Source: Deltaproteobacteria bacterium (GTDB lineage: Bacteria; Myxococcota_A; UBA796; SXON01). Taken from it: a stretch of 64,000 nucleotides of DNA. The notes beneath the pieces are model-generated. The model worked only from the letters and a program-made list of their open reading frames with translations. It made no database searches and was not told the DNA's origin. A program made the position numbers and the translations under genes. Positions 1-64,000 of this stretch are shown one piece after another (the stretch's first letter is position 1; each line of letters opens with the position of its first letter). The stretch is taken from the NCBI GenBank assembly GCA_014191855.1, contig BJHF01000004.1, positions 1 to 64,000 of the forward strand, given 5' to 3'.

Positions 1-1
1 C

Positions 2-250
2 GAGGCGGCGGCGGGCCTCTGGTCGACGGCGGTGGTCATGGCGATGGTGGCGGCCATGGTGGATCTGCGCGGATTTCCCCTGGCTATGGTGCTCGGCGTC
101 GGCGTCGTCAGCCTCGCAGCGCACGCCTGGGCCCTTTGGCGCGTTCATCGCGCGCCCGATCCGCTGCGTCCCTGGCCCGCTCGGGTCTGGCAGGTTGCCT
201 TCCTTGCGGGTCTTGGGTGGTTCGCGTTCGTCTCGCCGTGGCGGGCGTGA
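2..250 (+). CDS. C-terminal part of a membrane protein (5' end outside window)
   Basis: The frame is open from the first bases of the window to a TGA stop at 248-250, so only the last 82 residues are visible. They are strongly hydrophobic: one helix at about residues 8-22, a second at about 27-48, a short basic/proline loop (RVHRAPDPLRPWPAR), and a final helix ending in WRA. This looks like the end of a polytopic inner-membrane protein. No family motif is visible, so the function is unknown. The next gene starts 16 nt later, and its predicted -10 box lies just after this stop. Confidence 0.6.
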   Translation, partial: EAAAGLWSTAVVMAMVAAMVDLRGFPLAMVLGVGVVSLAAHAWALWRVHRAPDPLRPWPARVWQVAFLAGLGWFAFVSPWRA

Positions 251-255
251 ACCGC

Positions 256-261
256 TACGCT
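256..261 (+). promoter_or_regulatory. Predicted -10 box of a leaderless promoter
   Basis: TACGCT lies 5 nt upstream of the GTG at 267, and no Shine-Dalgarno sequence is present. The spacing would place the transcription start at or next to the start codon. The same arrangement recurs at many genes in this window. Confidence 0.45.
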
Positions 262-266
262 GCCGG

Positions 267-1337
267 GTGACTTCGCTCCTGCTCGTGTTCGGCTGCACGC
301 CGGATCCCGCCGCCGTGGAATCCGGCGGCCCCTGCGCGGGCCCCGCTGCGCCCGCGATCGACATCGAAGGCGCCGTGGCTGGCACCCGCGAGTCCGCGAC
401 CTCCTACGCGATCCCGTGGTCGGGCGAAACGCGGGATCTGGCCCTTCACGCCTGGTACCCTACCAAGGACACCGAGGGCGAAGCGGCGCGTTGGCTCGAC
501 CTGTTCGACGATCCAAACTCGCTCGTGGATGCGTCGTTCGCGCCGATCAACGAGACCTGCCTCGCGCCGCTCGTGGTGTACTCGCACGGCTCGCAGGCGT
601 GGGCCGGAAACGGGGCGCCGATCCTGCGTCAATTGGTGAACGCCGGCTGGGTGGCGGCCGCACCCGACCATACCGACAACCTGCTCACCCAGAACGAGGA
701 CCCCAAACCGGAGACCTTCCCACTGCTCCGCACGCTGGACGTGAAGGCCACGATCGACTGGATCGAGGGTTTGCCCGAGGATGATCCGCTGTACGGCCGC
801 GTGGACACCTCCAAGGTATTCGTGTTCGGCCACAGCTACGGTGGGCAGACGTCCTGGCTGCTTGGTGGTCCGACCTTCGACGCTACGGCCATCGCGACCG
901 CGTGCGCCTCCAGCGAATTGGGCTGCACGGAGGCTGAAGAGGCCGCGTTTGCCGAGCGCGCGGTTGATCCCCGCGTTGTCGCCGTTGCCCCGTTGGCCGG
1001 CACCGTCGGCACCAATCTGGTCGCCGACGCCGGCTGGGAAAGCCTCGACCGCCCTGTGCTTTTCATGACCGGCTCGGCGGATGGCGACGGGACCGAGGCG
1101 TTCACCCGCGCGGCCGCCGGCGATGTCACCTGGGTGGAGCTGGCCGGCGGCTGCCACGAGTCGTTCACCTCCACGGTCGTGCCGTGCGATCTGGACAAGA
1201 CGCTCGGCCTCACCGTCGCCGCCACCTACATCGCGGACTTCGCCACCCGGGAAGTGCTCAACTCCGAGGACGCGACGGTGCTCGGTGTGCTGGACGGGAG
1301 CGTGGAGGTAGACGCAATCGCGACGCTCCAGCGGTAG
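267..1337 (+). CDS. Alpha/beta-hydrolase lipoprotein (PAF-acetylhydrolase/esterase-like)
   Basis: The protein has 356 residues. The GTG at 267 is chosen because it directly opens a lipoprotein signal (VTSLLLVFGC, with Cys10 as the lipidation site) and follows a TANNNT box by 5 nt. An alpha/beta-hydrolase fold is indicated by an oxyanion-type strand (LVVYSHGSQAW), a nucleophile elbow GHSYGG near residue 188, an acid in FMTGSADGDG, and a histidine in GGCHESF, so the Ser-Asp-His triad looks complete. The order and spacing resemble secreted PAF-acetylhydrolase or cutinase-like esterases. The substrate cannot be told from sequence. It is probably anchored in the envelope facing the periplasm or the outside. 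It converges with the next gene, with 2 nt between the two stop codons. Confidence 0.75.
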   Translation: MTSLLLVFGCTPDPAAVESGGPCAGPAAPAIDIEGAVAGTRESATSYAIPWSGETRDLALHAWYPTKDTEGEAARWLDLFDDPNSLVDASFAPINETCLAPLVVYSHGSQAWAGNGAPILRQLVNAGWVAAAPDHTDNLLTQNEDPKPETFPLLRTLDVKATIDWIEGLPEDDPLYGRVDTSKVFVFGHSYGGQTSWLLGGPTFDATAIATACASSELGCTEAEEAAFAERAVDPRVVAVAPLAGTVGTNLVADAGWESLDRPVLFMTGSADGDGTEAFTRAAAGDVTWVELAGGCHESFTSTVVPCDLDKTLGLTVAATYIADFATREVLNSEDATVLGVLDGSVEVDAIATLQR

Positions 1338-1339
1338 GC

Positions 1340-1996
1340 TCAGCCGTCGCAAGACCCATGTGCTTCAACCCAGGACGTGATCTCGTCCGGGGTGTAGTAG
1401 TCCTTCTGCTTTTCGGCGAGCCTGTCTGCATCCACGTGGGCGTAGATCCAGGTTCGCATCGCGGAGAGCCCCTCGGCGCACCCGCGGGCCAAGGCTTTCT
1501 CGTCGGTAGCGCGCTCGTATTCGGCGAGCGACGCCGAGGTGGTCGGATCCTCGGTGCCGTACCACACGGCGAAGTCGAGGAGCGCGGCAGAGTCCATCTG
1601 CAGGTAATCGTCGATGTGCCCGAGCTCGTGCGCGAGGACGGCGGCCAGCGCCTCGGGTGAGGGTGGGTCGCTCAAAACGACTGGATCGTACTCGATTGTG
1701 TAGCTTCGTGCATAGGGCTCGTTGCCGACGGTATCGAGCTCGGTCCACGCCCGGAAGAACTGCAGATCGTCGTGAGCGGCCACGGCGATGCTCGCGCGAT
1801 CCTGCTCGGGGTAGAGCGCTATTTGAACCTCGTGAAGGAGGGCTGCGAGGCCCGCTTCGGTGGTGATGGCCGCAGCGGGGAGGTTGAGCATGGGGCAGCC
1901 GCATAGCGGATCGAACGAGGCCTGGCTGTCCACCGAGGCGTCACAGGGGGTACACGCCCCGAGGGCGAGCGGCAGCAGAGCGAGGACGGGGCGCAT
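1340..1996 (-). CDS. Lipoprotein with HEXXH zinc-metalloprotease motif
   Basis: The protein has 218 residues and a lipoprotein signal MRPVLALLPLALGAC (lipobox LGAC). HELGH at residues 123-127 is a zincin motif. Further on, YERATDEKALARG resembles the Glu-containing helix that gives the third zinc ligand in gluzincins (ExxxD type). Extra cysteines (CTPC, CGCP, GCAEG, SCDG) suggest disulfides in an exported protein. The family is not recognised beyond 'putative metallopeptidase', and proteolytic activity is an inference from the motif. It converges with the esterase gene and diverges from the Uma2 gene. Confidence 0.65.
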   Translation of the reverse strand: MRPVLALLPLALGACTPCDASVDSQASFDPLCGCPMLNLPAAAITTEAGLAALLHEVQIALYPEQDRASIAVAAHDDLQFFRAWTELDTVGNEPYARSYTIEYDPVVLSDPPSPEALAAVLAHELGHIDDYLQMDSAALLDFAVWYGTEDPTTSASLAEYERATDEKALARGCAEGLSAMRTWIYAHVDADRLAEKQKDYYTPDEITSWVEAHGSCDG

Positions 1997-2024
1997 ACGG
2001 ACGCTTGGCTCAAGGGAACCGCGC

Positions 2025-2030
2025 TATACT
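2025..2030 (+). promoter_or_regulatory. Predicted -10 box of a leaderless promoter
   Basis: TATACT is followed by 8 nt and then the ATG at 2039. No ribosome binding site is visible. It matches the GCTANNCT-like box seen before several other genes here. Confidence 0.5.
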
Positions 2031-2038
2031 ACCGGGCC

Positions 2039-2635
2039 ATGGGCGAACCCGCAGTCCAACCGCTGACGTACGCCGAGTATCTCCAGCTTGAGCTGAACAC
2101 GGGAATCAAACACGAATGGCGCAGCGGCGTCGCCGTCGCGATGGCGGGGGGCACGCTCCCGCATGCTCAGCTCTCCACGCGGCTGCTCGGGATCCTGTAC
2201 GGCCGCCTCCTCAAAAAGCCTTGTCAACCCTGGAACTCCGACGCGAAGGTTCGCATCCCCACCGAGGACGTCTCGACCTACCCCGACATCTCGGTCGTTT
2301 GCGGGGATCCCGTGCGCGACGAGCTCGATCGCAACACGATCACGAACCCGACGGTGCTGTTCGAGGTGCTCTCGGAGTCCACGGAGAACTACGACCGCTC
2401 GGAGAAGTTCGCCTACTACCGGGCGTTACCGAGCCTGCGGGACTATGTGCTGGTGTCCTCCCACCGAATCGCGATCGAGCACTACGAGCGGCGCCCCGAC
2501 GGTTCCTGGCTGTTTCGTGAGCTTGGGGCTGGAGAGGTGCTCAGCCTGCGGAGTCTTCGCGTGCGGCTACGCGTGAGCGAGGTGTACGCCGGCGTGGAGT
2601 TGGAGGCTCGGCGGGCGCGGCTGAAGGGGGGGTAG
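2039..2635 (+). CDS. Uma2-family restriction-endonuclease-like protein (DUF820)
   Basis: The protein has 198 residues, about the usual length for Uma2/DUF820 proteins of the PD-(D/E)XK nuclease superfamily. The typical order is visible: LTYAEYLQLE at the N terminus, KHEWRSGVAVAMAGGT, then YPDISVV (Asp83), LFEVLSESTENYDRSEKF (Glu109 and Lys123), and a final strand region with ERRPDGSW. These are the expected catalytic positions. The family is widespread and expanded in cyanobacteria and other genomes, but its biological role is poorly known. The gene stands alone and appears leaderless. Its TAG stop is followed 6 nt later by a conserved hairpin element. Confidence 0.85.
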   Translation: MGEPAVQPLTYAEYLQLELNTGIKHEWRSGVAVAMAGGTLPHAQLSTRLLGILYGRLLKKPCQPWNSDAKVRIPTEDVSTYPDISVVCGDPVRDELDRNTITNPTVLFEVLSESTENYDRSEKFAYYRALPSLRDYVLVSSHRIAIEHYERRPDGSWLFRELGAGEVLSLRSLRVRLRVSEVYAGVELEARRARLKGG

Positions 2636-2641
2636 AACGGG

Positions 2642-2692
2642 GCGAAGCGCGCGGCCCGGTCCCAGTGTCAGGCGCGGGTAGGGGCGCTTCGC
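2642..2692. repeat. Stop-proximal hairpin element, copy A
   Basis: Perfect 9-bp arms GCGAAGCGC (2642-2650) and GCGCTTCGC (2684-2692) enclose 33 nt. The enclosed part contains CCCGGTCCC, TCAGGCG and GGGTAGGG, and its CCC and GGG can form an inner stem. It begins 6 nt after the TAG stop of the Uma2 gene. Related copies lie at 7277, 37864 and 59248, and possibly 20753. There is no T-run, so it is not a canonical rho-independent terminator, but a termination or mRNA 3'-end role is possible. Confidence 0.7.
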
Positions 2693-2704
2693 GGTGTGGA
2701 TTGG

Positions 2705-3640
2705 GGGGGGACGAGCAAAGGTCGAGGGGTGAGCGGCCACCCTGGGGGGGAACGCGCGCTCGCGTTCACCCGACGCGCCCCCGCGGCCGCACGGGTGTCG
2801 CGACACTCGACTCCGCCGCGCGATTCACGGTGTTCGCCCGTATCGCACCCCGTCGGAGCGGGCGACGGGCGCGCAAATCTCCAGGGGTGAGCTCCCACCC
2901 TGGGGGGAACGCGCGCTCGCGTTCACCCGACGCGTCTCCCCGAGCGAGCTGGTGTCGCGACACTCGACTCCGCCGCGCGATTCGCGGCGTTCGTCCGTCC
3001 GGCACCCTGTCGAAGCGGGCGACGGGCGCGCAAAGGTCGAGGGGTGAGCGGCCACCCTGGGAGGAACGCGCGCTCGCGTTCACCCGACGCGCCCCCGCGG
3101 CCGCACGGGTGTCGCGACACCCGAACGAACTGCGAAAGTCACGGCGTTCGTCCGTCCGGCACCCTGTCGAAGCGGGCGACGGGCGCGCAAAGGTCGAGGG
3201 GTGAGCTCCCACCCTGGGGGGAACGCGCGCTCGCGTTCACCCGACGCGCCCCCGCGGCCGCACGGGTGTCGCGACACACGACTCCGCCGCGCGATTCGCG
3301 GCGTTCGTCCGTCCGGCACCCTGTCGAAGCGGGCGACGGGCGCGCAAAGGTCGAGGGGTGAGCGGCCACCCTGGGGGGGAACGCGCGCTCGCGTTCACCC
3401 GACGCGCCCCCGCGGCCGCACGGGTGTCGCGACACGCGACTCCGCCGCGCGATTCGCGGCGTTCGTCCGTCCGGCACCCTGTCGAAGCGGGCGACGGGCG
3501 CGCAAAGGTCGAGGGGTGAGCGGCCACCCTGGGAGGAACGCGCGCTCGCGTTCTCCCGACGCGCCTCCCCGGCCGCACGGATGTCGCGACACTCGACTCC
3601 GCCGCGCGATTGACGGCGTTCGTCCGTGCAGGGCTTCATC
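2705..3640. repeat. 157-bp tandem repeat array, six copies
   Basis: Six near-identical units follow each other. The landmark palindrome GTGTCGCGACAC starts at 2795, 2952, 3109, 3266 and 3424, and its variant ATGTCGCGACAC at 3581, giving spacings of 157, 157, 157, 158 and 157 bp. Each unit also carries GGGGTGAGC(TC/GG)CCACCCTGG, AACGCGCGCTCGCGTTC, CGCACGGG and ATTCGCGGCGTTCGTCCGT. No gene is supported in this stretch. Open frames exist on both strands in several phases, but they simply translate the repeat. A related two-copy array lies at 26.0-26.4 kb in the opposite orientation. Confidence 0.9.
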
Positions 3641-3701
3641 GCGGCGGGCTGGGTCTACTGCGATTGATCGGCGGAGGTCGAGCCCAACCCCGGGGCTGTG
3701 G

Positions 3702-3707
3702 TAACCT
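3702..3707 (+). promoter_or_regulatory. Predicted -10 box of a leaderless promoter
   Basis: TAACCT is followed by CCAAAA and then the ATG at 3714, with no Shine-Dalgarno sequence. Confidence 0.4.
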
Positions 3708-3713
3708 CCAAAA

Positions 3714-4097
3714 ATGCTCGCCCTCCTCCTCGCCTGCGCCCGCCCGATGGCCGTCGGGGATTCGCCGGATTCGGATGAGCCGCCGGGGTTGGAGTGGACG
3801 GAGGACACGGGGCCGACGACGGCGACCGTGACCTTTGAGAACGCCACCGACTCCCACCTCAATGTATTCATGTCGACCGACACGATGTGGGTCCTGGACG
3901 GGGTAGGTCTCGACCCGGGCCAGTCGACCTCAAGCCAGCTCGATACTGGAATATGGACGTTCGTGCTGCACGACGACGCATCACACTGTTGGTCGGCAAC
4001 CGGGGTCAACGTACGCGTCGGCGATGCGTTGGAGTACACCGTGACGAGCCTCCCCGGTGAGATCGTCGAGAACCTCAACTGCACCGGCAGCGGCTGA
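3714..4097 (+). CDS. Small lipoprotein of unknown function
   Basis: The protein has 127 residues and a very short lipoprotein signal (MLALLLAC). A Pro/Asp/Glu-rich linker follows, then a single beta-rich domain (TATVTFENATDSHLNVFMS ... GVNVRVGDALEYTVTS) and a C-terminal NLNC. No known family is recognised. The ATG at 3714 is chosen because it opens the signal and follows a TANNNT box by 6 nt. It sits just upstream of the radical SAM operon on the same strand, with a 133-nt gap and its own predicted promoter, so a functional link is only possible, not shown. Confidence 0.6.
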   Translation: MLALLLACARPMAVGDSPDSDEPPGLEWTEDTGPTTATVTFENATDSHLNVFMSTDTMWVLDGVGLDPGQSTSSQLDTGIWTFVLHDDASHCWSATGVNVRVGDALEYTVTSLPGEIVENLNCTGSG

Positions 4098-4216
4098 CCG
4101 GCCCAGCCACGCGACCACGCTCGCCGACCGCACCGCGATGCAGGGCCACCACCGATGGAACCGGGTCTTGGCCTACTGCATCGCCCAAATCCGCCGCGCC
4201 GGCTCGGCCTCGGTGC

Positions 4217-4222
4217 TACCTT
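4217..4222 (+). promoter_or_regulatory. Predicted -10 box of a leaderless promoter
   Basis: TACCTT is followed by 8 nt and the ATG at 4231. No ribosome binding site is visible. It would drive the radical SAM-radical SAM-ferredoxin operon. Confidence 0.4.
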
Positions 4223-4230
4223 CGCAGCCG

Positions 4231-5964
4231 ATGGACGCCGCTCAGCCGACCCCGGAGCAGACCCGCTTGCTCGCCAACGAGGCGGTCGCCAACGAGGCGA
4301 AGCACTGGGTGCGGCTCACCGCGGCGTGCAACAGCAAGTGCATCTTCTGCCTCGACGCGGAGGCGCAAGATGGGCGCTTCATGGCGTTCAACGACATTTG
4401 CACGGAGATCCGGCGGGGCCGCGAAGAGAAGGGGGCCACGCGCCTCGTCGTGAGCGGCGGGGAAGCGACGATCCACCCGCGCTTTCACGACGCCGTCGCC
4501 TACGCGAAGTCGCAGGGGTACCGCTGGGTGCAGACGGTTACCAACGGCGTTCGCATGGCGGATCGGGACTTTTTCCACGCGGCGGTCGCGTCGGGCCTCG
4601 ATGAGATCACGTTCTCGCTCCACGGCCACACCCCCGAGCTGCACGACCGCCTCACGCAGACAAAACGCGGCTTCGAGAACCTCATGCGCGCGATGATCCG
4701 CGCGGTGCGGGATGGCCGGGTGATCGTGAACGTGGACGTGTGCATCAACAAGCAGAACGTCGATCATCTTGAAGCGATCGTGGCGCTGTGCTCGCGGGTG
4801 GGCGTGCGCGAGTTCGACCTCCTCCACGTGATTCCACAGGGAGAAGCGTTCGAAAATCGGAACGAGCTGTTCTACGATGTGGACGAGCACGCCGAGTCGT
4901 TGAGGAAGGTGTTCCGCCTCGCGCGGCACCCCGGCTTCCACATCTGGACCAACCGCTTCCCGGTTCAGCACCTCGAAGGCCTCGAAGAGCTGATCCAGGA
5001 TCCGCACAAGATGCTCGACGAGGTGGGCGGCCGCCGCGTGCAGTTCCGACGTTACCTCGACGAAGGCGCGCCCATCGACTGTCGCGACGCGAAGCGCTGC
5101 CCGCACTGCTTCATCGAGCCGTTCTGCTCCGCCCTGGACCGGCAGGTGGCTCGCGCTCACGTCGGCGGCTTCGACACGTTTGACGTTGGTGATCGGTGGG
5201 ACCTTGCGGCCGAAGCACCGAAAGGGATCCGTTGGATCTCCGCTTCCACCCTGCCGGACTCGCTGGAACGCCCAGTCCGGATCCCCGCGGAAGCACTCGA
5301 TAGCCGCGCGCTCCCGGCCGGCTCGCGGGTCGTCGTCTCCCGCTGGGAAGAGCTCGCAGCGGCCGACGCCACCGGCCTCGAAGTGGAGCTGCGCCTCGAC
5401 AAGGCGCTGTGTACCTGGCTTCTCGAGCACCCCGAGCGCCTGCAGGCGAACCACGTTCTCCATGCGCCGACCCGCCACTCCGCCGGCGAGTCGGCCGAGC
5501 TGGACCCCGCCTGGCGGGCGTTCTTCCTGGCTTTGGGCCGACGGGTGCGCGTCGAGAACCTCCCCGCCTGCCTGGCGCCCGGCACCGAGCTCGTGCCCGC
5601 CACCCGCCGTCTCGACGCGGCCTTGTTCCACGACGACGGCCGCTGGGGCATCGACGCCTTCGTTGACGAGTACATCGGTGAGCATTACCGGGCGAAGTCC
5701 CTGCGTTGTAAGGGCTGCCCCGTTTCTGCGCGCTGCGGCGGCCAACACCTTCAGTCGATCCGCGCCCACGGCTTCGCGCAGCTGGTCCCGCTGAGCGGCG
5801 CCTGGGCCGAAGATGCGGCGGCCCAGCTCGCGTCCTGGCCGACGACCGATCCCGATCCGCGCCTCGCCGCGGGCTCCCCCGTGCAAGCACCCCCGCCCCG
5901 CTTTCCGGTGCCGGGCGCCGCCCCCGTGCCATTCGTGGACACCGACGCGGGCCGGAGGAGCTGA
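4231..5964 (+). CDS. Radical SAM enzyme with two extra Cys clusters
   Basis: The protein has 577 residues. CNSKCIFC (Cys33, Cys37, Cys40) is the CX3CX2C motif that binds the [4Fe-4S]-SAM cluster, and SGGEATIHP is the glycine-rich SAM-binding strand. After the radical SAM barrel, CX5CX2CX5C (Cys284, 290, 293, 299) looks like a first auxiliary-cluster site. A second Cys set, CKGC...ARC (493, 496, 502), lies near the C terminus in a region resembling a second SPASM-like half. The tail is proline-rich. The substrate is unknown. The start at 4231 fits a leaderless promoter, and upstream codons in frame look non-coding. The TGA overlaps the next ATG by 1 nt (TGATG), so the two radical SAM enzymes are translationally coupled. 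Confidence 0.8.
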   Translation: MDAAQPTPEQTRLLANEAVANEAKHWVRLTAACNSKCIFCLDAEAQDGRFMAFNDICTEIRRGREEKGATRLVVSGGEATIHPRFHDAVAYAKSQGYRWVQTVTNGVRMADRDFFHAAVASGLDEITFSLHGHTPELHDRLTQTKRGFENLMRAMIRAVRDGRVIVNVDVCINKQNVDHLEAIVALCSRVGVREFDLLHVIPQGEAFENRNELFYDVDEHAESLRKVFRLARHPGFHIWTNRFPVQHLEGLEELIQDPHKMLDEVGGRRVQFRRYLDEGAPIDCRDAKRCPHCFIEPFCSALDRQVARAHVGGFDTFDVGDRWDLAAEAPKGIRWISASTLPDSLERPVRIPAEALDSRALPAGSRVVVSRWEELAAADATGLEVELRLDKALCTWLLEHPERLQANHVLHAPTRHSAGESAELDPAWRAFFLALGRRVRVENLPACLAPGTELVPATRRLDAALFHDDGRWGIDAFVDEYIGEHYRAKSLRCKGCPVSARCGGQHLQSIRAHGFAQLVPLSGAWAEDAAAQLASWPTTDPDPRLAAGSPVQAPPPRFPVPGAAPVPFVDTDAGRRS

Positions 5965-7046
5965 TGGCAAACCTCGGTTATCTCCAGCTCACCCGCGACT
6001 GCAAACAGGCTTGCCGCTTCTGCAGCAATCCGCCGAGCGGCGTGGATCTCGAGCTGGAGGAGATGCACGGCCTGATCGACGACCTTGTGGGCCGCGGGTA
6101 CGACGGCGTGATCCTCACCGGGGGCGAGCCGACCATCGCGCCGCTGCTGTTACCGGCGGTGCACTACGCGAAGTCGCGGGGCCTGTTCATTCGGATGATC
6201 ACCAACGGCCACCGGATCGCCGAGCGCGAGTTCCTTCGCGAGCTGGTTGAGGCCGGCCTCACCCACGTGCACCTGAGCCTGCACTCCAGCCGCGCGATCG
6301 TTCACGATTTTCTAACCCAAACGCCGGGAAGCCACGGGCACATCGATTCGGCGCTGGGCCATGTCGCCGCCCTCGGCATCACCGCCGACATCAACACGGT
6401 CATCAACGCCTTCAACAGCGATCACCTCGATGAAACGGTGCGCTGGGTCGTGGCCCAGCATCCCCATGTGCGCCACTTCGTGTGGAACAACATGGATCCG
6501 AACATGAACCGTGCGGAGAGGAATCCCGACGTGATTCCCCGGCTCGGGGAGTTCGAGCTGAGCCTGCGCAAGGCGATGCGGTTCCTGTCGAGCACCGGCC
6601 GGAGTTTTCGGGCCGAGCGCGTGCCGCTCTGCTTCATGGCGGAGTTCCCGGAAGCCAGCACCGAAACCCGAAAGATCGTCAAGGAAGAGGAGCGCTGCAT
6701 CCGATTCTTGGATCGCAAGGGCTTTGTGCTGCAGAAGCAGTTCTTGCACGGCAAGACCGCCGCCTGCGACCGCTGTGCGATGGACCCGGTGTGCGCCGGC
6801 TTGTACAGCATGAACTACCACTATGACCCGGCGGAGCTGTTTCCGCTCACGGGCGACCCGGTGGCGGTGATGCGTGCGGTCCTGCGTCGCGAGCCGGAGC
6901 CGGAGCTGGTGGAGCGGGTCCTGGCGCGGCGCGGGATGAGAAGCGACGAACAACCGGACGATCATGGGCAACGCGCGGAGGGGGGCGGCACGGTGTCGCC
7001 TGACCATCGCGAAAGCGCCCGCGTGGTCGTCGGCAACCGAGGTTAG
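5964..7046 (+). CDS. Second radical SAM enzyme with C-terminal Cys cluster
   Basis: The protein has 360 residues. CKQACRFC (Cys13, Cys17, Cys20) is a CX3CX2C SAM-cluster motif at the extreme N terminus, followed by ILTGGEPTIAP. A C-terminal CDRCAMDPVC (Cys268, 271, 277) plus an upstream EERCIRF suggests an auxiliary iron-sulfur site of SPASM/twitch type. It is related in layout to the preceding enzyme but much shorter, so the pair may act in sequence or as a heteromer. The last 40 or so residues are Arg/Gly-rich and probably disordered. The start overlaps the upstream stop, and the ferredoxin gene begins 2 nt after this stop. Confidence 0.8.
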   Translation: MANLGYLQLTRDCKQACRFCSNPPSGVDLELEEMHGLIDDLVGRGYDGVILTGGEPTIAPLLLPAVHYAKSRGLFIRMITNGHRIAEREFLRELVEAGLTHVHLSLHSSRAIVHDFLTQTPGSHGHIDSALGHVAALGITADINTVINAFNSDHLDETVRWVVAQHPHVRHFVWNNMDPNMNRAERNPDVIPRLGEFELSLRKAMRFLSSTGRSFRAERVPLCFMAEFPEASTETRKIVKEEERCIRFLDRKGFVLQKQFLHGKTAACDRCAMDPVCAGLYSMNYHYDPAELFPLTGDPVAVMRAVLRREPEPELVERVLARRGMRSDEQPDDHGQRAEGGGTVSPDHRESARVVVGNRG

Positions 7047-7048
7047 GC

Positions 7049-7270
7049 ATGGCGAACGCGGCGAAGAAGCACCCGAAGAACGTGCCGGGCCCTTGGTACG
7101 TGGATCTCACATGCATCGCGTGCGATACCTGCACGGACATCTCGCCGGAGGTGTTTGGTCGCGATGGCGACCGCAAGGCGTTTGTACGGGAGCAGCGCAC
7201 GGAAGATGCGGCGTTGTTCCTGTTTGCGATGGAGAGCTGCCCGGTGGAAGCGGTGGGGAGCGAGGAGTAG
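7049..7270 (+). CDS. Single-cluster [4Fe-4S] ferredoxin
   Basis: The protein has 73 residues. CIACDTC (Cys22, Cys25, Cys28) plus CP (Cys64) form the CX2CX2C...CP ligand set of small monocluster ferredoxins. Residues such as ISPEVFGRDGDRKAFV match the usual ferredoxin middle. It is the last gene of the radical SAM operon, 2 nt downstream of the second enzyme, and most simply supplies electrons to one or both radical SAM enzymes. Its TAG stop is followed by hairpin element copy B. Confidence 0.85.
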   Translation: MANAAKKHPKNVPGPWYVDLTCIACDTCTDISPEVFGRDGDRKAFVREQRTEDAALFLFAMESCPVEAVGSEE

Positions 7271-7276
7271 GGCTGG

Positions 7277-7325
7277 GCGCTGCGCGGCAACCGGTTGGAA
7301 ACAGGCGGGGTTCGCGGCGCAGCGC
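7277..7325. repeat. Stop-proximal hairpin element, copy B
   Basis: Perfect arms GCGCTGCGC (7277-7285) and GCGCAGCGC (7317-7325) enclose 31 nt that contain CCGGTTGG and ACAGGCG, with an inner AACC/GGTT pairing. It begins 6 nt after the TAG stop of the ferredoxin gene. Confidence 0.6.
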
Positions 7326-7354
7326 GGCGCCGCCCCGGAGAGCGTTGCGGTGGC

Positions 7355-7490
7355 CGGATGAGGCCATGCTGTCGCGACACATTCTCACAGCGTCCGCGGC
7401 CGGAGTGGGCCATGCTGTCGCGACACATTCTCACGGCGTCCGCGGCCGGAGTAGGCCATTCTGTCGCGACACATTCTCACAAAGCCATTG
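7355..7490. repeat. 46-bp direct repeat, three copies, each with TGTCGCGACA
   Basis: Three tandem units of 46 bp contain TGTCGCGACACATTCTCAC followed by GCGTCCGCGGCCGGAG. The palindrome TGTCGCGACA starts at 7370, 7416 and 7462. No coding capacity is supported. Confidence 0.8.
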
Positions 7491-7509
7491 GGGCCGGCTC
7501 GCCATCAAC

Positions 7510-7690
7510 GATGTGAGAGTCGCTCCGGCCGATATGAGAGTCCCCCCCTGGGTTCTGAGAACGATTCGAGTGGTGTTTTCTCACAACGCGATCGGTGAGG
7601 CGCTCGCGTTGGTCGATCTGAGAAAAACGGTGTAAAAACGTTCTCACTTCTGGCAGGGGGGCCGGCCGCCCCTGCGGGTGTGAGAATCAG
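7510..7690. repeat. Dispersed ~180-bp intergenic element, copy 1
   Basis: The stretch alternates GTGAGA-type and TTCTCAC-type heptamers (for example GATGTGAGAGTCGC, CGATCTGAGAA, GTTCTCACTTC, GTGTGAGAATC). It contains a hairpin with arms GCAGGGG (7653-7659) and CCCCTGC (7669-7675). It aligns with 38097-38255 in the same order, including GAGGCGCTCGC and GGGGCCGGCCGC. No gene is visible here. Confidence 0.7.
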
Positions 7691-7697
7691 GGTCGAG

Positions 7698-7776
7698 CCG
7701 CCCGCCGCCCGCCGCGCCCCGCCGCCCGCCGCCCGCCGCGCCGCGCCGCGCCGCCCGCCGCGCCGCGCCGCCCGCC
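7698..7776. repeat. Low-complexity GCC/GCCC/GCGCC tract
   Basis: The segment consists almost only of GCCGCCC and GCCGCGC blocks between the dispersed element and the next convergent gene. It would translate to Ala/Arg/Pro repeats in any frame and is taken as non-coding. Confidence 0.7.
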
Positions 7777-7785
7777 CCACTCGCC

Positions 7786-8058
7786 TCACTCCTCCGGCGG
7801 CCTCGGCGGCGCATCCATGTGGTAGGTGTGGGCGTCGTCGTCTACGGGATCGGCTGGTGGCGGGCCCAGATCCGCGGAGGAGCCGGCCAATGGGCCGAGT
7901 CCCTGAACGCGTGCGATGTGCTGGATCGCCCCGCCGATCGTCCGGCGCTGCTCTTCTTCTTCAGGCGACTTCGGCTGTTTCAACACAAAGAAAGCCGTGC
8001 GTGCCCACCAGCCCCAGATGAGCACCAGCATCGCGACCAGCGGAATCCACAGCGGCAC
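7786..8058 (-). CDS. Small single-span membrane protein
   Basis: The protein has 90 residues when started at the GTG at 8058. One transmembrane helix (IPLVAMLVLIWGWWARTAFFVL) lies at the N terminus. It is followed by a charged helix (KSPEEEEQRRTIGGAIQHIARVQG) and an acidic, proline-rich tail. The GTG is preferred over an upstream ATG at 8109 because TATCCT lies 6 nt before it, and the upstream ATG would overlap the divergent hydrolase start. No family is recognised. Confidence 0.6.
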   Translation of the reverse strand: MPLWIPLVAMLVLIWGWWARTAFFVLKQPKSPEEEEQRRTIGGAIQHIARVQGLGPLAGSSADLGPPPADPVDDDAHTYHMDAPPRPPEE

Positions 8059-8064
8059 GAATGG

Positions 8065-8093
8065 AGGATACCACGCCGCGCCAGCGTTACCCT
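8065..8093. promoter_or_regulatory. Compact divergent pair of leaderless -10 boxes
   Basis: On the minus strand TATCCT (8065-8070) lies 6 nt before the GTG at 8058. On the plus strand TACCCT (8088-8093) lies 8 nt before the ATG at 8102. The whole divergent control region is only 43 bp, and neither gene has a Shine-Dalgarno sequence. Confidence 0.5.
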
Positions 8094-8101
8094 CCGCCCC
8101 C

Positions 8102-8899
8102 ATGCCCACCGTATTGAGCAGCGGCGTTCGCCTGCACTACGAGGTCGCCGGCCACGGTGATCCCGTCCTGCTGATCATGGGCTTCGCCGTGCCCGGTAGC
8201 GGGTGGCGGCTTCAGGTGGAGGCGCTCGCCGCGCACCACCGCGTGATCACGTTCGACAATCGTGGCGTTGGGCGGTCGGATGCCCCGACCGGTCTCTACT
8301 CCACCGACCAGATGGCGGCGGACGCCGTAGCGTTGCTCGACCACCTATCGGTCGAGCAGGCGCACGTGGTGGGCATCTCGATGGGCGGGATGATCGCCCA
8401 GAAGTTGGCGCTGCGCCATCGGGAGCGGGTGCGGACGCTCGCGCTGCTGGCGACGCACGGCGGCGGGCCGGCGGCGCTTCCGGCGTTGAGCACGCTACGC
8501 CGGTTCCTCACGCTCCAGCGCGCCACCGATCCCGCCCAACGCTTCCGCTTGTTCACCGAGATCCTGTTCACGCCGGCCTTCGTGGCCGAGCACGGCGATC
8601 GTTTACGCGCCGGTATGCAGACCGACCTCTTGGAGCAGGGGCAGAGCGCCGCCGGCTTTCGCGGCCAGATGTCGGCGATCATCGGGCATCGTACCGGTGC
8701 CCGCCTCGGTGAGCTCAAGGGGCTCCCCACCCTCCTGCTGCACGGCGAGGCCGACGCGATCGTGAACCCCGCGAACGCTCGCCTGCTGCACCAATGGATG
8801 CCGTGGGCGACATTGCGTACGCTTCCTGGCGTGGGCCACGGCATCAACGTCCAGGCGCGGGACACCGTCAATCAGGCGTTGTTGGCGCACTTCCGGTAG
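8102..8899 (+). CDS. Alpha/beta hydrolase (esterase/lactonase type)
   Basis: The protein has 265 residues with no signal peptide, so it is probably cytosolic. The fold landmarks are LLIMGFAVPGSGW (oxyanion strand), FDNRGVGRSDAP, nucleophile elbow GISMGG, acid in LHGEADAIV, and histidine in PGVGHGIN. The triad Ser-Asp-His is therefore complete. It resembles 3-oxoadipate enol-lactonase/haloperoxidase-like members of the AB-hydrolase family, but the substrate is not predictable. The start at 8102 follows a TACCCT box by 8 nt. The 3' end overlaps the convergent small gene by 32 nt. Confidence 0.8.
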   Translation: MPTVLSSGVRLHYEVAGHGDPVLLIMGFAVPGSGWRLQVEALAAHHRVITFDNRGVGRSDAPTGLYSTDQMAADAVALLDHLSVEQAHVVGISMGGMIAQKLALRHRERVRTLALLATHGGGPAALPALSTLRRFLTLQRATDPAQRFRLFTEILFTPAFVAEHGDRLRAGMQTDLLEQGQSAAGFRGQMSAIIGHRTGARLGELKGLPTLLLHGEADAIVNPANARLLHQWMPWATLRTLPGVGHGINVQARDTVNQALLAHFR

Positions 8900-9101
8900 C
8901 CGGGGATGACTCCGTCGGCGTCACCCACTCGCCGGCCCGGATCATCGCCTCGCCGGTGGGGTCGATTCGACCCGATGGGGTTCCGAGCCCGGGAATCCGC
9001 GTGGACAGGCGCACGACGGCTTCGCCCTCCGCCCAGGGGTCGGCCGAGGCATCCCAAGTCAGGAGCTCCGGCAGGTCCGACCAGGCTCCGGCGAGGAGCA
9101 T
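8868..9101 (-). CDS. Small protein of unknown function (77 aa)
   Basis: The ATG at 9101 is preceded at a good distance by TAAGGAG, where TAA is the stop of the upstream broken gene, so translation is well supported. The product is Trp/Pro/Gly-rich (MLLAGAWSDLPELL ... LSTRIPGLGTPSGRIDPTG) with no membrane helix and no recognised domain. Its coding sequence overlaps the 3' end of the convergent hydrolase by 32 nt. It may be the remaining intact cistron of an operon whose first gene is decayed. Confidence 0.5.
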   Translation of the reverse strand: MLLAGAWSDLPELLTWDASADPWAEGEAVVRLSTRIPGLGTPSGRIDPTGEAMIRAGEWVTPTESSPATGSAPTTPD

Positions 9102-9110
9102 CGGCGCTCC

Positions 9111-9960
9111 TTAGCCTCCTTCCTTCACCTGGGTGAACTCGTCGTACTGGGCGTACTCGGCCGGGTAGACCGCGATCCCCTCCTGGGACCACACCTCGAG
9201 CCCATCGGGGTCCTCGATGAGGGTGTACACCATGACGTTGCGACCGTTCGAAGCTGCATCCAGCCCGGGGCAGGTGAACGTGACGACCGCCGCGAAGGGA
9301 TCGTCGAAGAGCGCTTGCCCCTCGGCGTCATCGGTGCCCCACGTGAAGGCCAGCGCCTGCCCGTCGGCGTCGACCACGCGGGTTTCGATGCTCAGCGACT
9401 CGCCTTCGAGGCAGGCGCTCTGGCTTGGGCGTGGGTAGCCGATCACGAGCGGGACCGAATCGGTGCTCCCCCCGAGAGGCCGAGCCATCGCATGGAGGTA
9501 GACGATCTGGCGAGAGCGCACCGGATCGCGCACAACCGGCGGAAGCTCGTTGTTTTCCGCCTGCTCGGCCGTCTGCTCGGCTTGCACGCTCTCGACCGGC
9601 AGCGAGCCTCAGAGGTCGCCCCCGTACGCGCCGGTCGCAGTTACCGTCAGCGGGATCGAGCAGCCTGGGCCGAGCGTAAACAGGACGTCGGACTTGGATT
9701 CCTCTGCCTCGCCCGGAACCCCGGTGCCCGTTCCTCCGGAGCCGATGCCCGTGCCGCCGTGGTGGCCCCCCGTGTGCCACTTCGCCGTTGCCCGATTGGC
9801 GGTGACCACCGCCCCGGCCTCGGGATACAGAATTTCAGATTCGTATGCGGGCCCCATCCTCCACGTGGGAGCCCTCGTTGCTCAACATCACCGTGGCGGT
9901 GACCGCTCCGTCGAGCGCAACGTCGCCCAACTCAAGCATTTCTGCGTCAAACGTCATCGT
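9111..9960 (-). pseudogene. Broken secreted PKD/HYDIN-type protein gene
   Basis: Three segments read as one protein if two lesions are repaired. From the ATG at 9960 the frame encodes LELGDVALDGAVTATVMLSNEG, a HYDIN-like 'choice-of-anchor' strand pattern. A frame change is needed near the GGGG run at 9852-9855. The next segment (…DVLFTLGPGCSIPLTVTATG) ends at a TGA at 9609-9611. The same frame then continues as GSLPVESVQAEQ … to a TAA at 9111, with a PKD-like domain (LSIETRVVDADGQALAFTW). One frameshift plus one nonsense codon argue for decay. A sequencing error could explain one lesion but less easily both. Confidence 0.6.
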
Positions 9961-10077
9961 TGGGTAAGTGGTGCTCCGATCGACGGCCCCGCCGCGCGGC
10001 GGCAGCGCGATCGGCCGCAAGCCAGCCTGACCACGCTACGGGTCCCGGCCGATCGCCCCCACCCCGTTTGCCCCAGC

Positions 10078-12891
10078 CTACCCGCCGCCCCCGCCGGCCA
10101 CTGGCGCGACCACCGGGACCGCTCCCGGGAAACTGCCGCCGAGTGCGCCAGCCGGGCCCGTGACGGCCACCTGCTCGCGACCGGCACAGTCGATGAGCAC
10201 GCGGGCGAGCGACTCGGCCCGGACTGCGGCCGCACGTTCAGCCAGGCCGCGGAACTCGGTGAGCACCGGAGCGCCGGCTTCGCCAGCGTGTACCGCGGCC
10301 GCACGCAGGGTGAGGCGGCTGAAGAGACCGTCCACCTCCTGCACGGCCATGCCCGTGTTGGATGCCCAGGTCCGCTTGGCCGCCGCAAGGTCCGCATCGT
10401 TCACCCCGACGGAAACCTCGGCGATCACGGATAGAATCTCGTCGAGCGCCTGGGCGGCACCGGAAGTCTCAACCTCGGTCACGACGCCCATCAGGCGCGT
10501 CCGACTGTCGATCTCGCTCACGCCCGCTCGAACGTCGTAAGTGAGGTGACGATCGGCGCGCAACGACCGCGTGAGTCGCTCCTGGATCAACGTCGCCGCA
10601 ATCTCGCCGATCGCCGCATGGCCCTTCACCCGACACACGACGTCGAGGCGTGTCTGCGGGCGATCAGGATCGTCTGCAAGGTACACCGTGCGAGCCGCGA
10701 CGGGCGGGAGCGCGGGGAGCGGCGCCGACGCGAGCGTGCCCATCGCCTCGCCCGATCGCGCGGGCCAGCCCTTCCAGTCCCCGAGCCAATCCTCCGCAGC
10801 GCGCGCCGCCAGTTCGGGTTCGATGCGCCCGACGACCAGGACCGTGGCGTACTCCGGCCGGTGCAGGGCCACCATCCAAGCCTGAGCCGCCTCGGCACCG
10901 GCGCGGGTACCGGCTCCGAAACGGGAGGCGGCGATGCGCCGGACGAGCCACTCAGGGTCTTCGTTGGCTCGCGCCGCGGATTCCCCGAGAAGCGCACCGG
11001 CTGCAGCCGCATGGGCTCGATGCTCCGGCTCCGACCCGAATTGACCCACCAGGGCGGACTGGACGTCGCGCTCCACACCGAGGTTGGCGATCTCGAAGTG
11101 GAGGCTGTCGAGCTGGCGACGAAGGAGGTAGAACGAGGGTTCAAGCGCCCCGGCGTCGGTCGCAAGGGCGTAGAGTTGCGAGGCACCGTGCCGTGTCGAC
11201 AGCCACCTGCCGAACAAGCCGATCGGTGCGCGGAACAGGTCGAACGGGGCCGTGTGGTAGCGGTCGAGCCCCACATCGGCGAGCCAGAGCACCGCTGGGT
11301 CGGCCGCGGCCGCGTCAGCGTCGGCGAACACGACGCCGACCCGCGCGCGCGGTCCTCCGACCGTCGGGACGATGAGGAGGCGCATGCCGTTCGAAAGGGA
11401 GGTTTCTCGCGCCGAGCTCAGCGAGGGAAGCGCGAGCCGGCGCGCCAGCTCGGCACCCCCACTCGGGGCCGGGACTGACGCTGCCGACCCCATCGGCGCG
11501 GCGCCCGGAGCACCGGTCGACAACGCGCCTACGGCAGACACCGACTCCCGCCTTCCCGGCTCCACGATCACCCGAATCGCCCGCCGGGGGGGCAGCCAGC
11601 GCTCGGCGAACGCGCGCAGCTCCTGGATTCCAACGGCATTGATGGCTGCAAACGCCGAGCCTTCATCGTTCATCCAGCCCGTGTCATGGGCGTAGGACGC
11701 CAAATCGAGGGCTCTCTGCCAGCGCGTGAGATCGCCAAGGCGCTCATGGAGGCGCTCGGCGTTCAGCTCCCTGAGCCCCTGGAGCGGTAGCACATAGTGC
11801 GACAGAGCAGACCCCGCGACCTCCTCGGCGGCCACGAGCGCGAGTCGGAGGATCTCCGCCGGCTTTCGGCGCGAATAGACGCCAAGAAAGCACGTCGCGG
11901 ACGACATCTCGGCGCCCGGCGAGTAGGTGCAGTCCACGGTTTCCACGGCGTCCCCTGCGCCGCGACCCACGTAGTGCCTGATCTCCGCCTCCAACAGCTC
12001 AACGGCGTCCAACGCCACGGCGCGTTCGCCTTGCTCGATCGCCCCGGGCAGCGTCCAGTAGATCACCACCGAAGGGCGGCGATCGTTCCCTTCTATCGTG
12101 CGGATCTCGCGCGACCGCGCTTCCAGAGGCGCCGGGAGCTTCGGTCTCGCATGCCCCACGCACGCGATCGGCCCAGTGGCCGGCGCCACCCGGACGGAGT
12201 CGGGAAGTGCCCCGCTGAGGAGTTGGCCGACCTTGGCGAGATCCACGTCGCCTGTAATGGCGAGCGTTGTGCGCGCGGGGAGCCAGTGGCTGGCCGTCCA
12301 CGCTCCCACGCTGGCGAGATCGAGCCCGCCCAGCTCGTCCGCCCGCTTATCCCAGAGCTCGGGGGGGAGCAGGGCATCCAGCAACGTCGATTCGAGTCGC
12401 TCGGCCAGCGGGACACCCCGCCACGTGAGCTCGTTGGCGACGATCGCCACCTCGGCGTCCAGCTCGACGGTGGTCAGGCCCGCCATCGGCTCCGTGAGCC
12501 GCAGGCCCTCCAGCCGCAACAGATCCGCGAGCGCATCGGCGGGGGCGGTCGCGACGAATTCGGTACGATCGCGCAGCGTGAACGCGTTTGACGTGCCGCC
12601 GACCGCGTCGAGCCGCTCCATCACCTCCTCGCCACCGTGGCGCGTCCGAAACCAGAGGTGTTCCGCAACGTGGGGGGCCTGGGGGGCGCCGGGCTGCGCG
12701 TCGGCAAGGCCGCCATCCACCACCGAAGCCACCGTGACCAGCGGCCGCGCCGGATCCCGGCGTATCACCACCAGCATCCCCGAGGGGAGGCACGCCGAGG
12801 CGGACTCGCCGTCCCACGTGAGCATCGGGGCGTGCACCTCCGGTGCAGGACGGGCCCATGTCGCGGCCACGAGCAGGAGGAAACCGAGCAT
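10078..12891 (-). CDS. M16-family zinc protease, fused two-half form
   Basis: The protein has 937 residues with a signal peptide (MLGFLLLVAATWA), so it is exported. HVAEH (residues 74-78) is the inverted HXXEH zinc motif, and Glu154 in the VANEL helix, 76 residues after His78, is the third ligand. A second M16-like half follows from about residue 490 (LSNGMRLLIVPTVGG...) without the zinc motif, as in pitrilysin or fused PqqL-like enzymes where the second half is structural. It probably degrades peptides in the periplasm. The start follows TACTTT by 6 nt. It ends about 120 nt before the broken gene downstream. Confidence 0.85.
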   Translation of the reverse strand: MLGFLLLVAATWARPAPEVHAPMLTWDGESASACLPSGMLVVIRRDPARPLVTVASVVDGGLADAQPGAPQAPHVAEHLWFRTRHGGEEVMERLDAVGGTSNAFTLRDRTEFVATAPADALADLLRLEGLRLTEPMAGLTTVELDAEVAIVANELTWRGVPLAERLESTLLDALLPPELWDKRADELGGLDLASVGAWTASHWLPARTTLAITGDVDLAKVGQLLSGALPDSVRVAPATGPIACVGHARPKLPAPLEARSREIRTIEGNDRRPSVVIYWTLPGAIEQGERAVALDAVELLEAEIRHYVGRGAGDAVETVDCTYSPGAEMSSATCFLGVYSRRKPAEILRLALVAAEEVAGSALSHYVLPLQGLRELNAERLHERLGDLTRWQRALDLASYAHDTGWMNDEGSAFAAINAVGIQELRAFAERWLPPRRAIRVIVEPGRRESVSAVGALSTGAPGAAPMGSAASVPAPSGGAELARRLALPSLSSARETSLSNGMRLLIVPTVGGPRARVGVVFADADAAAADPAVLWLADVGLDRYHTAPFDLFRAPIGLFGRWLSTRHGASQLYALATDAGALEPSFYLLRRQLDSLHFEIANLGVERDVQSALVGQFGSEPEHRAHAAAAGALLGESAARANEDPEWLVRRIAASRFGAGTRAGAEAAQAWMVALHRPEYATVLVVGRIEPELAARAAEDWLGDWKGWPARSGEAMGTLASAPLPALPPVAARTVYLADDPDRPQTRLDVVCRVKGHAAIGEIAATLIQERLTRSLRADRHLTYDVRAGVSEIDSRTRLMGVVTEVETSGAAQALDEILSVIAEVSVGVNDADLAAAKRTWASNTGMAVQEVDGLFSRLTLRAAAVHAGEAGAPVLTEFRGLAERAAAVRAESLARVLIDCAGREQVAVTGPAGALGGSFPGAVPVVAPVAGGGGG

Positions 12892-12897
12892 CGCGGC

Positions 12898-12903
12898 AAA
12901 GTA
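12898..12903 (-). promoter_or_regulatory. Predicted -10 box of a leaderless promoter
   Basis: On the minus strand TACTTT is followed by GCCGCG and the ATG at 12891, with no Shine-Dalgarno sequence. Confidence 0.45.
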
Positions 12904-13002
12904 GCGCGTCGTGGGGCGCCCGGAGGCGCGCCCGGTCGTCGGGCTCGAAGCGCCTCGTTTCCCGATGGGAACGGCTCACGCGGCAACCATCGTTTCCAGC
13001 AG

Positions 13003-13020
13003 GGTCAATGATCGTTGACC
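13003..13020. promoter_or_regulatory. 18-bp palindrome, possible operator or enhancer site
   Basis: GGTCAATGATCGTTGACC is a palindrome with 16 of 18 matching positions, located between the divergent M16 and lipoprotein genes. It is 41 nt upstream of a predicted sigma-54 promoter, so a regulator-binding role is plausible. Confidence 0.4.
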
Positions 13021-13060
13021 CGCAGGGAGACGGCGATCAGAACAATCGGCGTTCAACCAA

Positions 13061-13076
13061 TGGCATGAAACCTGCA
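13061..13076 (+). promoter_or_regulatory. Predicted sigma-54 promoter (-24/-12)
   Basis: TGGCATGAAACCTGCA has the GG-N10-GC spacing and TGGCA/TGC cores of sigma-54 promoters. It would start transcription near 13087, about 20 nt before the ATG of the lipoprotein gene, which has a GAGG ribosome binding site. Confidence 0.45.
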
Positions 13077-13107
13077 AGGTGGGGCACGTTCCCCAAGCGA
13101 GGCTCCC

Positions 13108-13875
13108 ATGACCCTTTCGTTGACCCTGTCCCTCCTCTCCGCCTGCGACCTGTCCGGCGCCCCCGTTTCGCCTGTGGACTCCGACACCCTCGAGGTTGTA
13201 GACCCCGCCGAGTTCGAACCCGCGGGCACCGACCTCGAGCGCTTCGATTTCACCGCTCGGGCCGAAGTGGCCGATGCGGTCTTCGTCGGCGAGGTCGAGC
13301 GCATCGACTACCGGCAGTCGAGCCCCGATTCCCGGGGCGGAACGCTGCCCTTCACCTTCGTCACGTGGCGAGCGGAGCGGGCCTGGAAGGGCGTCGCGCC
13401 CGGGCAGCGCGTCACCGCGCGCTTCGTGGGCGGCGTGACCCCTGAGGGCTACGCCAGCGTCGTCTCCGAGCTTCCGCTCTTCCAGGAGGGCGACCGCGAC
13501 GTGATCTTTCTTGACCAGAATGGGCTGGCCGGCTGTCCCCTGCTGGGGTGCGCCGCCGGTCGCCTACGCCTCATCGACGGCCGCGTGTACGACGACGAAG
13601 GCGGTAGCCTCGTTGCCGACGAAGCGGGCGAGGTGGTCGTAGGCGGCTGGCGCAACCTGCCTGAGGTGAACGTCGTTACCGTCGGCACGGTGCTGGTCGA
13701 CCGTCGGGTCGACCAGGACGGGCCTGGGGAGGGCGCGGACGGGATGCCGGAGCGCGCCTTCACCGGCCTGCTCGACTCCCGCCTCGTGAACCTCCGTTCG
13801 GCCCCCACCACCCGCTCCGTGAACCCCGACGCGCCGTTCGTCGTGCGCTTCCTCGATCGCGAGCCCTCTCGCTGA
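13108..13875 (+). CDS. Lipoprotein of unknown function
   Basis: The protein has 255 residues and a short uncharged lipoprotein signal (MTLSLTLSLLSAC, Cys13). The start is supported by GAGG 6 nt upstream. The mature part has a beta-rich domain (DAVFVGEVERIDY ... FTFVTWRAERAWKGVAPGQRVTARFVGG) resembling proteins that describe or bind a secreted partner, plus a CPLLGC pair. No known family is recognised. It lies 35 nt upstream of the matrixin-like protease, probably in one operon under the predicted sigma-54 promoter, so the two may work together outside the cell. Confidence 0.65.
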   Translation: MTLSLTLSLLSACDLSGAPVSPVDSDTLEVVDPAEFEPAGTDLERFDFTARAEVADAVFVGEVERIDYRQSSPDSRGGTLPFTFVTWRAERAWKGVAPGQRVTARFVGGVTPEGYASVVSELPLFQEGDRDVIFLDQNGLAGCPLLGCAAGRLRLIDGRVYDDEGGSLVADEAGEVVVGGWRNLPEVNVVTVGTVLVDRRVDQDGPGEGADGMPERAFTGLLDSRLVNLRSAPTTRSVNPDAPFVVRFLDREPSR

Positions 13876-13910
13876 TTCCAAAGCCTTTCCCCCCACGTTC
13901 GGAGACTCCC

Positions 13911-14978
13911 ATGCACGCCCTTCGCCGCATCGCCGCCCTCGCATTCGCCGGCCTCGCCCTCGCCCCCGTGGCCTCGGCCTACAACATCGGTACCGCCAAG
14001 TGGGCGAGCAGTCCCAAGCTGCTCATCTACCCGAGCGACGTGACGGACAACGCCAAGGAGTGGGCGGTGCTGCAGTCCGTCGCAACCCGACTCCAACAGA
14101 ACTCCTCGACTATCGGCTTCTCGGTTGGGGTGGACGACGCCGACGGCGTTTGGACCAGCAACGGAGAGAACGAGATTCTCTACACCGATTCCGCCACCTG
14201 GCTCTGCGGCTCGGACGCCTGCTGCTGGACCTCCGCCACAACGACTCAAATCGTCGAGGCGGACGTGTTCTTCAACAACGTCGACATGTGGGAAACGTCC
14301 TATGCCAAGACGGACAGTTGGGCCTACGGCGGCATGAAGCGCCCGATGGCGGCCACCGCGATGCACGAATTCGGGCACGCGCTGGGGCTCGGCCACGTGA
14401 GCAACCTGTACAACATCATGGGCGGGGATCACACCTTCCTCAACACCAATGGAAACACCTACTCGGTGCGGCTCGGCGAGGACGCTAGCTCCGGTCTGCG
14501 CGCCCTCTATGGGAGCACCACCGGTGGCTACGAGGATGTGACCGTTTCCCATTTCATGTACGACTCGTTCAGCGGCGAGTACAGCACGCACAAGCGTGTG
14601 CCCGTTTACGACAGCTCGGGCGGTGTGGCCGCCAACGCGGGCACCGCGCTGGAACCGGTGTACAAGCTCACCAAGGGGGGGAGGTTCTATTTCGTGGCGA
14701 CGCTTGAGAACAACGGTGCGAAGTCGCAATCGCCGGGCCTCCGTGTTTACCTGTCTACCGACTCCACCATCACCACAGCCGACACGCTCCTCACGTCCAC
14801 ATCGCTCACGCTCACGCCCGACTCGCCGTACGCCTACGTGTACACCGGCACGCTCTCCAGCTCGTTGACTTCGGGGGCGACGTACTACCTCGGGGTCGTG
14901 CTTGATCCCACCAACGCAATCGCCGAGGTCGACGAGAACAACAACGCCGCCTACGTTTCGGCCATCCGCATCAACTGA
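13911..14978 (+). CDS. Secreted matrixin-like zinc protease with CARDB domain
   Basis: The protein has 355 residues with a classical signal peptide (MHALRRIAALAFAGLALAPVASA). HEFGHALGLGH (residues 152-162) is the metzincin zinc motif, and NIMGG gives the Met-turn at Met170, so this is an M10/matrixin-type peptidase. A Cys-rich loop (CGSDACC) precedes it. From about residue 225 a CARDB/Ig-like domain follows (FYFVATLENNGAKSQSPGLRVYLS ... ATYYLGVVLDPTNAIAEVDENNNAA), common in secreted proteins of this bacterial group. A GGAG ribosome binding site supports the start. It probably acts on extracellular or prey proteins, but the target is unknown. Confidence 0.85.
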   Translation: MHALRRIAALAFAGLALAPVASAYNIGTAKWASSPKLLIYPSDVTDNAKEWAVLQSVATRLQQNSSTIGFSVGVDDADGVWTSNGENEILYTDSATWLCGSDACCWTSATTTQIVEADVFFNNVDMWETSYAKTDSWAYGGMKRPMAATAMHEFGHALGLGHVSNLYNIMGGDHTFLNTNGNTYSVRLGEDASSGLRALYGSTTGGYEDVTVSHFMYDSFSGEYSTHKRVPVYDSSGGVAANAGTALEPVYKLTKGGRFYFVATLENNGAKSQSPGLRVYLSTDSTITTADTLLTSTSLTLTPDSPYAYVYTGTLSSSLTSGATYYLGVVLDPTNAIAEVDENNNAAYVSAIRIN

Positions 14979-15048
14979 GGTGCCGAGTCCGCCGGAGAAC
15001 CGTTGGCCCGGGGGAGGATGCGGGATGTCGCACCGCCTTTCCACGCTT

Positions 15049-15066
15049 CCGGAGCTACTCCTCCGG
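15049..15066. terminator. Hairpin between convergent genes
   Basis: CCGGAG and CTCCGG pair around a 6-nt loop. The TAG stop of the minus-strand gene (15055-15057) lies in the loop. No T-run follows. Confidence 0.4.
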
Positions 15067-18000
15067 CGTGACCGAACCCCAGTCGGACGCCACGAAGCCG
15101 CCGCTGGCGGGGAAAGTGAACTGGTACCAGGCGCTGCGGCGGCCGGCGCGCTGCTCCGGCACCTCCGGGGCGACGTCGCGACCCGCGTAGCTCTCGCGCA
15201 GCAGCAACACCGTTTGCCCGGCCGTCTGGCCGACGAAGCAACGATGGACGGGGAGCTCCTCGAAGTGTTCCCCACAGGTTCCGTGCGTGATCGACTCCCC
15301 GCCGGTCACGCCGGCCCACGGCTTGTCGAGCGCCGCCCCGCCGTCGAGGGAGACGGGAAGGGTAACGGGTTTGCCGCGCGAGAGGTGGACGGTGGGGATG
15401 TAACAACAGTGGGCACCAGCCGTGAATTCCCAGGTGATCGGGTCGGGGAGACCATCGCCGTCGAGGTCGGCGATGCTGGGGCGGAGCGCGGCGGCAACCG
15501 CGGCGAGATCAACGCCCTCCGAGGCCGAGACCTCCACCCACCGGGCGACGTTCGGATCGACGATCACGCGCCGGGGCTCAAGGAGTTGGAGGTCGATCTG
15601 GACGAAGCCGCCTTCGAGGCACTGCACATCGGAGATCGAGCGCCAACGCAGCTTCTGCGCGTCGCTCACCCCCGGAACGCCCGACACCCACACCCACGCG
15701 GAGCGGTCCGCGACAACGTCGTGAACGGAGACGCCGTGCGGCGACGTGTAGACTTGGCGATCGCCGCAGCGAACACCGGCTTCGAGGGGGCCCAGGCCGA
15801 GGTCGGAGATCGTGAGGAGGCCGAGTTCGGGGAGAGGGAACCCGGTCGCCGACGCGCGCAGGACGGAACGTTGATCCACGATCGCGAGGGTAAACGGGGG
15901 TGAGGTCGGCTTGCCGGGCGCCCAGGCTGGCGTCCAGGCGCCACCGCGGAGGGTGTCGGGAGCGTCGGGCAGGGGGGGAAGCGCCATCGCCTCCCACACC
16001 CACGAGACGGCGGGGTGCACCTCGGAGTGGCTTGCCGGCACGAGCGATAATGCACGTTGCGGCTCCAGCTCGGTGAACTCCATCCGACCAAAAAGCATCC
16101 AGGCCAGGTTCTGGAGCAGCTCCGGGGTGCCCCATGCGGCTGCGGGCACCAGACCGGTGCGAACGCCGAACGAACCACCCGAATCCGCGGTCAGGGTGCG
16201 ACCATCGGCCAGTGTCAGCGTGAGGTGCGTGTAGGCAGCGCCGCTCCCTCCATCGTACGTCAGCGCGTAGTGATCCACGCGACCATCGCCGTCGTAATCG
16301 GCGTCTCCGGACTCGGGCACGTCGAGCACGTCCAGTGCGCCGTCGGCCACCGACGTCGCCGGAACGCCGCGATAAAAGCCGAATACAAAGGGGGGAGGCT
16401 GCTCGGTCGCATCCACGCTCAGTTCCTCGTCGAGCCTCCCCTCGAGGGCGATCTGGCCGCCGATGGGCGGGCTTCCCACCGGCCGGTACACGAGCGTCCC
16501 CGACCCCGACTCCGCCCAGCGCGCCGGCCCGAGCGTGCCCATCACCTGCGCGAACGCCGCCGCCTTCGGAACGCCGGGCGGAAGTACGACGCGCTCGTCG
16601 ATCCCCAGGGTCGGCACCTTCTCCGCGAGGAACAGCCACTCCGCTCGGTGCGCCCACGCCGGTCCGCTGAAGGTCCCGCGGAAGTCTCGCGACAGACCGA
16701 ACATCGCGATGCCGCCAAACAGTGCGGCTGATCCCCACCGCCCGCCGAGCCGCGCCGCCCCGATCCCGACGATCAACGCCAGCCCGCCCTGCGCGAACAA
16801 CTGCAGTCGCATGGCATCGGGAAGGGGGGCCACCTTGAACACGAATGGCGCCGAAGCCACGAGCAGCCACGCGGCGGCCCGCCACCCTGCGCCCAGCCCC
16901 TTCTTGGCCCCGTGCAGCGCCAGCCCCCACCACAGAATCGGCGTGAAGCCGGCGTGCATCCACAAGAAAAAGCCCGAGCTGGGCCCCGGTTCTCCGAATC
17001 GCGGGAGCAGCGCCCCGAGGACTGACCGCGCGTCGAAGCCCTGGCCCGGCACCAACGCCCGCGCCCCCACGCCGCCGCCCAACTCGCCGCCTCCGACCAC
17101 CAGCAAGCTCGCCCCGACCGCCACGGCCGCCCCCACCCCAAGCCATGCCCGCACCGCCCCCTTTTGCCAGGCGAACACCGCGATGAGCGGCGCCACCATG
17201 ACCAGATCGGCCCGCGTAGCCACTGCGGCGATCCCGGCGCCCGCCGCGAGCAACGCCGATCCCCAGCGTCGATCCTCGCGATGCTCGCCGGCCGCGAACA
17301 GCGCCAACGTGGCCCAGGTGACACCGCTCACGTGCATCGCCTCCGACCACGAGAGCGCGGCGTGCGCGGGGAGCAGCGCCGCCGCGACGCCCGCGCCCCA
17401 GCCGAGGCGCGGCCCAGCCTCTCGGATGCCGATGGCGGCGATCAGCGCTGGCCACGCGCAGGAAAAAAGCAGGTTCGTCAAGAACACCGCCTCGGGGCGG
17501 CTCCCGAGGGCCCACACCCCCGGCCGCATCCACACCGCGTACCCTGGGCCCCAGGTCGAAATGTGCGAAAGCCCTATTCCAACGAGCAGCTTCTCGTACC
17601 CGGCCCCGCCGCCGTTGAACAGCGCTGGCTCCGTGAACCCGACGCGCACCGCGAACGCGATGAGGAACGTTCCCGCAACCAACCGGGGCCACGCGCGCAG
17701 CCGCCACGCGCCGCCGAGCGCGGCAGCGATCCCGATGAGGGCGAGGGAAAGGGTCCGCCAGCCCTCTGAAGGAGCCAGCGCCGCCGAGGCTGCGAGGCGT
17801 TCGCAAAGCGGCTCCAGATGGATCGCGCCCACGGGCCCCTCCACCAGCTCGGGCCGCGGAAAAAGCGCCAAGCCACCGCCCGCGCACTGTCCGTGGTGTA
17901 GCCCATCAAACGGCGCGATCTCCGCGACCATCTGGCCGCCCGCCTCGTCCTCCAGCCGGTACCGCTCAAACTCCGGATGGCTGAGCACCTCCACGACGCG

Positions 18001-18099
18001 CGCCGTGCCAAGCGCCTCGCCCACGCTGGCGAGCGTACCCGTTTCCACGGACACAGGATCGGCGGCGAACGCCACGGTCACCGCCAAAAGCCCGATCAA
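15055..18099 (-). CDS. GT-C-like polytopic membrane protein with large C-terminal exterior region
   Basis: The protein has about 1014 residues from a TTG at 18099 that follows GGGGGAG and opens a signal-like helix (MIGLLAVTVAFAA). After a short periplasmic segment, around ten hydrophobic helices follow (about residues 110-480), including the RVGFTEPALFNG and GPGYAVWMRPG loops that resemble dolichyl-phosphate-mannose-type (PMT/ArnT-like) glycosyltransferases. The last 450 or so residues are soluble and contain calcium-loop-like DADYDGDGRVD and DLDGDGLPD motifs and several cysteines. The glycosyltransferase call is from topology only. Much longer in-frame N termini are possible but read as the antisense of the divergent gene. 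Confidence 0.55.
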   Translation of the reverse strand: MIGLLAVTVAFAADPVSVETGTLASVGEALGTARVVEVLSHPEFERYRLEDEAGGQMVAEIAPFDGLHHGQCAGGGLALFPRPELVEGPVGAIHLEPLCERLAASAALAPSEGWRTLSLALIGIAAALGGAWRLRAWPRLVAGTFLIAFAVRVGFTEPALFNGGGAGYEKLLVGIGLSHISTWGPGYAVWMRPGVWALGSRPEAVFLTNLLFSCAWPALIAAIGIREAGPRLGWGAGVAAALLPAHAALSWSEAMHVSGVTWATLALFAAGEHREDRRWGSALLAAGAGIAAVATRADLVMVAPLIAVFAWQKGAVRAWLGVGAAVAVGASLLVVGGGELGGGVGARALVPGQGFDARSVLGALLPRFGEPGPSSGFFLWMHAGFTPILWWGLALHGAKKGLGAGWRAAAWLLVASAPFVFKVAPLPDAMRLQLFAQGGLALIVGIGAARLGGRWGSAALFGGIAMFGLSRDFRGTFSGPAWAHRAEWLFLAEKVPTLGIDERVVLPPGVPKAAAFAQVMGTLGPARWAESGSGTLVYRPVGSPPIGGQIALEGRLDEELSVDATEQPPPFVFGFYRGVPATSVADGALDVLDVPESGDADYDGDGRVDHYALTYDGGSGAAYTHLTLTLADGRTLTADSGGSFGVRTGLVPAAAWGTPELLQNLAWMLFGRMEFTELEPQRALSLVPASHSEVHPAVSWVWEAMALPPLPDAPDTLRGGAWTPAWAPGKPTSPPFTLAIVDQRSVLRASATGFPLPELGLLTISDLGLGPLEAGVRCGDRQVYTSPHGVSVHDVVADRSAWVWVSGVPGVSDAQKLRWRSISDVQCLEGGFVQIDLQLLEPRRVIVDPNVARWVEVSASEGVDLAAVAAALRPSIADLDGDGLPDPITWEFTAGAHCCYIPTVHLSRGKPVTLPVSLDGGAALDKPWAGVTGGESITHGTCGEHFEELPVHRCFVGQTAGQTVLLLRESYAGRDVAPEVPEQRAGRRSAWYQFTFPASGGFVASDWGSVTPEE

Positions 18100-18123
18100 T
18101 GCTCCCCCAAGTGAAACGGACGC

Positions 18124-18166
18124 TTGAGTGTAGCGCGCTTCTCTCCTATACTGCCGAATCCGGAGG
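18124..18166 (+). promoter_or_regulatory. Predicted sigma-70 promoter and ribosome binding site
   Basis: TTGAGT (18124-18129), 17 nt, then TATACT (18147-18152) fits a sigma-70 promoter. GGAGG follows at 18162-18166. On the opposite strand TACACT (18127-18132) can serve the divergent membrane-protein gene. Confidence 0.55.
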
Positions 18167-18172
18167 TGTCTT

Positions 18173-20755
18173 ATCCGACCCGCCCTCCTCACTTTGGCCG
18201 CGCTGTCGCTTCTCGTGGGCTGCGAGAACAACAACGGCGTCACGAAATTCACGAAGCCCCCCGTCGTCGTCATCGAAACGCCATCCGATGGCGCTTCGAT
18301 CGACGAGGGCGTTCCCGTTTCCATGCGCGGCCGCGTGGTGGACGAGAACTTCGAAACGTCGCTGTCGAGCATCTCGGCCACCTGGGCCGTGAGCGGCGGA
18401 ACCGTCTGCGAAGGCGCTGTATTCGACACGAACGGGCTCACGGAATGCGCCACGGTGTTCAGCCGGGGCACCGCGCAGATCACGCTCACGGCGATCAACC
18501 CCGATGGGGAGTCCGCCGTCGGTACGGTGGATGTGATCGTCAACAAAAACGAGGCCCCAACCGCCGAGATCATCACACCCGAGTTCGGCGGCGAGTACTA
18601 CAGCAACGCGCTCACGTTGTTCGAAGGCAACGTGATCGACGGTGAGGATCTCCCTGAGGAGATGACGGTTGAATGGGAGTCTTCGCTGGATGGCGTGCTC
18701 GCCTTCTCCACGAGCCCCTCCAGCGACGGGAAGACGAACGGTACGGCCGTGCTCAGCGAAGGCCAGCACACGATCACGCTCACGGTCACGGACTCCACGG
18801 GCCGCACGGGCACCGACACGACGACCATCGAGGTCGCGAAGGGCAGCAAGCCGGACCTGACCTTGGTGGCGCCGATCTCGGGTGATCGGGTCAACATCGG
18901 GGACACGGTCTACTTCGAAGCCACCGTGTCCGACATCGAAGACGACGCAGACGAGCTCACCTTCTCCTGGGAGTCCGATCTCGACGGGGTGTTCTCCACG
19001 CAGGGCGCGGGCAGCGATGGTACGGCGAACTTCACCTACGATGGGCTCTCTCACGGCGTCCACACCGTCACCGTGTACGCCACGGATACCGACGGGTTGA
19101 CCTCGCGTGACTCCGCGACGCTCTACGTGAACGAGGCGCCCGAAGCGCCGGTTGTGCACATCGATCCGGATCCCGCCGGCTCGGGCGATGCGCTCACGGT
19201 GATCATCGACACGGAGGCGTACGACGCGGACGGCGACACCATCACGTACACCTACTTCTGGTATCTCAATGGCGTAGATTCGGGGCGTACCTCGAACCCT
19301 TTGCCCGCAAGTGCCACCACGCGCGGCGACATCTGGACCGTGTACGTGGTCCCGAACGACGGCGAGGCCGAGGGCCCGTCCGGCGTCGATTCGGCGAGCA
19401 TTGGCAACGGGCCGCCTTCGCTCACCAGCGCGACGATCACGCCTTCACCTGCGTACACCAACGACACGTTGACGGCGACGGCGACGGGCTTCAGCGACCC
19501 CGACGGCGATCCCGAGTCCGAGGCCTACCAGTGGTACCTCAATGGCACCGCGATCGTGGGCGCGACAGACGTGACGTTGGATGGGACCTACTTCGTGAAG
19601 GGCGACAGCGTCACGGTCGAGGTTTCCCCGTTCGACGGTTTCGACTACGGGAGCGCAGTCACGTCTGGCGCGCGCGTGATCCAGAACTCCACGCCTTCTG
19701 CGCCGGGGGTGGACGTCACGCCGAACTATCCGGAAGACGACGCGGAGCTGACCTGCACCGTGGCGGTGGCGAGCACCGATGCGGACGGGGACTCGCTCAC
19801 CTACACCTACAGTTGGACCGTGAACGGCGTCGCGAGCGCGATCACCACGGCGACGGTGGACGCCGGCTACACTTCCGATGGAGAAACCTGGGCTTGCTCG
19901 GTGCTCGCGGACGACGGCTCGGTCACCAGCACCGCCGGCACGGACTCCGTGGTGGTGGGCGACTACACCGCGCCGGACGCACCTGTGCTCACCTCCCTGG
20001 TGGAGTACCGCAATGAAACATCGGCAACCGTGAGCGGGAGCAGCGAGGCGTTCGCCACGATCACCCTGTACATCTCCAGCTCGGCTGGAACGACGACCGA
20101 CAGCGGATCGGCGAACGGCGCCGGCACCTTCAGCTTCAGTGAGGCGCTCACCGCGGGCCTTACCTACTCCTTCTACGCCACGGCGACCGACGCCTCAGGC
20201 AACACCAGCAGCGTGTCCAACGTCGTGACCACGGAAGTGTGCGACCCGACGGACGACTACGAGGACAGCACGACCTACGGGGATAGCTGCGCAGACCCGG
20301 TGGTGGACTGGTCCACGCTAGACGCCGATGGCACCACCACCATCGAGTTCAACGGGAACATCCTGGACAGCTCCGATGACGACTGGATCCTGGTGCAGAC
20401 GGCCGACACCGTGAGCGGCTCCTACAACCCCTACCGTTTCCACGTTGAGATGACCGCCGGCACCAGCGAATACGCCTTTGTGGTGTACGAGGGTGGTTGT
20501 ACCAGCGATTACCTCGAGTGTGGCTCGGGCTCCTCTACCGATCCGGAGGGCAACGGGTACAGCGAGTACGAGGTGTTCCAGGAGGATGTGGGGGAGGGAT
20601 CGCACACCATCCCCGCCGATACCCGCACGTGCGGCGCGGCGGACGAGAACACCTGCGCCGACCTCAGCAGCGACTACTACATCCACGTATTCCGCACGAC
20701 CACCGCCTACTCCTGCCAGGAGTACACCATCAAGGTCACCAACGGCGTCTGGTAG
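18173..20755 (+). CDS. Large lipoprotein with repeated PKD/Ig-like domains
   Basis: The protein has about 860 residues. From an ATC at 18173, placed 6 nt after GGAGG, it would open a normal lipoprotein signal (xRPALLTLAALSLLVGC). The first standard start, TTG at 18194, leaves only MAALSLLVGC and no ribosome binding site nearby, so the start is uncertain. The mature protein is a row of six or so Ig/PKD-like domains (VVIETPSDGASIDEG, AEIITPEFGGEYYSN, LTLVAPISGDRVNIG, ...) followed by a Cys-containing C-terminal domain with pre-peptidase-like features (DDWILVQTADTVSG ... YYIHVFRTTT). It is probably a surface adhesion or scaffold protein. It is followed 55 nt later by a lectin/MopE protein. Confidence 0.75.
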   Translation: MRPALLTLAALSLLVGCENNNGVTKFTKPPVVVIETPSDGASIDEGVPVSMRGRVVDENFETSLSSISATWAVSGGTVCEGAVFDTNGLTECATVFSRGTAQITLTAINPDGESAVGTVDVIVNKNEAPTAEIITPEFGGEYYSNALTLFEGNVIDGEDLPEEMTVEWESSLDGVLAFSTSPSSDGKTNGTAVLSEGQHTITLTVTDSTGRTGTDTTTIEVAKGSKPDLTLVAPISGDRVNIGDTVYFEATVSDIEDDADELTFSWESDLDGVFSTQGAGSDGTANFTYDGLSHGVHTVTVYATDTDGLTSRDSATLYVNEAPEAPVVHIDPDPAGSGDALTVIIDTEAYDADGDTITYTYFWYLNGVDSGRTSNPLPASATTRGDIWTVYVVPNDGEAEGPSGVDSASIGNGPPSLTSATITPSPAYTNDTLTATATGFSDPDGDPESEAYQWYLNGTAIVGATDVTLDGTYFVKGDSVTVEVSPFDGFDYGSAVTSGARVIQNSTPSAPGVDVTPNYPEDDAELTCTVAVASTDADGDSLTYTYSWTVNGVASAITTATVDAGYTSDGETWACSVLADDGSVTSTAGTDSVVVGDYTAPDAPVLTSLVEYRNETSATVSGSSEAFATITLYISSSAGTTTDSGSANGAGTFSFSEALTAGLTYSFYATATDASGNTSSVSNVVTTEVCDPTDDYEDSTTYGDSCADPVVDWSTLDADGTTTIEFNGNILDSSDDDWILVQTADTVSGSYNPYRFHVEMTAGTSEYAFVVYEGGCTSDYLECGSGSSTDPEGNGYSEYEVFQEDVGEGSHTIPADTRTCGAADENTCADLSSDYYIHVFRTTTAYSCQEYTIKVTNGVW

Positions 20756-20800
20756 CGCAGATGCGGTGCAGAACGTCGCCAGTGGCGGCGGGTTGCGCTA
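20753..20800. repeat. Possible fifth stop-proximal hairpin element
   Basis: TAGCGCA (20753-20759, including the stop codon) pairs with TGCGCTA (20794-20800) around a 34-nt segment with GGTGCAG...CCAGTGGCGGCGGG. The size matches copies A-D, but the inner motif is only partly conserved. Confidence 0.35.
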
Positions 20801-20810
20801 ACGGCGGCGG

Positions 20811-23582
20811 ATGCGTTTGAGGGCTGGGCTTGGGCCGCTCGGGTGGGCGTTGGCGCTCGCGGCGGCAGCGTGCGCGCCGGAAACTGAGCTTGGGGGCCAG
20901 GGTTGGGCCGCTTCGGCGAAGTCGGTAGATGCAGACGCAGACGGCTACGCCGAGGATGTGGACTGCGATGACGCGGACGCCGCAGTGTATCCGGGAGCGG
21001 TCGAGGGTTGCGACGGCGCGGACCAGGACTGCGATGGGGTGGTTGACGAGGCGTGTGATTGCACGGCTACCACCGATGGAGCCCGAACCTGGTATTATTG
21101 CGCGACGTCGGCGACGTGGGCTGACGCGCAAGCGGAGTGTTCGGGGTGGGGCCTGCACCTGCTCGACGTGGACGACGCCACGGACGACGCCCAGTTCTTC
21201 GCCGAAGCGCAGGCGACTTCGGCGGGAAACTGGTGGTTTGGGCTGAATGATCGCGCTGCGGAGGGGGTGTACGCCTGGGACGGTGGGAGCGACAGCCCCT
21301 ACACGAACTGGCGGGCCGGGGAGCCGAACGACTTCGGCGGCAGCGAGGACTGCGCGTGGTACGCGACGACTGGCGGCGGGGAGTGGAACGACAAGGACTG
21401 CTCGGCCATGGCCTACTTTGTATGCCAGGAAGGGTGTGAAACGGCCACGCGGTACGCGGATGCAGATGGCGACGGCTACGGCGATCCGGACACCTCCACC
21501 CGTGTCTGCGACGACGAGGCTGGCTGGGTGGACGACGCTTCGGATTGCGACGACGGCGACGCGGCGGTGAGCCCCGAGACGATCTGGTACGGCGACGCCG
21601 ACGGGGACGGGTACGCGGGCGCGGCGCTGACGACGGCCGCATGCGAGCAGCCCGCGGGGTTCGCGGCGACGGCCGAGGACTGTGATGACGCGGATGCAAG
21701 CGCCTTTCCCGGCGCGGCGGAGCTGCCGGCAGACGGGGTGGACCAGGACTGCGATGGCGCCGACGCCTGCACCTGGTATGCGGACGCGGACGCGGACGGA
21801 TGGGGCGACGCAACGGTGACGACGGAGGACTGCGCCGGGGTGCCGGGCGGCTTCGTTGCGGAGGCCGGAGACTGCGATGACACCGATGGGAGCGTGTTCC
21901 CCGGAGCGACCGACACGCCCTACGACGGCGTGGACAGCGACTGCAGCGGCGGCTCTGACGACGACGCGGACGGGGATGGGAGCGACGGCAACGGCGGCCC
22001 AGACTGCGACGACACCGACCCGAGCGTGGCGCCTGGGCTGATCGAGGTCTGCGACGGCGTGGACCAGGACTGCGACGCGGAGATCGACGCGGGCGGGGAC
22101 TGCCCTGCGGAGGTGGTGACCTACGACGATCATGCCTACTTTTTCGTGACGGGCGCGGCCACCTGGACGGCGGCGCAGACGGGGTGCGACTCCGTTGGCT
22201 ACCACCTCGTTGACGTGCGAGACGCGGCGGAAGAAGCGTGGATCTGGGGCGAGGCGGAGGCGGCTCTGCCGACCGCGGCGTGGTGGCAGGGGGCGAACGA
22301 CCAGGCGGCGGAAGGGACGTTCGAGTGGGATGGGGGGAGCGCCTCGACCTACGCCAACTGGCGCGCCGGCGAACCAAACGACTTTGGTGGCAGCGAAGAC
22401 TGCGCCGCGTTCGCCGACGATGGCGGCGGCGCGTGGAACGACCGGGACTGCGCGAACACCTACCCGTACATCTGCGAGGCCGGCTGCGAGCGCATCGACA
22501 GCTACGCGGATGCGGATGGGGACGGCGCCGGAAACGCAGCGGTGTCTGCCAGCGATTGCGAAGTCGCGACGGGGTACGTGGCGGATGCGACGGACTGCGA
22601 CGACGCCGACGCGACGGTGTTCGTGGGCGCGGTCGAGGTGTGCAACGAGCACGACGACAACTGCGATGGCCTCGTGGACGACGCCGATCCGGGCGTCGAT
22701 CCTATGACGTTCGCCATGTGGTACGCCGATTACGATGGCGACGGCGACGGCGTGCCGACCGAAACCTTGGTGGTCTGCGCGCCGCCCCCGGGCTGGGCGC
22801 TCACCGCGACCGACTGCGACGACGAGAACGCGTCGATCTACGCCGGCGCCCCCGATCCCGTAGACGGCGTGGACCAGGACTGCGCGGGCGATGACGAGGC
22901 CTGGGACGCGGACGCGGACGGCATTTGGGACACGGTCGAGCGGCGCCTGGGGCTCGACCCGGCCGACGCCGACAGCGACGACGACGGCCTACCGGACGGC
23001 GCCGAGCTGGACGACGCGGGCGCGCTCCGCGACTCGGATACCGACGGCCTCCCCGACGCGCTCGATCCCGACGACGACGGCGACTCCCTCCCGACCGCCG
23101 ACGAGCTCGGCCCCGACGGCGCGGTGGACACCGACGGGGACGGCCAGCCCGACCACCTCGACCTCGACAGCGACAACGATGGTTCCCCCGATCAAGAGGA
23201 AGCCGGCCGCGACAGCGATCACGACGGCATCCCCAACGCCCAGGAGGCCGACGACGACGCCGATGGACTCGCCAGTTTTGACGAGGACGCAGGCGACTCC
23301 GATTTGGACGGGGACGGCGTCCCGAATTCTCTGGACCAGGACAGCGACGGGGACGGCTGCCGCGACGCTGAGGAGCCGGAGGGGGCCTGGGCGGACCCGT
23401 CGCTCGGCTGCGGCGAGGACAGCGGTGGGGACGACGCGGACGACACGGCAGCAGGGGGAACCTCGCCTCCGGGGGGGTGCGGGTGTGGGCACGCCGACGG
23501 GGTTGGCGGCGTGCTTGCGCTCACGATGGCGGGGGGAACCTTGCTGCGCCGCAGTGTTCCCAAGCGGGCATCGGCGCGATAG
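20811..23582 (+). CDS. Surface protein: two C-type lectin domains, MopE repeats, MYXO-CTERM tail
   Basis: The protein has 923 residues. After an N-terminal signal (ALALAAAAC) come MopE-type metal-binding repeats (DADADGYAEDVDCDDADAAVYPGA ... DQDCDG). A C-type lectin domain follows at about residues 85-205 (WWFGLNDRA, AGEPNDFGGSEDC, YFVCQEGC). More MopE repeats come next, then a second C-type lectin domain at about residues 440-560 with the same AGEPNDFGGSEDC motif, and more repeats. A run of DxDxDGxxD thrombospondin-3-like calcium repeats follows. The C terminus (GGCGCGHADGVGGVLALTMAG ... RRS...KRASAR) matches the MYXO-CTERM sorting pattern. It is probably a calcium-dependent, carbohydrate-binding surface protein. 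Confidence 0.85.
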   Translation: MRLRAGLGPLGWALALAAAACAPETELGGQGWAASAKSVDADADGYAEDVDCDDADAAVYPGAVEGCDGADQDCDGVVDEACDCTATTDGARTWYYCATSATWADAQAECSGWGLHLLDVDDATDDAQFFAEAQATSAGNWWFGLNDRAAEGVYAWDGGSDSPYTNWRAGEPNDFGGSEDCAWYATTGGGEWNDKDCSAMAYFVCQEGCETATRYADADGDGYGDPDTSTRVCDDEAGWVDDASDCDDGDAAVSPETIWYGDADGDGYAGAALTTAACEQPAGFAATAEDCDDADASAFPGAAELPADGVDQDCDGADACTWYADADADGWGDATVTTEDCAGVPGGFVAEAGDCDDTDGSVFPGATDTPYDGVDSDCSGGSDDDADGDGSDGNGGPDCDDTDPSVAPGLIEVCDGVDQDCDAEIDAGGDCPAEVVTYDDHAYFFVTGAATWTAAQTGCDSVGYHLVDVRDAAEEAWIWGEAEAALPTAAWWQGANDQAAEGTFEWDGGSASTYANWRAGEPNDFGGSEDCAAFADDGGGAWNDRDCANTYPYICEAGCERIDSYADADGDGAGNAAVSASDCEVATGYVADATDCDDADATVFVGAVEVCNEHDDNCDGLVDDADPGVDPMTFAMWYADYDGDGDGVPTETLVVCAPPPGWALTATDCDDENASIYAGAPDPVDGVDQDCAGDDEAWDADADGIWDTVERRLGLDPADADSDDDGLPDGAELDDAGALRDSDTDGLPDALDPDDDGDSLPTADELGPDGAVDTDGDGQPDHLDLDSDNDGSPDQEEAGRDSDHDGIPNAQEADDDADGLASFDEDAGDSDLDGDGVPNSLDQDSDGDGCRDAEEPEGAWADPSLGCGEDSGGDDADDTAAGGTSPPGGCGCGHADGVGGVLALTMAGGTLLRRSVPKRASAR

Positions 23583-23594
23583 CCCCGGCGTTGA

Positions 23595-25130
23595 ATGTCT
23601 CGAACGCTCCGGCCCGGCGACACGGTCGATCGGTACACCGTGGAAGCCCTCCTCGGTGAAGGCGGGATGGCGTCGGTCTACGCCGTGCGCCACAACACGC
23701 TCGGCAGCCAACACGCGTTGAAGCTGCTGAAAGTCGCGAATGACGCGATCCGGGACCGCCTCGTGAGCGAAGGCAAGGTGCAGGCCTCGCTCCGCCACCC
23801 GAACATCGTGGCGGTGACCGACGTGCTGATGGTGGACGGCCAGCCGGGCCTGCTGATGGAGCGGATCGACGGCCCGGGCCTCGATCAATGGCTGGGGGAG
23901 AACCGCCCAGACCTGGAAGATGCGCTGAAGCTCTTCCGGGGGATCCTCGCGGGCGTGTCCCGCGCCCACCGCGCCGGCCTCGTTCATCGCGATCTGAAGC
24001 CAGGGAATGTGCTGCTCGACAGTGCCGATGGCATGGTGATCCCGAAGGTCGCGGACTTCGGCCTCGCGAAGATCCTCGCCGACGATGGCGACCACTCCAA
24101 GACCCGGGCCGGCTCCGCCATGGGCACGCCCCAGTTCATGGCCCCCGAGCAGATCCGCAGCGCCAAGGACGTGGATCCGCGGGCCGACATCTTCGCGCTC
24201 GGCTGCATCCTCTACGTACTCGTGTGCGGCAGCCTCCCCTTCGACGACGCCGACCTGCTGGCGCTCTACAACAAGATCGCGTCTGGGCGATACCAGCCGC
24301 CCGAAGCTGTCGTGCCCGGCCTGGACCCTGCCGTGGCCGCCGCGATCCACGCCTGCCTCCAGGTGGATCGCGAAAACCGGCCTCGGGATTGCGATGCGCT
24401 GCGGGCGCTGCTCTACCACAGCGACGACACGCTGGCCGGAGGGGTGAAGCTCTCGCGCGGCGGAGACCTCCGCCCGCTCCCGCGGTTCATCCCGTTGGTG
24501 GCGGGCGAAACGCGGCTTCCTACGGCGATGGAGCGGAAGACGACGGTGCGCGGCGCCACCCGCACGCCGGCCCCGGTGAGCGCCGGACCATCCACGTTCA
24601 CGCTGGGCGCCGTCGCCGTTGGCGGCGTGGGGGCGTTGGGGGCGCTGATCGTGCTGCTGGGCATCGGGGTCTGGTGGGTCGGGTTCCGCGAGCCGTCGGC
24701 GCAGTCGGCCGCGCCCGATGCGGCAGCAACGACGGAGCCGCCGGTCGCGGCTGCCGTGGAGATCGCCATCGCAACGGACCCGCCCGTCGCACCGGAGTCG
24801 CCGGGGGTCGAAGGTGCGAAACGGGAAGCCGCGACGAAGCCGCCGCCTGCTGAAAGGCCTCCGCCCGGGCCCAAGCCCGGCCCCGTTTCTAAGCCGAAGC
24901 CGGTTGCCGCGGAAACCGGCGAGCTGGTTGCCCGCGGCACCTTCGCGTCGCTCAAAGCGGAGCGCGGCGGCAAAAGTTGGCCTCCCGGCTCGCTCCCCGC
25001 CGGCAGCTACACCATCCGCTACCAGTTCGAGGGGCGCTCGGAACAAACGCTCCAGGATGTGGAGGTCACGGCCGGGCACACCACGGTCGTGAAGTGCGAG
25101 GCGAGCCTCTCCATGTGCGTGAAGCAGTAG
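23595..25130 (+). CDS. Hanks-type Ser/Thr protein kinase, membrane-anchored
   Basis: The protein has 511 residues. The kinase domain (about 12-280) has all key motifs: GEGGMASV (21-28), Lys43, HRDLKPGN with Asp133, DFG 154-156, and APE 183-185, so it should be active. A basic linker and one transmembrane helix (336-363) follow. Outside the membrane lie a Pro/Ala-rich stalk and a small C-terminal domain resembling PEGA-type repeats (GSYTIRYQFEGRSEQTLQDVEVTAGHTT) ending in two cysteines. It likely senses something in the periplasm. The start lies 12 nt after the lectin-protein stop. The next gene follows after 15 nt and is probably co-transcribed. Confidence 0.9.
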   Translation: MSRTLRPGDTVDRYTVEALLGEGGMASVYAVRHNTLGSQHALKLLKVANDAIRDRLVSEGKVQASLRHPNIVAVTDVLMVDGQPGLLMERIDGPGLDQWLGENRPDLEDALKLFRGILAGVSRAHRAGLVHRDLKPGNVLLDSADGMVIPKVADFGLAKILADDGDHSKTRAGSAMGTPQFMAPEQIRSAKDVDPRADIFALGCILYVLVCGSLPFDDADLLALYNKIASGRYQPPEAVVPGLDPAVAAAIHACLQVDRENRPRDCDALRALLYHSDDTLAGGVKLSRGGDLRPLPRFIPLVAGETRLPTAMERKTTVRGATRTPAPVSAGPSTFTLGAVAVGGVGALGALIVLLGIGVWWVGFREPSAQSAAPDAAATTEPPVAAAVEIAIATDPPVAPESPGVEGAKREAATKPPPAERPPPGPKPGPVSKPKPVAAETGELVARGTFASLKAERGGKSWPPGSLPAGSYTIRYQFEGRSEQTLQDVEVTAGHTTVVKCEASLSMCVKQ

Positions 25131-25145
25131 GTTAGGCGCGGAACC

Positions 25146-25973
25146 ATGTGGTTCTTCGCCATTGCGGTCGCCCACGCCCAGCCTACCTGCCCGGCCACCG
25201 TGGCGGAGTTCGCGGCCGCGATCGACGATGCCGAGAACGCCTTCGCCTCCCTCGATCTCGCCGGCCTCCGCACGTCGGTGGCCGACGCCACCGGCGAGAT
25301 CGGCTGCCTCCCCGGGGCGATCCCCCCGATCCTGGCGGCGCGCCTGCACCGCGTCGAGGCGCTCCGTGCGTTCGCCGATGCCGACGAGGGCGCGGCCCGG
25401 CGCGCGCTGCTCGCGGCCCGCGTGCTCGATCCCACCGGGGAGCTCCCCCCCCGCGTGGTGCCGGCGGATCACCCGATTCGGAAGCTCGATCCCGGGCCGC
25501 AAAGCCAGGCTCCCGCCTCGGTCGTTGTCCCGGCGCCCACCGCGGGCCACGTCGTCTTCGATGGCAGCGTGCGCCTCGACCGCCCCTCCGACCGGCCCAC
25601 GGTGCTCCAGCTCGTGGACAACCGCGGCGCCGTCACGCTCGGTGCCTACCTCTGGCCCGAGGCCTCGATGCCTCCGTACTCGATCGCGGTCGCGACAGCT
25701 TCGTCGGGCGGAACGTCCACGGCGACGGTCAGGCCTCGGTCGGGGCATGTGAGCGTGCCCCTCGCCATCGTCGGCGGTGTCGGCCTCGCCGCCGCTGGGG
25801 TCACCTACGCGCTGGCCGGGAGCTCGCACGCCGAGTTCATCGATCCGGCGACGCCGAATTCCGAGATTCCGGTGCTCTATGAAACGACGAACACCCTGGT
25901 GTATGCGTCGATCGCGTGCGCCGCGGTGGGCGTGGGAACGGGGGCTACGGCGGTGATCGTGGGGCAGTGGTAG
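25146..25973 (+). CDS. Kinase-linked exported protein of unknown function
   Basis: The protein has 275 residues with a signal peptide (MWFFAIAVAHA). A helical N-terminal half (about 15-110) looks like the TPR-like regions found beside Myxococcota Ser/Thr kinases. A beta-rich middle follows (ATVAPSRPHVVFDGSVRLD type). Two hydrophobic helices lie at the C terminus (VPLAIVGGVGLAAAGVTYALA and a final AVGVGTGATAVIVG). It is directly downstream of the kinase gene (15 nt) and probably acts in the same pathway, perhaps as a partner or sensor. No defined family is recognised. Confidence 0.65.
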   Translation: MWFFAIAVAHAQPTCPATVAEFAAAIDDAENAFASLDLAGLRTSVADATGEIGCLPGAIPPILAARLHRVEALRAFADADEGAARRALLAARVLDPTGELPPRVVPADHPIRKLDPGPQSQAPASVVVPAPTAGHVVFDGSVRLDRPSDRPTVLQLVDNRGAVTLGAYLWPEASMPPYSIAVATASSGGTSTATVRPRSGHVSVPLAIVGGVGLAAAGVTYALAGSSHAEFIDPATPNSEIPVLYETTNTLVYASIACAAVGVGTGATAVIVGQW

Positions 25974-26027
25974 GGGCTGCGGGCTAGCGGGGCCGCGCCG
26001 GCGGGATGGGGCGCCTGCGGCGGGGGA

Positions 26028-26411
26028 GTGCAGCGTCGCACAGGCGAACGCGGCGAATCGAGACGCGCGCGTCGCTATCGCGACACCCGTGCGATCGGGG
26101 AGGCGCGCATGCTGCACGCGAGCGCGCGTTGCTCAGGGCGTGAGCGCTCACCCCGGGACCAATGCGCGGCCGGGGCGCCCACTGCGCCGCCGGCGGGCCC
26201 CCGTCGCCCGCCGCGAGGTCGTCCCTTACGGGCGAACGCCGCGAATCGATACGCGCGCGCCGCTGTCGCGACACCCGTGCGATCGGCGCGGCGCGCATGG
26301 TGCACGCGAGCGCGCGTTGCTCGGGGGGTGAGCGCTCACCCCGGGACCAATGCGCGGCGGGGACGCGCGCTCGGCCCGGCCGCGCCGCCCGCGGGCGCCC
26401 GTAGTCCTCCC
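26028..26411. repeat. 188-bp tandem repeat, two copies
   Basis: Two units are offset by exactly 188 bp. GTGAGCGCTCAC starts at 26140 and 26328, and (A/G)TCGCGACACCCGTGCGATCGG appears in each. On the opposite strand the unit matches the 157-bp array at 2.7-3.6 kb: GGGTGAGC, AACGCGCGCTCGCGT, CGCACGGGTGTCGCGA and ATTCGCGGCGTTCG occur in the same order. No gene is supported in the 25974-26411 gap. Confidence 0.85.
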
Positions 26412-27380
26412 TCACGGCGTGATCTCCTCCGACTCCACCGCCGCCGGTTCCTCGATCCTCGCCCGCACCAGCGCGTACTCCGACTCCACGTCCCCGCGCT
26501 GTACGCGAAGTCGAACCTGCGTTCCCGGCGTGCCCGTGATGTTCTCCACGCCGTGGCTCACCGACCACCCCGCCGTCGACTCTCCGTCGGCTTCCACGAT
26601 GACATCCCCAGCCTCGATCCCCGCGATCTCGCCTGGCCCGCCCGGGAGCACGTAGCTCACGCGCAAGCCTTCCGTCGCGCCCACCAACGCCAGTCCGACG
26701 CCGCCGATCTGCGCGGTGTCCAGCCGGAACGTGGGGCTGGCCGGCGGATCGAAGGGCGAGAAGTAAACAGGCTCTCCAGGCCGCTGCAGCGCACCGTCTG
26801 CGCTCCACGCCCGCACGAGGCAGTCCCCCCGCTGCAAAACGAGGGTGAACAAGCCATGTTCGTCGGTGCGCGTCTCCGTGCGGCAGCCCTCCACCCAGGC
26901 GCCCGACTGCGGCTCGCCGTGCAGGTCCACGACGTTGCCACTCAGCGTCCACCCCGCCTTGGGCAGCGTACACCGCTGCACTTCGCCAGCGTCAACCTCC
27001 ACCATCCCCAACCGGCGCAGCTCGGAATTGCGGCTGTCGCCCCCACTGTGCCAGTTCACCGTCCACTCGCCCGGCGTCACGTTCAGCGTCAGCGCCCGCC
27101 CCTCCGCTGTCGAAACGGCGGTTTGATCCTCCGTGCTCCGCGCCACCAGCCGCCCGGGGTCGTCCCCGAGCGCTGCGTCGATCGTACAGGTGATCACGCC
27201 CCACTCCAGCGCCACCTCCGGATCCCCGGGCGATATCGGGGCCTGGCGCGCCCGGCCGACCGCCAGCTTGGGTGGGCGCCAACCGCCCGGGAGCGCGGCC
27301 TGGTCCCGAAAGCGCGCCCACAGCGCGATCCCGATGAGCGACAGGGCGACGACGAAGAGGATGGCGATGCGCCGGCGCAC
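26412..27380 (-). CDS. Membrane-anchored protein with PDZ domain
   Basis: The protein has 322 residues from a GTG at 27380, chosen because RRRIAILFVVALSLIGIALWARF then forms the N-terminal anchor and TATGCT lies 6 nt upstream. The periplasmic part has a beta-rich region and a carboxypeptidase-regulatory-like fold (LSGNVVDLHGEPQSGAWVEGC ... DEHGLFTLVL). A C-terminal PDZ domain follows (GGVGLALV, GPGEIAGIEAGDVIVEADGE). No protease domain is present, so it may be a scaffold or secretion-system accessory protein (GspC-like in layout, low certainty). It ends beside the 188-bp repeat array. Confidence 0.65.
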   Translation of the reverse strand: MRRRIAILFVVALSLIGIALWARFRDQAALPGGWRPPKLAVGRARQAPISPGDPEVALEWGVITCTIDAALGDDPGRLVARSTEDQTAVSTAEGRALTLNVTPGEWTVNWHSGGDSRNSELRRLGMVEVDAGEVQRCTLPKAGWTLSGNVVDLHGEPQSGAWVEGCRTETRTDEHGLFTLVLQRGDCLVRAWSADGALQRPGEPVYFSPFDPPASPTFRLDTAQIGGVGLALVGATEGLRVSYVLPGGPGEIAGIEAGDVIVEADGESTAGWSVSHGVENITGTPGTQVRLRVQRGDVESEYALVRARIEEPAAVESEEITP

Positions 27381-27386
27381 CCCGAG

Positions 27387-27392
27387 AGCATA
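27387..27392 (-). promoter_or_regulatory. Predicted -10 box of a leaderless promoter
   Basis: On the minus strand TATGCT is followed by 6 nt and the GTG at 27380. It overlaps the short gap after prfC, so the PDZ gene can be expressed separately. Confidence 0.4.
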
Positions 27393-27399
27393 GCCCGGG

Positions 27400-28971
27400 C
27401 TACAAGGGTTCAACCTCCAGCAGCTCCGTGCCGGGGTTCTCGCGGAGCGCATACTGCAGCGGCCAGGGGGACTCGGAGAGCACCACCGGGCGCCCATGGC
27501 GGTCCTCTACGATGGTGTAGTCGCGCCGTGCTTTCATCCAGGCCAGGCCCGAGTCTCCCCGGATCCAGCGCGCGAGGCGGAACGGGCAGTTGTCGAGCAC
27601 CGCCTTGACGCCGTACTCGTGCTCGAGGCGGTGCAGGAGCACCTCGAACTGCATGGGGCCGACCGCGCCGAGGTACGGGTCCTGATCGCCGAGCTCCGGG
27701 CGGATGAAGAGCTGGATCGCGCCCTCGGCGCTGAGCTGCTGTAGCCCCGCCGAGAGGTGCTTACGACGCATCGGGTCCTTCAGCTTTACTCGGGCGAAGT
27801 GTTCGGGAGCGAAGCGGGGGATCCCCTGATACTCCACCTTGTCCTTCACAAACAACGTGTCTCCGATCCGCAGCTCACCGGGGTCGAACAACCCCACCAC
27901 GTCGCCGGGCCACGCCTCGTCCAACAGCTCCCGCTCGCTGCCGAGAAAGGTGTGCGGCTTGCTCAGCTTGAGGATCGCGCCGGTGCGGTGCACCGTCACC
28001 TCCATGGCGCGCTCGAACTTGCCGCTCTGGATCCGGAGGAAGGCCACGCGGTCCCGGTGGCGCGGGTTCATGTTCGCCTGGATCTTGAAGATGAACCCGG
28101 AGAAGCGGGGATCTTCGGGCGGCCGCTCGATGCCGGTGCACGGCCGCATTCGGGGGCCGGGCGCCATGTCCACCATCGCTTCGAGGAAGGGCTGGACGCC
28201 GAAGTTGTTCATCGCCGACCCGAAGAACACAGGGGTTTGCTTGCCGGCGAGGAACTTCTCGGGATCGTAGGTATCGCCCGCAATATCGAGCAGCTCGACG
28301 TCGTCTGCCAGCTTCGTGCGGAGGTTCTCCGGCAGCGCGTCGGGCGCGAGCCGCTCGAATTCCACCAGGTCGGTGCCTTTACCTGCCCCGAAGCGCAATA
28401 CTTCGCGCGTGGCGCGGTCATACACACCGACGAATTCACGGCCCGTTCCCACCGGCCAGTTCACCGGCGCGCACTCGATGCCCAACGCCCGCCCCACGTC
28501 GTCGAGCAGGGTGAGGGAATCGATGCCCTCGCGGTCGCACTTGTTCACCAACGTGAGCACGGGGATGCCGCGGAGCCGGCAGACCTCAAACAGCTTCTTG
28601 GTGCGTTCTTCCACGCCTTTGGCGTTGTCGATGAGCATCACGGCGCAGTCCACCGCGGCGAGCACCCGGTAGGTGTCTTCGGAGAAGTCGGCGTGCCCGG
28701 GCGTGTCCAACAGGTTGAGGCGCTTGCCCCGGTAGTCGAACTGCAGCACGGAGCTCGTAATGGAGATGCCGCGTTCCTGCTCCATCTTCATCCAGTCGCT
28801 CACCGCGTGCCGGCTTGCCTTTCGGGACTTCACGGCCCCCGCGATGTGGATCGCGCCGCCATAGAGCAGGAGCTTCTCGGTAAGCGTGGTTTTTCCCGCA
28901 TCGGGATGCGAGATGATCGCGAAGGTGCGGCGCCGGCCGGCTTCGTACTGGAGCGTTTCGAGCGGTTCCAT
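27400..28971 (-). CDS. prfC: Peptide chain release factor 3
   Basis: The protein has 523 residues, the normal length for RF3. GTPase motifs are SHPDAGKTTLTEK (G1), ISITSSVLQF (switch I), DTPGHADFSED (G3), and NKCDREG (G4). The C-terminal RF3 domains are clear (FGSAMNNFGVQPFLEA, GFIFKIQANMNPRHRDRVAFLRI, LQFEVLLHRLEHEYGV-like). RF3 is a cytosolic GTPase that recycles RF1/RF2 from the ribosome after termination. The start at ATG 28971 fits homologues (MEPLETLQYEAGRRRTFAII). It is divergent from the GspE-like gene. Confidence 0.97.
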   Translation of the reverse strand: MEPLETLQYEAGRRRTFAIISHPDAGKTTLTEKLLLYGGAIHIAGAVKSRKASRHAVSDWMKMEQERGISITSSVLQFDYRGKRLNLLDTPGHADFSEDTYRVLAAVDCAVMLIDNAKGVEERTKKLFEVCRLRGIPVLTLVNKCDREGIDSLTLLDDVGRALGIECAPVNWPVGTGREFVGVYDRATREVLRFGAGKGTDLVEFERLAPDALPENLRTKLADDVELLDIAGDTYDPEKFLAGKQTPVFFGSAMNNFGVQPFLEAMVDMAPGPRMRPCTGIERPPEDPRFSGFIFKIQANMNPRHRDRVAFLRIQSGKFERAMEVTVHRTGAILKLSKPHTFLGSERELLDEAWPGDVVGLFDPGELRIGDTLFVKDKVEYQGIPRFAPEHFARVKLKDPMRRKHLSAGLQQLSAEGAIQLFIRPELGDQDPYLGAVGPMQFEVLLHRLEHEYGVKAVLDNCPFRLARWIRGDSGLAWMKARRDYTIVEDRHGRPVVLSESPWPLQYALRENPGTELLEVEPL

Positions 28972-29058
28972 GGCGGGCGGCGGGTAACCCGGTCGATGTC
29001 GATTGGACTCAACCCGGGCGCCTCGGCGACCGATTGGCGCGACGAGCGGGAGCGCGGC

Positions 29059-31068
29059 ATGGCGGACACACGACGGCTGGGAGACATCCTCATCGAGGAA
29101 GCGATCGTGAGTCGCGAGGCGGTGGCTGCGGCCATGGACCTGCAGCGCTCGGGGACGGAGCACCGCCTGGGCGAGCTGCTCTGCGATTCAGGGGCGCTCG
29201 ATCCCGCCTGGCTCACCGCGGCCCTCGCGGAACAAGCGGGGCTTGATACGCTCGATCCGCTCACGCTGGCGGTGGACCCTCCGATGCTGTGGCGCGTACC
29301 GCCTGAGGTCGCGGAGCGGCTGGGAGCCTTTGTCGGTCGCGACGAGGAGGGCCCCATCGTGGTGCTGGCGGATCCTTCGAACCGCAACACGCCCAGGCAG
29401 ATCGCAAATTTGTTAGGGATCCCCTCGATCCGCGCCGCAGCGGGGCTGCGCGAGCGGGTTTCGGCCGCGATTACCCGGCATTACGACACGGCTCCCGCGC
29501 GCGCGCGTCGGGTGCGGGGCGTGGTGGGGGAGGAGCGCCCGGCGACGACGAGCGTAACGGGGCAGCAGCTCGACCAGGCCCAGATGAACACGCGGCTGGC
29601 CCGTGGAGGCCTCCGGGCGTACCCCGACTTCGCCACGGCGCTCCTGGTATACGTGGAGGAAACCGGCGCGGAGCGCATCGTGTTCGACAAGGGGCGGGTG
29701 CGGCTTTGCCACGACGGCGTTGACGCGGAGGTGCTCCAGATCCCGGAGGCCCACGCAGCGGGGGTGGCGGCGGCGCTGCGTTCGCGGGTGCGCCTCGACA
29801 CGACACTTTCGCGCACGACGGGCGGCGAAGCCAAGGTGCCGGTGGGGGACGCCACGCTTTCGGTGCGGGTGCGTGCGTCCAGCGGCGAGCTTGGCGGGCG
29901 CGTCGACATTCACCTGCTCAAGGACGCGGCGCCCGCGGAGCTGCCGCTTGTGCCGAAGGCGGCTGCGGCCTGGCGGGAGCTGAGCGCGGCGCCGGGCCTG
30001 GTCGTGATCGCCGTGTCGGAGGAGGGCGATGGGCAGGCGTTTGTGGACTCGGCCGCGCGCGCCGATGTGCGCACGCTGACCGACTGGGCGAGCGCGGAGT
30101 CCGCGGTGAAGGCGGCAGAGGCCGGGCGGGTGGTGTTCGTGCGGCTGGCCGCGGCTGGCATCCCGGAGGCCCTCGCCCGGTTCAACGACCTGGTCCCGAA
30201 TCGGGCCGCGGGAGCGGCGGTGCTGCGTGGAGCGGTGACGCAGCGGCGCCTCCGCCGCGTGTGCTCGACGTGCGCGCTGCCGCCCGACCAGAACCCGGGG
30301 GTGGCCGATCGCCTTGGGGTGCTTCCGTTCGCCGCCCCACGCCCGGGGTACGGTTGCCCGAGCTGCGGCTACCGGGGATACGCGGGTTCGGCGGTCGCTT
30401 ATGAGGTGGTCGTCGCCGAGCGGCCGCTGCTCGAGGCCTTCGGCTCCGGCGCCACGGTCGCGACGTTTGGCGCGCTGGCGCTCCCCGTCGCCGAGCGAAC
30501 CCTCCAGGTCGACGCCGTGGCCCTGGCGATCGGCGGGATCACCACGGCGGACGAGCTTCTGCGGGTCATCCCGCCCCCCGCGGAGTGGGCGGCCCGCGCC
30601 CGCGAGGATCGCCACCGTGGGTTGTTCCGGGCGATCACCGCGGAGCCGGTGGTCGCGCCGCCACCCGCCGCCGCGGTCGAGGAGAATGAGGAACTACCGG
30701 TTGTCTTCGTGGTTCACCCGAACGACGCCGCCGTGAGCCAGCTCCGCGCCGCGCTGCGTGGGCGTGCTGCCGTGGTGGGGGCGCGCTCGGCCGCCGCCGC
30801 GCGCTCGATGTCGCACCCGGAACTACCGGTCATCGGCATCGTGGCGCAGTGGGCCGCCGGGGGCTGGGACCCGGACCTGCTGCGCGAGTGGGTGAGCTGC
30901 GGCACGCGCATCGTGCTCATGGGCCCGCCGAACGACCTCGCCCAGATGGAAACGGCGTTCTCGCTTGGCGCCGAGGATTACGCGGCGAGCCTCGACGAGG
31001 TGGCGGTGCGCCTGGCCCGCTGGTTGCCGTTCCGCGAAGTGCCGGATCTGCGCCTTCAAGCCTGGTAG
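29059..31068 (+). CDS. GspE/PilB-like protein lacking the ATP-binding site, with degenerate receiver domain
   Basis: The protein has 669 residues. The start at 29059 follows GGGAG by 6 nt. The N terminus is an MshEN/GspE_N domain (RLGDILIEEAIVSREAVAAAMDLQ; about 1-125). The middle aligns in order with secretion/pilus ATPases: VYVEETGAERIVF, then GLVVIAVSEEGDGQ where GPTGSGKT (Walker A) is expected, then RFNDLVPNRAAGAAVLRGAVTQRRLRRVC. The C4 zinc motif CSTC...CPSC plus GYRGYAGSAVAYEVV is kept. From about residue 545 a receiver-like domain follows, with no phospho-accepting Asp. It is probably a non-catalytic regulator or adaptor for a pilus or type II secretion system. Confidence 0.75.
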   Translation: MADTRRLGDILIEEAIVSREAVAAAMDLQRSGTEHRLGELLCDSGALDPAWLTAALAEQAGLDTLDPLTLAVDPPMLWRVPPEVAERLGAFVGRDEEGPIVVLADPSNRNTPRQIANLLGIPSIRAAAGLRERVSAAITRHYDTAPARARRVRGVVGEERPATTSVTGQQLDQAQMNTRLARGGLRAYPDFATALLVYVEETGAERIVFDKGRVRLCHDGVDAEVLQIPEAHAAGVAAALRSRVRLDTTLSRTTGGEAKVPVGDATLSVRVRASSGELGGRVDIHLLKDAAPAELPLVPKAAAAWRELSAAPGLVVIAVSEEGDGQAFVDSAARADVRTLTDWASAESAVKAAEAGRVVFVRLAAAGIPEALARFNDLVPNRAAGAAVLRGAVTQRRLRRVCSTCALPPDQNPGVADRLGVLPFAAPRPGYGCPSCGYRGYAGSAVAYEVVVAERPLLEAFGSGATVATFGALALPVAERTLQVDAVALAIGGITTADELLRVIPPPAEWAARAREDRHRGLFRAITAEPVVAPPPAAAVEENEELPVVFVVHPNDAAVSQLRAALRGRAAVVGARSAAAARSMSHPELPVIGIVAQWAAGGWDPDLLREWVSCGTRIVLMGPPNDLAQMETAFSLGAEDYAASLDEVAVRLARWLPFREVPDLRLQAW

Positions 31069-31085
31069 CCGGCCGCGGCGCTACC
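31064..31085. terminator. Hairpin joining two convergent stop codons
   Basis: GGTAGC (31064-31069) pairs with GCTACC (31080-31085). The arms contain the TAG stops of both genes (plus-strand stop at 31066-31068, minus-strand stop at 31081-31083). Confidence 0.45.
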
Positions 31086-31716
31086 GAATGGTGAAGTGGA
31101 TCGTCTCGGTGTCTTCCTGGCTGCCGCTGTCTCGCGCGGTCACCGTGATGTCCTTCTTCCCCTTCGAAACCCCTTCGACGTAGAAGATCACCAAGCCGTT
31201 TTCGGGAGGTTTGGCGGGCGCATTCTCGGCACCTTCGGCCACCCCGCCCCAAACCAGATCGATCTCCGACATGTCATCGTCCTTGGGGTTCACCTCCACC
31301 TCAACGATCACGGGATCCCCGTAGTCGTAGGTTTGGTCTTCGTTCGGCTCCTTGATCGAAACGCGCGGGGGATCGTTCGGCGTGATGTCGAGCCGCACGC
31401 TGTCGGTGGCGGTGAGCCCGAACACGTCGGTCGCGGTCAGCGAGATCTGGTAGTCGTGCTGCGGGAGGCCAGCCTCGAGGTACAACGTGACCTCTCCGTC
31501 GGCCGTCAGCGGGTTTCCGGGGTCGTCCAGCTCCGGATCGAAGGTCCATTCCAACGCCAGGGCGTTCGGGCCATCGTCGTCGTCCACCTGCCCCGTGAGC
31601 GTGAACGGCTCGTTCGCGCGGAAGTCGGCGCCCTCCACGGGGGACACGATCGCCACCTCCGGGGCGACGTTATCGCTCCCGGGCGCATCGCACCCGACCA
31701 GGAAGAACGGAGTCAC
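31081..31716 (-). CDS. Lipoprotein with two PKD/Ig-like domains
   Basis: The protein has 211 residues from a GTG that opens a very short lipoprotein signal (VTPFFLVGC, Cys9). Two Ig/PKD-like modules follow: PEVAIVSPVEGADFRANEPF ... DSVRLDIT (about 15-110) and PRVSIKEPNEDQTYDYGDPV ... TIHFTIR (about 115-211). It is related in style to the larger lipoprotein at 18173. The role is unknown but it is probably a surface or periplasmic binding or structural protein. TATCCT lies 8 nt before the start. Confidence 0.7.
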   Translation of the reverse strand: MTPFFLVGCDAPGSDNVAPEVAIVSPVEGADFRANEPFTLTGQVDDDDGPNALALEWTFDPELDDPGNPLTADGEVTLYLEAGLPQHDYQISLTATDVFGLTATDSVRLDITPNDPPRVSIKEPNEDQTYDYGDPVIVEVEVNPKDDDMSEIDLVWGGVAEGAENAPAKPPENGLVIFYVEGVSKGKKDITVTARDSGSQEDTETIHFTIR

Positions 31717-31724
31717 TGCCGCGC

Positions 31725-31730
31725 AGGATA
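31725..31730 (-). promoter_or_regulatory. Predicted -10 box of a leaderless promoter
   Basis: On the minus strand TATCCT is followed by GCGCGGCA and the GTG at 31716. It is nearly the same sequence as before the ATG at 39616. Confidence 0.5.
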
Positions 31731-31774
31731 GCGCGAAGGTCGAGCGGCAGCACCATCGCGGTTAGACGTTCCGC

Positions 31775-33520
31775 GTGAAGAACGACCTGCGGTTCGCGGT
31801 CAGCGTGGGCGCGGCCGCCGGGGCCGTGGAGGCCGCGCTGCGGAGCAGCAGCGCGCATGGATGGGGATTTGTCCAGTTAGGCGCCTTCATCGTACTCTCT
31901 GTCGCGCTTCCATCGCTGATCGCCGGGGCGTTGGCGCTGCTGGCCTCGCGTATGCAGTCGCCAGCCTCGCGCCGGGCCGTCGTGACCGCGATGCTCGGCG
32001 GGGTGATCGCCGCTGTGGCCTACCGCTACGACTTCGTCTTGAATGAGCGCTTTCGGGATCCGAGGGTGTGGGCGGGGGTGCCGGCTGCTTTTCTGGTCGG
32101 GGCTGGGATCGCGGGCGTTGCCGGTCGTTGGCTCACGGTGCGTGGCCTCACCCTGTTGGCTGGGAGCGCCCTCGTGGTGGCGGCCGGTCGCGCGTGGCCC
32201 ATCTCGGGGGCGCTCGCCAGCGTAGAGCGTCCCAACATCCTCGTGATTTCCATGGACACCACCCGCGCCGATCACGTCGCCGGCATGCCCACCTGGGATC
32301 GGCTCGCCGCCGAGGGCACGACGTTCACCCAGGCCATCGCAGCCGCGCCGATCACCGAGCCCTCCCACCTCGCGATGTTTACGGGCATCGCGCCCTTCCG
32401 CTCGGGCATCGTGAGCAACGGCACCGAGCTCGGCGAGCGCCCCCTGGTGTGGAAGGAGTTTGCGGCAGCGGGATACCTGACGGCTGGCTTTGTAGCTGGC
32501 TTTCCCCTCCACAGCAAGTACGGCTGGGACCAGGGCATGCACGTGTGGGACGACGACTTCGGCCTCTGGCCCGGCGCAGAGACCCTCACCTGGGTGAAGG
32601 CCTGGAACCAGGTTGCGCTCAAGGAGCACGCGCTCCGGGAGCGAACGGCAGACCGCGTAGTGGATCACGCGGCCACATGGTTGAGCGCCCACCGCAACGA
32701 GCAGTTCTTCGCCTTCGTCCACTTCTACGACGCGCATGGGCCCTACGTGTCGCCCCACAACGCCAGCCTGGGCCCCGCGCCGACGGAAGGCGAGCCGTTG
32801 GCGCTGCCGCCCTACTGGCCCCCGGCGGCGCGGGCGATCACCAGCGCGGAGTGGCTGAAGCGGGCGTATGAGGCCGAGGTCACGACGGTTGACGAGGCCG
32901 TCGCGCAGGTGTTGGCGTCCCTCGGGGAGCGCCTGGACAACACCATCGTCGTGGTCACGGCGGACCACGGCGAGAGTCTCGGCGAACACGGCGTGCTCTT
33001 CGACCATGGAGACGATCTCTACGACCCCTCCCTCCGCGTTCCGCTTGTCGTGCGCTGGCCCGGGCATGTGCGCGCGGGTGTTTCGCTGGACTGCCAGGTT
33101 GGCGGCGTCGATCTGGCCCCCACGCTGCGCGCGTTGGCGGGGCTGCCTGCACCCCCTGGGGAACACATCGACGGCGTTTCGCGCGCCGCGGAGCTGACCT
33201 CGGGAGGCTGTCGCCCCACGCCGGTCGTGTCGTCCACCACAGCCGGCCGCTTCGTGGAGCGCCCCCCCGTCGACCACGCCCTGCGAAACGAGGGATCGAA
33301 GCTCATTCTGAAGGAGGTCGGCCCCGTGGAGTCGTACGACCTGCTGGCCGACCCCGGCGAACTGCACAACCTCGCGCCCATCCTTGAGCCTGTCGAGGTG
33401 ATCGCAGCGTTCCGCACCCTCCTCGGCACCGGCACCGCTGGGCTCAGCCCGACCCTCGACGCGGAGACGCGCAATGCGCTGGAGCTGCTCGGCTACATCG
33501 ATCCGGTGGAGGCGCCATGA
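31775..33520 (+). CDS. Membrane-bound sulfatase/LtaS-fold phosphotransferase 1
   Basis: The protein has 581 residues. Four or five N-terminal transmembrane helices (about 5-150) precede an exported alkaline-phosphatase/sulfatase-fold domain: NILVISMDTTRADHV (metal-binding Asp), ITEPSHLAMFTG at the nucleophile position, HFYDAHGPY, and VVTADHGESLGEHG (metal-binding DHG). The formylglycine motif C/S-x-P-x-R is absent: Thr and His occupy the key places (TEPSH). This favours a phospho- or phosphoglycerol-transferase over a true sulfatase. It is the first gene of a three-gene operon, and its stop overlaps the next start by 4 nt (ATGA). Confidence 0.75.
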   Translation: MKNDLRFAVSVGAAAGAVEAALRSSSAHGWGFVQLGAFIVLSVALPSLIAGALALLASRMQSPASRRAVVTAMLGGVIAAVAYRYDFVLNERFRDPRVWAGVPAAFLVGAGIAGVAGRWLTVRGLTLLAGSALVVAAGRAWPISGALASVERPNILVISMDTTRADHVAGMPTWDRLAAEGTTFTQAIAAAPITEPSHLAMFTGIAPFRSGIVSNGTELGERPLVWKEFAAAGYLTAGFVAGFPLHSKYGWDQGMHVWDDDFGLWPGAETLTWVKAWNQVALKEHALRERTADRVVDHAATWLSAHRNEQFFAFVHFYDAHGPYVSPHNASLGPAPTEGEPLALPPYWPPAARAITSAEWLKRAYEAEVTTVDEAVAQVLASLGERLDNTIVVVTADHGESLGEHGVLFDHGDDLYDPSLRVPLVVRWPGHVRAGVSLDCQVGGVDLAPTLRALAGLPAPPGEHIDGVSRAAELTSGGCRPTPVVSSTTAGRFVERPPVDHALRNEGSKLILKEVGPVESYDLLADPGELHNLAPILEPVEVIAAFRTLLGTGTAGLSPTLDAETRNALELLGYIDPVEAP

Positions 33521-35505
33521 GCGAGGAAGAACCCCTCGATGTGCCGCCGGTGGCGACGCGCTGGATCGCGCTGCGGATCGCGAGCCAGGTCGCCGCGGCC
33601 GGCGCGCTGCTCGGGGGCGTGGAAGGGTTGGCCGTCGCGAGCCGCTCCCGCCTGTGGCTCGATCCGTCCGAGCGGATCCAGCTCACCTTCGGCGCCGTCG
33701 TGGCCGACGCGAGCGTGGCCTTCGTGGCTGGGCTGGTCGGCGGCGCGATCGCGCAGATGGCCCGATCCTGGGAGCCGCACGGCAAGCGGTATCAGCGCGG
33801 CTTCAGCCTCGGGTTTGGCCTGGTCGCTGCGTTCTACCTGGTGCCGATGGCGCTGGAGCTGTGGCGCCGGGGGGACCCGAAAAACACGGCTGGCGTGCTC
33901 GCCGTGTGCTGCAGCGTCACGTTGTTTGGGTACCTCACCGCCGGCTACGCCTATCGCCGCGAGATGATCGGGCTGATGCCGCGCCTCGGGTGGCGGATCC
34001 CGGCGTTTAGCCTTGCGTTCTTCCTCGCGCTCCTCAGCGGCCTCATCCCTCAACGGGAGCGGCCACCGGCGATCGCCGCGCCCCCCGGGGCTGCGAACGT
34101 GATCCTCATCACCGTGGATACCCTTCGCGCCGATCGCCTCGGTGTGTACGGCGGCCCGGTGCTTACGCCCAACGTGGACCGTCTCGGCCTCGAAGGGGCG
34201 ATCTTCGAGGGCGCCATCACCCCGCTCCCCGAAACGGCGCCCTCCCACTCCGCGATGCTTACGGGCCGCCACCCGAGCGAAACCAAGGTCGTCCAGAACG
34301 GCCGCACGTTGGCGAGCAACGAGCTGACGGTCACGGAACAGCTCAGCCTCGCCGGTTGGCGCACCGGTGCCTTCGTCTCGTCCTTCGCCGTGGACTCGTC
34401 GGTGGGGCTCGACCAGGGCTTCGAGGTGTACGACGACGACTTCGCGCCCGCACTGCGCGGCGTCAGTGAGTTCCGCACGGGCTGGATGGCGCTCCGCCTC
34501 TTGCTCCGCTTCGGCGACCCGGCGGACTGGCCCTCGCTGCTGGAGCGCCGCGGGGACGCGACGGTCTCACGCGCGCTGACCTGGATCGACACGCTGCGCC
34601 CCGAGCAGCCCGTGTTCTTGTGGGTTCACCTGTTCGATCCTCACTCTCCGTACGACGTGCATGAGGACACGGGGGACTTCACGGTGGATCACCGCGAGAT
34701 CCTCGCCCAGGAGCCCGGCTACGCCTACAGCGATACCGAGATCACGGCCTTGCGCCGGCAATACGACGCCGAGGTGAAGTTCATGGATGCCCAGGTGGGC
34801 GCGCTGGTGGAGGGTCTGCGCGCGCGGCATCGGCTCGACGATGCGGTGGTGCTCCTCGTTGGCGATCACGGCGAGAGCCTCGGGGAGCACGAGATCTACT
34901 TCACGCACCACGGGCTGTACGACGAAGTGCTGCGCGTGCCGATGTTGCTGTGGGAGGCGCGCCCGGGGGATTGGGAGCCCGGAACCCGGGTATCGCAGCA
35001 GGTGAGCGTGCAGGACGTGCCGAACACCTTGCTTGACTATGCCGGGGTGCCGCGGCTCACGAAGACCGACTCCACGCCGCTCCAGCTACGCCTCGACGGG
35101 AGTCAGGTGCGCTCGGAGCCGCTCCTGTTGCTTGGCCGCGCCGAAACCGACTGGTTGTACGGCGTGCGCGCACCGGGCGGCGTGAAGTACATCCAGTCCG
35201 CCGCGGGGAAGGAGGAATTGTACGACCTCAACACCGATCCGGCGGAGGCACGGAACCTCGCTGAGAACCCGGGCGCGGTAGACGCCGTCCGCAACGGCCG
35301 CACCAACGTGCAGCGTCTGAAAACCACGGTTGAGCGGGGCGGAAGCACCGACAAGGGCACGACCGAGCTGCTGGAGGCGCTGGGGTACCAGGATCCGGCA
35401 GCCGCCCCGTCGGCACCGGCGCCAGCTCCGACCCCGGCCCCCGCGCCCACGCCCGAGCCGGTGGTCCCGTCGCCCGTCGCCCCCCCCACGGCGCCTCGCC
35501 CATGA
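33517..35505 (+). CDS. Membrane-bound sulfatase/LtaS-fold phosphotransferase 2
   Basis: The protein has 662 residues and is paralogous in layout to the preceding gene: four or five N-terminal helices (about 15-180), then the exported domain with VILITVDTLRADRLGVYG, ETAPSHSAMLTG, HLFDPHSPYD and LVGDHGESLGEH. As in the first enzyme, the formylglycine motif is replaced by TAPSH, so a Thr nucleophile is likely. A Pro/Ala-rich tail (about 625-662) is probably flexible. It overlaps both neighbours by 4 nt, so the three proteins are likely made together in similar amounts. Confidence 0.75.
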   Translation: MSEEEPLDVPPVATRWIALRIASQVAAAGALLGGVEGLAVASRSRLWLDPSERIQLTFGAVVADASVAFVAGLVGGAIAQMARSWEPHGKRYQRGFSLGFGLVAAFYLVPMALELWRRGDPKNTAGVLAVCCSVTLFGYLTAGYAYRREMIGLMPRLGWRIPAFSLAFFLALLSGLIPQRERPPAIAAPPGAANVILITVDTLRADRLGVYGGPVLTPNVDRLGLEGAIFEGAITPLPETAPSHSAMLTGRHPSETKVVQNGRTLASNELTVTEQLSLAGWRTGAFVSSFAVDSSVGLDQGFEVYDDDFAPALRGVSEFRTGWMALRLLLRFGDPADWPSLLERRGDATVSRALTWIDTLRPEQPVFLWVHLFDPHSPYDVHEDTGDFTVDHREILAQEPGYAYSDTEITALRRQYDAEVKFMDAQVGALVEGLRARHRLDDAVVLLVGDHGESLGEHEIYFTHHGLYDEVLRVPMLLWEARPGDWEPGTRVSQQVSVQDVPNTLLDYAGVPRLTKTDSTPLQLRLDGSQVRSEPLLLLGRAETDWLYGVRAPGGVKYIQSAAGKEELYDLNTDPAEARNLAENPGAVDAVRNGRTNVQRLKTTVERGGSTDKGTTELLEALGYQDPAAAPSAPAPAPTPAPAPTPEPVVPSPVAPPTAPRP

Positions 35506-37856
35506 AGTCGCGCCCCTGGCTCGCTCCGCTCCTGTTCTTCGTGATCGTGGCGTTCTTATTGGCGCCCTCGGCGGCGGTCGGCCAGGGCGTCTTCGGGCAC
35601 CACGATCTTCGCCACCACCACCTGCCGTGGCGGGCGTGGGCGGCGCAGCGCTGGGGTGCGGGGGAGGTGCCGTGGTGGGCGAGCGGTGCGGCCAATGGGT
35701 TCCCGCTGCTCGCCGAGGGAGAAGGCGGGCTTTTGTACCTGCCCACGATGCTCTTGTTCGTGCTGCTGCCGGATGGCCTGGCGCTCAACTGGAGCGTGCT
35801 CGGGCACCACGTGCTCGCCGCTATGGGGATGTGGGCGTTCGCCCGCGCGATCGGGCTTCGCCAAGCGGCCCCGGTGCTCGTCGGCCTCGCTTGGGGGTTC
35901 AGCGGTTTCCTGGTGTCGCACGCCCTCTACCTGGGGATGCAGAACGGCCTCGCCTGGATGGGCTGGCTGCTGTTCGCGACGGTCACGCGCCGAACCTGGC
36001 TCACCGCGCTCGGCATCGGGATGCTCGGCCTGGCCGGGCACCCCCAGGCTGCGGCGTTCGCGGGGTTGCTCGTGGGGGTTCATGCCTTGGTGAGCCTACG
36101 CGGTCGCGATCTCGGGCGGTGGTTCGGCGGCGCGGCGGCCGGCGGGCTGATCGCTGCTCCGCAGGTGCTTGCGAGCCTGGAGTTGGGTCGGTTCTCCATG
36201 CGCGAGGGCGGTGTCAGCGCGGTATTTGCCAACATCGGCGCCATGCCGATCCAGGAGATGGTCGGCTTCGTGCTGCCGTATGCGTTCGGCTTCGATCGCC
36301 CCGCCGACATTCCCGAAACCTACTACCACCGCGCCACCGGGTACTGGGGCGCCGGCGTGAACAGTTGGGAGACGTGTGTTTACGTGGGCGTGCCGCTCGC
36401 GGTGCTGGCGGTCCTCGGCCTCCGTCGCAGCAAGTTTTGGGGCGGCGTGCTCGCCGTCTCCCTGCTCTTGATGCTCGGCGGCCCTACGTGGGCGCTCATC
36501 CGCCACCTCCCCGGCTTCGAGTTCTTCCGCTTCCCCGGGCGCTTCGCCCTGGTGGCGGTCGCTGCGCTCTCCGTGCTGGCCGGCTATGGCCTCGACGAAG
36601 TTCGACGTCATTTGCGGCCCCGAACCGTCGCCCTGGGCTGCCTATGGGTTGCCGCGCTGTTCACGCTGAGCACCGGCTTCGCCCAGCTCGGCCTGCACAC
36701 GAGGCGCACCGAGCTCTCCGGCTGGTTGGACGGTCACTTTCGCGCCCAGCTCGACCTGCCGCCCCCACCGCCGGGGCTCTCCTTGCTGGCCGCCGCCGCC
36801 CTCCCGTCTCCCGAGCCCGAAGAGGCCTCCGCGATCCGCGGGAAGGTGCTCCGCATCCTCGCGGACCTCGACCGCAGCACGAACCCCCGTTCGCCCAGGG
36901 TGTTTGTGCCGCTCGCGATGCTCCTCCTCACGGCCGCGTGCGTGCGCCGTCCCCGCCTGCTCGTGGCCCTGGTCGCGCTCGATCTGCTGGGCTTCGGTCG
37001 CGACTACCACCCGACGGTTCCCCCCGAGACCATCGAAGCGCACCCGCCCTGGCTCGCCCCGGTGATGACGACGCCGGGCGGCTACCGCACGACCGTGCTC
37101 GACCGTCGTATCAACAGCACGCTCGACGGCACGTTGCTCTCCGCCAGCCTCGGCCTCCCGCTCGGCACGAACGACGTCATCGTGCCTTCACCGCTGCTCC
37201 TCGTCCGCAACGACGCCCTCCTCGCCGCAGCCGGCCTCGACGTCGGGGACAAGGGCGCCGCCAAGGTGCAACGACTGCTCGCCCACCTCAACGTGGCTCG
37301 ACGTTTGTCCGTGCGCTGGATCGCGTCGATCCACGAGCTACCAGGGTTGATCCCGCGTGTTCGCGGCGAGTATTTTGTGTTTGAGGATCCGCAGACGCTA
37401 CCTCGGGCCCGGGTGGTGCCGTGTGTGCGCGGCGTCGCCAGCGCGGACGAGGCTTATGTTGCGACGCTCGAAGAAGATCCCCGAGGCACGGTGGTGATCG
37501 AAGGCGCGGTGACCACGTGCGCGGAGGGTGCGGTCGCGACGGCGGTGTCGGCCGAGATCACGGAATACCTGGACACCGTGGTGACGATCCTGGCAACAGG
37601 CCCCGGCACCCTGGTTTTGGCAGACACGAACTACCCGGGGTGGACGGCCACTGTGGATGGACTGCCCGCCGAGATCGGGCAGGCGGATCTCGTGATGCGG
37701 GCGGTTGCGCTCGGGCCGGGCGAGCATGAGGTGAAGTTCAGGTTTGATCCTGGATTGGCGGGAGTAGCGCTTTGGGTTGGCGCTAGCGTTTTGGCGTTGG
37801 TCGTTGGAGGCGGAATTTGGGTGGAGCGGGGGAGGGCGGTGAGGGGGAGGGGATAG
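35502..37856 (+). CDS. YfhO-like polytopic membrane protein (GT-C fold candidate)
   Basis: The protein has 784 residues. About a dozen hydrophobic helices lie in the first 430 residues, with a first exterior loop GVFGHHDLRHHHLPWRAW as in YfhO/GT-C enzymes. A long exterior region follows, ending in the YfhO-like module TLVLADTNYPGWTATVDG...GEHEVKF and a last helix. In Gram-positive bacteria YfhO glycosylates lipoteichoic acid made by LtaS, a sulfatase-fold enzyme. Pairing with two such enzymes here suggests a comparable envelope-polymer or lipid modification pathway, which is inference only. It overlaps the preceding gene by 4 nt. The TAG stop is followed by hairpin copy C. Confidence 0.7.
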   Translation: MKSRPWLAPLLFFVIVAFLLAPSAAVGQGVFGHHDLRHHHLPWRAWAAQRWGAGEVPWWASGAANGFPLLAEGEGGLLYLPTMLLFVLLPDGLALNWSVLGHHVLAAMGMWAFARAIGLRQAAPVLVGLAWGFSGFLVSHALYLGMQNGLAWMGWLLFATVTRRTWLTALGIGMLGLAGHPQAAAFAGLLVGVHALVSLRGRDLGRWFGGAAAGGLIAAPQVLASLELGRFSMREGGVSAVFANIGAMPIQEMVGFVLPYAFGFDRPADIPETYYHRATGYWGAGVNSWETCVYVGVPLAVLAVLGLRRSKFWGGVLAVSLLLMLGGPTWALIRHLPGFEFFRFPGRFALVAVAALSVLAGYGLDEVRRHLRPRTVALGCLWVAALFTLSTGFAQLGLHTRRTELSGWLDGHFRAQLDLPPPPPGLSLLAAAALPSPEPEEASAIRGKVLRILADLDRSTNPRSPRVFVPLAMLLLTAACVRRPRLLVALVALDLLGFGRDYHPTVPPETIEAHPPWLAPVMTTPGGYRTTVLDRRINSTLDGTLLSASLGLPLGTNDVIVPSPLLLVRNDALLAAAGLDVGDKGAAKVQRLLAHLNVARRLSVRWIASIHELPGLIPRVRGEYFVFEDPQTLPRARVVPCVRGVASADEAYVATLEEDPRGTVVIEGAVTTCAEGAVATAVSAEITEYLDTVVTILATGPGTLVLADTNYPGWTATVDGLPAEIGQADLVMRAVALGPGEHEVKFRFDPGLAGVALWVGASVLALVVGGGIWVERGRAVRGRG

Positions 37857-37863
37857 CGTCTGG

Positions 37864-37914
37864 GCGGTGCTCAGTCCCGGTCCCCTTCCTCAGGCGTGGG
37901 TAGGGGAGCACCGC
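37864..37914. repeat. Stop-proximal hairpin element, copy C
   Basis: Perfect arms GCGGTGCTC (37864-37872) and GAGCACCGC (37906-37914) enclose 33 nt with CCCGGTCCCC, TCAGGCG and GGGTAGGG. The inner part is nearly identical to copy A, while the arms differ. It begins 7 nt after the TAG stop. Confidence 0.7.
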
Positions 37915-38027
37915 GGCGCCCCCCTGGCCGTCACGCTGTCGCGATACGACCTCACCATCGCACGGACGGCACCTCGGCGCCGCGCCTGGCGCTGCCTCGC
38001 CGCCCCATCGGGCGGCATCGTCGCCAC

Positions 38028-38255
38028 TGTCGCGACACACTCTCACATCCGCGGGGGCGGCGCTTCGCTCCCCCCGATGTGAGACCCCCCCGGGGCGATG
38101 TGAGAGTCGCCTCCTACGTTATGAGCGCGTTTGGGTCCGAATTTCTCACCCCGCGCCGAGCGAGGCGCTCGCCCTCGCCGATCTGAGAACTTCCGTCGAA
38201 AAACCTTCTCACTTCGCGCGGAGGGGCCGGCCGCTCCTCGCGATGTGAGAATCGG
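38028..38255. repeat. Dispersed ~180-bp intergenic element, copy 2, with TGTCGCGACA
   Basis: TGTCGCGACA (38028-38037) is followed by GTGAGA/TTCTCAC heptamers and a stretch colinear with 7510-7690 (GATGTGAGAGTCGC, GAGGCGCTCGC, GATCTGAGAA, TTCTCACTTC, GGGGCCGGCCGC, GTGAGAATC). A near-copy of the palindrome (TGTCGCGATA) is at 37937. No gene is visible between 37857 and 38293. Confidence 0.7.
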
Positions 38256-38293
38256 AGGCGCACACGGCCGAACGGACGCTACGCCGCGCCCCC

Positions 38294-39577
38294 CTACAAA
38301 AACACGCACCCCTCCGCGTTGCACCACCCCGTCACGCCGTCCTCGATGGCGTAGTCGCCGGGGATCGTGCTCACGTCGATCGGGGAGTTGTCGCGCTCCG
38401 AGCCGGTGATGCCGAGGTCGAGGGTGATGAACTCCACGAGGGAGCGCGCGTCGGTCGTGATGACGCCGCCGGTCACGGAGGTGTTTCTGAACACCCCCGA
38501 CGTTGCGTCGCCGAAGATCTGCATCTCCGCCGGACCGCGCAGCGCGATCGCGCCGCCCGCCGGCGCCGTGTTTGCCTCGATCAGCACCGTATGAACGCCC
38601 ACGAACGCGCCGGACGCCCCCGCATCCGCGGCGATGGCGCCGCCTTCCTCGGTGGCTTCGTTGTCCTCGAACGTTGTGTTGTTGAACTCGGTGTAGCCGC
38701 CGCCCACCCAAGCCGCGCCGCCCACCGTGGCCGTGTTCGAGGAGAACGAGCCTCGGAACTGGTAGAGCGTGCAGCCGTCGTTGGCCAGCGCGCCCCCGCG
38801 CTCCGCGGTGTTGCCGACGAAAACATCGTCATCGAGGCTCAAGATGTGGTCACCGTCGCAGCTCAGTCCGCCGCCGTTCTCGCCCGCGCCCCCGGTGATC
38901 GTGAAGCCTCGCAGCGCCACCGAGCGCCCCCGAGCGCCCTGCACGGTCACGACGGTGCCGGACCCCGCCCCGTCCAGCGTCGTGAGGAAGGCCCCCGCAG
39001 GTGCCTCCACCGCTACGTCGTTCGACACGATCAACCGGACGTACCACGTCCCCGCGCACACGTTGAGCGTGCCGGGCTCGTCGAGCGTCAGCTCCGCGGG
39101 CACCTCCGCCGCGCCCGTCAGCGCCGACGTTTTATCGCTCGCGCCGCTCTCGCCGATGAACGTGGCGAGGCCGTCTTCGCCCGTCGCCGTATCGCAGTCG
39201 TTGTCGAGCCCGTCGCACTGCTCCGGAGCACCGGGATTGACGTTGGGATCCTCGTCGTCACAGTCCGTCGACGAAGCCGAGTATTTCCACGTCGGGCACC
39301 CCTCACCGACCACGAAGCCAGACCCGTACCCGTCCACATCCTCGTCTTCGTAAAGCGGGCCCGGGCCGCCCTGCGCCGGATCGGAGTCGTCGCAGTCTTT
39401 CTGGTTGGCCACCCCCCCCGCGGCGCAGACGGGCACCGACTCGTACCCGAGCCCGTCCCCGTCGGCGTCCTCGAACCTCGGCTCCCAGTCGGGGCAAGGA
39501 TTCGCCTTCTCGGACGTGTCGCCCTCGCAATCGCAGCATGCGGAGAGGAACCAGAGCGGCAGCAGGAGAGCGCGCAT
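38294..39577 (-). CDS. Lipoprotein with MopE motifs and a right-handed beta-helix
   Basis: The protein has 427 residues with lipoprotein signal MRALLLPLWFLSAC. The N-terminal third has MopE-type repeats (DADGDGLGYESVPVC, KDCDDSDPAQGGPG, STDCDDEDPNVNPGAPEQCDGLDNDCD). The rest has repeating turns (ITGGAGENGGGLSC, FVGNTAERGGALAN, FEDNEATEEGGAIAA, IEANTAPAGGAIAL) typical of parallel beta-helix, polymorphic-outer-membrane-protein-like folds. It is probably exposed on the surface. TACGCT lies 8 nt before the start. It diverges from the small membrane protein gene. Confidence 0.8.
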   Translation of the reverse strand: MRALLLPLWFLSACCDCEGDTSEKANPCPDWEPRFEDADGDGLGYESVPVCAAGGVANQKDCDDSDPAQGGPGPLYEDEDVDGYGSGFVVGEGCPTWKYSASSTDCDDEDPNVNPGAPEQCDGLDNDCDTATGEDGLATFIGESGASDKTSALTGAAEVPAELTLDEPGTLNVCAGTWYVRLIVSNDVAVEAPAGAFLTTLDGAGSGTVVTVQGARGRSVALRGFTITGGAGENGGGLSCDGDHILSLDDDVFVGNTAERGGALANDGCTLYQFRGSFSSNTATVGGAAWVGGGYTEFNNTTFEDNEATEEGGAIAADAGASGAFVGVHTVLIEANTAPAGGAIALRGPAEMQIFGDATSGVFRNTSVTGGVITTDARSLVEFITLDLGITGSERDNSPIDVSTIPGDYAIEDGVTGWCNAEGCVFL

Positions 39578-39585
39578 CGGTCATC

Positions 39586-39608
39586 AGCGTAGCCCCCAGT
39601 GCTATCCT
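39586..39608. promoter_or_regulatory. Compact divergent pair of leaderless -10 boxes
   Basis: On the minus strand TACGCT (39586-39591) lies 8 nt before the ATG at 39577. On the plus strand TATCCT (39603-39608) lies 7 nt before the ATG at 39616. The two genes are separated by only 38 bp. Confidence 0.5.
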
Positions 39609-39615
39609 GCGCCGC

Positions 39616-40074
39616 ATGGCCTCCCAGAACCCCTTCGACGCCCTCCCGACCGGCACCTCCGACCCCGCCGCGCCCACCGGAGCCCGGGTCTACTCCCCGG
39701 CGCAGGTGCTCGGCGCGACGTTCTTTGGAGGCGTGCTGGCCGGCTCCATCTTGATCGGCTTGAACCACCGGAGTCATGGTCAATCCGAGCGCGCGATGTG
39801 GACGGTGGCGGCGGGCGTGGCCGGCACCGCGGTGCTCCTCGGGATCGGCATGATGCTCCCGGAGAACTTCCCCAGCATGGGCATCCCGATCGGCTCGATG
39901 TTCGCGATGCGCGGCTACGCGCAGACCCTGCAGGCGGCGGGCTACGGGCGCGACGTCCGGGAGGCGCCATCGGGTCCACTCGGCGTTGTTGTTGCGGTGG
40001 GCATCGGCTGCTTCGTGCTGATGATGATCGCGGTCGTTGCGCTGGTTCTGGCGGCGGAGGCGGCAGGCGTCTGA
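39616..40074 (+). CDS. Small polytopic membrane protein of unknown function
   Basis: The protein has 152 residues. After a short soluble N terminus (MASQNPFDALPTGTSDPAAP), three hydrophobic helices are visible: VLGATFFGGVLAGSILIGL, AAGVAGTAVLLGIGMML and a C-terminal VVVAVGIGCFVLMMIAVVALVLA. No motif points to a function. The ATG at 39616 is chosen because a TATCCT box precedes it by 7 nt; longer frames upstream overlap the divergent gene. Confidence 0.65.
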   Translation: MASQNPFDALPTGTSDPAAPTGARVYSPAQVLGATFFGGVLAGSILIGLNHRSHGQSERAMWTVAAGVAGTAVLLGIGMMLPENFPSMGIPIGSMFAMRGYAQTLQAAGYGRDVREAPSGPLGVVVAVGIGCFVLMMIAVVALVLAAEAAGV

Positions 40075-40171
40075 GCTTCACACAACTTCACATCCCCGCA
40101 AACCCCGCGAAACGGTCGGTGCCGAGACTGTGTGGGCGGACGATTCCCGCCCGCATCCAGGAGCAACGACC

Positions 40172-40750
40172 ATGTCGGAAACCGAAACCACCCCCACCCC
40201 CGAAACCCCCAACACCAACGGCCGCTGCGGCAAGGGCGAGGGCAACTGCCGCGGCGGACACCGTCGCGGCCGCGGCTTCCGCCGCTTCTTCGGCGCGGCC
40301 CTCTTCATCGGCTGCCTCGTCGGCGTGCCGTGGGCGGTCGCGCACGCGGCGGGCGGCCACGGCTTTGGCGGCGGCTGCCACGGCAACGGGGCGCCGAAGA
40401 CCGCCGAGGAGCTGCGCGAGCACATGGGCAAGGGCGCGGGCTTCATGCTCAACAAGGTCGACGCAACCCCCGAACAGGAGGCGCAGGTCGATGCCGTACT
40501 CGACCGCGTGGCCCCCGAGCTGTTCGCCCTGAAGGACGACAAGGAGGCGCTGCACCAGGACATCCGCGCCGCCCTCACTGCGCCCGAAGTGAACGCCGAC
40601 GAGGTGGAGTTGCTGCGCAAGGAGGGGCTGCAGTTGGCGGACGACGCCAGCAAGATCGTGATCGGGGGCATCCTGGAGATCGCCCGCGCGCTCACGCCTG
40701 AGCAGCGGATCGAGCTCGCCGACGCCGCAGCCAAGTTCCACCGGGAATAA
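40172..40750 (+). CDS. Spy/CpxP-like periplasmic protein, membrane-anchored
   Basis: The protein has 192 residues from an ATG preceded by AGGAG. A Cys/His/Gly-rich cytosolic start (CGKGEGNCRGGHRRGRG) leads into one helix (FFGAALFIGCLVGVPWAVAHA) and a His/Gly/Cys-rich stretch (GGHGFGGGCHGNG). The helical periplasmic part ends with the LTxxQ-type motif ALTPEQRIEL of the Spy/CpxP family, whose members bind unfolded proteins or restrain a stress sensor. The response regulator gene starts 9 nt later, so this looks like a CpxP-CpxR-CpxA type envelope-stress or metal-stress operon. The metal-binding-like residues are an observation, not proof. Confidence 0.75.
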   Translation: MSETETTPTPETPNTNGRCGKGEGNCRGGHRRGRGFRRFFGAALFIGCLVGVPWAVAHAAGGHGFGGGCHGNGAPKTAEELREHMGKGAGFMLNKVDATPEQEAQVDAVLDRVAPELFALKDDKEALHQDIRAALTAPEVNADEVELLRKEGLQLADDASKIVIGGILEIARALTPEQRIELADAAAKFHRE

Positions 40751-40759
40751 GGGGCGGCG

Positions 40760-41440
40760 ATGGCCGACCGCGTGCTCCTCGTGGACGACGACGACCGCCT
40801 CGCGTCCATGCTCGCGACCTGGCTCGGCCAGCGCGGCGTGGGGGTGGAGCGGGCGCCGGATGGTCGCTCGGGCCTCGTCCGGGCGCGCGCCGGGGGGTTC
40901 GACGCGGTCGTGCTCGACGTGATGCTGCCCGACATGGAGGGGTTCGAGGTGCTACGCCAGCTTCGGGCCACCTCCTCCGTCCCGGTGCTCATGCTCACGG
41001 CCCGCGGCGATGAGCTGGATCGAATCGTGGGCTTGGAGCTGGGCGCGGACGACTACCTGCCCAAACCCTTCAATCCCCGGGAATTGCTTGCCCGGCTCCG
41101 GGCGATCCTGCGGCGGGGCGCGCCGGTCGGCCCCACCGAGCCGGTGCTCCGCTTCGACGATCTCGAGATCGACCGCGACGCGCGACAGGTGCGGGTGCGC
41201 GGCGAGGTGCGCCCGCTCACCGGCCACCAATGGGAGATCCTCCGGGTGTTGGCCGAGAACGCCGGTCGGGTGCTCACCCGGGCGCAGCTCATGGACAAGG
41301 TGCGCGGCGAGGAGCTGGAGGCCTTCGACCGCAGCATCGACGTACACATCTCGCGGATCCGCTCCGCCATTGAAGACGACGCCAAGGCCCCGCGCCGGAT
41401 CGTGACGCTCCGCGGCGCCGGGTACGTGTTCACCCGATGA
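40760..41440 (+). CDS. OmpR/CpxR-family response regulator
   Basis: The protein has 226 residues. Receiver domain: acidic pocket VDDDD (9-13), phospho-acceptor Asp53 in VVLDVMLPD, Thr80, and Lys102 in PKPF. A winged-helix OmpR-type DNA-binding domain follows (LTGHQWEILRVLAENAGRVLTRAQL ... VDVHISRIRSAIEDDAK ... IVTLRGAGYVF). It would be phosphorylated by the kinase encoded 13 nt downstream and probably controls its own operon. CpxR is the closest familiar relative by pattern, but the family assignment within OmpR-type regulators is approximate. Confidence 0.92.
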   Translation: MADRVLLVDDDDRLASMLATWLGQRGVGVERAPDGRSGLVRARAGGFDAVVLDVMLPDMEGFEVLRQLRATSSVPVLMLTARGDELDRIVGLELGADDYLPKPFNPRELLARLRAILRRGAPVGPTEPVLRFDDLEIDRDARQVRVRGEVRPLTGHQWEILRVLAENAGRVLTRAQLMDKVRGEELEAFDRSIDVHISRIRSAIEDDAKAPRRIVTLRGAGYVFTR

Positions 41441-41453
41441 GCCGGGCGAGCCG

Positions 41454-42701
41454 ATGATGCGACGCCACCTCTACCTCCAGATCTACGCGGCGTTCGTGCT
41501 GATCGGCGTGATGTCGGTGTGCGCGGCGGGGTTCGTGGCGCAGACCCTCTTTGACGGGCGCAAGCTCCCCGATCCCCTCGGGCCTGTCGCAGCGCTGGTG
41601 GCGGAGCAGATCGACCCGGCCGACCCGAAGGCGAGCACCGCAGCCGTGGGCGAGCGCCTGCACCTGCGGCTCACGCTGTGGGACGAGGGCTTGCACCCGC
41701 TCGGGTGGAACGGCGAATTGCTCAAGCAGCCCGACCCCCGAGAGGGCGAGGTCCAGTGGCTCAAGTGGGAGCAAGGCCCGGCGGCGGCCGTACGCCTCGC
41801 CGACGGGCGTTGGCTGGGGCTCAGCTATTCCTGGGCGTTCGACCATCGCCATTTTCTGATCGGGCTTGGTGTGCTGATCGCGGTGACCTCCGCGCTCACC
41901 CTCCCCCTCGCGCGACGCATCACCCGCCGATTGGAGCGCTTGCGCGCGGTCGTGGATCGATGGGGCGCCGGCGAGCTGGGCGCGCGGTTCCCGGTGCACG
42001 GTCGCGACGAGGTTGCCGAGCTTGGTCGTGGCTTCAACCTCGCCGCCGACAAGGTGCAGGGCCTGCTCGACAGCCAGCGAAAGATGCTCGCGAGCGCCTC
42101 GCACGAGCTGCGGAGCCCCCTGGCGCGGGTCCGGATGGCCGTGGAGTTGTTGGACGATGGCACGCCCGAACAAACGGCGCTCGTTGCCGGTGTGGGTCGC
42201 GACATAGAGGAGCTGGACGAGCTGGTAGGCGACCTGCTACTGGCCAGCCGGCTGCAGGCGCGGCCGGAGCCGGGCCCCCGGGAGCGCGTCGATCTCCTGG
42301 CGTTGGCGGTGGAAGAAGGCGCGCGCGTGGGGGCGGAGGTTCGGGGCGTCGCGGCCTCGGTTTCAGCCGATCCTCGGATGCTGCGTCGGGCGGTGCGGAA
42401 CCTGCTGGAGAACGCCCGCCGTTACGGCGGGAGCGCGTCGGTGGAGGTGGAGATCTCCGCGGCGGGTGCGCGCGTGCTGTTGTCTGTCCTCGATCGCGGC
42501 CCCGGTGTGCCCGAGGCCGATCGGGCCCGCATCTTCGAGCCCTTCTTCCGGGTCGGTGGCCACGCGGAGGGGCGCGACGGCGGCGTGGGGTTGGGCCTCG
42601 CGCTCGTACGGGACATCGCGCAGCACCACGGGGGCGAGGTGCGCTATTCGCCGCGTGAAGGCGGCGGGAGCCGCTTCGAGGTGGAGCTTGCGGCGGGGTA
42701 A
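41454..42701 (+). CDS. CpxA-like sensor histidine kinase
   Basis: The protein has 415 residues. Two transmembrane helices (about 8-30 and 134-153) flank a periplasmic sensor of about 100 residues. A HAMP domain follows (154-205), then the DHp helix with ASHELRSPLARVR (phospho-acceptor His217) and an ATP-binding domain with NLLENARRY (N box), DRGPGVPEADRARIFEPFFR (G1/F) and GVGLGLALVRDIAQHHGG (G2). The sensor loop is short, as in CpxA. It is last in the stress operon. Its TAA stop lies in a hairpin shared with the convergent gene. Confidence 0.92.
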   Translation: MMRRHLYLQIYAAFVLIGVMSVCAAGFVAQTLFDGRKLPDPLGPVAALVAEQIDPADPKASTAAVGERLHLRLTLWDEGLHPLGWNGELLKQPDPREGEVQWLKWEQGPAAAVRLADGRWLGLSYSWAFDHRHFLIGLGVLIAVTSALTLPLARRITRRLERLRAVVDRWGAGELGARFPVHGRDEVAELGRGFNLAADKVQGLLDSQRKMLASASHELRSPLARVRMAVELLDDGTPEQTALVAGVGRDIEELDELVGDLLLASRLQARPEPGPRERVDLLALAVEEGARVGAEVRGVAASVSADPRMLRRAVRNLLENARRYGGSASVEVEISAAGARVLLSVLDRGPGVPEADRARIFEPFFRVGGHAEGRDGGVGLGLALVRDIAQHHGGEVRYSPREGGGSRFEVELAAG

Positions 42702-42722
42702 GCGCTCAGGCTTCCAGCGCTT
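42700..42722. terminator. Hairpin between convergent genes
   Basis: AAGCGCT (42700-42706) pairs with AGCGCTT (42716-42722) around a 9-nt loop that contains the end of the minus-strand gene's stop. The stem overlaps the TAA stop of the kinase gene. Confidence 0.45.
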
Positions 42723-43311
42723 CCAGCGCTTCCAGCGCGAACGTGAGGTTCGCGACGAGGCGGCCCAGGTTGTCCATCGTTTCGCCTTCGGTGTCCCCCC
42801 AGGCCCAGAACGAGATCATCAACTGGGTTCCCAGCGTTCCACCGGCTGAAGCGGCCAGCGCGAGGTAGCGCACCGGCACAATCGTCGTGCCGATCATCCC
42901 CCAGAGGAACCCAGGATCCCGGGAGTACAGGGCTCGGTGGAGCCCATCTTTGAGTCGCTCGATCCCGGCGCTCGGGATGTTGCGCTCAAGCTGCCGAAAA
43001 AGCACCATCACGCGCCCCGAGCAGCGCAGCTTCTTCGGGAAGGCCGCCGTGTCATTGGGCTGCGGCCCGGTGAACTCGCAGTCGTTCGATTCCAGGCTGC
43101 AGTCGGCGCGATTGACCTGCTCCAGCAGCCGATACATGCCTTCCATCGAAGCGTATCGCCGCCACGGGCGCAGATCCTCCAGGGCGGTGCGGATATGCTC
43201 CGGGGCCGCGGTGAGGTCGTAATACTGCCACTCGGGGTGGCCAACCGTCGTGAGCCAGGGATGCGAGCGCGGCTCGGTGAACGGCGCACCGTCGTACTCG
43301 CAGGTGTTCAT
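42706..43311 (-). CDS. Protein of unknown function, probably co-transcribed with the CotH-like gene
   Basis: The protein has 201 residues with no clear signal peptide. Four cysteines lie in the N-terminal half (NTCEYD, ADCSLESNDCEF, LRCSGR). A hydrophobic stretch (MIGTTIVPVRYLALAASAGG) is too weak to call a membrane helix with confidence. The extreme C terminus ALEALEALEA is encoded by three copies of a 9-bp repeat and may have lengthened by slippage. It starts 10 nt downstream of the CotH-like gene on the same strand. No family is recognised. Confidence 0.6.
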   Translation of the reverse strand: MNTCEYDGAPFTEPRSHPWLTTVGHPEWQYYDLTAAPEHIRTALEDLRPWRRYASMEGMYRLLEQVNRADCSLESNDCEFTGPQPNDTAAFPKKLRCSGRVMVLFRQLERNIPSAGIERLKDGLHRALYSRDPGFLWGMIGTTIVPVRYLALAASAGGTLGTQLMISFWAWGDTEGETMDNLGRLVANLTFALEALEALEA

Positions 43312-43320
43312 TGGGGGCCC

Positions 43321-44655
43321 CTATCGGTTCGCCGCGATCCACGTCTCCAAAAACGCACGTCGATCCGCGAACAGCGCCGACAGCTCGGCGTTGCTCTCGA
43401 CGAACCGCGCGTAGTCCACCTTGGGATCGAGCTGGTTCCACGGCTCGAGCTGGGCGAAGCGCTCGGCGTGGCGCGCTTCGAGCGTGGCCGGGTCGTAGGC
43501 GGTGTCAAGAACCACGGCGAGGTCGTCGACGAATTGGCTGCGACGGTCTGGCACCTCCATGAGCAGGTCGAACAGCCGCCATTTGCGCGCCGGACCCCGA
43601 CCGCTGATAAACGTGATCGGATCGGCCTCCTCGGTTTCGGGCGAAGAGCCACAAGCCGGGCAGAGGTCGAGGGGAGGGGCCACAAACGCCGAGTCCATGT
43701 CCCAGGGTAGATACTCGAAGCACCCGGTGCCGCCACAACCCAGCGGATTGTCATAAACGTAGCAGTTGGCCGAGCCCGCCCACACGCCATCCACCTGTGG
43801 CACCACCGCCTCGGTCGCGAGCGCAAGGAGCAGCTCGTCCACGTCGATCAGCGTCGGAATTCGAGCTTCGAATTCCGCCCAGCTCACCGAGTCCGGCGTG
43901 GCGCTTACGAGGGACTCCAGCTCCGTCCACCGTGAAACGTCGCCGATCTCCTCGTTGGTGCGCAGCTCTCCGTAGTGGCCGTCCCAGATGAAGAAATAGA
44001 GGTTCCCAGTGTCGTCTTCGTAGTGGCGATCGAGGAAGTGCCCGTTGATCTGCTCGATGTTCTCGTAGGCCGCGTAGAAGTCGCCGTTCACGTAGAGGGT
44101 CGCGAAGTTGGCTTCCGGGGACACAATCCCCACCTCGCGAAACACCGAATACGCGAGCCCGTTCTTCTGCCCTGTGGGGTCGTAATTTGCCGCCTCCAGG
44201 TTGATCGACGTAACCCCGTGGAAGGTGGCCTCGGGGTTCACCCAGTCAACGTCGATTCGGAATTGTAGCTTTCCGCCGGGAAGGAACGTACAGGCATTTC
44301 CCTTGAGGCGAATTCCAACGTCGATGGATTCCGCGCCGTACGTCAACGTCGCCGGGTATTTGTCCCGCACATGCGCCGTGTCCCAACAGTTGGCCACGGC
44401 CTTGTCGTAGGCGGTTTGCATCGCGGCCCAGTCCGCTTCGGCCACCGCGATGTCGTAGCGGACGACACAGGTGGGATCGTAGAGGTTGGCGGGATGCGGG
44501 CAGGCGGGGCCGGGTGCCAGCTCGGCGGGGTCGGCCAAGGTGCCGGAGTCGGGGATCTCCGCAGTGTCCGCGCTCGACGGGGCGGGGGCGGTTTCGGTGC
44601 AGGCGAGAAGGAGAAAGGCGAGCATCGGGTGGGGTGGGAGCACACGATGTAGCAT
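43321..44655 (-). CDS. CotH-type kinase-fold lipoprotein
   Basis: The protein has 444 residues with lipoprotein signal ending in MLAFLLLAC. The CotH family pattern is clear: VGIRLKGNACTF, KLQFRIDVDWV, GVTSINLEAANYDP, SYVFREVG-type YSVFREVGIVSPEA, FYAAYENIEQINGHFLDRHY, GNLYFF, then a DxD-like metal site LPWDMDSAF. CotH proteins are atypical protein kinases that phosphorylate spore-coat or secreted proteins in Bacillus. In this organism a secreted lipoprotein form could modify surface proteins, though activity is not shown. It is the first gene of a two-gene unit with the downstream unknown protein. Confidence 0.8.
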   Translation of the reverse strand: MLHRVLPPHPMLAFLLLACTETAPAPSSADTAEIPDSGTLADPAELAPGPACPHPANLYDPTCVVRYDIAVAEADWAAMQTAYDKAVANCWDTAHVRDKYPATLTYGAESIDVGIRLKGNACTFLPGGKLQFRIDVDWVNPEATFHGVTSINLEAANYDPTGQKNGLAYSVFREVGIVSPEANFATLYVNGDFYAAYENIEQINGHFLDRHYEDDTGNLYFFIWDGHYGELRTNEEIGDVSRWTELESLVSATPDSVSWAEFEARIPTLIDVDELLLALATEAVVPQVDGVWAGSANCYVYDNPLGCGGTGCFEYLPWDMDSAFVAPPLDLCPACGSSPETEEADPITFISGRGPARKWRLFDLLMEVPDRRSQFVDDLAVVLDTAYDPATLEARHAERFAQLEPWNQLDPKVDYARFVESNAELSALFADRRAFLETWIAANR

Positions 44656-44682
44656 GGTAGGCTGGGTCTACCGGGGTCGCCC

Positions 44683-45396
44683 ATGGTTTTCTTGCTCCTG
44701 GCTTCCGTCGCCGCCGCCCAATCGGAGGCCGACGCCATGCTCGGCTACTGGTCGAGCATGACCAAGATCGACGTGGAGATCACGAGGGGCGCGGCCGGTG
44801 GCCTCCGCGTCGAATTTCAGTCCCCCAGCGGCCCGCAGCCGTGCGAAGCCCCAACCGAGGCGGGCGGGACCGTCAGTTGCTCCACGCCTGGCGGCGGGGG
44901 CAGGTTCATCCACACCTTTCGGATCGTCGATGGGGACATCCTGCTCGATCGGTTGAGCGGAAGCGTTCCCGCAGACGGTGTCCCGGTCGTCGCGTTCGTC
45001 AGGCGGGACGCAGCGGCTGTCGCGCGCATCCGCATGTTGGTCAAGGAGTCGGCACTCACGAACAACCTTGACTCTCTGGTGATGAGTGAGCTGGCCTATG
45101 AGGCCGCTTTTGACGATTACGTGGCCTGCGCGGTGTGGCCGCGGGATCTGGCCCGGCTCGATGCGGAGCCGGTCACGTTCGAGGGCCCAGGTGCGCCTCC
45201 AGGCTTCGCCCGGTTGGGCTTCACACCGTACGGGGGCACGAGCGAAGGCAGCTTCAGCGTGGAGATTTCGCCTGACAGGGCGGGGTTCACCGCCCACGCC
45301 TGGGCCGACCTGGACGGGGACGGGAAACCTCAGCACTGGACCGCGACGAACGCGGCGCCCGAGCCCCGCCGCGTAACCACGGAGCTGGTTCGTTGA
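44683..45396 (+). CDS. Exported protein with pilin-like C terminus
   Basis: The protein has 237 residues with a signal peptide (MVFLLLASVAAAQ). The N-terminal part is unrecognised with one CEAP...VSCS cysteine pair. The C-terminal quarter (FSVEISPDRAGFTAHAWADLDGDGKPQHWTATN) resembles the DxDGDG-containing end of type IV pilins of this bacterial group, but the pilin cleavage site and N-terminal pilin helix are missing. It may be a minor pilin-like or pilin-derived secreted protein. It is divergent from the CotH-like gene with a 27-nt gap. Confidence 0.6.
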   Translation: MVFLLLASVAAAQSEADAMLGYWSSMTKIDVEITRGAAGGLRVEFQSPSGPQPCEAPTEAGGTVSCSTPGGGGRFIHTFRIVDGDILLDRLSGSVPADGVPVVAFVRRDAAAVARIRMLVKESALTNNLDSLVMSELAYEAAFDDYVACAVWPRDLARLDAEPVTFEGPGAPPGFARLGFTPYGGTSEGSFSVEISPDRAGFTAHAWADLDGDGKPQHWTATNAAPEPRRVTTELVR

Positions 45397-45510
45397 CCGG
45401 TCGGGTGTAGCCCCCGGGAGTACAGTTCGCGGGCGCTTCACGCCGGGTTGACGCCAGCCGGGTGGTTCGGCGGTGCCCCTTCGTTAGGCGCGGCCCGCAC
45501 TGAGGTTCCC

Positions 45511-48045
45511 ATGTCGAATGCCGTTCGCTGTTGCTCCCTGCTCGCCACCCTTGCCCTGCTGGGGTGCCCGCCGGTCGGGGAAAAAGCAACGGAAACAGGC
45601 GCTAGCGAGCACACCGGCAACCCCGACGCATCGTGCCCGAGCGCGAAGTGGGATCCCGCGTCGCTCACGTGGACGAACCTTGCCTATGGCGTGGCGGAGT
45701 CGAAATCGCTCACGTTGCTCAACGACTGCGACGCCGGGGATGACCTCGAGCTCACCCTGAGCATCGATGCGGCCGAGTTCACCGCCTCGCCCACCCTCGC
45801 GCGCCTGGGCGCGGGCGAAGCGGCGACGATCACGGTCACCGCCGAAATCGACTCTTCCGGGCCCATCGAGGGAATCCTCCGCATCGAAACAAACGATCTC
45901 GCCAATGCCGTGATCGAGATTCCGCTCACGGCCTCCGGCATTGGGGACAACGACGAGGACGGCTACGTCGCCGCCGACGACTGCAATGATGACGATGCGA
46001 CCGTGAACCCCGGGGCGGAGGAGCAGTGGTACGATGGGATCGACCAGGATTGTGACGGGAACGACGACGACCAGGATGGCGACGGCTATGTGCTCGCCGA
46101 GGACTGCGACGACACCGACGCGAGCATCAACCCGGGCGCGACGGAGACCTGGTACGACGGCGTGGATCAGGACTGCGATGGCGCCTCCGACTACGACCAG
46201 GATCGTGATGGGCACGACTCCGAGCTGTGGGGCGGCGACGACTGCAACGATCGGGCGGAGGCCGTGCACCCGGGCACGACGGAGACCTGGTACGACGGCG
46301 TCGATCAGGATTGCGACGGCGCTTCCGACTACGATCAGGACGGGGACGGGCAAGAGGCTGAGGCGTACGGCGGCGAAGATTGCGACGACACCAACGCGAG
46401 CGCGTACGCGGGCGCGGATGAGATCTACTACGACGGCGTGGACGAGGCGTGCGACGGCGGCTCGGACTACGACCAGGACGGCGACGGCGAGGACAACAAC
46501 GCCTTCGGTGGGGAGGATTGCGACGACGCGGACGCGACGATCCTCAGCACGGCGACCGAAATCTGGTACGACGGCACCGATCAGGATTGCGACGGCGCCT
46601 CCGACTACGATCAGGATGGCGATGGGGCCGACGCGATCGCCTACGGTGGCACGGACTGCGACGACACCGACCCCACCTCGGCCACGGGCGGCGCGGAGGA
46701 GCCAAACGGGCTCGACGACGACTGCGACGGCGAGATCGACGAGGGCCTGTACACGGGCGGCGAGGTGCTCGTCGTCGAGGTGCTCAGCAACCCAGCGCTG
46801 GTCTCCGACTCCTACGGCGAGTGGTTCGAGGTCTACAACACCACCGGGGTCGAGATCGATCTCTACAATTGGGTGGTGTTGGCGGATGACGGTGGCACGT
46901 TCACGATCACCAGCTCAACCCCGGTGGCGGCCTATGGTTACGCGCTTTTGGGTGTAGACGCGGACAGCACCCGAAACGGCGGTGTCACGCTCGACTACGC
47001 CTATTCCCGAGCGGACTTCTCGATGGTGGACACCGACTCCATCGAGCTGAGCATCGGCAGCACGGTCGTCGACAGCTTGAGCTGGACGACGGCCTGGCCG
47101 TACGCCGCGGGGGTGTCCATGATCCTCGACCCCGACCACTTTGCCAGCGGCTCCACGGTCGACGAGTGGTGCGAATCGACCACGCCGTTCGGCATCGGCG
47201 ACCTCGGAACGCCCACCGACGAAAATGACCTCTGCCCACAATTCGATCACGACGGCGATGGGTATTCGGGCGACGACGGGGACTGCGATGACGACGACGC
47301 GGGCGTGTATCCCGGCGCCTTCGAGGCCGACGACGGCCTGGACACGGACTGCGACGGCGTGGAGGAGAGCGGCCCAACCGCGGTGGCGGACTATGCGGCC
47401 GCCGCCGGGCTCACCACCTGCTCCCCGATCCAGCTCGACGGCTCGGCGTCCACCGATCCGGAGGGCACGGTGCTCACCTTCAGTTGGGAGCTCACCGGGG
47501 CCCCGGCCACTTCGGCGCTCACGACCGCGGACATCGTCGACCCCACCGACGAGTCGCCGTACTTCTACGCCGACGTACCGGGCACCTACACGTTCAGCCT
47601 CGTGGTGAGCGACGGCGGCGCCGATTCGCTGGTCGACAGCGTGTCGTTCACGGTGACTTCCCGCTCCACGAACGCCACCCCCGCGGCGGACGCCGGCGCC
47701 GATCAAACGCTCACCGCTTCGGCTGTGTGCACGCCGATCAGCTACGGCGCCGGCGGCTACGATTGCGATGTGTGCTCGACGCAGGTTGCGACGCTGAGCG
47801 CGGCGGGCAGCAGCGACGCGGATGGTGATCAGCTCAGCTACACCTGGACGGTGACCTCCGGGTCCACCTACGGTACGCTCTCGGCCGCCTCGGGGGACTC
47901 GGTGATGCTGAGCTTCGCCGACGCGCCTTCCGCCGACAGTGTCACCACCACGACCACGGTCACGGTGGAGCTGGAAGTGACCGATTGCATGGGCGCAACG
48001 GACACGGACACCATGGATGTGAAGTACGAATGTACGGGCACCTGA
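45511..48045 (+). CDS. Lipoprotein with MopE repeats, lamin-tail domain and PKD domains
   Basis: The protein has 844 residues from the ATG after GAGGTTCCC, with signal ...LLATLALLGC. A HYDIN-like domain (about 50-145) is followed by MopE-type repeats with a unit of 46 residues (DCDD...PGATETWYDGVDQDCDGASDYDQDGDG). A lamin-tail domain comes next (VVEVLSNPALVSDSYGEWFEVYNTTGVEIDLYNW ...; about 425-570). A further MopE motif and two PKD domains (GSASTDPEGTVLTFSWEL; LSAAGSSDADGDQLSYTW) complete it. It is probably a calcium-binding surface protein. The DNA of the MopE part is a 138-bp tandem repeat. Confidence 0.8.
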   Translation: MSNAVRCCSLLATLALLGCPPVGEKATETGASEHTGNPDASCPSAKWDPASLTWTNLAYGVAESKSLTLLNDCDAGDDLELTLSIDAAEFTASPTLARLGAGEAATITVTAEIDSSGPIEGILRIETNDLANAVIEIPLTASGIGDNDEDGYVAADDCNDDDATVNPGAEEQWYDGIDQDCDGNDDDQDGDGYVLAEDCDDTDASINPGATETWYDGVDQDCDGASDYDQDRDGHDSELWGGDDCNDRAEAVHPGTTETWYDGVDQDCDGASDYDQDGDGQEAEAYGGEDCDDTNASAYAGADEIYYDGVDEACDGGSDYDQDGDGEDNNAFGGEDCDDADATILSTATEIWYDGTDQDCDGASDYDQDGDGADAIAYGGTDCDDTDPTSATGGAEEPNGLDDDCDGEIDEGLYTGGEVLVVEVLSNPALVSDSYGEWFEVYNTTGVEIDLYNWVVLADDGGTFTITSSTPVAAYGYALLGVDADSTRNGGVTLDYAYSRADFSMVDTDSIELSIGSTVVDSLSWTTAWPYAAGVSMILDPDHFASGSTVDEWCESTTPFGIGDLGTPTDENDLCPQFDHDGDGYSGDDGDCDDDDAGVYPGAFEADDGLDTDCDGVEESGPTAVADYAAAAGLTTCSPIQLDGSASTDPEGTVLTFSWELTGAPATSALTTADIVDPTDESPYFYADVPGTYTFSLVVSDGGADSLVDSVSFTVTSRSTNATPAADAGADQTLTASAVCTPISYGAGGYDCDVCSTQVATLSAAGSSDADGDQLSYTWTVTSGSTYGTLSAASGDSVMLSFADAPSADSVTTTTTVTVELEVTDCMGATDTDTMDVKYECTGT
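46024..46680 (+). repeat. 138-bp coding tandem repeat in the MopE-type gene
   Basis: The TGGTACGACGGC-containing landmark starts at 46147, 46285, 46423 and 46561, with exact 138-bp steps, and a first partial unit lies at 46024. Each unit encodes 46 residues with one DCDD and one DQDCDG motif. Confidence 0.8.
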
Positions 48046-48099
48046 GGCGTTGGCTCGGGTGCGCCGTGCGGGGCTGATTCCCGTGCCCGCCTTGCCTCA
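48043..48099. terminator. Hairpin joining two convergent stop codons
   Basis: TGAGGC (48043-48048) pairs with GCCTCA (48094-48099). Both TGA stop codons lie in the arms. The inner segment is 45 nt. Confidence 0.4.
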
Positions 48100-49812
48100 C
48101 TCCCCCAGGACCACGCTCGTCGTCCGCGCCTCCCAACGCCCGCCGACAAAATACCCCGGCTCCATCGTCACGGGTGTCGGCGCCACCTTCTCGCCTTCCG
48201 AGTCCCAGATCTCCACCGTGGCCGGGCCGGCATAGTCGAGCGAGAGCAGCGCGGTTCCATCAGCGTCGGCGGCGGCCGCAACGGGGGGATGACCGGGAGC
48301 ACGCAGGATCACCACGGCGCCGGCGCCTGGCGCGTCACCGCGCCGCACCTGCACCTGCACGCTCCCGATCCCGCGCCGCAAACCTGTGCCCAGGCGCGGC
48401 ACCTTCAGCGCCGCAAGCTCCGGTGCGAGGGCGCTTGAATACTCGGCGGCGTAGGTTGGGGTCACGTCGCCACCGCGCGAGTGCAGCACGTGGGGGAGCG
48501 TGAGGCCGATCCCGAAGGTCCGGTGCTTTTTCAACAGCGGTGCCAAGCGCTCGACCAAATCCGTGCCCGTGGCACCGAGGTGAAACGCCAGCTCCCCGAT
48601 GAACGGCGTGAGCGGCCTGCCCGCGCGGATCCTGTCGTAGGTGAGATCGCCGTACCCGGCGCTCTCGCGCTGATCCACGAAGGGGGCCGTTGTGCCCCGA
48701 AACGCCGAGTAGAGTTCGGGAAAACCGGGCTCCTCGTTGGCCTCCAGGTTCCAGAGCACCACCGAGGGGTGGTCGTCCCACTCCGCGACCATCCGGGCGT
48801 TTCCCTCTGCGATGAACTCGGCCCACGCGGCGTTGGGCTCGATCACTCCATCGTCACGCCGCCTTCCGTCGCATCGCGGTGTGAGCACCGCCGGAAAACC
48901 GAGCTCATCCGCGGCATCGAGCAGCGTGTGCCCGAACGGTGCGCCGTGTAGCTCGAAGGCGTTCAGGCCCGAAGCGGCGTAGACCGCCGCCGCGGTGGCG
49001 AGGTCGCCGCGCATGTCAACCCGGCCAGGAGTGTGGCGTTGAACGCCGAGGTACGTCGGCTCGCCGTTCAGGGCCAGGCCGCGCTCCTGCCGCGCGGCCG
49101 AGCGGGCGCCGAAGCGGAGCTGTCGCGACGTGCCGTCGGGGAGGGTCGCGACAAGGTACTCCAGGAACGGCTCGGCGGAGCCGCCGAGCGTCCACAGCGG
49201 GCCATGCCAGGCCGCGGCAACCCGAGCAACGCCGTCCACCACCGTGTCGGCGCCCAACGGGGCGAGCACCCGCCCGTCCCGCACCACCCGGAACTGCACC
49301 GCCTCCCCCTCGGCCCCGCTCACGCGAGCAAGCGCGTACAACCGGCCTTTGTCGTAAACCACGTTGAGGTCGTCGATGTGGCGGGGGCCCGAGAATTCGA
49401 GCCACGTCTCCCCGCGCACGAGCACATGGCCGCGCCCGGGCACCGAGTAGGTATAGGCGGAGGTTTCACCCCGTGAAGCTTCGATCTGGAGCGTCAGCGT
49501 GTTGGGCCCGGGCGCCAACTTGCCCGTCAGGTCAATCACGATGGGGCGCGTGCCGCCCACGTCCGTTCCTACCTCGGCTCCGGCCACGCGGGCGCGCACC
49601 CGCCAACCGAGCCCGGTGGCGCGGAGGATCACCCGGGTCGACGGGTCGAAATCCTTGGGGAGGCGCAGCTCGTGGCTCGCAGTGAGGCCGGGTGGGGAGT
49701 CCTGCATCGGAAACGTCCGGGCGCCGAGGTCCGTTGTCCACGCGCCATCCAACGCCACGTTGAACGCTGGGCTCTCAACGGGGACCAGTGGCGTGGAGCA
49801 GGCAAGGAGCAA
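48097..49812 (-). CDS. GH2-like glycoside hydrolase lipoprotein
   Basis: The protein has about 571 residues. The start is uncertain: a TTG at 49812 gives LLACS, and two CTG codons just upstream would give a longer hydrophobic signal. An N-terminal beta-sandwich (FNVALDGAWTTDLG, PKDFDPSTRVILRATGLGWR) is followed by an Ig-like domain and a TIM-barrel part typical of family GH2: LALNGEPTYLGVQRH, AAAVYAASGLNAFELHGAPFGHTLLDAADELGFPAV, and HPSVVLWNLEANEE, where the Asn-x-Glu gives the acid/base site. It probably cleaves beta-linked sugars outside the cytoplasm. The exact substrate is unknown. It converges with the MopE/lamin-tail gene. Confidence 0.65.
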   Translation of the reverse strand: MLLACSTPLVPVESPAFNVALDGAWTTDLGARTFPMQDSPPGLTASHELRLPKDFDPSTRVILRATGLGWRVRARVAGAEVGTDVGGTRPIVIDLTGKLAPGPNTLTLQIEASRGETSAYTYSVPGRGHVLVRGETWLEFSGPRHIDDLNVVYDKGRLYALARVSGAEGEAVQFRVVRDGRVLAPLGADTVVDGVARVAAAWHGPLWTLGGSAEPFLEYLVATLPDGTSRQLRFGARSAARQERGLALNGEPTYLGVQRHTPGRVDMRGDLATAAAVYAASGLNAFELHGAPFGHTLLDAADELGFPAVLTPRCDGRRRDDGVIEPNAAWAEFIAEGNARMVAEWDDHPSVVLWNLEANEEPGFPELYSAFRGTTAPFVDQRESAGYGDLTYDRIRAGRPLTPFIGELAFHLGATGTDLVERLAPLLKKHRTFGIGLTLPHVLHSRGGDVTPTYAAEYSSALAPELAALKVPRLGTGLRRGIGSVQVQVRRGDAPGAGAVVILRAPGHPPVAAAADADGTALLSLDYAGPATVEIWDSEGEKVAPTPVTMEPGYFVGGRWEARTTSVVLGE

Positions 49813-49867
49813 CAGCAGCGGGAACCCTGTGCTGGAGCCTCAGGCTACACCGCGCGGGGATGGCGGT

Positions 49868-52522
49868 CTACTCCAGCCCGTTCGCGCGGCAGACATCGCT
49901 GCGGTAAACGCCCCGGATCGTCGCATCGTCCAACACCGAACCCCAAACGCGCAGCTCGTCGAGATCGCCCACGAAGCGGCGCTTTGGGTAGTACGGGTCG
50001 GCGCCGAGGATGGCGGGGTTGGTGCCGTAGAGCAGCCGCCCGCCGGTGTCGGGGGCCACGGTGGCGCGCCGACCGTCGACATACACGGCCGTACCGGTGG
50101 GCCCTTGCGACACAGTGAGCTGCGTCCATCGGCTTGCGCACAGCCGTTCGGGCGTGGTGGGTGCCACGTTCCCCGCCTCGGAGCCGTCGGCGGTGCGCGC
50201 CACCACCTGGCCTAGCCAATTCACGCCCAGCGTGAACCCGGTGTACGCCCCCACGCCGAGGCCGTCGGAATATAGCGTTACTTGGTCGTAGATAATGTTC
50301 GGATCCACGCGGGCCCACATCGTCACGGTGAACGCCTTGAGGTGCAGCGCGGCCGGATCCTTCGTGCTGAGGAAGCCGTGCTGCTCCGCGAACCGCACCG
50401 CGGTGCCGAACGGGCCGGGCACCTGGGAGAACCCGCCCCCTTCGTCGTCGAAGCCGACGTCGCCCCAGGAGCTGAGCTCACCTTCGAAGTCCACGGTGAG
50501 CTTGGGGGTCGGAGGCGCCGCGCTCGCGACGGCGCAATCCGGTACTGGCGCCGCGCGAGGGCAGGCCTGATTGGGCAGCAGGTAGTGGCCTGGCGGGCGG
50601 TTCGTTGAGCCGTCATCTGCCTCTGCGGCCCCCTGCCATTCGGACGCAATCACCCCCACCGTGATCCCGACCGCCAACATCCCAACCATCGCGGCCAACA
50701 TTCCGCGCCGGCTCGGGGCGGCGGCTTGCGGGAGCGCGGCGGGGAGCTCGGGAGGCGGTCGCGCGGGTGGGGGCGCGGGCAGGGGTGTTGGCTCGGCCAA
50801 TTCGAGGCCGTCATCGGGAAACATCGTGGGGCCCGCGGGCGCTACCGGCTCGCGGATGGGGTGCGGCGCCGGGCGCGGCGGGCTGGTGATCAGCGCTTCG
50901 GCGGCTGCGCGCAGCAGCCCGGCTGCCTCCGACGCCGCCGGTCGGTCCGCCGGCTCGGCGGAGAGCATCCGCGCGAGGATGCTGCGAATGCTTCGGGGCG
51001 CGTCGATCGCGGCTTCGTACGCGAAACGACCTCGGGAGTCGTGGAGCGCGCCCACATCGCAACGCGAGAGCATCCAGACAGCCATGACGCCGGCCACGTA
51101 CACGTCGGAGGCGGGCGACGTTTCGCCCGAGAGCTGCTCCGGCGCCTGCCAGCCAAAACTACCGACGAAGGTAGACCACCCCACGTCGCCGCCGCCGGAT
51201 TCGCTGGCGCGCCCAAGTCCGATGAGATGAATGGAGTCCCCGGCCACGAGCACATGCGCCGGGTGCAGATCGGCGTGGGCCACCGGCGGCGCGGCGGAGT
51301 GCAGCGCGCTCAGCACATCCAGGAGGCTGGAGATGCGCTTTACGACCTCGGAGACGGAGTAGCGTAAGAATCTGGCTTGTTCCTCCAGGGTTACCGCGGG
51401 CACCCATTCCCGGACGGAGGCCAGCACCTCCTGGTCGTGGAGGGTCTCCACGCTCACGGCGAGCGTGGGAACAATCCCGGGTGCAACAATGGTTTGCCCC
51501 AGCCGCGCCTCCCGCTCCACCCGAGCCACCGAGTCGGCCGCGCCGCGCGTCGGCACCAACTTGATGAACACGCTCGCTCCGCCCGGCCCCGTGGCGCGCC
51601 ACGCCTGCACGTCGTCCGAGCCGCCCAGCCGCACGTCGAGCAGGTAGGCGCCGATGCGGTGAACCGAGGTGCCCCCCCGCGAAACGGACGCCACCGCCAT
51701 CGCCACGCCGCCGATCCCTCCTTCCAGGGGGGCGAGCAGTGCCTCCACGCTCGAGGCGCGAGCCTCCACATCGAAGCGGAGCGCCGACTCCACCACCCGC
51801 GCCAGCGCCGGCGGTGCTTCGGGCGCCACGACGGAGAGCGGCTCCCACTTGCCAGCCTTCAACCGCTCATACAGTGAAACGAGGTCGGCATCTGGGAGCA
51901 GGCTGCGCCGGGAGAGGAGCTCGTAGAGAATGCACCCCAGCGCCCATACGTCGGCGCGAGCGTCCACGCGCGAGGCATCCCGGAGCTGCTCGGGCGCCAT
52001 GTAGCGGAGGGTGCCAAGCAGCGCGCCCGTGCGCGTGCCCTGTCCGGACTGAAGCGCACGCGCGATGCCGAAATCGCTCACCTTGGGGAGCAACGCCCCG
52101 TCCACCGTCTCCAAAAGCACGTTCGCCGGCTTCAAGTCGCGATGGATGAGCCCGCGGTCATGTGCGGCCCGAACCCCGGCGCAGATGCCGAGAAACACAC
52201 TTTCTACCGCGTCTGCGCGCCAGCTTCCGGCGATCCAGCGGTCGAGCGTCGGGCCGTCCACGAACTCCAGCACGAGCCCGATTCGAGGGCCATCCACCAC
52301 GAGGTCGGTGACGCGCACGACGTTGGGGTGGTTGAGCATCGCCTGCACCCGACCTTCGAGCATCAGGCGACCGTGCAAGGAGTCCGAGTGCACCGCGAGG
52401 AATTTGATGGCGTGTTGGCTCCCGAGCGCCCGGTGCTCCGCACGCCACACCTCGGCCACGCCCCCCCGGCCGAGCAGGGCGACGAGGCGGAAGGAGCCGA
52501 CAATCTGGCCTGGAACGTACAT
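49868..52522 (-). CDS. Receptor Ser/Thr kinase: kinase, pseudokinase, TM helix, LamG domain
   Basis: The protein has 884 residues. The first kinase domain (about 8-265) has all motifs: GRGGVAEV, Lys40, HRDLKPAN with Asp129, DFG 150-152, APE 176-178. A second kinase-like domain (about 285-545) keeps Lys321 in FIK, HADLHPAH (416-423) and the WQAPEQL activation end, but has IGLG where DFG should be, so it is a likely pseudokinase. A proline-rich linker and one transmembrane helix (608-626) lead to an exterior LamG/concanavalin-like domain (about 680-880; FTVTMWARVDPN, DLDELRVWGSVLDDATI). It may sense glycans or wall material. It is the second gene of a tandem pair, 7 nt after its paralogue. Confidence 0.85.
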   Translation of the reverse strand: MYVPGQIVGSFRLVALLGRGGVAEVWRAEHRALGSQHAIKFLAVHSDSLHGRLMLEGRVQAMLNHPNVVRVTDLVVDGPRIGLVLEFVDGPTLDRWIAGSWRADAVESVFLGICAGVRAAHDRGLIHRDLKPANVLLETVDGALLPKVSDFGIARALQSGQGTRTGALLGTLRYMAPEQLRDASRVDARADVWALGCILYELLSRRSLLPDADLVSLYERLKAGKWEPLSVVAPEAPPALARVVESALRFDVEARASSVEALLAPLEGGIGGVAMAVASVSRGGTSVHRIGAYLLDVRLGGSDDVQAWRATGPGGASVFIKLVPTRGAADSVARVEREARLGQTIVAPGIVPTLAVSVETLHDQEVLASVREWVPAVTLEEQARFLRYSVSEVVKRISSLLDVLSALHSAAPPVAHADLHPAHVLVAGDSIHLIGLGRASESGGGDVGWSTFVGSFGWQAPEQLSGETSPASDVYVAGVMAVWMLSRCDVGALHDSRGRFAYEAAIDAPRSIRSILARMLSAEPADRPAASEAAGLLRAAAEALITSPPRPAPHPIREPVAPAGPTMFPDDGLELAEPTPLPAPPPARPPPELPAALPQAAAPSRRGMLAAMVGMLAVGITVGVIASEWQGAAEADDGSTNRPPGHYLLPNQACPRAAPVPDCAVASAAPPTPKLTVDFEGELSSWGDVGFDDEGGGFSQVPGPFGTAVRFAEQHGFLSTKDPAALHLKAFTVTMWARVDPNIIYDQVTLYSDGLGVGAYTGFTLGVNWLGQVVARTADGSEAGNVAPTTPERLCASRWTQLTVSQGPTGTAVYVDGRRATVAPDTGGRLLYGTNPAILGADPYYPKRRFVGDLDELRVWGSVLDDATIRGVYRSDVCRANGLE

Positions 52523-52529
52523 CCCGGAG

Positions 52530-55151
52530 TCAGCCCCCTGCCGGAAGCCCGATCGGGTGGGCTCCGGCGCGGCAGGAATCTTGGCGGTGCAAGCTCCACA
52601 CCTCGTCGGCGCCGAGCGCCGAGGCGTACACCCGAACCTCGTCGATGTCGCCGCTCAGTTGCCTGCGCGTGGTGAGCGGGCTGCCGCCGAGGGTGATGGG
52701 GTGGCTCCCGTGCAGCACGCGCGACCACGCCGTCTCGGTTTCGATGCTCAGCCGGCCGTCGTCATAGAGCGCCGTTTTGCCCTGGTCGAACGTGAGCACG
52801 ACGTGGCTCCATGTGTTCATGCACCGGCGCGAGGGGGAGGTCGGGTAGACGGTTTCATTGACGTTTCCCGATGCAAGCTCGGCGAACGACATCCCCTGCC
52901 ACATCACCCCGAGGAGGGTGCCGGTGGCGGCCGGGGGGCCGTTTCCGTTGGTGAACAAGGTCACGTAGTCGTTGGTGCAGGGATCCCGCAGCCGGAACCA
53001 CAACGACACCGTGAACGCCGGGAAGTACCCCTTCAGGGGGTCCAACCGCGCGGTCGCCGGTGCGTGGTCGCCCTCGAAGCGGAGGCCCGAGCCGATGAAG
53101 CCTTCACCCTGTGTGATGCCGGCGGACAACACCGGGGCGCTGTCCGGCCAGGCGGCGGGGTTCCCGTCGAAGCTCCAGTTCAGGGCGGGCTCGGGCGCCT
53201 CCACGAGCGGCTCTGCGCAGAGCGTGTCGAGGTCGGGTGCTTCACAAACTTGAGGGTTGAGCAACCAGAACCCGTAAGGGCGATCGCCGCGAGGCTCCGC
53301 GCCGGCGGCCGCACTGTCGCCCCGCGCGGCGAGCCACATCCCGCCCACGCCGAAGAGCGCCCCGAGGCCGAGGGCGGCGACCAGGGCGCTGCGGCGCGTA
53401 ACCGGGGGGCTGGCGGGCGACGCCGCGACCAGCGGCGCTGCAGCGCGGAGTTCATCTGGTTCAAGAGGATTTTTTGATCGCTGCGCTTCCAGAACGGGCG
53501 GAGCCCCCGTCGGCGCGACCGGGGCCGCGGGCGGCGCGGCGGCGGGAGCCGGAGCGCGCGCCGCTGCGAGGGCTTGGTGCGCTTCCAGTGCGGTTGGGCG
53601 GCGCGCCGGATCGGTCTCCAACATGCGTGCGAGCACGGGGGCGATGCGCGGGTCGATCCCCGGGAGGGTGCGCCACGCCAGCGTGCCGCTCACGTCGAGC
53701 AGCGTGGCCGGATCGCGGCCGGAGAGAAGGTAGATCGCGAGGATTGCGGCGGTGTACACGTCCGTCTTCGGGGAGGCATCGCCCCCGTACTGCTCCGGCG
53801 CCTGCCAGCCGAAGGTCCCGACGAAGGTGGCACCGCCCAGCGCCGGATCCGGCAAGCGGTCTTGCGCGCGGCCCAGACCGACGAGCGCGAGCCCCGTTGC
53901 GGCGCGGACGAGATGCTGCGGGCACAGGTCGCGGTGAACCACGGGCGGGCCGTAGGCGTGGAGATCTCCCAGGATGCCCAGCAGCTCCTCCACGATGGCG
54001 AGCGCGCCGCGCTGGTCGAGGCCACGCCGCGCCGCGGGTTCGTCGACGCTCGGTCCGGGCACCCAGGGCCGCCGCAGCCCGACGACGGCGACGCCGCGAA
54101 ACGACGCTTCGAACCAGGCTGCGCCGGAGGGCAGGCCGCGAACGTGCAGCTCCGTTCCGAGGCGCGCCTCGCGCTGGAGGCGGGCGCGCACGGGCGCCGC
54201 CACGTCGGCCGCGGCGAACTTGACGAAGACAGAGGTTCCATCTGCCTCCTCGGCGCGCCACGCCTCGGTGCCTTCGGTGCCGCCGATTCGGGCTACCAGG
54301 CGAAGTCCGAGGAGATCCCTCGACTCTCCGCTCTCGGAATCCGTCGTGCCCCTCGCGATGTGCATCAGCGTGTTCACGGACTCCGGGCGGTCCGCGGGGT
54401 CGTATCGGAGCGCGGCCACCACCGCGCGGCGCAGGCCGACTGGCGCGCCGGGGGCCGCCTCGTCGATCGGCAGCCAACCGGCTTGTCGGAGCCGCTCATA
54501 GAGCGTCACCACGTCCACATCCGGCACCAGCGCCCGTCGCGACAACATCTCGTAAAGGATGCAGCCGAGCGCCCAAACATCGGCGCGTTCGTCCACACGT
54601 GAGGAGTCGCGAAGCTGCTCGGGTGCCGCGAAGCGAAGCGTGCCCATCAAGGCGCCGGTGCGTGTGCCCTGGTTCGCATCGAGCACGCGGGCGATCCCGA
54701 AGTCGCTCACCTTCGGGATCCACACCCCACCCACTCGGCACAACAGTACGTTCGCCGGCTTCAAGTCGCGATGGACGATGCCGCGCGCGTGCGCCGCGCG
54801 CACCCCGGCGCAGATCGCGAGAAACAGGCCTTCCAGTGCCTCTGGCTCGTAGTGGGCGTTGAGCCAGCGCTCGAGGGTGGGGCCTTCCACGAGCTCCATC
54901 ACGAGGCCCACGCCGGCGGCGTCGCGAACCACCTCCGTTACGCGCACGACGTTTGGGTGGGCCAGGCCCGCCTGCGTTCTCCCCTCCAGCAAAAGGCGCT
55001 CCTCCAGCGATTCCGTCGTCACGCTCAGGAACTTGATGGCGTGGGCGCTGCCGAGCGCGGTGTGTTCGGCTCGCCACACCTCCGCCACCCCTCCGCGACC
55101 GAGCAGGGCGATGAGTCGGAACGAGCCGAGGATGTCGCCGGGGGAGCGCAT
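52530..55151 (-). CDS. Paralogous receptor Ser/Thr kinase: kinase, pseudokinase, TM helix, LamG domain
   Basis: The protein has 873 residues with the same layout as its downstream neighbour. Kinase domain (8-265): GRGGVAEV, Lys40, HRDLKPAN with Asp129, DFG 150-152, APE 176-178. The second kinase-like domain (about 285-530) has Lys311, HRDLCPQH (406-413) with the catalytic Asp, but GLG (425-427) for DFG, then WQAPEQ. A transmembrane helix (588-608) and a LamG-like domain (about 650-865; FTVSLWFRLRDP, DIDEVRVYASALGADEV) follow. The exterior domains have diverged more than the first kinase domains, which suggests different ligands. TAGGCT lies 8 nt before the start. It is divergent, 51 nt from the sigma-54 activator. 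Confidence 0.85.
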   Translation of the reverse strand: MRSPGDILGSFRLIALLGRGGVAEVWRAEHTALGSAHAIKFLSVTTESLEERLLLEGRTQAGLAHPNVVRVTEVVRDAAGVGLVMELVEGPTLERWLNAHYEPEALEGLFLAICAGVRAAHARGIVHRDLKPANVLLCRVGGVWIPKVSDFGIARVLDANQGTRTGALMGTLRFAAPEQLRDSSRVDERADVWALGCILYEMLSRRALVPDVDVVTLYERLRQAGWLPIDEAAPGAPVGLRRAVVAALRYDPADRPESVNTLMHIARGTTDSESGESRDLLGLRLVARIGGTEGTEAWRAEEADGTSVFVKFAAADVAAPVRARLQREARLGTELHVRGLPSGAAWFEASFRGVAVVGLRRPWVPGPSVDEPAARRGLDQRGALAIVEELLGILGDLHAYGPPVVHRDLCPQHLVRAATGLALVGLGRAQDRLPDPALGGATFVGTFGWQAPEQYGGDASPKTDVYTAAILAIYLLSGRDPATLLDVSGTLAWRTLPGIDPRIAPVLARMLETDPARRPTALEAHQALAAARAPAPAAAPPAAPVAPTGAPPVLEAQRSKNPLEPDELRAAAPLVAASPASPPVTRRSALVAALGLGALFGVGGMWLAARGDSAAAGAEPRGDRPYGFWLLNPQVCEAPDLDTLCAEPLVEAPEPALNWSFDGNPAAWPDSAPVLSAGITQGEGFIGSGLRFEGDHAPATARLDPLKGYFPAFTVSLWFRLRDPCTNDYVTLFTNGNGPPAATGTLLGVMWQGMSFAELASGNVNETVYPTSPSRRCMNTWSHVVLTFDQGKTALYDDGRLSIETETAWSRVLHGSHPITLGGSPLTTRRQLSGDIDEVRVYASALGADEVWSLHRQDSCRAGAHPIGLPAGG

Positions 55152-55159
55152 GGCGGCGC

Positions 55160-55165
55160 AGCCTA
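55160..55165 (-). promoter_or_regulatory. Predicted -10 box of a leaderless promoter
   Basis: On the minus strand TAGGCT is followed by 8 nt and the ATG at 55151. It would drive the two-receptor operon. Confidence 0.45.
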
Positions 55166-55202
55166 ACGCCGAACACCCCTCGAAGCGTGATACGAGCAGC
55201 GC

Positions 55203-56771
55203 ATGGAGTATCCCGAGATCGCCGCCCTTCGCGCCGTGGATGCGCTCGCGGCCATGCGGCTTGCCGCTGCAATTCGAAACCTGGAGGAGCAGCTCGCGGC
55301 CACCGGGTGGGCAGCCCGCCAGCTTCCGAGCTTGTTCGCCAGTGACAACGAAACGGAGCGCCTGGATCGCGTTGTGGCGCTCGCGCAGGAGGCCTGCCCG
55401 GATGCGGAGGTGTGGGCCGTGCGGTGGTCGGGCGACTTCGTGGCGGGAACGGCGAGCTTTCAGGCGCTGGCTGGAGCAAAGCGGGAGATCCCGCCCCCGG
55501 GCGTCATCTCCCGCTCCCTCGTCGGTCGAGCCATCGCGAGCGGCAAGCCGCTGTGGATGGACGATCCAACGCGGCGCGCGCCGGAGTCCGCCGCGTCGAT
55601 CGTCGTGAGCCTCGTGGGCTGGGTTGGCTGTGCGCCGCTTGGAAACAACGGGGTGCTCTACTTGTCCGGTCCCCCGGGCACACGGGTACCCAGCGCGGCG
55701 ATTCGCGCCCGGGTGGACACGCTGGCGCAGCTCGCTGCCGCGATCCTGGACGCGGCCGCGGTTGCGCCCGCCGCCGGCGCGGCCACGCCTGGCCGACGCC
55801 CCTCCGCCTCAACGGAGCTCCCGGGCATCGTGGGGTCCTCCTCGCCGATGCGGGAGCTTGCCCGCACGGTTCGCGCCTTCGCGCCAATGCCGTGGCCTGC
55901 GCTTGTGCGTGGCGAAACCGGCACCGGCAAGGAGGCCGTAGCCCGCGCCTTCCATGCGCTCTCGGCTCGTAAGGATGGCCCGTTCATCGCGGTGAACTGC
56001 GCAACGATCCCCGAGGAGCTGGCCGAGAGCATGATCTTCGGCCACGAGAAGGGCGCGTTCACCGGCGCCGATCGGGCGCGGGTGGGGCTCGCCGAAGAAT
56101 CGGCGGGCGGTACGCTGTTTTTGGACGAGATCGGGGAGCTGCCCGCCCGGGTGCAGCCAAAGCTCCTCCGGCTGTTGCAGGAGGGCACGTTCACGCGGGT
56201 CGGCTCATCCAAAGAGCTTCAATTCACCGGACGAATCGTCGGCGCCACGCTGCGCCCGCTGGAGGATGCCAACAGCTTCCGGGGCGATCTCTACCATCGC
56301 CTCGCGGCCTGCGTGGTGCACACCCCGCCGCTGCGGGCGCGCCGCGAGGACATCCCCGATCTCGCCCGGCACCTCCTCGCGAAAGCGGCGAAGCAGGCGG
56401 GTTGTGGCGGGGTGGAGCTGGAGGAGGATGCGGTGGCGGTGCTCGCGCGGCGCGAGTGGCCGGGAAACGTGCGGGAGCTGGAGAACGTGCTCCGAAGCGG
56501 TTTGGCGCGGGCGGTCGCGACCGGTGCGCGCACGGTCGGGCTGGAGCATCTGGATGCGGCTGCGCCCGCCTCCGCCGGGCAAGCGCGCGGAGCGGAGCCC
56601 GTGGACGTCGGGAGCGGCGGCCTGTTGGAGGCCACCGAGCGCTTCCAGCGGCGGATGCTTCGGGATTCCCTGGCGGCCAACGGCGGAAATGTCACCCGCG
56701 CCGCCGAGAGCCTCGGCGTGAGCAAGCAGTGGTTGCACCGGCTCATCTCGCGCTGGGGCGGCGCGCCTTAG
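55203..56771 (+). CDS. Sigma-54-dependent transcriptional activator with GAF-like sensor
   Basis: The protein has 522 residues. A GAF-like domain (about 40-185) is followed by the AAA+ core (about 205-440): GETGTGKE (Walker A), GAFTGAD (sigma-54 contact loop), [13 protein letters not shown] (Walker B), [13 protein letters not shown] and [12 protein letters not shown]. The Fis-type helix-turn-helix is at the C terminus ([23 protein letters not shown]). There is no receiver domain, so input is likely a bound ligand or phosphorylation. Being divergent from the two receptor kinases suggests that they may control it, as known in Myxococcus where Ser/Thr kinases act on such activators. The 3' end overlaps the convergent gene by 4 nt. 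Confidence 0.92.
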
Positions 56772-57802
56772 CCCCGCCGCCGCCGCGTCAGCGTCGCGGC
56801 GAACACCACCGCCCAGGCCCCGGCCACCGCCGCGCCGGAGTCGCATCCGCAGCCCGCGTCTTCAACGGTGAACGCCCCGGCAAGCGTAGACGAGTCCCCG
56901 CCCGGGTTCGTGACCATCACGTCGTGCGTGCCCGCGGGAAGGGCGCTCGGCGTGGTGGCCGAGAGCGCCGTGCTGCCGGAGAGGGAAACGCCCGAGGCTG
57001 CCATGCCGCCGACGTAGACTTGCGCCCCCGTTTCGAAACCCTGCCCGAGCACGGCGATGGTCACCGTCTCGCCCAGCATCCCGCTGTTCGGCGTCACCGA
57101 CTGCACGCTGAGAATTCCCTCGTTCTCGCCGGAGTCCTCGCCGCTGTCGGTCTCCGCGGTGTCGTTCACGCCGGTATCGGTGTCGCCCGTGTCGGTCCCT
57201 GTGTCGCCGCCGCCGCCCTCGCCGCTCCCCGCGTGAACAACCCAGCTCCCCTGGATGAAGTCGCCGAGCTCGGTCATCTTGTTGTTATAGAAAATGTAGC
57301 TTCCATCGGGTGAAGCGCTGGTGTCGATCACGATCCCAGACTCGTCGCGGTCGTTCACGCGGGGCCAGGACTCTCCGGTCGTCGGGTCAGGCGGGCAGAT
57401 CCACACGGCGATCTGGCCGGAGCTGTACGGCAGCGCCGTCCAACCTGCGGTTTCGTCCACGAGCGTGAGGCGGTTGATGCTGGTGCTCGACACGGTCACG
57501 GTGAACTCCTCCGGGCCCCAGTCCATCGGCCCGTTCACGGGCTCGGCCCCGTCGGCCAGGAGCTGGATGCCCATCTCCGCGAGCGTGGTCTCCCCATCGT
57601 CATTCCCGGTGTTGCTGGCCAGCATGAACTCGACGTACGAGATCTCCAGCGGGAGATCGGCCGCGTTGGCCTTCAGCACGGACACCGCGCATTCGGGGAA
57701 CTCCAACCACGCCAATTGGTCGCCGCTGTCGTAGCTGTCCGACAGGTCGTTGCGGAGCACCACGTCGCCGGCAAGCGCGGCGCTGAACGCGAAGAGCAGC
57801 AT
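56768..57802 (-). CDS. Exported IPT/TIG-domain protein with MYXO-CTERM tail
   Basis: The protein has 344 residues with signal peptide [12 protein letters not shown] and a GAGG ribosome binding site. The N-terminal domain (about 15-205) is unrecognised. A Thr/Asp/Gly-rich linker ([12 protein letters not shown]...) leads to an IPT/TIG domain ([26 protein letters not shown] ... [11 protein letters not shown]). The C terminus [28 protein letters not shown] matches the MYXO-CTERM sorting tail, so the protein is expected to be processed and displayed on the cell surface. TAGCCT at 57826-57831 on the minus strand is a candidate -10 box. Confidence 0.8.
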
Positions 57803-57904
57803 CAGGGGCCTCAGTCGAAGGCGTGTAGGCTACCACAGCGGTACAGGCCCCCTCGCCGTTCCTGTCGTTCGGCGCTACACCGTCGCCCCGAGCCCGGAGC
57901 GAGC

Positions 57905-59245
57905 GTGACCCCCTGGACCCCCGATAGCTGGCGTACCCGCCCCGCGGCGCAACAGGTGGACTACGACGACCCGGCTGAATTGGCAGGGGCGCTCGCCCGG
58001 TTACGGCGTTTGCCACCCCTCGTCACGAGCTGGGAGGTGGAGAAGCTCAAGGCGCAGCTCGCGGCGGCCGGGCGAGGGGAGCGGTTCCTCCTGCAGGGGG
58101 GCGACTGCAACGAGCGCTTCGTGGACTGCGAATCTTCGGTGATCGACGCGAAGCTCAAGGTGATGCTGATGATGAGCGCGGTGCTCACCTACGGCGGGGG
58201 TCGGCCCGTCGTTCGGGTCGGGCGCATCGCCGGCCAGTATGCGAAGCCCCGGTCGGAAGGGTTGGAAACGCGGGATGGCACCACGCTGCCGGTGTACCGC
58301 GGCGACCTCGTGAACCGCATCGAGTTCACGCCGGAAGCGCGCCGCCCCAACCCGGCGAATTTGCTCGAAGCCTACACCCGCTCCGCCATGACGCTCAACT
58401 TCATCCGTGGGCTGCTCGCGGGTGGCTTCGGCGATGTTCACCACTCCGAGGTGTGGGACCTCGCCTGGGCCGACAACTCCGCTCGCTCGGCCGAGTACCA
58501 TGCCTTGTTGGCCAATATGCGCGCGTCCGTGCGGTTCCTCGAAGCCACGTTGGGGCGCCCGCTTGCCGAGCTTGCGAACGTCGACTTCTACTCCAGCCAC
58601 GAGGGGCTGCACCTCGAATACGAGGCGGCCGTCAGCGAAAAACCGCCGTTCCGCGATGGTTGGTACGACCTCTCCACCCACCTGCCCTGGATTGGCGAGC
58701 GCACCCGGCAGCTTGATGGCGCGCACGTCGAGTTCTTCCGCGGCATCAAGAACCCCATCGGCGTGAAGGTCGGGCCCTCGATGGAGCCCGCGGAGCTGTT
58801 GGAGCTCATCCGGGTGCTCAACCCGCTCGACGAGCCGGGCCGCCTCACCCTCATCGTGCGAATGGGCGCGAAGAAGGTGGCGGAACGCCTACCTCGCCTC
58901 GTGAACGCGGTGAAAGCTGCGGGCCGCACCGTCACTTGGTGCTGCGACCCGATGCACGGCAACACCTTCAAGACGGCCGACGGCACGAAGACCCGCCATT
59001 TCGACGACATCCTCGCCGAGCTCGACTCCAACTTCGCCATCCACGCCGACGCCGGAAGCGTGCTTGGCGGCGTACACTTCGAGATGACGGGCAAGAACGT
59101 CACCGAGATCGTGGGCGGGGCGTGCGGGCTCACGGAGGCCGACCTCGCCCAGAACTATGAGAGCGATGTCGACCCCCGGCTCAACTACGGTCAGGCGTTG
59201 GAGATGGCTTTTCTCATCGCGCAGCGGCTCCGCGGGGAGCGGTAG
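57905..59245 (+). CDS. Class II (plant-type) DAHP synthase
   Basis: The protein has 446 residues from a GTG after GGAG. This is 3-deoxy-7-phosphoheptulonate synthase, which joins phosphoenolpyruvate and erythrose 4-phosphate in the first step of the shikimate pathway. Class II features are plain: FLLQGGDCNERF (metal-binding Cys68), VRVGRIAGQYAKPRS, YRGDLVN, HHSEVWDLAW, SSHEGLHLEYE, WIGERTRQLDGAHVEFFRGIKNPIGVKVGP, RMGAKK, WCCDPMHGNT (metal His), and GGVHFEMTGKNVTEIVGG (metal Glu). It is complete and stands alone; no other aromatic-pathway gene is nearby. Its TAG stop is followed by hairpin copy D. Confidence 0.96.
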   Translation: MTPWTPDSWRTRPAAQQVDYDDPAELAGALARLRRLPPLVTSWEVEKLKAQLAAAGRGERFLLQGGDCNERFVDCESSVIDAKLKVMLMMSAVLTYGGGRPVVRVGRIAGQYAKPRSEGLETRDGTTLPVYRGDLVNRIEFTPEARRPNPANLLEAYTRSAMTLNFIRGLLAGGFGDVHHSEVWDLAWADNSARSAEYHALLANMRASVRFLEATLGRPLAELANVDFYSSHEGLHLEYEAAVSEKPPFRDGWYDLSTHLPWIGERTRQLDGAHVEFFRGIKNPIGVKVGPSMEPAELLELIRVLNPLDEPGRLTLIVRMGAKKVAERLPRLVNAVKAAGRTVTWCCDPMHGNTFKTADGTKTRHFDDILAELDSNFAIHADAGSVLGGVHFEMTGKNVTEIVGGACGLTEADLAQNYESDVDPRLNYGQALEMAFLIAQRLRGER

Positions 59246-59247
59246 GG

Positions 59248-59299
59248 GCGAGTCGCGCCGCCAGGTCCCATTTTCCAGGCGGGCGCGGCGGCGACTCGC
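59248..59299. repeat. Stop-proximal hairpin element, copy D
   Basis: Perfect arms GCGAGTCGC (59248-59256) and GCGACTCGC (59291-59299) enclose 34 nt with AGGTCCC and CCAGGCG; an inner GCC/GGC pairing extends the stem. It begins 2 nt after the TAG stop. Confidence 0.65.
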
Positions 59300-59363
59300 G
59301 GCGCGGTCAGGCCTAGATTGATCGCGGGGAACCATCGCAACGGCTACGCTGTCTCGGCGCCTC

Positions 59364-59924
59364 ATGATCCTCCCCCTGCTCTTCGCCGTCGGCTTCGCCG
59401 AAACCCCAGCCCCGGTTTCCGCGGCATCGGCCCCCGCCGCGAGCGCCGCCGGCCACCCAGAGCTCGTCGACGCTGCTCGAAAATACCTCGGTCGCCCCTA
59501 CTCCTTCGGCGGGCGCGACGCGAACCTCGACTGCATGGGCCTCGTGTTTCGCGCTTGGCAGGACGCCGGCCGCGGCGCCTGGGACGATCTCTCCGTGAAC
59601 CCCACCGAGATCGTGGAGAAACGCCAGCTCGGCGCGCCGGTGCCCGGCCTCGACGGTGTGCTCAACGCGAACGTGCGCCTCAGCAACTTCGCGGCCGGAG
59701 ACGTGATCTTTTTCCTCGGGTACGCCATGAACCCCGCCGAGCCCGCGATGGCCACGCTCGACGGCGTTCCCGCCTGGGTGTGGCACATGGGCATGTACGC
59801 CGGCGGTGGCAACTTCGTGGTGGGCGACCATTATGCGGGGAAGGTCGTGGAGATCCCGCTGCTCACCTACCTCGCGAGGCACGACAACTATGTAGGGGTG
59901 TTCGTGGTGCGGCCGGGCGCGTAG
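59364..59924 (+). CDS. NlpC/P60-family cysteine peptidase
   Basis: The protein has 186 residues with an N-terminal signal (MILPLLFAVGFA) and an Ala/Pro-rich linker. The domain begins at ARKYLGRPYSFGGRDANLDCMG with catalytic Cys57. AGDVIFFLG and WHMGMYAGGGNFVVGDHYAGK carry the expected His141 and a further His156. Such enzymes usually cut peptidoglycan stem peptides or act as related amidases in the periplasm. The insert between Cys and His (EKRQLGAPVPGLDGVLNANVR) is longer than in minimal members. TACGCT (59345-59350) lies 13 nt before the ATG and may be its -10 box. Confidence 0.8.
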   Translation: MILPLLFAVGFAETPAPVSAASAPAASAAGHPELVDAARKYLGRPYSFGGRDANLDCMGLVFRAWQDAGRGAWDDLSVNPTEIVEKRQLGAPVPGLDGVLNANVRLSNFAAGDVIFFLGYAMNPAEPAMATLDGVPAWVWHMGMYAGGGNFVVGDHYAGKVVEIPLLTYLARHDNYVGVFVVRPGA

Positions 59925-59937
59925 AGGCCGCGCCTAC
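59921..59937. terminator. Hairpin joining two convergent stop codons
   Basis: GTAGAGGC (59921-59928) pairs, with one bulged A, with GCCTAC (59932-59937). The TAG stop of each gene lies in the arms. Confidence 0.4.
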
Positions 59938-61001
59938 CCATCCTCCGCGTCCCGCCACTCCCCCGCGCGCTTGAGCCGCACCTCCGCCTCCGCCGGATCG
60001 AGCTGGATCGCGGCCGGCGGGTAGTCCTGAAAATACGGCTGGACGTCGCTCCCACGCACGCGGCGACGCATCGTCAAGAAGTGCAGGTACTGCTCGGGCC
60101 AACGCCACACCCAGGCTTCGAAGCGGCGCACAAACGCCTGGAAGCTCGCCGAAACCGACCCCTGCCACTCCAGCGGCTCCGTGATCACCACGCGATGTTT
60201 CGCTTCGCCCGGGTGACGGATCACGTAGGTTGGCAGGAGCACCGCCCCCGACTTCTTCCAGATCTGCGCCGGCTGCTCCGAGAGGTTGGCGCGCCGCCCG
60301 AGGAAGTCGACCTGCGCCCACTTCTTGCCGCCGCCGCCGTCAAAGGCGAGGCCGAGCACGCCGTTCTGCTGCAGCACCTCGAAGGCCGGGCGCAAGAAAC
60401 GAAACACATTCACGTGGCGCACCGGCAGGCGCTTCTCGAGCTGCCACCGGCGCGCGAGCACCCGCTCCCAGAGCGGCGTCGTCCGCGTTTCGTGCAGGAT
60501 CTCGCCCCAAACGGGCGGCGGCGCGCTGAGCTGCGCCATCTGGTAGCCGACGTGCCCCAGCGCGGGCATGATCATCTGGTTGGCGCCGAAGTGCCCGATC
60601 AGCACGATGGCGCCTTTGCCCCGAGCTCTTGCGGCGTCCAGGTGCTCGCGGCCCTCGATCTCGCAGACCTCCCCGATGGTGGCAGGCGACAAGCTGGGGT
60701 ATCGAAGCACCTCCAACTCGTTGTAGAGCGTGAGCGCGTAGGCGTCGCGGAGAATATCGGCTTCGGGGCGAGGCATTGTGCGACCCTCGAAGATGGCACG
60801 CAGCTCGGCGCGCATGTCTGCATCGCCGAGGCGTTGTACGACCCCGCCGCCGATTCGCGACAGTCGATCGAGCACCGGTGCCGGAACGCGGCTCACGGCG
60901 GCCTGACCGGGATAGTACATCGCGAGCCCACCAAGATCCTTCACCAGGAAGGTGGGTTTGAAGCCGCGACGTAGCTCGGCGCGGCGGTCGCGATCAGCCA
61001 C
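59934..61001 (-). CDS. LpxL/HtrB-like acyltransferase
   Basis: The protein has 355 residues from a GTG at 61001, which overlaps the stop of the upstream acyl-CoA synthetase by 8 nt. The fold of lipid A late acyltransferases is suggested by ILRDAYALTLYNELEVL, GAIVLIGHFGANQMIMPAL, GVLGLAFDGGGGKKWAQVDFLGR and WPEQYLHFL. The usual catalytic HX4(D/E) motif appears as His137-FGAN-Gln142, so the acid is replaced by Gln. It may use a somewhat different mechanism or a different acyl acceptor than lipid A. The coupled acyl-CoA synthetase likely supplies activated acyl groups. Confidence 0.75.
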   Translation of the reverse strand: MADRDRRAELRRGFKPTFLVKDLGGLAMYYPGQAAVSRVPAPVLDRLSRIGGGVVQRLGDADMRAELRAIFEGRTMPRPEADILRDAYALTLYNELEVLRYPSLSPATIGEVCEIEGREHLDAARARGKGAIVLIGHFGANQMIMPALGHVGYQMAQLSAPPPVWGEILHETRTTPLWERVLARRWQLEKRLPVRHVNVFRFLRPAFEVLQQNGVLGLAFDGGGGKKWAQVDFLGRRANLSEQPAQIWKKSGAVLLPTYVIRHPGEAKHRVVITEPLEWQGSVSASFQAFVRRFEAWVWRWPEQYLHFLTMRRRVRGSDVQPYFQDYPPAAIQLDPAEAEVRLKRAGEWRDAEDG

Positions 61002-62550
61002 GGTCGCCCTGCGCGCCGCCTGGCGCAGCGCTCCCTTCGCCTGGGTCGCGGCGGTCGTCTCGCGAGGGGTTCTCCGCGGTGGCAACCACGGCTTTCTTGT
61101 CGATCTTTCCGTTCGGCAGCTTCGGGATGTCGGCCCAGAACTCCACGATGCGCGGCACCTTGTAGTTTGCCATTCGGTCGCGACAGTACGCCTGCAGCTT
61201 GCGGATATCCAGCTTCGACTCGGGCACCGTCTGCACGATGGCCCGCGCGATCTCGCCGCGCAGGCGCTCCTCGGCGCGCACCACCACCACGTTGCGCACA
61301 TCCGGGTGCTGCGCGATCACCTGTTCGATCTCGAGCGGAAACACGCGAATGCCGCCGATCTTCAGCATCTCCGAGTGGCGCCCGGTGAAGAACACAAATC
61401 CGTCGGCGTCCACCCGTACGAGATCCCGCGTCTGGTACCAGCCGCCCTGGAATTGCTGAGCGGTCTCCTCGGGTTGGTTCACATAGCCTTCGACCACTGC
61501 CGGACCGCGCACCCAGAGCTCGCCCACCTCGCCGGCCAGCGCTTCGCTTCCATCCTCCCGCACCACCCGGATCTTGTAGCCGGGGATTGGCTTGCCGGTG
61601 CTCCCCGGCCGCCGGGGGCCGTCGGCCAACATCCCCAGGCCTACGCCGGTGGTCTCGGTGCTGCCCCACACAGGCAGGAACCGGGCCCCGAAGGCAGACT
61701 CCATCCGTTCCAGTGTTTCGCTGGACACGTATGCGCCGCCCGCTTCCAGCACGCGCAAGGACGAATAGTCGCCGCCGTGCGCGTCGCGAAAATCGAGCAG
61801 CATCTCGTAGAAGCTGGGCACGCCCATCGTCCAGGAGATCCGGTACCGCGCGATCAGCTCGGCCGCCACGCGAGGGTTTAGCGTCTCCGCCACCACGAAC
61901 GCGCCGCCCACGAGAACGCTGCGATGAAACAGCTCATGCGGGTGCGCGAACACCGAGAACATCCCCAGGTACACGTCGTTGGTTTGGAAGCCGAGGCCAT
62001 CCGCCGTCGCCACCGCGTTTGCGTTGATCTGCCGGTGCGTCGTGAGCGCGCCCTTGGGCCGGCCCGTCGAACCCGAAGTGTAGTTGTAATACACGACGTC
62101 TGTCGCTTTTGCGACGTGGTGGCCGGTCCAGCCGGGCGAGGTCGCGTCCCACACGCCTTCGCCGTGTCGGCCGGGACCATCTACGTAGAAGATGCGACGC
62201 GGGTCGGGGAGCAGCGGCAGCAGGTGCTTGAGCAGTCCCTCCAGCTCGTGATCCACCACGACGGCGCGCACGCCGGCTGTTCGGAACTGGTCGGCCACCT
62301 GCTCGGGGTGGAGCTTGAAGTTCACCGGCACGTGGATGGCGCCGATGCGCGCGCAGGCGAAGAACGCCACCACCACCTCGGGGCGCTTGCTCATCATCAC
62401 GCCAAGCGCATCCCCAGGGCCAACGCCGGCTTCAGACAGAACGGCCGCGGCGCGATCCACCTCAGCGTCGAGCTCGGCCCAGGTCCATGTGCGGTGCGCG
62501 CCGAGCAGCGCCGGTTGCTCCGGCCACATCGTCGCGGCGCGGCGGAGCAA
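60994..62550 (-). CDS. AMP-dependent acyl-CoA synthetase/ligase
   Basis: The protein has 518 residues from a TTG at 62550; the true start may be slightly upstream, because PLGTLLRRAAT continues a family-like N terminus but no ATG or GTG is present. ANL-superfamily motifs are complete: YNYTSGSTGRPKGA (P-loop-like A3), WGSTETTGVG (A5), YQTRDLVRVDADGFVFFTGRHSEMLKIGGIRV (A7-A8), and KLPNGKIDKK (A10 Lys). It activates a carboxylic or fatty acid to an acyl-AMP and then a thioester. It is the first gene of a two-gene operon with the acyltransferase. Confidence 0.88.
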   Translation of the reverse strand: MLRRAATMWPEQPALLGAHRTWTWAELDAEVDRAAAVLSEAGVGPGDALGVMMSKRPEVVVAFFACARIGAIHVPVNFKLHPEQVADQFRTAGVRAVVVDHELEGLLKHLLPLLPDPRRIFYVDGPGRHGEGVWDATSPGWTGHHVAKATDVVYYNYTSGSTGRPKGALTTHRQINANAVATADGLGFQTNDVYLGMFSVFAHPHELFHRSVLVGGAFVVAETLNPRVAAELIARYRISWTMGVPSFYEMLLDFRDAHGGDYSSLRVLEAGGAYVSSETLERMESAFGARFLPVWGSTETTGVGLGMLADGPRRPGSTGKPIPGYKIRVVREDGSEALAGEVGELWVRGPAVVEGYVNQPEETAQQFQGGWYQTRDLVRVDADGFVFFTGRHSEMLKIGGIRVFPLEIEQVIAQHPDVRNVVVVRAEERLRGEIARAIVQTVPESKLDIRKLQAYCRDRMANYKVPRIVEFWADIPKLPNGKIDKKAVVATAENPSRDDRRDPGEGSAAPGGAQGDRG

Positions 62551-62651
62551 GGTCCCGAGCGGAAGATCGACGAGGTCGGCGAGAGGGGAGAGCAGGGCGA
62601 GTCCGGGCGCGCGGCGCGCTAACCGGTTGGGGGGGGGAGGGCTACGGGCTT

Positions 62652-62667
62652 GGGCGGCCTGCCGCCC
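62652..62667. repeat. Perfect GC hairpin in a non-coding region
   Basis: GGGCGGC pairs with GCCGCCC around CT. It lies in the GC-rich stretch upstream of the acyl-CoA synthetase. In the 62623-63110 gap I see this hairpin, the terminator below, and an imperfect GTAGC...GCTAC stem near 63057-63097, but no supported gene. Confidence 0.4.
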
Positions 62668-62786
62668 GGGCTACGGGCCACGGGCTCGGGGGCTTTTGGC
62701 CAAGGGCGGCGAGCCTCCGGCGCTGGGCCGGCGCGGGGCGGTTCGCGACCCGGGGGTGCCGCCCAGCCCCGTAGCCCCCCGTTACA

Positions 62787-62834
62787 CAAAAAACCCCGCC
62801 CGCGAAGTCGAGTCGCCCTCGTTGGCCGGGCGGG
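62787..62834 (-). terminator. Rho-independent terminator
   Basis: On the minus strand CCCGCCCG and CGGGCGGGG (arms at 62827-62834 and 62794-62802) form a strong stem, directly followed by a run of T (complement of 62787-62793). It lies about 275 nt downstream of motB and fits as the end of the motAB transcript. Confidence 0.7.
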
Positions 62835-63110
62835 CGAGTCGAGTCGGTCTGTTCAGCCGTTTGGGGGTGCCGTGGGCGGCCGCAGCCCTCGTACCTGGGC
62901 ACGCGGCGTTGTCAAAAGGGTGGAGGTACGGATAAACACGGATTATCGCGAGGTGTCCCCGATGCCCTGTCGCGCCGCGGCAAGACAGCCTGGCTCGACG
63001 TTGTGGTGCGGCCAAGGAGGTGGACTCGACTCTTCGGCGGCGAGTCACCATGGGGCGTAGCCGCGGAAGCGGCCCCTCTCGCGGCCTGGGCCGCTACCCG
63101 GCCGAACCGC

Positions 63111-63857
63111 TCACCCCCCGGGCAAAACCTTGTCCAAAACCCCTGCCGAGCTCGCGCCGTCTGTGGTGCGGATGCGCAGGGTAACCGAGCGCCGCTCTGG
63201 ATTTTCGGCGTGTACCAGCTCGGCCGCTGAGGACAGGTGCTCCAAATCCACGCCGCGGCTGCTGAGGAACCGTACGGTCGCGACCGAGCGTGCGCTCGCG
63301 AGGCCCCAGTTGTCGCCGAACGGCGCGGCGGAGATCGGCGTTCCATCCGCGTGACCGACGACGTCCACAATTACGGGCTCCCCTTCCACGGCTTCGGCCA
63401 ACGCGGTGAGGGATGGAAATGCGCTGGGGTGGATGGTCGCCGAGCCTGACTCGAAGAGGACCTGCTCGGGGAGCACCAGGGTGAGCGTGTTGTCCACGAG
63501 ACCGATCTGGACGACGTTGTCGGAGAGGCTGCCCTGCAGACGGGTGCGGACTGCCTGAAGCGTGGGGTTGGTCGAGGAATTGAAGGAGATCGGGGCGTCT
63601 TCGAGCGGGGTGGACGGCAGGCCCGAGGCGTTCTCGGCGTCGCCCTGTTGAAGCGGCGTTGCGTCGCCGATCCAGGAGAGCGCGCCGCCGTTGAAGGCGG
63701 CTTGCATGCCGTCGATCACCGCGTCGAGCTTGTGTTTGTCGGTCTTGGACTGCGACCAGAGCACGACGAAGAACGCGAACAGGAGCGTCATGAAGTCGGC
63801 GTAAGACACCAACCACCGCTCGTGATTCTCGTGATCTTCGTGCTTCTTCTTCCGCAT
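63111..63857 (-). CDS. motB: MotB-like motor stator protein
   Basis: The protein has 248 residues. A short basic/acidic cytoplasmic start is followed by the single helix WLVSYADFMTLLFAFFVVLWS, with Asp21 as the proton-channel residue. The periplasmic OmpA/MotB peptidoglycan-binding domain follows: VLPEQVLFESGSATIHP, IVDVVGHADGTPIS, WGLASARSVATVRFL. Together with MotA this forms an ion-driven stator for flagellar rotation or a related motor. Its ATG overlaps the MotA stop (TGATG). The length is a little short compared with E. coli MotB, mainly in the linker. Confidence 0.9.
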   Translation of the reverse strand: MRKKKHEDHENHERWLVSYADFMTLLFAFFVVLWSQSKTDKHKLDAVIDGMQAAFNGGALSWIGDATPLQQGDAENASGLPSTPLEDAPISFNSSTNPTLQAVRTRLQGSLSDNVVQIGLVDNTLTLVLPEQVLFESGSATIHPSAFPSLTALAEAVEGEPVIVDVVGHADGTPISAAPFGDNWGLASARSVATVRFLSSRGVDLEHLSSAAELVHAENPERRSVTLRIRTTDGASSAGVLDKVLPGG

Positions 63858-64000
63858 CAGGCTGCCTTCTTCGCGCCGTGGGCGTGGGCGAAGGGCGAGA
63901 GCATCTCCTCGATCTGGCGGGCGTTTACGCCTGCCGCGATACCGACGACGCCCATCAGCACCATGTTGCGAGTCTCGGCGTCGTGACCCACGATCTTCTT
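63857..64000 (-). CDS. motA: C-terminal end of MotA-like stator protein (5' part outside window)
   Basis: Only the last 47 residues are present (KKIVGHDAETRNMVLMGVVG ... VNARQIEEMLSPFAHAHGAKKAA). The helix-like LMGVVGIAAGVNARQIEEML matches the conserved end of MotA, where the motif G-x-x-x-G-xNP/R-x-x-x-E is typical. The TGA stop overlaps the motB ATG, which supports the pair. The membrane helices lie outside the window. Confidence 0.8.
   Translation of the reverse strand, partial: KKIVGHDAETRNMVLMGVVGIAAGVNARQIEEMLSPFAHAHGAKKAA

Follow-up and report, generated by a model that had tools for sequence, protein, structure and literature searches.

What do two tightly coupled radical SAM genes, followed by a ferredoxin gene, act on? 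The operon lies near the start of the window, the 64,000-nucleotide stretch of Deltaproteobacteria contig BJHF01000004.1 that was analysed here, and a first-pass annotation made from its sequence had left a peptide, a protein or a lipid as the possible target. Our analysis points to the two enzymes, hereafter A and B, and the ferredoxin as maturation enzymes of an expanded Hxs system, with the His-Xaa-Ser repeat peptide HxsA4 as the probable substrate; we put the probability of this reading at about 0.76. Membership in the Hxs system is supported by gene linkage in relatives, co-occurrence across the phylum, family relations and motif conservation.

The composition of the operon is upheld by Pfam domain scores above cut-off for all three products: Radical_SAM (PF04055, cut-off 29.5 bits) matches A at 63.8 bits and B at 72.6 bits, and Fer4_13 matches the ferredoxin at 57.6 bits (cut-off 24.5). 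The 1-nt overlap of A with B and the 2-nt gap between B and the ferredoxin gene are also as annotated. The operon start given at 4,217 is out of the A frame; the cysteine numbering of the same annotation agrees with the ATG at 4,231, which we read as the start codon.

Table 1 Coordinates of the operon and of neighbouring open frames in the window.
Feature	Coordinates	Strand	Remarks
A, radical SAM enzyme	4231..5964	+	577 aa, ATG start; C-terminal half with PxC447
B, HxsC-like radical SAM enzyme	5964..7046	+	360 aa
Ferredoxin, single-cluster [4Fe-4S]-type	7049..7270	+	73 aa, Fer4_13 match
F10 family open frame (stop to stop)	15058..18597	-	No Pfam match
F4 exported protein, PKD/bacterial Ig domains	18134..20755	+	Open frame, start not fixed
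F16 family open frame	20802..23579	+	MopE-type motifs, C-type lectin domains

The co-occurrence check proposed at first pass shows a conserved pair. A search with B yielded 48 loci, and A accompanies it in 41, at a spacing of -13 to +26 nt in 37 of these, 154 nt in one and 1.9-4.7 kb in three; this pairing is more than chance. B sits at a contig edge in three of the seven loci without A (L006, L032 and L044). The ferredoxin, called dedicated at first pass, is found by phmmer (E 1e-3) in only 14 of the 48 loci, all within the close clade. It is a probable electron donor.

No pathway marker adjoins the three genes, as the first-pass annotation had stated, but in relatives the A/B pair is linked to HxsD, HxsB and a peptide of His-Xaa-Ser repeats. 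Five genomes of the same genus have A and B on one contig with hxsD, hxsB and HxsA4, approximately 8-13 kb away. The order on single contigs is F5(Tat)-hxsD-hxsB-hxsA4-R0b-R0b-R5-R4-HExxH(-)-A-B-ferredoxin, seen in L067 and L069-L072 from the same genus and in L074 from the same family; gene labels in these and the other loci compared are best-match names on stop-to-stop frames, called with no gene finder. The same-genus clusters comprise seven radical SAM genes, one aKG-HExxH hydroxylase and one Ig-domain protein. Scores exceed the cut-offs for HxsB (485-496 bits, cut-off 370), HxsD (61, cut-off 50), an HxsD-like protein (52-59, cut-off 41), HxsA4 (113-131, cut-off 55; NF038313) and the hydroxylase (99-105, cut-off 40). 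The fetched flanks of the 48 B loci contain an HxsB frame in 18 and an HGS-repeat peptide in 21, the peptide lying downstream of hxsB in 16 of the 18. Counting against the Hxs reading, among 12 further selected phylum loci HxsB is close by in four and the HGS peptide in three.

The window's own genome carries the same components on other contigs. HxsB is found at C1:296220 (496 bits) and C152:2365 (490 bits; cut-off 370), neither of them on the window's contig, HxsD at C1:295569 (63.4 bits) and a His-Xaa-Ser repeat peptide above the HxsA4 cut-off at C1:297767-298150. These Hxs genes lie at the end of contig C1, more pieces are on C94 and the window is at the start of C4; this contig order agrees with that in relatives, and we infer that in this genome the three sets of pieces belong to a single cluster. 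The operon in the window is probably the broken-off end of this large peptide-modifying cluster. Against a single cluster, C94 and the window hold kilobases of additional DNA between cluster genes.

Presence and absence of B and HxsB agree closely across a phylum sample of 282 genomes: 91 have both, 6 only B, 5 only HxsB and 180 neither (Fisher 1e-59; given the shared ancestry of the genomes, Fisher values exaggerate their independence). In the 71 genomes of the class, the corresponding counts are 33/3/4/31 for B with HxsB as well as for A with HxsB, and 29/7/4/31 for B with HxsA4, 7 of the 36 B genomes having no HxsA4 above cut-off. Counting the class by genus gives 17/1/1/21 for B and HxsB. 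It would take a shared lineage and a radical-SAM-rich lifestyle to produce this pattern if A and B matured a metalloenzyme or cofactor unrelated to Hxs. We regard that as very unlikely given the agreement over the 282 genomes and the one-cluster linkage of A/B and Hxs genes, which recurs across different families and orders. Such an unrelated role would fit the 68 radical SAM matches in the window's genome, three loci with B (L045-L047, two of them labelled Elusimicrobia) whose flanks contain neither HxsB nor a repeat peptide, and the fact that, of the 91 phylum genomes carrying both genes, 46 have no HxsB within 20 kb of B. In 44 of these 46 the two are on separate contigs, often in fragmented assemblies, and in the other two they are on one contig, farther apart. 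In G212, a phylum genome assembled as a single 10.3 Mb contig, about 4.5 kb separates B from HxsB.

Within the Hxs system, A is an additional, so far unnamed radical SAM enzyme that is made with B. The three cysteine sets named for it at first pass are all invariant in 39 aligned sequences (alignment A1, 39 of 42 A sequences; L004, L043 and L045 excluded), as is C447. C33/C37/C40 form the CX3CX2C motif of the N-terminal radical SAM domain, C284-X5-C290-X2-C293-X5-C299 is the second set of that domain, and C493/C496/C502 is a CX2CX5C motif of the C-terminal half. A further alignment, A3, comprises 29 sequences (11 without the splitting motif, plus L004 and L045, excluded). The C-terminal half of A resembles a second, degenerate radical SAM domain; in hhalign only its PxC and CX2CX5C region aligns with B (E 1e-3), at a probability of 22%, so that a second domain is no more than suggested. 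In the alignments, CX2CX5C is conserved twice in A and once in B, and SPASM/twitch-type enzymes have C-terminal auxiliary cluster ligands of this type. A SPASM domain, raised at first pass for the C-terminal region of A, was not matched in A or B by a Pfam search at E 0.1.

B, for its part, is short with a single C-terminal cysteine set (C223, C245 and C268/C271/C277), as described earlier. C13/C17/C20, its CX3CX2C motif, C223 and C268/C271/C277 are invariant in 43 aligned sequences and C245 is present in 91% (alignment A2, 43 of 48 usable B sequences, window included; L004, L006, L024, L042 and L043 excluded). The HxsC model TIGR03977 scores B at 83.2 and A at 78.3 bits, both under its cut-off of 267.9. 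In a tree built without PqqE, MftC and four R0b rows of the first type, canonical HxsC, B and R9 separate from A and the other groups with support 98/97; the support for HxsC plus B without R9 is 66/0. The HxsC4 model (NF038332, cut-off 500) gives 86.8 bits for A and 70.5 for B, and 153.6, 93.5 and 88.5 for the cluster enzymes R5, R4 and the second R0b, all under the cut-off. The NCBIfam matches listed number 25 of 50 for A and 25 of 37 for B, and none of those listed is above its cut-off. A TIGR03977 search at E 1e-30 returned no protein from the 71 class genomes; the control genomes gave no match either, so absence of canonical HxsC from the class is not proven. In the favoured reading, B fills the position that HxsC occupies beside HxsB in canonical Hxs cassettes.

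HxsA4 is the probable substrate of the A/B system, and modification of a peptide by the pair, one of the options foreseen, is plausible. Its leader of approximately 60-70 residues precedes an unbroken (His-Gly-Ser)n array, seen with 4-49 units, and HxsA4 usually ends in a C-terminal HGQW. With a repeat pattern that required His at the start of each unit and Ser in the two terminal units, 29 distinct peptides contain 543 units, all with Ser at the third place and 502 of them HGS. Serine codons of the TCN and AGY types are mixed in 8 of the 15 arrays checked. A probable substrate this defined and regular, offering as many as 49 near-identical sites for modification, makes the function of the Hxs enzymes directly testable.

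A and B could instead belong to the Hxs system but act on the exported Ig-domain protein F4, or on the Tat protein F5, with HxsA4 handled by HxsB. F4 has a lipobox-like motif and a conserved C-terminal domain ending TNGVW (13 of 16 aligned C termini, with Trp in 15 of 16) that resembles the HGQW of HxsA4. It co-occurs with HxsB (34/2/3/32 in the 71 class genomes) and with A/B; its gene comes immediately 3' of B in L013 and L015, and in L017 and L027 A is separated from B by an F4-like gene. We consider F4 unlikely as the substrate, since B occurs with no F4 detected in G065, G066, G068 and G069, and the regular repeat that would be expected of a many-site substrate is missing. Among other neighbours, F10 is downstream of the ferredoxin or B in several relatives; F16 adjoins F4 in a few, and its belonging to the system is uncertain. 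The small lipoprotein at 3,714-4,097, once suggested as a possible partner of A/B, is not supported in that role, with no homologue in any of the 48 loci (phmmer, E 1e-3). In its favour stands its adjacency to A/B in this window; in close relatives the hydroxylase gene takes its place; a stand-alone set of A, B and ferredoxin acting on this lipoprotein or on a lipid is highly improbable.

In HxsA4 maturation, HxsD and the HxsD-like protein would present the leader. With electrons from the ferredoxin or a housekeeping donor, the radical SAM enzymes, HxsB, A and B among them, would cleave SAM and abstract hydrogen at His or Ser of the array; the hydroxylase may add oxygen, and the modified product would be exported and displayed at the surface with F4. 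A more daring proposal, which we hold to be quite unlikely, is that all seven radical SAM enzymes, A and B being committed members, join every His to the Ser at i+2 and so turn the array into a continuous rod of rings, a surface-displayed, metal-binding polycyclic fibre anchored by the Ig protein. If true, the product would be a modified structural polymer and not a small RiPP natural product. Co-occurrence and linkage tie two unnamed enzyme families and the Ig-domain protein to Hxs, and linkage ties the aKG-HExxH hydroxylase to it.

Among known systems, SkfB, BlsE, PqqE, SuiB and viperin, for which structures are solved, share the radical SAM core fold but show approximately 11-24% identity in structural listings and no pathway link. 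By sequence or fold these are general radical SAM matches that give no pathway clue, in whole-model comparisons that barely probe the C-terminal half of A. The Hxs system (HxsA/HxsB/HxsC/HxsD, TIGR03976-TIGR03979) shares HxsB and HxsD above cut-off, a His-Xaa-Ser repeat peptide 3' of hxsB and a second radical SAM enzyme, here B, related to HxsC; the present clusters differ in their seven radical SAM genes, HxsD-like protein, HExxH hydroxylase, ferredoxin and F4. In six canonical Hxs loci from plasmid records, hxsB and hxsC are adjacent in five and hxsC is without hxsB in one, and no additional radical SAM gene is listed in these stretches, for which the gene table is incomplete. Prior characterisation extends to the naming of the Hxs system, but A and B fall outside the named families by score and no Hxs biochemistry or functional study was found in the open-access literature searched; Hxs names are employed in PMC8446631, and Haft and Basu 2011 is cited in PMC9062424. 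The peptide matches that of the HxsA4/HxsC4 variant (NF038313, NF038332) by model score, but no scanned cluster enzyme attains the HxsC4 cut-off of 500. Triceptide maturases (XncB, OscB, MscB, HaaB and ScaB) are described in PMC11002830 as linking residue i to residue i+2: HaaB and ScaB join His C2 to an Ala beta carbon, and MscB joins Phe to a Ser beta carbon. A and B differ from them in being under cut-off in the NCBIfam matches listed (25 of 50 and 25 of 37), but the His and Ser of the HGS repeats have the same i and i+2 spacing.

The radical SAM enzymes A and B, together with the ferredoxin coupled to them, most likely belong to an expanded His-Xaa-Ser (Hxs) cluster, of which they form the detached end, and the first-pass annotation was wrong to leave the pair without a pathway. 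Both enzymes are radical SAM proteins by Pfam. In NCBIfam, A scores best against HxsC4 (86.8 bits; cut-off 500) and B against HxsC (83.2 bits; cut-off 267.9), both far under the cut-offs. An operon start at 4217, as placed earlier, does not fit the reading frame; a start at the ATG of 4231 yields exactly the Cys numbering of that annotation. Two tandem repeats, one on either side of the operon, share TGTCGCGACAC, which has 16 matches in the window versus 0.12 expected (both strands counted).

Features of the window and of compared loci (L026, L056)
Feature	Positions	Description
A, B and ferredoxin	4231-7270	Coupled genes
A	4231-5964	Radical SAM enzyme, 577 aa
B	5964-7046	HxsC-like radical SAM enzyme, 360 aa
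Ferredoxin	7049-7270	73 aa, single-cluster
157-bp tandem repeat	2715-3627	5.8 copies
46-bp tandem repeat	7352-7481	2.8 copies
F4 (part)	20237-20752	C-terminal stretch of the PKD/Ig-domain protein
R3 gene	L026 4285-6135	Radical SAM-like group adjoining A in other families
R6 gene	L026 8873-11350	Single protein carrying two radical SAM stretches
HGS array	L056 12444-13151	Scores Pfam Collagen, 37.3 bits (cut-off 27.2)

A pattern-based search that took B as its query, run across a collection of 84,980 species genomes, yielded 48 loci; most belong to metagenome-assembled genomes titled deltaproteobacterial, proteobacterial or myxococcotal. A accompanies B in 41 of them, confirming the proposed pair as real and conserved, and an alignment of 39 A sequences shows 11 invariant Cys. 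The two genes are separated by -13 to +26 nt in 37 loci, by 154 nt in L039 and by 1.9-4.7 kb in L016, L017 and L027, with an F4-like gene inside the insert of the last two. Seven loci are without A: L006, L032 and L044, in which B sits at a contig edge, and L013, L021, L046 and L047. A search of the 48 loci detected the ferredoxin in 14 and the small upstream lipoprotein, once suggested as a partner, in none.

The probable rest of the cluster is found in pieces in the same genome. Contig C1 ends with HxsD, an HxsD-like protein, HxsB, HxsA4 (a His-Xaa-Ser repeat peptide and probable substrate) and two radical SAM genes, the last frame stopping at 300070 of 300392; C94 carries two further radical SAM genes (groups R5 and R4) and a hydroxylase; and the window's contig, C4, opens with A and B. 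In five genomes of the same genus (L067, L069-L072) and one of the same family (L074), a single contig holds, in order, the Tat protein F5, hxsD, hxsB, hxsA4, two R0b genes, R5, R4, the hydroxylase F6 (other strand), A, B and ferredoxin, the HxsD-like frame being labelled in L069 only. F4 lies after these genes in the L067/L068, L069, L070, L071 and L074 stretches, and on the same contig in L072. Each cluster has seven radical SAM genes (HxsB, two R0b, R5, R4, A and B); the R4 gene of L008/L074 is without CX3CX2C. We infer that the C1, C94 and C4 pieces form one stretched cluster. A second Hxs-like locus of this genome, on C152 (L063), has HxsB with R0b-type and R8-type radical SAM genes.

Adjoining frames were clustered and representatives scanned against NCBIfam (R-group labels are our own), identifying HxsB, HxsD, an HxsD-like protein, HxsA4, an aKG-HExxH peptide beta-hydroxylase (F6) and radical SAM groups R0b and R3-R9. 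A Tat-like signal is seen in the majority of the 15 aligned F5 rows. F4 carries PKD/Ig domains, and 10 of its 18 frames show a lipobox-like motif. R6 frames follow B in five loci. L046 (titled Elusimicrobia) has eight frames with a radical SAM label and L047 has nine, B included and some of them overlapping; the flanks of both loci hold neither HxsB nor an HGS peptide.

By text scan, 21 of the 48 B loci carry His-Xaa-Ser arrays; 18 loci hold an HxsB frame, and in 16 of these an array follows it. Across 543 units in 29 distinct peptides, the third residue is always Ser and the second is Gly in 502, His at the first position being forced by the pattern itself. Because 8 of 15 arrays examined at the DNA level mix TCN and AGY serine codons, the array is kept as protein, not as DNA. 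The Collagen match of one array (L056) probably reflects composition only, with Gly at every third residue. Of the 31 HxsA4 arrays listed, which repeat some loci, 30 are followed by HGQW or W, and F4 ends in Trp in 15 of 16 aligned rows (TNGVW in 13); a C-terminal Trp tag may be common to both.

The association extends to whole genomes. Expressed as both/first only/second only/neither, counts in 71 genomes of the class are 33/3/4/31 for B-HxsB and likewise for A-HxsB, 34/2/2/33 for A-B, 34/2/3/32 for F4-HxsB and 29/7/4/31 for B-HxsA4 (HxsA4 over cut-off). B-HxsB gives 17/1/1/21 by genus within the class and 91/6/5/180 in a sample of 282 genomes of the phylum; Fisher values reach down to 1e-59, overstating independence since the genomes are related. 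In the 91 phylum genomes with both, the genes lie within 20 kb in 45, farther apart on one contig in 2 and on different contigs in 44, and 12 more hand-picked phylum loci have HxsB nearby in 4 and an HGS peptide in 3. Outside the class, the physical link loosens, but co-occurrence does not.

In tblastn against plasmid records, B retrieved annotated HxsC proteins at 21-25% identity, along with PqqE, a mycofactocin maturase and others. A split supported at 98/97 in the radical SAM core tree puts canonical HxsC (six sequences), B (eight) and R9 (two) on one side, and A with the remaining cluster enzymes on the other; HxsC plus B alone receives 66/0. No HxsC-model match was obtained in the class genomes, but the control was silent too, so HxsC may still occur there. 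Given this split and the lack of model matches, B is best read as the HxsC counterpart, though no member by model score. A forms a group of its own in the tree. Its model (pLDDT 89.4) shows a radical SAM domain, beyond which strands alternate with helices from about residue 366 up to PxC447 and CX2CX5C, an end that resembles the end of B's barrel; profile comparison of A with B links that end only, and weakly. With moderate confidence, A is read as an active radical SAM domain fused to a degenerate one. In R3 (L026 and 15 other loci), CX3CX2C is absent from all 16 frames, 6 of which, beginning at a contig edge, could be truncated, and CX2CX5C is kept in 12. R3 genes probably encode inactive paralogues that the cluster has retained, and such paralogues probably recur in related clusters.

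Radical SAM enzymes reductively cleave SAM at the CX3CX2C cluster, and the ensuing hydrogen abstraction leads to crosslinking, epimerisation or oxidation; a specific step on the HGS array can be proposed by inference only. The family name of the HExxH protein denotes peptide beta-hydroxylation, and BpmH, of the same kind, is proposed for biphenomycin (PMC12257519). PMC9062424 credits Haft and Basu with identifying the His-Xaa-Ser motif, putatively dependent on HxsB and HxsC. The open-access literature searched yielded no functional study of the Hxs system, of which the expanded cluster is most likely a variant: a system known but, as far as that search showed, uncharacterised. In every array unit, His and Ser stand two residues apart (i and i+2). 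According to PMC11002830, HaaB and ScaB join His C2 to the Ala beta carbon, and MscB joins Phe to the Ser beta carbon, across this same i/i+2 spacing, which offers an analogy for the Hxs array.
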